Below, in pieces: positions 1 to 20,746 of a DNA stretch of 20,746 nucleotides. The notes below the pieces were generated by a model. The model was not told where the DNA came from and made no database searches. It saw only the letters and a list, made by a program, of their open reading frames with translations. The DNA is from a virus: IMG/VR virus record IMGVR_UViG_3300037517_000971, positions 1-20,746 of that record; one strand, written 5' to 3'. How positions within the stretch are numbered: position 1 is the first letter of the stretch; every line of letters starts with the position of its first letter. Made by a program: the position numbers and the translations under genes.

Positions 1-1
1 T

Positions 2-580
2 GGTGACTTTATTGATGAAGCACTGAAAAATGAAGTACCTAAGGCGTCAGTGGACCTCCTACGATCCAACATCAAAGACGAGGAGAAGCACGACCTTGCG
101 CTCGGTTACATCACCAACGCTTTGGGCATGGATGAGAAGGCTGAATCCGAGGCCATCAGGCTTAGGGATGCATGGATTCAACATCCAGATCACACGGTCC
201 TCAAAGCAATGGTGGCCGAGCGTGCGATTTTCTTCGTCCTACTTCCTTTTTTCCGTTTCAACGGTGACGCTGGACTGAGGACGGTATCTGCAGACATCTC
301 TCGTGATGAACAAGTTCACGTTGCTGCCAATAGCCTTGTTTGTCGTGAGCTGGGGCTTAGTGTCTCTCCTTCTCTTGATAAATTGCGTAAGGCAACTATT
401 AATTGGGTAATGCAACCCCTTGGTAGTTCCGATAACAAGTATCTGGACAAGCAGTTCTGGCTGGATCAAAGCGATAGCCTGATGTACGCAGGTAAAGCCG
501 AAGGTCTGATTGAGACTCAACGAGGAAGAATGCCTGCGTTCTTTGAGACAAGTAACTCTGATCTTCCCAGCTACGCTTGA
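2..580 (+). CDS. Ribonucleotide reductase small (beta, R2) subunit-like di-iron protein, 3' part
   Basis: The reading frame is open from the window edge, so the gene is cut at its 5' end and 192 residues are visible. The GTG at 50 is internal. It looks like a class I ribonucleotide reductase R2 protein, the ferritin-like subunit whose di-iron or dimanganese site drives reduction of ribonucleotides to dNTPs for phage DNA synthesis. Visible metal-ligand motifs in family order are E27-x2-H30 (in DEEKH), a lone E73 (in VAERAIFF) and E103-x2-H106 (in SRDEQVH, close to RDEALH of E. coli NrdB). These correspond to E115/H118, E204 and E238/H241 of E. coli. The spacing between the first two is shorter than in NrdB, so this is a compact viral version. 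The radical Tyr and first carboxylate are either outside the window or not identified. Cyanopodoviruses often carry a reductase gene just before the head genes. A non-reductase R2-like oxidase is the alternative. Confidence 0.8.
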   Translation, partial: GDFIDEALKNEVPKASVDLLRSNIKDEEKHDLALGYITNALGMDEKAESEAIRLRDAWIQHPDHTVLKAMVAERAIFFVLLPFFRFNGDAGLRTVSADISRDEQVHVAANSLVCRELGLSVSPSLDKLRKATINWVMQPLGSSDNKYLDKQFWLDQSDSLMYAGKAEGLIETQRGRMPAFFETSNSDLPSYA

Positions 581-585
581 TACAT

Positions 586-591
586 AAAGGG
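586..591 (+). promoter_or_regulatory. Shine-Dalgarno-like site for the 230-aa gene
   Basis: AAAGGG lies 8 bases before the ATG at 600, in the only gap (19 bases) between the reductase gene and the small-gene cluster. It supports the ATG at 600 as the start. Confidence 0.5.
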
Positions 592-599
592 TTCTTGTT

Positions 600-1292
600 A
601 TGGCGCTGCTGACTAAAGATCAGTTCTTTGAAGTTTGGTACCCAACAAGCTACTGGGCTCAACAGTTTGGTGGAGTTGGGGATCCAAACAATCGCCGTAA
701 CGCACGGGAATCTCCTAACGGAAGTCGTCAATTTGAAGCAGCTTGGAATAGCTTCAACCAACGACAAGTTCTTTTAGGAGATTCAAACGTTGTTGAAGAA
801 CCCTTTTATGGTTACAAAGCTCCACCTTCAGTAAAGGTTCCAACCTTTCAAGTAGGTCAGGGAAATTTTAGAGATTACCTTGCTCAATTTGATGCTCAAT
901 ATCAAGCACAACTTGAGTATGAACGAGTTTCAAACGAAGCTCTTCAAGCTATTACACAACAAAAAGTTGCTCTTGCTCAACAACAAAAAGAAGAAGAAGC
1001 AGTTAAAACTGAGTTTCAAAAAGTTTTAACTGAAACTCAACAACAAGCTGCTGTTGCTAAAAAACAATCTCAAGCTGTTGTAGGTAAACAGCGTGCTCAG
1101 TCCGCTTTGAGTGAAGCTCAAGCTCGCCAAGAGGCTCAAAGAACTGCACCAACACAAACACAACAAACCCGAAGAACACAAAACGTTGGACAGCCTGGTG
1201 TTTCTAGAACTCGTGTTAGTGGTCGGTTTGGCATTGGTGGCTATGGTGGTACCGCCCCTGGTCGCGTCAATCCAACTGGCTTGAACATATGA
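600..1292 (+). CDS. Gln/Ala-rich coiled-coil protein with GLNI C-terminus, possible virion protein
   Basis: This 230-aa protein is not a family I recognise by name. Residues 1-85 look globular and aromatic-rich (FFEVWYPTSYWAQQFGG). Residues 90-190 are a long Gln/Ala/Lys/Glu helix likely to form a coiled coil. The tail is Gly/Arg-rich and ends in PTGLNI. The gene 185 bases downstream ends in GGLNV, and T7 gp7.3, a small ejected tail-associated protein coded just before the T7 portal, ends in GGGINI (recalled). Position and tail together suggest a minor virion or tail-assembly protein, but this is inference. It follows the reductase gene by 19 bases and overlaps the next gene by ATGA, so the pair is translationally coupled. 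The codons are AT-richer (CAA, GAA, AAA) than in the capsid gene. Confidence 0.8.
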   Translation: MALLTKDQFFEVWYPTSYWAQQFGGVGDPNNRRNARESPNGSRQFEAAWNSFNQRQVLLGDSNVVEEPFYGYKAPPSVKVPTFQVGQGNFRDYLAQFDAQYQAQLEYERVSNEALQAITQQKVALAQQQKEEEAVKTEFQKVLTETQQQAAVAKKQSQAVVGKQRAQSALSEAQARQEAQRTAPTQTQQTRRTQNVGQPGVSRTRVSGRFGIGGYGGTAPGRVNPTGLNI

Positions 1293-1462
1293 TTCCTTAC
1301 ATCGAACCAGCGATTATTCAATACCTAGAAGAGTTGTATCCAGATAAATCTCCTGACCTTAGTATGGAAGAGAAACTTATCTGGTTTGCTGCTGGACAAG
1401 TATCTGTTGTACGGCATTTGAAAGACCAGTACAACTTACAAGAAGAAACCAAGTACAGCTAA
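1289..1462 (+). CDS. Small conserved-looking 57-aa protein between two virion-type genes
   Basis: A 57-residue reading frame fills the gap that would otherwise lie between 1293 and 1461. It begins MIPYIEPAIIQYLEELYP and continues with an acidic LSMEEKLIWFAAGQ stretch and VVRHLKDQYNLQ, ending ETKYS. Its ATG overlaps the previous stop in ATGA (1289-1292), and its TAA overlaps the next start in TAATG (1460-1464). Such exact fitting at both ends is strong evidence for a real gene. The composition is that of a compact soluble helical protein with no membrane segment or signal peptide. No family or function is recognised. It is expected to be made with its neighbours late in infection, before the portal protein. 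Confidence 0.82.
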   Translation: MIPYIEPAIIQYLEELYPDKSPDLSMEEKLIWFAAGQVSVVRHLKDQYNLQEETKYS

Positions 1463-1977
1463 TGGCTAAACAAGACTCTTCTAATTTGTTCCTAGCCTTA
1501 GGTGCTTTAGCTCTTGGTGCTGGTCAAGCTTATTCTGGTTACCAGCAAGCTCAAGCTGCTCGTCAACAAGCTGAGGCATCTAGAGCTCAAGCAGCAGCCA
1601 CTCGTGAAGCAGCTTTGCGTCAAGTGCAACAGATGCAGGCCGAAGCTACTCAGCGTTCTCAGCAGTTCCAGCAACAGATTGAACAAAGCCGTCTTCAAAC
1701 GACTCAAGCTGCTGAATCCGCCAAGATGGCTCAGCAGACGGCAATGCAGCAGATTGCTCAGCAAAAGTCTCAGTCTGCTCTAGCTATTCAACAAGGCCAA
1801 CTGCAAGCTGCTATTCAACGTCAGCAGGGTGTTTCTAACGTTGGCTCTCCTGTTCGCCGTCGTGTTGGCACACCTGCTGCACTGCGTACTAGTTTGGAGA
1901 TACAATCCCCTCTTACTGCTGGTGCTAGCGGTATGGGTATGGGAGCAAGTACTGCAACTGGTGGTTTGAATGTCTAA
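1462..1977 (+). CDS. T7 gp7.3-like tail/ejection protein candidate (171 aa, Ala/Gln-rich)
   Basis: The 171-aa protein starts with a short hydrophobic, Gly/Ala-rich segment (residues 9-25, LFLALGALALGAGQAYS). It then has a Gln/Ala helix of about 90 residues with no Pro (about 28-120). The basic Gly/Ser/Thr-rich tail is VRRRVGTPAALRTSLEI followed by a Gly-rich end, GGLNV. T7 gp7.3 has a basic Gly/Lys/Ser tail with KKSLSV followed by SSGGGINI (from memory), and it is encoded directly before the portal gene, as here. Gp7.3 is an ejected, tail-associated protein needed for adsorption-competent particles. Homology rests on position plus the C-terminal pattern only. The N-terminus also recalls gp14-type core proteins. 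The start is fixed by the TAATG overlap with the 57-aa gene, and the 3' end overlaps the portal start by 8 bases. Confidence 0.75.
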   Translation: MAKQDSSNLFLALGALALGAGQAYSGYQQAQAARQQAEASRAQAAATREAALRQVQQMQAEATQRSQQFQQQIEQSRLQTTQAAESAKMAQQTAMQQIAQQKSQSALAIQQGQLQAAIQRQQGVSNVGSPVRRRVGTPAALRTSLEIQSPLTAGASGMGMGASTATGGLNV

Positions 1978-3562
1978 CGCTGCGGCTCGTTATTCGGCTC
2001 TTGAGCCGGAAAAGACTATTTATCTGGATCGAGCTATTGAGTGCAGCAAGTACACTCTGCCGACTCTAATCACGGATAACGACCGTAGTACTGGTAAGAA
2101 CCTCTATACCAAGATTCAAACCACCTACCAAGGTCTTGGTGCTCGTGGTGTAAACAACCTGGCTAGCAAACTGCTGATTGCTTTGCTGCCTCCTAACCAA
2201 GCTTTCTTCCGTCTCTCTGTAGACGACATGAAGCTCAAGCGGGAGCTTGAGAATTACAAAGAGCTGCAGTCACAGTTTGACCAGCAACTGGCTCTCATGG
2301 AACGTTCCGTCATGCGGGACATTGAAGAGTCTGGTGATCGCACCGCGCTGTTTGAGGCTCTCAAGCATCTGATCATTGGCGGTAACGCTTTGTTGTATGT
2401 CGCTGAAAGTGGCACCAGGGTTTACCCATTGAAGTCTTTTGTATTGAACCGTGACCCTGAAGGAAACATCCTTGAGGTTGTGGTGCGTGAGGAAGTTAAC
2501 CCTGATGTGCTGCCTGTAAAGATTGCTCCCAAGGACGCCGAAGGTAAGTTTGTAGATAAAACTGTTTTCCTGTTTACTCACGTTAAGTGGGATTACAAAG
2601 CTGACCGCTGCAATTGGTATCAAGAGGCTTACGGCAAACAAATTGGTAAGCCTGGTTCTGTTCCAATTGATAAGAGCCCTTGGATCCCCCTGCGGATGTT
2701 CCGTGTGGCTCACGAAGCTTATGGCCGTGGCTATTGCGAAGAGCTGCTGGGAGACCTGAAGAGCCTTGAGTACCTCTCTAAAGCCATCGTGGAGGGCTCT
2801 GCAGCAGCAGCCAAGATCATCTTCCTGTGCAACCCTAACGGCACAACTCGCCCTGACGCTCTTGCTCGGGCTGCCAATGGATCAATTGTTGCTGGCAACC
2901 CAAACGATGTGGCTCCTCTTCAAATGCAGAAGCAGGCAGACCTCACGGTTGCTTTGAACACCATCGCTCGTATCGAACAACGATTGAGCTTTGCGTTCCT
3001 GCTTAACAGCGCTATTCAAGCTGGTACCTCTGGCCGGGACCGAGTGACAGCCGAAGAGATCAGAATGGTTGCACAAGAGCTGGAAGCCGGACTCGGTGGC
3101 ATTTACAGCATCCTCAGTGTTGAACTGCAGCTTCCACTTGTGAACCGCAAGATGGCCCTTATGGAGCGTCAAGGGCGTCTTCCGAAGCTTCCTAAGGACA
3201 TTGTGAAGCCTCAGATCACCACTGGTCTTGATGCCCTGGGACGTGGTAACGACAAGGCAAAGCTGATTGAGTTCCTTCAAACCATTGCTGGAACCCTTGG
3301 TCCCGAAACGATGATCAAGTATGTCAACAGCCGTGAGTTGATTACTCGCCTTGCAGCCTCTGACGGTTTGGATACTTACAAACTGATTAAGAGCGACGAG
3401 GATCTGATGGCTGAAGAACAACAAGCAGCTATGATGATGCAGCAACAAATGGCCCAGCAAGATCCCAATAACGATCCTGCTAAACAGGCCGCTCTCGTTA
3501 AAGCTGAAAATGACTCAATCCGGGCAAGTCAAGAAATCGGTGGAGCCCCTGGAGGCTTCTGA
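1970..3562 (+). CDS. Portal protein (head-to-tail connector, gp8-like)
   Basis: At 530 aa it is close to T7 gp8 (536 aa). Portal proteins form the dodecameric ring at one capsid vertex through which DNA is packaged and ejected; the tail tube attaches below it. The N-terminal pattern is typical of the T7 family: YSALEPEKTIYLDRAIECS, then TLPTLI, then GLGARGVNNLASKLL with LLPPNQAFFRL by residue 82. A central GNALLYV segment and the SAIQAGTSGRDRVTAEEIR helix region follow. The last 60 residues are Gln/Met-rich (MMMQQQMAQQ), probably a disordered crown tail. The start at 1970 overlaps the preceding gene by 8 bases. The end overlaps the 71-aa gene by 53 bases. Scaffold and capsid genes follow, as in T7. 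Confidence 0.97.
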   Translation: MSNAAARYSALEPEKTIYLDRAIECSKYTLPTLITDNDRSTGKNLYTKIQTTYQGLGARGVNNLASKLLIALLPPNQAFFRLSVDDMKLKRELENYKELQSQFDQQLALMERSVMRDIEESGDRTALFEALKHLIIGGNALLYVAESGTRVYPLKSFVLNRDPEGNILEVVVREEVNPDVLPVKIAPKDAEGKFVDKTVFLFTHVKWDYKADRCNWYQEAYGKQIGKPGSVPIDKSPWIPLRMFRVAHEAYGRGYCEELLGDLKSLEYLSKAIVEGSAAAAKIIFLCNPNGTTRPDALARAANGSIVAGNPNDVAPLQMQKQADLTVALNTIARIEQRLSFAFLLNSAIQAGTSGRDRVTAEEIRMVAQELEAGLGGIYSILSVELQLPLVNRKMALMERQGRLPKLPKDIVKPQITTGLDALGRGNDKAKLIEFLQTIAGTLGPETMIKYVNSRELITRLAASDGLDTYKLIKSDEDLMAEEQQAAMMMQQQMAQQDPNNDPAKQAALVKAENDSIRASQEIGGAPGGF

Positions 3563-3725
3563 GGTTAAAGAGCTTCCAAAAAAGCCTGAGCCTAAATCCA
3601 AGATGGATCTGCTCATTGCAGAACTGAAGGCAGAGAAGCCTGAGGTGTATGAGCAATATGTCGCTGCTGCTAAGGCAAAGCGTCCTGTTTGGATCTATCC
3701 TGATCTGACCGTTCGTATCGGCTGA
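3510..3725 (+). CDS. Small 71-aa protein overlapping the portal gene
   Basis: A 71-aa frame starts inside the portal gene (53-base overlap) and stops 2 bases before the scaffold start. It is Lys/Glu/Pro-rich in the first half (LPKKPEPKSK). A helical core with MDLLIAELKAEKPEVYEQYV follows, and it ends RPVWIYPDLTVRIG. The portion after the portal stop has no other good frame, and the aromatic C-terminus looks conserved. The exact start is uncertain: GTG 3540 and ATG 3603 (40 aa) are in frame, and none has a clear Shine-Dalgarno site. No family is recognised. Its place between portal and scaffold suggests a head-assembly accessory role, but that is only context. Confidence 0.65.
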   Translation: MTQSGQVKKSVEPLEASEVKELPKKPEPKSKMDLLIAELKAEKPEVYEQYVAAAKAKRPVWIYPDLTVRIG

Positions 3726-3727
3726 TC

Positions 3728-4348
3728 ATGGAAGTCATTGCAGATAACTTCTTGGCACAGGAAACTGGGCCTTATAGCGAGCAAGACATTGAAGCCCTTG
3801 AAGCTGCTGAAAGGCAGGAACAACAAGAGGAACTGATTGCTGGCAAGTTCCGTTCTCCTGATGAGCTGCTTAAGGCTTATCAAGAGCTTGAGAAGAAACT
3901 GGGTGGCCGTAGTGGCTACGAAAAGGCTGCTGAGGAGTCCCCTACTGAGGAAGTAGAGGAACAGGAAGTTGTTGTCCTGTCTCAGGATGAAGAAGCCACC
4001 ATTATGGAAAGCATTGGTGGTCAAGATAACTTTGAAGCTGTTCAAGGGTGGGCTCGGGAAAACCTCGATGCTGCTGAACTTGAGGCTTACAACCGTGAAG
4101 TGAACAGCGGTGATTACTACCGTGCTCGTAACGCTTTGCAATCTCTGTACTACGCCTTCCAAGAAAACTCTGGCTATGAGCCTGAACTGATCGGTGGCAA
4201 GCTGTCTGGTAGCAGCAGCGATGTGTTCCGTTCCAGTCAGGAAGTCATGGCTGCTATGAATGATCCTCGGTATTTGCAAGATCCTGCTTATACCCAAGAC
4301 GTTCAAGACAAATTGATCCGTAGCGACGTTCTAGGTCCTAGGGGTTAA
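3728..4348 (+). CDS. Capsid assembly scaffolding protein (gp9-like)
   Basis: At 206 aa it is shorter than T7 gp9 (about 307 aa). Scaffolding proteins guide capsid protein into a procapsid and are absent from the mature head. The sequence is strongly acidic. It carries the family-typical element LIAGKFRSPDELLKAYQELE (about residues 36-55) and then a Glu-rich stretch (about 65-90, EEVEEQE). A helical part follows (NFEAVQGWARENLDAAELEAY), and the end is a helix that would contact the coat protein (PAYTQDVQDKLIRSDV). The start is 2 bases after the stop of the 71-aa gene, with no clear Shine-Dalgarno site. Its position between portal and capsid confirms the call. It is followed by the 93-bp capsid leader. 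Confidence 0.93.
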   Translation: MEVIADNFLAQETGPYSEQDIEALEAAERQEQQEELIAGKFRSPDELLKAYQELEKKLGGRSGYEKAAEESPTEEVEEQEVVVLSQDEEATIMESIGGQDNFEAVQGWARENLDAAELEAYNREVNSGDYYRARNALQSLYYAFQENSGYEPELIGGKLSGSSSDVFRSSQEVMAAMNDPRYLQDPAYTQDVQDKLIRSDVLGPRG

Positions 4349-4357
4349 TATTTCATT

Positions 4358-4371
4358 AGCGAACGTAAACA
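4358..4371 (+). promoter_or_regulatory. Promoter-like repeat, copy 1 (AGCGAACGTAAACA)
   Basis: This is the first of two copies of AGCGNNCGTAAACA in the capsid leader, lying 10 bases after the scaffold stop. The 17 bases ending here match the second copy at 13 positions. It may be a weaker or decayed phage RNA polymerase promoter. T7 likewise has clustered class III promoters before genes 9 and 10. Function is inferred. Confidence 0.4.
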
Positions 4372-4372
4372 T

Positions 4373-4397
4373 TGTTGCCGCTGAGGCGATAACAACA
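4373..4397 (+). other. Hairpin in the capsid leader, between the two promoter-like repeats
   Basis: TGTTG (4373-4377) pairs with CAACA (4393-4397), and CGC (4379-4381) pairs with GCG (4386-4388) around a TGAG loop, leaving an asymmetric internal loop (C against ATAA). There is no T-run after it, so it is not a terminator. An RNA processing site (T7 has RNase III sites between late genes) or a stabilising structure is possible. Confidence 0.4.
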
Positions 4398-4404
4398 GTT
4401 GAGT

Positions 4405-4422
4405 TACGAGCGCCCGTAAACA
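4405..4422 (+). promoter_or_regulatory. Candidate phage RNA polymerase promoter for the capsid gene (copy 2)
   Basis: The 15 bases 4405-4419 end in CGCCCGTAA. They agree at 10 of 15 positions, including an unbroken CCCGTAA, with the Syn5 RNA polymerase promoter as I remember it (ATTGGGCACCCGTAA). The site lies about 20 bases before the capsid ATG, the position of the strongest T7 late promoter (phi10). A partner repeat lies 51 bases upstream. The polymerase gene is outside the window, so its specificity is unknown. Confidence 0.5.
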
Positions 4423-4441
4423 GTCACTAACCTAACTAACG

Positions 4442-5857
4442 ATGCCTGACCTCAACGCATCTCTTAGCCGGTTGGGGAGTATTAATGGCGTTCAATATAA
4501 CGCTGGCTCTGCCTCCGGTAACTATGAGCGCGAAAGCGCTAACTTCCTCAAGATTTTCTCTGGCGAAGTTCTGACGACCTTCAACCGTGAGACGATCTTC
4601 AAGGATCTGACCATGAAGCGCACCATCTCTTCGGGCAAGAGCGCAAGCTTCCCGATCACTGGTCGTTTCTCCAGCCGCTACCACCGTCCTGGTGACTTCA
4701 TCACCGGTCAGGGTAACAAAGGCATGATTGGCGAAAAGATCATCACCATTGATGACCTGCTGATCGCTGACGCTTCGATCTATGACCTGGACGAGGCCAA
4801 ACTGCACTGGGACGTTCGTTCGATCTATTCGACCGAGCTTGGCCGCGCTCTGGCTCGGGCTTATGACCAGCGCCTGGCTCGCACCCTGCTGTCTGCTACC
4901 GAGTCTGATGGCCGCATTAAGGATTGGGATTCCAAGCGATTCCAACTGAATGGTGGTACTTACTCCTCTGTGAGCACCAACACCGTTACCCTGAGCGCTA
5001 ACTTCCAAACCTCTGAGCTGACCTTCTGGGCAATCGGTGAGGTTGTGTATGGCGAGAACTCTGGTTCTTATGGTGTGATCACCACCGCTCCTACCAACGG
5101 CGCTGCTACCTTCGACATCAACCCGATTGGTTCGATTGGTACCGGTACTGGTGTTGGCTTCCAAGTGGGCGAGCGTCTGTTCGTTCTGAACCGGATGCCT
5201 GGTGGTACTTCGTTCACCGGTATTGACCTGAACGGTGCTGCTGATCGCAACGCTCGTGGTGACCTGATCGTGGAGAACCTGTTCAAGGCTTGCCAAGCCC
5301 TGGACGAGAAGGATGCTCCTAAGGAAGGCCGTGTGTGCGTCCTGAGCCCTGGTGCTTACTACGACGTGCTGAACAGCGACCGTGCCATCAACACCGACTT
5401 CAACGCTGCTGGCGGTGCTAACGGCTCGATCTACCAGAACCGCGTTGCTTCTGTGGCTGGCTTCCGCCTGCTGACCAGCAACCACCTGGGCATCAACAGC
5501 TACACCTCCAGCCAGACCTACGCTGGCCTGAGCAACCAGGCTGCTACCACCCGTGGTGAGCGTCCTAACTACATCAATGGCCGCGACGGCTCTGATGGTC
5601 AAGCTGCTTCTGGCTACAACGACTATTGGCAGGATGAGCAAGGTAACACCTCCTCCATCGCCAACTGTTTCGGCCTCTGCTTCACCAAGGAAGCTGTGGG
5701 TACTGTGTCCCTGAAGGACGTGTCGATGCAGATGACTGGTTCTGAGTACAAAGCTATGACTCAGAGCACCATGATGGTTGCCAGCTATGCCGTGGGTCAC
5801 GGTGTGCTGCGCCCTGAGTGCGCTGTGAGCCTGCTGCACGACGGCAACCCGTATTGA
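4442..5857 (+). CDS. Major capsid protein (gp10-like) with an extra domain
   Basis: At 471 aa it is about 125 residues longer than T7 gp10A (345 aa). Capsid proteins of this family have the HK97 fold and build the icosahedral head. Clear T7-family landmarks are KIFSGEVLTTF (37-47), RTISSGKSASFPITGR (60-75), EKIITIDDLLIADASIYD (98-115), HWDVRSIYSTELG (122-134), the ASVAGFRLL strand (337-344), EAVGTVSLKD (417-426) and YAVGHGVLRPE (449-459). Residues about 162-265 have no T7 counterpart. They are rich in Thr, Ser, Gly and Val (VSTNTVTLSANF, SGSYGVITTAPTNG, GTGVGFQVGERLFVLN) and look like an inserted beta-rich domain. A second, smaller expansion lies at about 352-405. Codons are strongly biased to C-ending forms (AAC, CTG, ACC), unlike the neighbours, as expected for the most expressed gene. 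No Shine-Dalgarno site precedes the ATG. It is flanked by a promoter candidate and a terminator. Confidence 0.96.
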   Translation: MPDLNASLSRLGSINGVQYNAGSASGNYERESANFLKIFSGEVLTTFNRETIFKDLTMKRTISSGKSASFPITGRFSSRYHRPGDFITGQGNKGMIGEKIITIDDLLIADASIYDLDEAKLHWDVRSIYSTELGRALARAYDQRLARTLLSATESDGRIKDWDSKRFQLNGGTYSSVSTNTVTLSANFQTSELTFWAIGEVVYGENSGSYGVITTAPTNGAATFDINPIGSIGTGTGVGFQVGERLFVLNRMPGGTSFTGIDLNGAADRNARGDLIVENLFKACQALDEKDAPKEGRVCVLSPGAYYDVLNSDRAINTDFNAAGGANGSIYQNRVASVAGFRLLTSNHLGINSYTSSQTYAGLSNQAATTRGERPNYINGRDGSDGQAASGYNDYWQDEQGNTSSIANCFGLCFTKEAVGTVSLKDVSMQMTGSEYKAMTQSTMMVASYAVGHGVLRPECAVSLLHDGNPY

Positions 5858-5877
5858 TTAACTAGCTTCTAGTTAAT
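5857..5877 (+). other. Perfect 9-bp hairpin at the capsid stop codon
   Basis: ATTAACTAG (5857-5865) and CTAGTTAAT (5869-5877) are perfect reverse complements with a CTT loop, beginning on the last base of the capsid stop codon. The stem is AT-rich and not followed by a T-run. It could protect the 3' end of capsid mRNA, be a processing site, or assist the terminator 14 bases downstream. Confidence 0.6.
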
Positions 5878-5890
5878 TACCAATACAATG

Positions 5891-5917
5891 AGGGGAGGCA
5901 AATGCTTCCCCTTTTTT
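5891..5917 (+). terminator. Rho-independent terminator after the capsid gene
   Basis: AGGGGAGGC (5891-5899) pairs with GCTTCCCCT (5904-5912) over 9 bp with one G-U, around an AAAT loop. Six T's (5912-5917) follow. This is a textbook intrinsic terminator. T7 has its only late terminator (T-phi) at the same place, just after gene 10, where partial termination keeps capsid mRNA in excess over tail mRNA. The same role is inferred here. Confidence 0.9.
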
Positions 5918-5927
5918 GTTGCAATAA

Positions 5928-6566
5928 ATGGCGACTAGTAAACTCAGTGCAGTTAACACTCTGCTCGCCATTATTGGTGAAGCACCTATTAACTCTCTAA
6001 ACCCACCACTAACTGGTGACGCTAGTCTTGCAGAGCGCACCTTGGATGAGGTTAGTCGTGAGGTTCAAGGCGCTGGGTGGTCTTGGAACACGATGCTGTA
6101 TGACTCCATTCCTCTGGACGCTTCTACAGGTCAATCCCAGCTTCCTAGCAACACCTTGGCTGTACGGTTTAACCCGCTGTCGTACCCCTCTCAAAGGTTT
6201 GTTCTTCGCGGTCTTCGGCTTTTTGATCGCCTTAAAAACACATATGACCTGAGGGGTAGTCTCAGTATCAGTGTCACTGGTGGTACTAGCGATCTGGTTG
6301 CTGAGATTGTGGAGGAACTGGAGTGGGACAGCCTGCCTGAGACTGCTCGGCGGTACATTATGATCCGTGCTGGTCGGATGTTCTCTAACCGTGCTGTGAC
6401 CTCTGCCAGTATTGAGAGCTATACGGCTGATGATGAAAAGAACGCTTTGCAAACCCTGAAGCGTACTGAGGACATGGCTCAGAACTACAACTACATCAGT
6501 GGTCCTGATGATATGTACGGTGGCCGTGTGGTTACTACTTTTGGTCCCAACATCCTTGATCGCTGA
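5928..6566 (+). CDS. Tail tubular protein A (gp11-like, tail gatekeeper)
   Basis: At 212 aa it is close to T7 gp11 (196 aa). The protein forms the ring that joins the portal to the tail nozzle. Family-typical features are the start SKLSAVNTLLAIIGEAPINSL, the AERTLDEVSREVQGAGWSWNT segment (about 35-55), a central region with LRGLRLFDRLKNTYD, and the LPETARRYIMIRAGRMFSNRAV helix near residue 145. The ATG lies 10 bases after the terminator T-run and has no Shine-Dalgarno site, so expression depends on terminator read-through or an unseen promoter. It is joined to the next gene by TGATG at 6564-6568, which implies coupled translation of the two tail-tube proteins in fixed ratio. Confidence 0.95.
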   Translation: MATSKLSAVNTLLAIIGEAPINSLNPPLTGDASLAERTLDEVSREVQGAGWSWNTMLYDSIPLDASTGQSQLPSNTLAVRFNPLSYPSQRFVLRGLRLFDRLKNTYDLRGSLSISVTGGTSDLVAEIVEELEWDSLPETARRYIMIRAGRMFSNRAVTSASIESYTADDEKNALQTLKRTEDMAQNYNYISGPDDMYGGRVVTTFGPNILDR

Positions 6567-9500
6567 TGTCACGAGAACTTTTTAGCCAAATCATTGGTCC
6601 CCTTAATAAAGGTGTAAACCAACAAGCTGACAGCTTTGTGCTGCCTGGTTTTGCCAAAGTTCTTGAAAACGCTAACTGCGATCTTGTTGAAGGTCTTAAA
6701 AAGCGTCTTGGTTCTGTGCCTGTAAAGCGTATTGATACGCTGACTAAGAACGCTGGAGGATTGACCCTTACCAACCCCATCAAGTGGAATGAGGCCTGGG
6801 TCTTCGTCTACAACCGCAGTAGTGACGAGCGATTTATTCTCATTGTTGCTGACGACAGCCGTACCGTATCTCGTACTGGGAATATTACTAGTGGTTCTGC
6901 TGTGGTGACTTCTGTCAGTTCTATGACAGATTTGTTTGTCGGAGCTGGTGTAACAGGTAGTGGTGTACCTAGCGGAACCAAAATTGTTGATATTGATACT
7001 GCTGGCTCTCGCATCACTCTCAGCAAAAATGCAACTGCTACAACGACTGGAGTAACGCTGACTATTGAATCAAGCTATACGTTTGTTTCTGGCGTCTCCA
7101 ATGTTGAACCTATTAGCGGTATCCTTCCTTCCGTTGTGCCAGTTGAGCAACCTTTTGCCAACATTACCTCCACCAATCTTGGTTACCTCCGTGGATCTGG
7201 TAGGGCTCGTGATCGGTTTAGGGCTACGTCGTTTCAAGATTACGTCTTTGTAACTAACGTTCAAAAAGAAACTTCCTACGACGCAGCAGAGACTCTTACC
7301 AGATACAACGTCAGCAGCATCAGCTCTGTTTACCGTCCTACCAAAGCTCAGGTGTGGGTCAAGTTGGTTGACTATGACACTGAGTATGCAATCACAATTA
7401 CCTTAGATAACAACGACGTTATCAGAGGCCATTACATCAGCCCATCTTTGACTGATGCTGGCGGTGATCCAAACGTTGTTAGTACTGAAACTATTGCTCA
7501 AAAATTAGTAAGTGCAACTCAAACCATTACTGGTTCACTTTCTATTGGCAGCAGCACCGTTAGCAGCGTCACAGCTACAGATATTGATTCAATTGCCGTT
7601 GGTGAGACCGTAAGTGGTACTGGTATTCCTGCAAATACCTTTATTGGATCTATAGGTACTACAAGCTTTACCCTCGTCAACGAAGCTGGTACAGCCGTAA
7701 ACGCCACTGCCAACGGTTCCCATACTCTGACGATTGGCGATGGTCTCGATCAAGGTGACATTCATAACGAACTGACGTTTACCGTCAAAGACTCTCAAAT
7801 CCTCATTGGCCTTACAAACAGCTCTCGTTACTTCAAAAGCTTTGTAGCTCACGACGCACGAGGCAACACGTTGATGTCTGGTTTTACCAATCAGGTCACC
7901 AGCATCACAGAGCTTCCTCCGACTTCTTGGGAAGGCTATACGGTCCTTGTGGCTCCTGATGGGTCTTCAGGTCAAAGCTCGTACTACCTGACGTTTAACG
8001 CTGAGAACACCACAACTAATGGAGACTTCGGTCGTGGTGTGTGGGAAGAGACTGCTGGGTGGGGTGCTAGGGGGCTCCTAGACGACAACACGATGCCTCA
8101 TGCGTTTATCTATTACAGGAACGCTAATGGCCTTACAAGGTTTACGTTCCAGCCCTTTAGCGGCACAGCCTACACCGACAGCACTGTTTCCTTCACGCTG
8201 CCTGGCTGGGGTACTCGATTAGCTGGTGATGAAGAGGAACTACCTGGACCTTCGTTTGTTGACAGCACAATCAACGACCTTGTGTTCTTTAAAAACCGTC
8301 TTGGGTTTGTCAGTGGTGAAAACGTCATCCTGAGTGAGTCTGGAGACTATTACAACTTCTGGCAACAGTCAGCTCTTCAAGTTGTCGACAGCGATCCTAT
8401 TGACCTTACCGCTGTCAGTAACGACGTTGCTGTGTTGAACTACGCGTTGCAGCAGCAGGACGAACTTGTACTGTTCTCCAACGAAAACCAGTTCCGTCTG
8501 TACTCAGGTGACAACGTTACGTTTAGCCCTGAGACAGCCTCTGTGGGTCGTATCAGCTCCATCAGTATGGAGTCGAAGGTAAAGCCTGAACAGGTTGGTC
8601 CTCAAGTACTGTTCCCTGTCAAAGAGGGTGACTTCACTGGTTTCCACACGTTCATTACGACTGACCGTACCGTTGGTATCAACCTAGGTCAGACCGCAGT
8701 GATTACTGAGACGGTCCCTAAGTACATCCCTAAAAACATTGATTCCCTTGCTGTTAGCCGTACAGACCAGTATCTGGTTGCTCTGAGCAAGGACGATCCT
8801 GATTCTCTGTATGTGTACCAGTTCTTCTGGGAAGCTTCTGGTGGCTCTTTGACCAACAGACAGAACGCTTGGCACAAATGGACCTTCCCAAACAAGAGCA
8901 TTTATTGGTGTGATTTTGTTGAGGGCACCCTGTTTAAGCTGGTGAGCTACGTTAACGGTGCTAACACCGAGTATTACCTTGAGGGCGTTAACGCTTCTAG
9001 GCCGCCTCAAGAAAGCGGAGACCTGTTCCTGCTTGACCGTCAGATCTCCAGCTCGATTACCACTGACATTGGTACCGCGAGTTTTAGCTACTCTGCAGCT
9101 ACCAACAAAACAACCGTTACGTTGCCTTACAGGACTGTTAACACCAGTCAGTTTGTAATTATTAAACAGAACAGTGCAAGTGGTTCGGAATCTGAAAAAC
9201 GTTGGATCGTGGCTAACAACGTTCCTGCAGGTGTTACCAGTTTTGTTTGCGACAGCCTTGGTGATTTCTCAAGTAGCTCTTGGGTCTTTGGTGAGAAATT
9301 TACGTTTACTTACCAACCGCCTCAACTTATGCCGTATAGCAGAACAGCGACCGAGAACACTTTTATTGGTAATCGTACTGGTCGTCTTCAGCTGCGATAC
9401 CTGGATATTTATTACAACGATGCAAGGTACTTCACTGTTGAAGTGAGTCCTAAGCACAGGGATACGGTGACCTATGAGTTTGACCGTAGAGACCCTCTAA

Positions 9501-9679
9501 ACGGAAACATCGTTATTAGCGAGGAAGAGCCGTTTGAGGAGGCCAAGTTTAGGGCTTATATCCAAAGCAAGAATGACCAAGTTACAGTGGAGCTAGTGAA
9601 CGACAGCATCGACCAGGCTAAGTTCATAGCTCTTGAATGGACTGGTCTGTACTTTGACGTAGCGAGGAAGTACGGTTAA
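6566..9679 (+). CDS. Tail tubular protein B (gp12-like, tail nozzle) with two inserted beta-domains
   Basis: At 1037 aa it exceeds T7 gp12 (794 aa). Gp12 forms the hexameric nozzle at the end of the tail tube. The start is family-typical (IGPLNKGVNQQADSFVLPG, then VEGLKKRLGS). So are the central NDLVFFKNRLGFVSGENV, LSESGDYYNFW and VSNDVAVLNYALQQQDELVLF segments and the C-terminal GRLQLRYLDIYYNDA and FTVEVSP. The extra length includes two related beta-rich modules, residues 103-167 and 318-390. Each has S-x-x-V-x-S-V, then V-x-G-T/S-G-[VI]-P, then a TLS/TLV strand, and closes in LTI. These resemble modules common in phage tail and fibre proteins and probably decorate the nozzle surface. The ATG overlaps the gp11 stop, and the stop overlaps the next ATG (TAATG at 9677). 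Confidence 0.95.
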   Translation: MSRELFSQIIGPLNKGVNQQADSFVLPGFAKVLENANCDLVEGLKKRLGSVPVKRIDTLTKNAGGLTLTNPIKWNEAWVFVYNRSSDERFILIVADDSRTVSRTGNITSGSAVVTSVSSMTDLFVGAGVTGSGVPSGTKIVDIDTAGSRITLSKNATATTTGVTLTIESSYTFVSGVSNVEPISGILPSVVPVEQPFANITSTNLGYLRGSGRARDRFRATSFQDYVFVTNVQKETSYDAAETLTRYNVSSISSVYRPTKAQVWVKLVDYDTEYAITITLDNNDVIRGHYISPSLTDAGGDPNVVSTETIAQKLVSATQTITGSLSIGSSTVSSVTATDIDSIAVGETVSGTGIPANTFIGSIGTTSFTLVNEAGTAVNATANGSHTLTIGDGLDQGDIHNELTFTVKDSQILIGLTNSSRYFKSFVAHDARGNTLMSGFTNQVTSITELPPTSWEGYTVLVAPDGSSGQSSYYLTFNAENTTTNGDFGRGVWEETAGWGARGLLDDNTMPHAFIYYRNANGLTRFTFQPFSGTAYTDSTVSFTLPGWGTRLAGDEEELPGPSFVDSTINDLVFFKNRLGFVSGENVILSESGDYYNFWQQSALQVVDSDPIDLTAVSNDVAVLNYALQQQDELVLFSNENQFRLYSGDNVTFSPETASVGRISSISMESKVKPEQVGPQVLFPVKEGDFTGFHTFITTDRTVGINLGQTAVITETVPKYIPKNIDSLAVSRTDQYLVALSKDDPDSLYVYQFFWEASGGSLTNRQNAWHKWTFPNKSIYWCDFVEGTLFKLVSYVNGANTEYYLEGVNASRPPQESGDLFLLDRQISSSITTDIGTASFSYSAATNKTTVTLPYRTVNTSQFVIIKQNSASGSESEKRWIVANNVPAGVTSFVCDSLGDFSSSSWVFGEKFTFTYQPPQLMPYSRTATENTFIGNRTGRLQLRYLDIYYNDARYFTVEVSPKHRDTVTYEFDRRDPLNGNIVISEEEPFEEAKFRAYIQSKNDQVTVELVNDSIDQAKFIALEWTGLYFDVARKYG
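6872..7066 (+). repeat. Inserted beta-domain copy 1 in tail tubular protein B
   Basis: Codes for residues 103-167 (RTGNITSGSAVVTSVSS to TGVTLTI). It shares with copy 2 the order G-x-I/L-x-x-G-S-x-x-V-x-S-V, V-G, V-x-G-[ST]-G-[VI]-P, x-[TF]-x-I, a TL strand, A-T-A and a closing LTI. The DNA similarity is low, so the duplication is old or the two copies were gained separately. Confidence 0.6.
7517..7735 (+). repeat. Inserted beta-domain copy 2 in tail tubular protein B
   Basis: Codes for residues 318-390 (TQTITGSLSIGSSTVSSV to GSHTLTI). It follows the same strand order as copy 1, with VSGTGIPANTFIGSI in place of VTGSGVPSGTKIVDI. The two copies are separated by about 150 residues of gp12-type sequence. 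Confidence 0.6.
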
Positions 9680-10569
9680 TGGCTCAGTCTTTTTCAGAGA
9701 TGTTCTTGTCTCCTGGAACGCAAGCTGCGCTTCAGTTTGGTTTGGGCTTGACTTCTACTGCTTACTCAAAAGCAGCTCTAGCTAAGCAAAGTTGGAGCCA
9801 GTGGGAAAGTGAAACGATAAGCGCTATTAGAAGGGCAACTGAAATTGACAAACAAAATTTCAGGTCTTATCAAGTTGACCTTGAGAACTGGTTTAAGCAA
9901 TCTCAATACGTTGAACAGCTAAGGCAGTATGAATCAAAACTGTCTCAGCAAGCTTCTGAGCTTAAAACCTCAACATCAATTTCTGCCCTTAAAAACCTTG
10001 AAAGGCAGTTTGCTGATCTTGATGCCAAGTTTTATGAAGAAGAAGCTGCAGCAACTATTCAGCTAGAGGCCTCAAGAAACAAATCAATTGCAGATGCAGC
10101 TTCCAAAGTAGCAAGTGGTCAGGTAGGTAGAACTGTTCAGCGTATTAGTAATTCATACCACCAACAGTGGCTGCAAAACGCAAGTAACCGTCAAATCACT
10201 AAACAGTTTCGTATTGCAGATAAGTTGTCTGCTATGGATGCAGCAGCTATTGATGCACAGAACAAAACTAATTCTGTAGCTCTTTATAACCCAAGACCTT
10301 ATGCTGATCCGGTTCAACCGCTAGCACCGATCCCAACTGAAACCTATCTTCCTAAAGAACCTAGTGTTTCTGGTGCTCTTAGTATTCTTGATATTGCTAC
10401 TGCTGGTCTTCAGGCAACTCAAAACTATATTGATATGAGACCGCCTCAAATGACGCAGCAAAGGACAACTACCCCAGTTGCTCCTGCAGCTCCAGCGGCC
10501 CCTGCGGCACCGGCTTCTGGTCAAGTCACTACCATTCCAGTTGTTCCTGCTCAACCTACAGCTCAATAA
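9679..10569 (+). CDS. Internal virion (core/ejection) protein, gp14-like
   Basis: At 296 aa it is longer than T7 gp14 (196 aa). In T7, gp14 is the outermost core protein and, after ejection, forms the channel in the outer membrane. The assignment rests on position between gp12 and gp15 and on the pattern of an N-terminal Gly/Ala helix (about 14-36, TQAALQFGLGLTSTAYSKA), long Gln/Glu-rich helices (45-145), and a gp14-like ASKVASGQVGRTVQRI (140-155) followed by a DAQNKTNS segment. Residues about 265-296 form a Pro/Ala linker (VAPAAPAAPAAPAS). A GAGG at 9664-9667 lies 11 bases before the ATG. The start overlaps the gp12 stop (TAATG). No gp13 homologue is coded between gp12 and this gene. Confidence 0.82.
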   Translation: MAQSFSEMFLSPGTQAALQFGLGLTSTAYSKAALAKQSWSQWESETISAIRRATEIDKQNFRSYQVDLENWFKQSQYVEQLRQYESKLSQQASELKTSTSISALKNLERQFADLDAKFYEEEAAATIQLEASRNKSIADAASKVASGQVGRTVQRISNSYHQQWLQNASNRQITKQFRIADKLSAMDAAAIDAQNKTNSVALYNPRPYADPVQPLAPIPTETYLPKEPSVSGALSILDIATAGLQATQNYIDMRPPQMTQQRTTTPVAPAAPAAPAAPASGQVTTIPVVPAQPTAQ

Positions 10570-10572
10570 ATC

Positions 10573-10576
10573 GAGG
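10573..10576 (+). promoter_or_regulatory. Shine-Dalgarno site for the gp15-like gene
   Basis: GAGG lies 6 bases before the ATG at 10583, in the 13-base gap after the gp14-like gene. This is one of the few late genes here with an independent ribosome binding site rather than an overlapping stop/start. Confidence 0.6.
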
Positions 10577-10582
10577 ACTTAA

Positions 10583-13345
10583 ATGACTAGCAGCTTTGGC
10601 ATCCAGCCTCAACGTCAAGTTCGTGACTACTTCCAAGCTCCTGAGCAACAGGCAGCTCCTGCAGCACCTGCATCGCCTGCTGAAACCCCTCAGCGTCGCG
10701 GTGGAGAAACGCTTGATTTTCAACGGTTTCAACCGGATCAAAAGCTGGCTCAGCAAGTCTCAGCTATTGAGAAATTTACAGAAGTAGCAACTGGCATAAG
10801 CAAATCTTTTGTTGAACAAGAAGCAAAGAAACAAGTAGCTCAAGCTTCACGTCTGTTTGATCAGATTGCCCAGTACCAACTGGATACTCTTGAAATTGGT
10901 GAAGCAGCTAAGCAGCTTCGTAAAAAGGGTAAAAACGACCTTGCTGATCAAGTCGCTTCTACAAACCCTTGGTTTCGCTATGGGTGGCTAAAAAGCAAAG
11001 CTGAGTTTGCAGGACAAAAGACTGCGATTAGTACCCAAAATTGGGTCAACGCTAATCTGTCTGATCTTGAACAAATTGAAGATCCTTCAGATGTAACTCG
11101 GCGTATTCAAGATTATTCACAAACCTATTATCAAAAGAATTATCCAGACATTCCAGTTCAGATGTACTCGGGTCTTGTTGCCCCTGTACTGGCTAAGACG
11201 CTTCCAGCAATTAGTGAAGGTATTTTAGAAAAGCATCTTGTTTGGAAGAAAAAGTTTAATGAGCAACGAGGACGTGAAACTCTTGGCAGTGCTACTTCTG
11301 TTTATGCAGCTGTAGCCAATCAAAGCCGTAGAAATCCTCAACAATTAACTGTTGCTAATCAAGCACTGCAAACACAAATTCTTAAAAGCCAAGAAGACCA
11401 CATTAACGCTGGGTTTAGCCGGGCTGATTGGAAAGACAATGTTCTTATTCCTTGGGTTAAAAACCTTTTCATTGATGCAGACGATAACGGTGTAAACGAT
11501 ATTGTCGATAAAAACCTTGAATCTAATTTTAAAAATGCTCTGAATTTTAAGCTTCCTGGACTTGGAGACATTAGCCTCCTTGACCTTCAGGATCCAGAAA
11601 CAGGTCGATCCATTCGAACCCTAATTACGCAGCAACGTAACGCTGGGTTGGAAATGGAAAGCAAGATGGAGAATATTGCTGAACAAAAGCAATTTAGAAA
11701 CAAGCGAGTCTTTCAAGATGCTCTTGACTTCACGCTTGATCGTGAGCTTTCAGGCTTTGATGGTGAAGAGCGTCTTGATCGTCAACAAAGCTTTTACAAC
11801 CGTATTGAGTCTGCAAGGAGAAACGGTGGCTCAATCTCTTTGCTTGTTCAGGACCCAGAAACAGGACAAATCACCAGAAAGGAATTTCAGGTTCCTTACG
11901 GTTTTACCCTACAAGACGCTAGGAAAAGCACTTTTGGCGAAGGGACTCCTGCTGATCCACGGCAGTTTGGACGTGATCAAGAGGCTGTACGGAAGCTGCT
12001 TATCGACAATCCGATGGCAGACATTCCAGATGACATTCAGCGTAGGTACTACCCAGGTAGTTCTGAGTGGAATTGGTTTAATAGCCAAAAGATGCAATCA
12101 CGGACTAACTTCTCTCAAAAGGAATGGGGTCCTGAAATTAGCGATCTTGAAACCAGTGCTGTCGCTGAAGTAACACGCCTTAACCAAGTAGCTATGGCAG
12201 AGGCTCTTCAAGGTGTTGCAGGCGGTAAAGCTCAGGAGGTTATCAAATCTAAGTACAGAAACGCTTTAAGGCTTCAGAAAGATGAAGCAAGGGAATTTGC
12301 TCGTCGTTTTGCTCGCAGTGAAGTTATTAGTGGTTCTTCTGTAAACCTAAATAATCCAAATTATTGGGACACGGTAATCAAAAACCGTATGCTCAAATCA
12401 ATTGGTGGTAACGAGCTGCTTACTGATCCAAGGCAGATGTTTCCAGGTGCTAAGCGTACAGCGGTTCAAGACCCATATATGTCTGTTATTCGCAATCCAA
12501 ATACTGGAGAAGTTGAAACTGCCCAGCGTCTGTTGCCTCCTGAAGACTTCATTAACGCAAACCAAAGATTGCTTAGCAGCGGCAAGCTTCAGTGGTACTG
12601 GGCTAACCAACCAATGATTAGCAACAACAGTGCTTCAAATTTGGCTACTGGTTTGATTAGTCAAAAACAGTTTTCAACTGAAAGCATTAACGATCTTCGG
12701 GATGGCTTTAATCTTGCTAGCCGCATGAAGCCTGGTTTAACTCTTAAACAGTTTTTGGAAGGTCAATTTAATAAGAAGAACTTTGACATTAGGGGAGCTA
12801 ACAACAAGCCTCTTCCAATGAACCCTGCTCGACTTAGAGAGCTTGAAAACAAACTTGCTTCAACTGCCAGCAAACCTAATGGTACCTGTCAAGTTAAATA
12901 CACTGCGGCTGGTTTAGGTCATCACCACAATCCTGGTGCAGTTGATTTTTGGTGTGAAGACAAAAAGACCAGAAGCATGAAGGTGCCGTTTGCTGCTCCA
13001 GTAAAAATGCAAATTATTGAGGTTAACTTTGCTCCTGGCAACTACGGTAACTATTCAAGAGCTCGTGTTCTTGAAAATTATGGTGGTTTGAGAGCTAGAG
13101 ACATCATCAGTATTGGACACGCTAGAGGCTTTGGTAACCTCCAACCTGGTCGTGTGTTGTATCCAGGTGAGCTTTGGGGATACCAACACGATGAGCGGTC
13201 TTATCGCGTAGGAATTGACCAAGCCAATGGCCCAGGAGCTGGTGTCCACCTGGATATTTCCATCAGTCGAAACGGCAGGAGGCTTCCTCAAGCTGAAATG
13301 CGTAAAATATTTTTAAACACCCTTGTAAATCGGCTGTCTCTGTAA
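10583..13345 (+). CDS. Internal virion protein, gp15-like, with C-terminal M23/LytM-like peptidase domain
   Basis: At 920 aa it exceeds T7 gp15 (747 aa). Gp15 forms the middle core ring and, with gp16, spans periplasm and inner membrane during DNA ejection. Residues 20-40 are a Pro/Ala/Gln linker and most of the rest is helical (about 45-760). The last 150 residues read as a LytM/M23 peptidase in family order. They show HHHNPGAVDF (H780-H782, D788), VPFAAPVKMQIIEV, NYGNYSRARV, SIGHARGFGNLQPGRVLYPGELWGY (H846) and GAGVHLDISISRNG (H889, D891). The motif normally reading HxH is HxD here, and the HxxxD motif has two extra residues. M23 enzymes cut peptidoglycan cross-bridges; activity of this one is uncertain, because Asp may or may not replace the zinc-ligand His. 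The start has its own Shine-Dalgarno site, and the stop overlaps the gp16-like start. Confidence 0.85.
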   Translation: MTSSFGIQPQRQVRDYFQAPEQQAAPAAPASPAETPQRRGGETLDFQRFQPDQKLAQQVSAIEKFTEVATGISKSFVEQEAKKQVAQASRLFDQIAQYQLDTLEIGEAAKQLRKKGKNDLADQVASTNPWFRYGWLKSKAEFAGQKTAISTQNWVNANLSDLEQIEDPSDVTRRIQDYSQTYYQKNYPDIPVQMYSGLVAPVLAKTLPAISEGILEKHLVWKKKFNEQRGRETLGSATSVYAAVANQSRRNPQQLTVANQALQTQILKSQEDHINAGFSRADWKDNVLIPWVKNLFIDADDNGVNDIVDKNLESNFKNALNFKLPGLGDISLLDLQDPETGRSIRTLITQQRNAGLEMESKMENIAEQKQFRNKRVFQDALDFTLDRELSGFDGEERLDRQQSFYNRIESARRNGGSISLLVQDPETGQITRKEFQVPYGFTLQDARKSTFGEGTPADPRQFGRDQEAVRKLLIDNPMADIPDDIQRRYYPGSSEWNWFNSQKMQSRTNFSQKEWGPEISDLETSAVAEVTRLNQVAMAEALQGVAGGKAQEVIKSKYRNALRLQKDEAREFARRFARSEVISGSSVNLNNPNYWDTVIKNRMLKSIGGNELLTDPRQMFPGAKRTAVQDPYMSVIRNPNTGEVETAQRLLPPEDFINANQRLLSSGKLQWYWANQPMISNNSASNLATGLISQKQFSTESINDLRDGFNLASRMKPGLTLKQFLEGQFNKKNFDIRGANNKPLPMNPARLRELENKLASTASKPNGTCQVKYTAAGLGHHHNPGAVDFWCEDKKTRSMKVPFAAPVKMQIIEVNFAPGNYGNYSRARVLENYGGLRARDIISIGHARGFGNLQPGRVLYPGELWGYQHDERSYRVGIDQANGPGAGVHLDISISRNGRRLPQAEMRKIFLNTLVNRLSL
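12881..13342 (+). other. M23/LytM-like domain region of the gp15-like protein
   Basis: Codes for residues 767-920. Matches to the M23 scheme are H782/D788 for HxxxD, H846 for the catalytic His of the YAHL-type motif, H889 for the first His of HxH, and D891 in place of the second. An M15 (VanY-like) reading was considered because of G-A-V-D-F, but the following GNY, GH and P-G-E-L-W-G elements fit M23 better. Confidence 0.62.
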
Positions 13346-16300
13346 TGCCTCGTATTATCCTCCCTGATGGCACTGTTAAATACTACGAAACCGAAGAACA
13401 GCTAGAGGAGGAGCTTCAACAGACAAAACCAGCCGCTCCTACTATCACGCAACAAAAACCTGCTCCAGCACAAGCTTCTAAGCCTGCCCCTGCTAAACCA
13501 AAGCAAGATCCTCCTAGCTGGTGGGATGAGACGCTGAGAACCATTAGCACTGCTGCAGTTCAGATTCCTACCAAAGTTGTTCAGGGTGTTCAAGCTCTTG
13601 GACAGGCTCTTCCTCCAAGTGCTCTTGGTACTCCAATGGGCGGTGAACCTTTGGCTGGTCTGTACGTCAAAGGTGCTGGTAAACCTGAACAGATGAAGCA
13701 GGTTGCTCAAAAGGAAGTCCAACTAGCTAAACGTGGTCAGCGTGCTGCTTCCCTTGGTATCAGCATCCCCACTGAAAAAGGTGAGGTTTATAAGCTTGGT
13801 ATCCCTAAGGAAGCACCTGGTGGCTCTTTGCTGTCAGAAGAGGGTGCAAACTTTAAAGCCATTAAACCTCGTACCCCGTTGGGTCAAGGTATTGCAGATG
13901 TTGGTTCTGCAATTGTTATGTCCTTTGCGCTGCCTAACTTTGGTGGTACGCATGGGGCTAATCTTGCAACGCTTCGTAACGTCATCAAACCTGGGTTTAG
14001 TAACTCCCTTCGTGGTGGTCTAGAGATCGCCAAACGAGTTGGTGCAGACCTGCCTCAAGACTTTGTAGAAGAACTGCTGTTCTTTGCTGCTCCTGAGCCC
14101 TCTGAAGACGAACAGCGTCTTGTGGATCAGATGCTGTCTGCCACTGACCCTAAGGTCAAAAAGGCTATGCAGGAGATGCTGCTGGCTGACGATGATGCAA
14201 CCGTTAAGTTTTACAACAAGTGGCTTTTGAACGCCATTGGTAACACGGCTGCTAGCGCTGTTATTCGTGGCAACCTTGCTGTTCTCAACCAAACCCGTAG
14301 GGCAACTGCTGCTGCTCGCATTAAGGGTAAGAAAGTCAATTTAGAAGAAGTTGAAAAGCAAGCAGCTCCTTTGGTCAAAGAAGTTCAAGGTGTTGTTGAT
14401 TCTGATGTAGCTGCTCTGCGTCAACGTCTTGAGATGGACGAGGTTGCAGAACTCAACAGTCAATTCACTTCTACTGTTCGTGGCAACATTGAACTTCTCA
14501 GCAGCCGAGTTCGTGGCCTTAGCCAAGCAGACCTAGCCACTCAAAAGGCTCAAGGTGAAGGCGAGATGGCTGCTACTGAGCTGATCGGTGTTACAGCTAA
14601 AGCAACTGAAGATAGAGCTCAGATTAAGCGGCTGGGAGATCTGATCAAAGCTCGTTCAGTGTCTCTTAAAGAGATGGACAAGCTAGAGGCTCAAAATCCT
14701 GGTTATTTAACTGGTTCTAATAAAGCAAGGTATAACCGTTATCAAAAACAACTCTTTGAATACAAAGATCAACTTGATGCTCTTGGTAAAGGAGTTACAG
14801 AGCGTACTCAAGCCACTGAAGGTTTTACGCAGCAACTTCAAATGTCTGCTGCTCAAGCTGAGTCTTTGGCTGCAGCTCGACGGTCTGGTGTTGATTCCTT
14901 TGTTAATGAACTAGAACCTTGGTTTAACAACCTTGAAACCATCAACAATCGGAGGGCAATGCTTGCTCCTGATATGTCGATGTCGGAAGACCCTTACTAC
15001 CAATCGTATCAACGCATCAAAGAGGCTTACGACAACTACAAACTGTATGGCGGTAAGGAGGCTGCTCAAGGTGCTGACATAGACCCTTCTCAAGAGCAAA
15101 CTCGACTGGCTTTTGAAGCTCGTCTGTTTGACACCATTCAAGAAGAGTTTGATCGCCTTCAAGCAGACGCTGGTGGGGCTGGTCCTATTGAGGTTGACCC
15201 TGCAGCCTATGAAGCCGCTCAAAAGCTTAATGAGGCTCCTGCAGGGGCCACAGAAGAGGCTGTAGAGGCCGCTGAGGCTGTCCCTCCTGCTGAGGCTATG
15301 CCACCCACTGAAGGGGTAAAAGCACCCCCTTCTGGAGTCAAGGAGGCTGGTACTGAGATGCCAGATCCTTGGACTATGAGCACTCAGGTACCTCTAAAAG
15401 TTGATGAGGTAGGAAACGTTGTTGCCGATCCTGACCCTGTTCGTACTCCTGGTATTACAGAGGGTATCCCTCAGAACAAAGACGCTCGTATTCGTCAGGC
15501 TCAAGTTGATCTTGGTATTCGTAACCCTGATCAGGTTGAAGAAATTGTTGATGACATTCAGCGTTTTACCACTGAAGAAGCTGTTGATGATTACGTCCGT
15601 TACAGCAACGAGATTGCTGAAATGGAAGCTCGTAGTCCTGACGGTGTGAGCTACGACTGGGATCGTGATTCCACAAAAGCTCTTGAGCGTGTTGTTGGTA
15701 ACTACGACACTCAAGCAACTCGTAAGCTGGCAATCCTGCAGGCTTTGAAGCGTAAAGGAGGAAAGATCGAAAACTACACTCCAAAAGCTTTAGAGCGTAT
15801 TTACAAAATTGCAGGTAAATATGCCAACGCTGAGAACGACTTTGTTCAGCTTTTGGACATTTTGAATCGAGCTGGTCTTAAGCGTCAAAAGGCTATTAAA
15901 GGCGTTGAAGACGCTCACGTTGAGGTGTTTGCAACTGCCATTGAACTTCAGGTTGGGTCTAACCGGTTGCTCAAGGTTGTTGATGCCATGACGACTCAAG
16001 CAGACGCTCTTAGCCCTGAAGAGATTCAAACCTATCGAGCTATTGCTGCTCAAGAAGGTCTCTTGCTGTATCAATCGGTTGGGGACTTCATGACGCTGCG
16101 TAATCGTGCATCAAGTCTTCTTGCTTCGTTTAAACAAGGGATTCTTGGCAAAGTCCAAGATATGTATCTCAAGGTTTCTCAAAAGAAGAGCAAAGGTTTA
16201 GACGCTGATCAACTGATTGAAAACTATGTAAAAGATATTCAAAGTTTTCAAGCTCAACTGGCAGAGCAAATTTCAGATGATGTAGGTAACTACATTGGTC

Positions 16301-19077
16301 TGCCATCTAACCTCCGTAACGTTGAGGACGTTCTTAACAAATTCAGAGATCCTGATCTCAGCCCAGATGAAGCAGACCTTGCGCTGTTTAACAAAATCAT
16401 TAGCAAGCTGACTGTTGCTGGTGCAAACCCTGAGGCTCTTGGATCTTTGATGATCACTGGAGATGAGATTGTTCAGCGTCAAATGAAAGCTGGTGGTTTG
16501 TCCAACATCAAAACTCAAACCTCGTTCCCTCCTCAAACTGCTATTTACGGTGGTGCTTTTTGGCTTGATGGTTTGACAACCGGAAAGATCAATAAGTTTT
16601 GGAGTTCTATTCCTTGGCTCAAGGATGACGAGGCCACTCAGTTTGCTGTTGGTCAGGAGCGAATTTATCGCACAATGATGGAGCAAGACTTTACTCAAAT
16701 GGCTGGTAACGTAGCCAACTGGGTTTACAAAAGTCGTCAATTTAATCGCAGCATTATTACGGATGCGATTACACCAATTGATAACTCCGGAAAGTTTGAA
16801 GCTGATGTACGGGTAAAAGACCCTATTCGTGAATCTCAAGTTCTTGGAATTTTGAACGATTCAGAAGGCATTAGTGACAAAGGCGTCTTGGGTATGCTCA
16901 AGCGTCGTTTGGGCGAAGAGCAAGTTCAAAAACTTAGGAACCACACTCTTGTGAACTGGTTCCAGTTTCACGATCAGTTCTGGTTGGGTGATGCCTACAA
17001 AGAAATGCCTGACACCGCTATGGGTCGTTATGCAAAGTTCCGCTACGACTTCAGCCCTCAAGGTGCTTTCGATAGATTTTTGCTTCCTCGATTGACCAAA
17101 GACGCTGTAACTCCTTTTGAGTCAAAACTGGCTTCTGGTGAGCGTCTTGGTGGAAGCCTGCCTCTTGCTGCATCTGAGATCAGCACAGAGTTTATTGGTG
17201 GCACTATGGCAAACCTCTACGCTCGTGCAAAGGCTCAAATTGAAGTAGAGGATATGGTGGATGCAGCAGGTCGTCCTATGTATGTCAAAGGCACAGAAGC
17301 TTTTGAATCTGCTGTAGATAAGAAGTATTACGAAGAATACCTTCGTCCTGTTTCTGTTGGTGTTGGGGACAAAGCAGAAGACATTGCCTACGCCGTTGCT
17401 GACCGAGATGCTCAGTATCTTGCCTTGGCAATGGACATGATGATGCCTATGGAGGACGACGCTTGGAAGGCAATGTATGACCGCCTTAAGAGCCGTGGAG
17501 CCGATGGTGACGTTAACTGGTTTACTACGTTCCTGACTCCTTATATCAAAACCCCTCTTAATGCCCATAAACACCACTTCTATTACACGCAACCCCTTCC
17601 TGGAACTCCTGTTCCTACAGGCATAGCTCTTGAAGCTGGTGTTGGTCTTCGCCGTTTCCTAGACAAGAACCCTGACTCCGACAAACTGGCAACAAGCATT
17701 TTGGGATTCCAAAGCAAGTTGTTCAGTAAGGATCCTGCAACCAGGGCTCGTGCTCGTTCTGGTCTGACTCTTTCTACGGCAATGAACGTTGGTGTTCTGT
17801 CTCTTGTAGAAAGCAATGCTCTTGAAATTACTGGCGGTCAACGAGATCAGTATCAAGAAGCCAATGGTGCTTACATCCCGATGTACAGCATCAAGATTGG
17901 AGGTCAGTGGGTTCCTTATCGTTGGCTGCCTTATGTGGGAGAACTACTGGCTTATGCGGCTAATTTCAGGGACTTCCGTAAAAGCGCTACAGATTCTGAT
18001 GTAACTAGGGTTGTTGGTTCAGCAATTATGGCGATGGGAGCCACTTTGATGGATACTCCTGCTCTTGCTGGTATTGATACTGCTATTTCAATCCTGCAAA
18101 AGCCTAAAGATGCTGAATACTTCATCCTTGATTTTGCAGAACGAGTCGGTGGTGTTAGGTTCCCTGGCCTCCGTCAAGGCATCTTAAGGGCTACTAACGA
18201 GGCTTATGGTGCTCGCCCTGTCCTCTCTGGTGAAGCTGCTGGTGTTGTATCAGTTAAAGAACCAGATCCCCGTCTTGGTGAAGAGGTTTCTTATTGGGAA
18301 CAGTGGGGTGAAGGCGTTAAGGATGTAATGAACATTGGTAAGTTCCTTGCTCAGGGTGGTGCGCTGCTTGCTAACCGTCTTGGTCTCCTTCCTTTTGCTG
18401 AGGGCATGGATTCTTTCTTGTCTGATGCCCGAATCAAAGCCGTCAAGCAAGGTGATTATCGCCAAGCGCATTGGTACAAATCTGGTGACATTATGTACAC
18501 CGGTCCTACTCAAGCCAGTGTGATGACCACCTTCTTGGGTCGCCATTGGCCTGTTCCTAACGCTTCTGATGCTGTTGATATGGAACTGTTCCGCCACGGT
18601 ATTAAACCGCCTGGTCAGGTGTTCCAAGCCAAATATGGAATTATGGCTAACGACGTAATGATTAACCGTTTCCGTAGGTTTATGGGAACTGAGTATCGAG
18701 ATGAAAAAGGTCGTTCTGTTTACCAAGCTTTTAACGATCTGATTCAAAACCGAGAGGCTATTCCTGGAACCAATAATGTTTATTACAAAGACCTTATTGA
18801 TGACCCTAAAAACTCTTTAACGCTTGATGCAAAACAAGCTCCTTACGTTGACACAACTGATCAAGTTACCAAGCGTATGGCTCTTATGGAACTTAGAAGC
18901 ACAATGATTCGTGACGCTGCTGAGCAATTCCTTAACAACGGAATCGAGGTTGTTGATGAGGCAGGTAGAGTAACTGTAAAGCCTATTACTTATGGTGCCC
19001 CTATAGATGCTCAAAAGGCATTTCAAAGGTATTCAAAGGCTAAAACAGAACAAGAAATCCTGAAGCTGGTTTACTAA
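13345..19077 (+). CDS. Giant internal virion (core/ejection) protein, gp16-like
   Basis: At 1910 aa it is far larger than T7 gp16 (1318 aa). Gp16 forms the innermost core ring, is ejected first and threads through the inner membrane to pull in DNA. Position after gp15, size and the C-terminal half give the assignment. That half includes RYDFSPQGAFDRFLLPRL, FLTPYIKTPLNAHKHHFYY (about 1395-1413), ASILQ-type amphipathic helices and VVGSAIMAMGATLMDTPALAG (about 1556-1576). The N-terminus (PRIILPDGTVKYYETEEQL) is not the T7 transglycosylase domain; no lysozyme-like Glu motif is evident. Residues 28-55 are a Pro/Ala/Lys linker, about 330-560 long charged helices, and about 629-700 a Pro/Glu/Ala-rich disordered stretch. 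Start and stop both lie in TAATG overlaps. Confidence 0.85.
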   Translation: MPRIILPDGTVKYYETEEQLEEELQQTKPAAPTITQQKPAPAQASKPAPAKPKQDPPSWWDETLRTISTAAVQIPTKVVQGVQALGQALPPSALGTPMGGEPLAGLYVKGAGKPEQMKQVAQKEVQLAKRGQRAASLGISIPTEKGEVYKLGIPKEAPGGSLLSEEGANFKAIKPRTPLGQGIADVGSAIVMSFALPNFGGTHGANLATLRNVIKPGFSNSLRGGLEIAKRVGADLPQDFVEELLFFAAPEPSEDEQRLVDQMLSATDPKVKKAMQEMLLADDDATVKFYNKWLLNAIGNTAASAVIRGNLAVLNQTRRATAAARIKGKKVNLEEVEKQAAPLVKEVQGVVDSDVAALRQRLEMDEVAELNSQFTSTVRGNIELLSSRVRGLSQADLATQKAQGEGEMAATELIGVTAKATEDRAQIKRLGDLIKARSVSLKEMDKLEAQNPGYLTGSNKARYNRYQKQLFEYKDQLDALGKGVTERTQATEGFTQQLQMSAAQAESLAAARRSGVDSFVNELEPWFNNLETINNRRAMLAPDMSMSEDPYYQSYQRIKEAYDNYKLYGGKEAAQGADIDPSQEQTRLAFEARLFDTIQEEFDRLQADAGGAGPIEVDPAAYEAAQKLNEAPAGATEEAVEAAEAVPPAEAMPPTEGVKAPPSGVKEAGTEMPDPWTMSTQVPLKVDEVGNVVADPDPVRTPGITEGIPQNKDARIRQAQVDLGIRNPDQVEEIVDDIQRFTTEEAVDDYVRYSNEIAEMEARSPDGVSYDWDRDSTKALERVVGNYDTQATRKLAILQALKRKGGKIENYTPKALERIYKIAGKYANAENDFVQLLDILNRAGLKRQKAIKGVEDAHVEVFATAIELQVGSNRLLKVVDAMTTQADALSPEEIQTYRAIAAQEGLLLYQSVGDFMTLRNRASSLLASFKQGILGKVQDMYLKVSQKKSKGLDADQLIENYVKDIQSFQAQLAEQISDDVGNYIGLPSNLRNVEDVLNKFRDPDLSPDEADLALFNKIISKLTVAGANPEALGSLMITGDEIVQRQMKAGGLSNIKTQTSFPPQTAIYGGAFWLDGLTTGKINKFWSSIPWLKDDEATQFAVGQERIYRTMMEQDFTQMAGNVANWVYKSRQFNRSIITDAITPIDNSGKFEADVRVKDPIRESQVLGILNDSEGISDKGVLGMLKRRLGEEQVQKLRNHTLVNWFQFHDQFWLGDAYKEMPDTAMGRYAKFRYDFSPQGAFDRFLLPRLTKDAVTPFESKLASGERLGGSLPLAASEISTEFIGGTMANLYARAKAQIEVEDMVDAAGRPMYVKGTEAFESAVDKKYYEEYLRPVSVGVGDKAEDIAYAVADRDAQYLALAMDMMMPMEDDAWKAMYDRLKSRGADGDVNWFTTFLTPYIKTPLNAHKHHFYYTQPLPGTPVPTGIALEAGVGLRRFLDKNPDSDKLATSILGFQSKLFSKDPATRARARSGLTLSTAMNVGVLSLVESNALEITGGQRDQYQEANGAYIPMYSIKIGGQWVPYRWLPYVGELLAYAANFRDFRKSATDSDVTRVVGSAIMAMGATLMDTPALAGIDTAISILQKPKDAEYFILDFAERVGGVRFPGLRQGILRATNEAYGARPVLSGEAAGVVSVKEPDPRLGEEVSYWEQWGEGVKDVMNIGKFLAQGGALLANRLGLLPFAEGMDSFLSDARIKAVKQGDYRQAHWYKSGDIMYTGPTQASVMTTFLGRHWPVPNASDAVDMELFRHGIKPPGQVFQAKYGIMANDVMINRFRRFMGTEYRDEKGRSVYQAFNDLIQNREAIPGTNNVYYKDLIDDPKNSLTLDAKQAPYVDTTDQVTKRMALMELRSTMIRDAAEQFLNNGIEVVDEAGRVTVKPITYGAPIDAQKAFQRYSKAKTEQEILKLVY

Positions 19078-20639
19078 TGGCTTACGCATCAATTACTTAC
19101 ACCAGTGCTTCTGGTACCACTTTTGCTCTTACCAACAGCAACGGTGATCCAATTGAATACTTGCGTCAAGCTGATATTGCTGTTTATGTAAACGGTACTC
19201 TTAAAACTCAAGGTACTGATTACACGTTTAACAGCGCTGGAACTTCAATTGTTTTGGGTACTGCTGTTAGCGGTGCAACTGTTCTTATTCAAAGAACCAC
19301 TGGCATTGAAGATAACGTTGTAACTTACACTCCAGGTTCAACGTTAACAGCAGCAGATCTTAATAATGCTTCTAACCAAAACCTATACGCCCTTCAAGAG
19401 TTCCGAGATACTTACGGAGCTCTTCTTGGTGGTAGCGGTGATTTAAGCGATCAAGCTTCCATTATTGGTTCTGGTGAAACTTGGTCTTCTAATAACTCTC
19501 AATGGGCTACTACGGCTGCTACTGATAATCGTATCGATAGCAAAATTGATACGGCTCTGACCACTGATGTGGTTGCTGGTACTGACATCAGCATTACTGA
19601 CAACAGTCCTAGTAGTGGTCAAATCACAATTAACCACAACGTAGCTGGAGCTAACACCACTGTTAATAACAGCAACGGTACTGTTCTTCAGGACATTACT
19701 GTTACTGCTCAGGGTCACGTTACTTCTGTTGGGTCTTATGACCTTGATAACCGTTATTACACAGAAGCTGAGCTTGATGCTGGTCAACTTGATAACCGTT
19801 ATTACACGGAAACAGAAGCTGATAATCGTTTTGTAAACGTTACTGGTGCTGAATCTATTGATGGCGTTAAAACGTTTACTAGCAGCCCAATTGTTCCTAC
19901 ACCAACAACTGATTACCAAGCTGCTACCAAAGTTTATGTAGATGCTAATTTTTGGAACAAAACTTCAGAGACAATTGATGGCACAGAGTCGTGGGTAAGC
20001 AATAACACCACTGTTCCTACCACTCAAGCTGTTAACGGTCGAATCATTGATCTGCTTAACGACATTGGTTCTTACGTTGTTGTAGCTACTGAAATTACGT
20101 TCCCTAATGATGGTGTTGTAGACGGTGGTGGTTCTCCTGATGCTGGTGTTCTTGTTGAAGTTACAGATGCTTCTGGACTAACTTGGAACGGTTCTGGTAC
20201 CTCTACAAACGCCACAACCAGCAACTCAACAGCTGTAACCATTACTGGTATTACTGGTACCGGTCCTCTTAACTCCGGTGGTATGCAGGTGCTGTCCACA
20301 AGCACTCTTCATACTTACACGTTTGTTAAATGGACCCTTACCTCCAGTGTTGCTCAGACTATTTCTGACAACATCACTGAAATTCTTCAAGCTGATGATA
20401 ACGCTGCTGCTGCGGCTGCTTCGGCTTCTGCTGCGGCTACTAGTGCCTCTAACGCGGCTACTAGTGCCTCTAACGCAGCTACAAGCGCTTCTAACGCTGC
20501 TACGTCTGCCACTAACGCAGCTAACAGTGCAACCACCGCTCAAAGCACAGTATCTACTCTTTTGACTCTTGGTTATTTGGCTAACTGGGGTCTTATTACT
20601 GATGCTGTAGGCACCTCTTCTGATTACGGTAGTCTTTAA
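19077..20639 (+). CDS. Tail fibre protein with T7 gp17-type N-terminal domain
   Basis: The 520-aa protein begins with the phage T7 tail-fibre N-terminal domain that anchors fibres to the tail. This runs over residues 1-120: YTSASGTTFALTN, EYLRQADIAVYVNG, GTDYTFNSAGTSIVL, VLIQRTTGIEDNVVTYTPGS, LTAADLNNASNQ, LYALQEFRD. After it come a beta-rich shaft (150-220), two 15-residue repeats containing LDNRYYTE (223-230 and 238-245), a GVKTFTSSPIVPTPT segment with QAATKVYVD, a second beta region (335-425) and an Ala/Ser/Asn coiled-coil-like repeat (443-486). It ends shortly after (GLITDAVGTSSDYGSL) without an obvious receptor-binding or chaperone domain. It is therefore probably an adaptor that carries another fibre protein, perhaps the next gene's product. 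The start overlaps the gp16-like stop. Confidence 0.93.
   Translation: MAYASITYTSASGTTFALTNSNGDPIEYLRQADIAVYVNGTLKTQGTDYTFNSAGTSIVLGTAVSGATVLIQRTTGIEDNVVTYTPGSTLTAADLNNASNQNLYALQEFRDTYGALLGGSGDLSDQASIIGSGETWSSNNSQWATTAATDNRIDSKIDTALTTDVVAGTDISITDNSPSSGQITINHNVAGANTTVNNSNGTVLQDITVTAQGHVTSVGSYDLDNRYYTEAELDAGQLDNRYYTETEADNRFVNVTGAESIDGVKTFTSSPIVPTPTTDYQAATKVYVDANFWNKTSETIDGTESWVSNNTTVPTTQAVNGRIIDLLNDIGSYVVVATEITFPNDGVVDGGGSPDAGVLVEVTDASGLTWNGSGTSTNATTSNSTAVTITGITGTGPLNSGGMQVLSTSTLHTYTFVKWTLTSSVAQTISDNITEILQADDNAAAAAASASAAATSASNAATSASNAATSASNAATSATNAANSATTAQSTVSTLLTLGYLANWGLITDAVGTSSDYGSL
19743..19807 (+). repeat. Tandem 45-bp fibre repeat (LDNRYYTE)
   Basis: A 20-base sequence starting CTTGATAACCG occurs identically at 19743-19762 and 19788-19807, 45 bases apart. 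It codes for two 15-residue fibre repeats. LDNRYYT-type repeats are common in trimeric phage fibre shafts. Confidence 0.8.
20433..20516 (+). repeat. Four 21-bp tandem repeats coding for AATSASN heptads
   Basis: The units start at 20433, 20454, 20475 and 20496. The first two are identical in DNA; the third and fourth diverge at the DNA level, and the fourth reads AATSATN. They encode seven-residue Ala/Ser/Thr/Asn repeats near the fibre C-terminus, likely a thin helical or coiled stalk. Recent unit duplication by slippage is indicated by the identical pair. Confidence 0.85.
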
Positions 20640-20641
20640 TT

Positions 20642-20648
20642 AAAGGAG
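20642..20648 (+). promoter_or_regulatory. Strong Shine-Dalgarno site for the last gene
   Basis: AAAGGAG lies 10 bases before the ATG at 20659. It is the best ribosome binding site in the window and supports that start. It overlaps a TTAATTAA palindrome (20636-20643) at the fibre stop codon. Confidence 0.75.
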
Positions 20649-20658
20649 CTTTTTGCTA

Positions 20659-20746
20659 ATGTCCACTCAAATTCAGCGCCGTCGCGGTACTACTGTTCAG
20701 CACAGTTCTTTTACTGGTGCTGCTGGTGAAACGACTATTGATACTG
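20659..20746 (+). CDS. Start of a fibre-like / receptor-binding protein (truncated by window edge)
   Basis: Only 29 codons are visible, starting MSTQIQRRRGTTVQHSSFTG and continuing AAGETTIDT. The pattern RRGT-T-x-x-H, then F-x-G-A-x-G-E-x-x-[IV]-D-T is typical of the N-terminal beta-module of many phage tail-fibre and tropism proteins. That module resembles the N-terminal domain of the Bordetella phage major tropism determinant and is also common in cyanophages. It follows the tail-fibre gene by 19 bases and has a strong Shine-Dalgarno site. The likely role is a distal fibre or host-recognition protein; the rest lies beyond the window. Confidence 0.7.
   Translation, partial: MSTQIQRRRGTTVQHSSFTGAAGETTIDT

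Follow-up and report, generated by a model that had tools for sequence, protein, structure and literature searches.

The 920-amino acid core protein encoded in the window (the whole stretch of viral DNA analyzed here, 20,746 nucleotides) ends in a domain that is a true, divergent homologue of the M23/LytM peptidases, and the M23 homology is settled. Profile and fold evidence agree on an M23/LytM fold with a degenerate active site, carried C-terminally by a gp15-like core protein, as the initial annotation had proposed from sequence motifs. We favor, by a modest degree, the explanation that the domain is a former M23 endopeptidase that is devoid of canonical catalysis and has been kept as a putative part of the DNA-ejection tunnel with a wall-docking or structural function. 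Cyanopodovirus core proteins with an M23 domain are already known (PDB code 9k2v and Pf-WMP4); new are the presence and the decay of such a domain in the marine P-RSP2-like clade, where it was previously unannotated.

The window is a linear cyanopodovirus fragment with T7-like gene order (Table 1), and its virus is a P-RSP2-like marine cyanopodovirus. P-RSP2 represents an outlier clade among the marine cyanopodoviruses that accounts for 2.6–3.9% of their reads (PMC9860041). The succession of tail tube B, gp14-like, gp15-like, and gp16-like proteins and tail fiber puts the 920-residue protein at the position of a gp15-like ejection protein. An AlphaFold model of the full-length protein (mean pLDDT 67, pTM 0.29) matched the T7 core (9jyy_G, rank 2, E 2.3e-3) and the A4 pre-ejectosome (9k2v_A, rank 3, E 2.4e-3) in Foldseek, and the PhiM1 ejectosome (8vb2_E, Z 8.0) and the T7 ejectosome tunnel (7k5c_A, Z 7.6, residues 97–360) in VIA, scores that are modest for helical proteins. 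When the helical body was compared by sequence with the core proteins of T7, P-SSP7, or A-4L type, no similarity emerged, and hhalign of the protein against T7 gp15 gave a P of 0.39; gp15 homologues normally diverge in sequence and have mostly been assigned by size and synteny (PMC8954989). Taken together, the model matches and the gene order support the assignment as a gp15-like tunnel protein, whose presence in the virion and ejection are predicted.

Table 1. Features of the window, with the residues of the 920-amino acid core protein to which they correspond
Feature	Position	Strand	Basis
Ribonucleotide reductase beta fragment	window		
Portal	window		PF12236, E 3e-82
Scaffold and capsid	window		gene positions
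Tail tube A and tail tube B	window		PHROG 457
T7-type tail fiber	window		PF03906
296-aa protein at the T7 gene 14 position	9679..10569	+	synteny only; upstream of the 920-aa gene
Gene of the 920-aa gp15-equivalent core (ejection) protein	10583..13345	+	open frame, gene order, full-length model matches
Helical gp15-like body, residues ~53–760	10739..12862	+	secondary structure of full-length model; VIA matches, residues 97–360
M23/LytM-fold domain, residues ~764–913	12872..13321	+	hhalign P 1.5e-7 with controls; Foldseek and VIA matches
First metal motif region, H780-H781-H782-N-P-G-A-V-D788	12920..12946	+	alignments; loop pLDDT <50
Strand pair VPFAAPVKMQIIEV (801–814), counterpart of M23 'tPVyAp.dGtV'	12983..13024	+	model and profile alignment
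H846, aligned with the catalytic 'YAHL' His and found in every family member	13118..13120	+	alignments
H869, found in every family member, in the loop that follows PG.(L/V)WG; no canonical M23 counterpart	13187..13189	+	family alignment
H889-L-D891 in place of HxH	13247..13255	+	family alignment and hhalign
C-terminal helix, residues 903–918	13289..13336	+	full-length model
1910-aa protein at the T7 gene 16 position	13345..19077	+	downstream of the 920-aa gene

The window sequence alone, searched against Pfam, PHROGs, NCBIfam, and PDB, gave no M23 match, and a six-frame search with PF01551 gave none either, whether on the window record or on the contigs of the family. Among the relatives described below, only the protein of one IMG/VR contig (L008) yielded a weak PF01551 match by itself (E 0.03). 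Because the window sequence alone gave no M23 match, we aligned the last ∼206 residues of five sequences and set this alignment against an M23 profile made from 84 sequences, of which 79 came from viral contigs. hhalign returned a probability of 93.9% (P 1.5e-7) and a score of 48.7, to be compared with a maximum of 24.7 (mean 13) for 200 column shuffles, 10.5 for the reversed alignment, and 9.6 to 18.1 for segments taken from other parts of the protein. When seven syntenic M23 domains from freshwater cyanophages were added to the target, the probability rose to up to 95.2% (P 2.9e-8), and the match reached into the first half of the domain.

The predicted fold leads to the same assignment. An AlphaFold model of residues 715–920 shows core blocks with pLDDT values of about 80–94 and some loops below 50. 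The first eight Foldseek matches of this model are all M23 proteins (best E 1.7e-3), and VIA superposes it with LytU (Z 10.3), LytM (Z 9.5), and lysostaphin (Z 9.1) over 109–123 residues, as well as with the cyanophage A4 pre-ejectosome (Z 7.8). EnvC and DipM are matched alongside these active M23 enzymes. Profile and structure searches thus bear out the initial annotation, which had placed the domain at 12881–13342 (residues 767–920) on the basis of its motifs; all of the motifs that it named are present, and in order, in the translation.

In M23/LytM peptidases, the zinc ion is held by a His/Asp/His triad, and the other two histidines of the site are catalytic. Further motifs of the window domain are F803-A-A-P-V-K808, G819-N-Y-G-N-Y824, I-G-H846-A-R-G, P861-G-E-L-W-G866, and G-V-H889-L-D891-I-S-I-S-R-N-G. 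With the syntenic cyanophage M23 sequences added, hhalign aligns D788 with the zinc-ligand aspartate. The position of the ligand histidine (−4 from D788) is occupied by P784, and H780–H782 lie just upstream; the HxxxD motif with two extra residues, as first described, corresponds to an H782 that is two residues out of register. At the other end of the site, the profile alignment puts H889 at the first histidine of HxH and D891 in the place of the third zinc ligand. The ligand positions of the window domain accordingly read P784/D788/D891, without the complete triad of an active M23 zinc peptidase, and the two catalytic-type histidines, that of YAHL and the first of HxH, are present as H846 and H889.

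A global profile alignment offered an alternative register in which the M23 'DxAAP' motif falls on residues 801–806; this register holds no ligand and was set aside. We prefer the D788 register because D788 was aligned locally, and with a better score, once the syntenic M23 sequences had been added and because the strand order of the model (787–793, 802–804, and 809–814) fits LytM. In either register, the full triad is absent.

The annotated phage collection contained one relative, Prochlorococcus phage P-RSP2, whose two large core proteins show 35–41% identity to those of the window. Scans of IMG/VR that used just the window protein as the query retrieved only an overlapping contig of the same genome. 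Contig 3300044733_001400 matches the window base for base across the 15.4 kb that they share (window 5319–20746) and was therefore treated as the same virus and not as an independent relative. With a P-RSP2 alignment as the query, the full-length core protein was reached in four further IMG/VR contigs, namely L005 (45% identity) and the P-RSP2-like L006, L007, and L008 (37%). Two scans of genome contigs found no relative, and a last viral scan with the gp16-like alignment as the query found no new lineage.

Comparison of these proteins demonstrates that the metal site differs from lineage to lineage. The window has PGAVD and HLD (ligand positions P/D/D), L005 has DGAID and HLH (D/D/H), and P-RSP2, L006, L007, and L008 have NSGIS and HLF (N/S/F), so that a complete His/Asp/His triad in standard spacing occurs in none of the three independent lineages of the family. 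The HxD motif reported by the initial annotation is real in the window (H889-L-D891), but it is not fixed, because the corresponding residues are HLH in one contig and HLF in the other relatives. An aspartate-tuned zinc site, as had been suggested, is therefore not a property of the family. H846, H869, and H889, on the other hand, are invariant in all family members, even in the lineage devoid of the three standard ligands, although this invariance by itself is weak functional evidence, because, with so few lineages, about one-third of the domain columns show no variation.

The domain without ligands nevertheless appears to be under constraint. The domains of L007 and L008 differ at 37 nucleotides versus 13 amino acids (dN 0.039, dS 0.23, dN/dS 0.17), which indicates purifying selection in this one pair, and the reading frame is uninterrupted in every full-length IMG/VR relative. 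Both observations argue that the domain is kept for a role that does not involve zinc.

The P-RSP2 homologue, PRRG_00027 (HQ332139), is full-length with about 36% identity to the window protein and, unlike it, lacks all three zinc ligands (NSGIS ... HLF). Its annotated gene (844 amino acids) ends inside the M23-like domain, and the remainder, up to 925 amino acids, lies in the −1 frame (L002:21084-21120). The A-run at this site has six A in P-RSP2 versus seven A and an open frame in the near-identical contig L008. A AAA AAG is a known slippery heptamer, and the P-RSP2 run could reflect a natural frameshift, recoding, or one base left out of the record. A programmed −1 frameshift is less likely and a missing base is the simpler explanation, because L008 has the seventh A and an open frame. 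The P-RSP2 record, in which the annotated gene terminates mid-domain, can be corrected on this basis.

The counterparts of the window protein in freshwater cyanophages, mostly Saffermanviridae, present a different picture. All seven of their syntenic core proteins possess the intact M23 set (HxxxD, catalytic His, and HxH), so the notion that an M23 domain in a podovirus core protein would be new does not hold. ORF28 of Anabaena phage A-4L (1058 amino acids, same gene position) contains a canonical M23 domain (PF01551, E 1.3e-21) and is the "Internal protein" chain of the solved structure 9k2v from phage A4. ORF33 of Pf-WMP4 is annotated as "internal protein with peptidase domain," and an M23-bearing core protein is likewise found in LPP-1 (g30), PP, TR020, CHP58, and Lbo240-yong1. 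Like the window protein, the freshwater proteins follow tail tube B and a ∼300–400-amino acid protein and consist of a helical body and a subsequent M23-fold domain, and the M23 parts align by profile. We found no sequence similarity between the bodies. The freshwater domains keep all metal and catalytic residues (seven of seven), whereas the zinc triad of the window domain is incomplete; moreover, the freshwater M23 domain is followed by a transglycosylase-like stretch, whereas the window protein ends after the domain.

Podoviruses cross the peptidoglycan with proteins carried in the head. According to the explanation that we favor, the ancestor would have had an active M23 domain like that of the syntenic freshwater core proteins, canonical catalysis would have been lost in the marine clade, and the fold and its groove would have been retained. 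During DNA ejection, the domain would leave the head together with gp15 and, without catalysis, serve as a wall-binding or structural module that docks on, or spaces, the peptidoglycan surrounding the periplasmic tunnel. The domain thus probably grips the wall rather than cutting it, which we infer because the metal site has decayed, and has done so differently in each related virus. This explanation rests on three independent lineages, in which the ligand positions vary freely, whereas all seven freshwater domains keep all five residues. Against it, the window retains D788, three nearby upstream histidines, and D891 as a possible ligand, so that, judging from its residues, the domain could still bind metal; in addition, the catalytic-type H846 and H889 are invariant.

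A further consideration concerns the source of wall-cutting activity. T7 gp15 shares gene order and a gp15-like helical fold with the window protein but lacks an M23-like domain (hhalign P 0.36), as the initial annotation had held. The wall enzyme of T7 is a transglycosylase at the N terminus of gp16, which we did not recognize in the gp16-like protein of the window. In T7, gp15 and gp16 leave the head and form the periplasmic tunnel (PMC8954989). A search for a wall-cutting domain in the window core proteins, including the 1910-residue gp16-like protein, recognized none, which is weak evidence; with no other such domain recognized, something may still need to cut.

The domain might be an active variant, a metal-dependent endopeptidase that opens the wall with one of H780–H782, D788, and D891 as ligands and H846 and H889 as catalytic residues. 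H846, H889, and D788 are kept, zinc can be bound by aspartate, all canonical residues are present in the syntenic freshwater domains, and the transglycosylase was not recognized in the gp16-like protein. LytM, LytU, and lysostaphin share the fold (Z 9–10) and the positions of H846, H889, and D788 with the window domain, which differs from them in that its third ligand is an aspartate (D891), its first histidine is two residues out of register, and PF01551 does not recognize it. Given that HxD is limited to one lineage, that the closest relative, with HLH, has an aspartate at the first histidine position, that the P-RSP2-like relatives lack all three ligands, and that the histidine spacing is off by two residues, we consider an active variant unlikely; the domain might be active with an Asp ligand, although this lacks support.

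We regard as improbable a metal site of a rebuilt kind, made either of H780–H782/D788/D891 in the window (His-Asp-Asp) or of a relocated three-histidine set, H846/H869/H889. If true, a virus ejection protein would carry an M23-fold enzyme, or a module that binds the wall in a metal-dependent manner, with non-standard ligands.

Cells are known to have catalytically dead LytM domains, as in EnvC and DipM. The window domain, with a LytM fold and an incomplete zinc site, resembles EnvC, NlpD, and DipM in these respects, and it could, like them, activate or recruit a host autolysin (e.g. an AmiC-type amidase) that would open the wall. Degenerate cellular LytM domains work in this manner, and the LytM domain of DipM, which keeps one of three metal ligands, docks partners in its degenerate groove (PMC10336132). 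EnvC and DipM are among the matches of the model, along with active enzymes; such fold matches, however, do not distinguish dead from active M23 proteins. Moreover, EnvC, NlpD, and DipM are cellular division regulators, secreted or anchored, that enter the periplasm via secretion and not by injection, whereas the window domain belongs to an ejection protein of the virion and has no known partner. We give this mimicry of a LytM factor little weight.

Still less probable is a purely structural tail piece that aids the assembly of gp15 in the core or tunnel and never contacts the wall. The C-terminal position of the domain and the poor conservation of its groove ligands would be in line with such a role, as would the C-terminal region of T7 gp15, which moves most on ejection and contacts gp16 (PMC8954989), but H846, H869, and H889 are invariant and the syntenic freshwater domains retain their catalytic residues. 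That the domain resembles M23 proteins merely by chance is hardly credible, since the failure of single-sequence searches is outweighed by profile–profile and fold evidence with controls and by the weak PF01551 match of L008.

The same position of the ejection machine is occupied by a canonical M23 domain in freshwater cyanophages and by an eroded one in a clade of marine picocyanobacterial viruses. This contrast makes it possible to test directly whether DNA entry requires gp15-type proteins to cut the wall or whether wall binding suffices.

Three minor observations concern related proteins. Beyond its M23 domain, A-4L ORF28 (L019:25321-28497) has a region (residues ∼845–975) with a weak match to the transglycosylase region at the N terminus of T7 gp16 (hhalign P 0.0018) and also to PHROGs for baseplate hubs; by such alignments, wall enzymes seem to move between the gp15 and gp16 positions. 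In Leptolyngbya phage Lbo240-yong1, the M23-bearing core protein is encoded by an unannotated open frame of about 1010 codons (L108:2204-5269). Finally, PDB code 9m7n_A ("Gp16," 915 amino acids) is a solved phage-like protein with a C-terminal M23 domain at residues 795–901.
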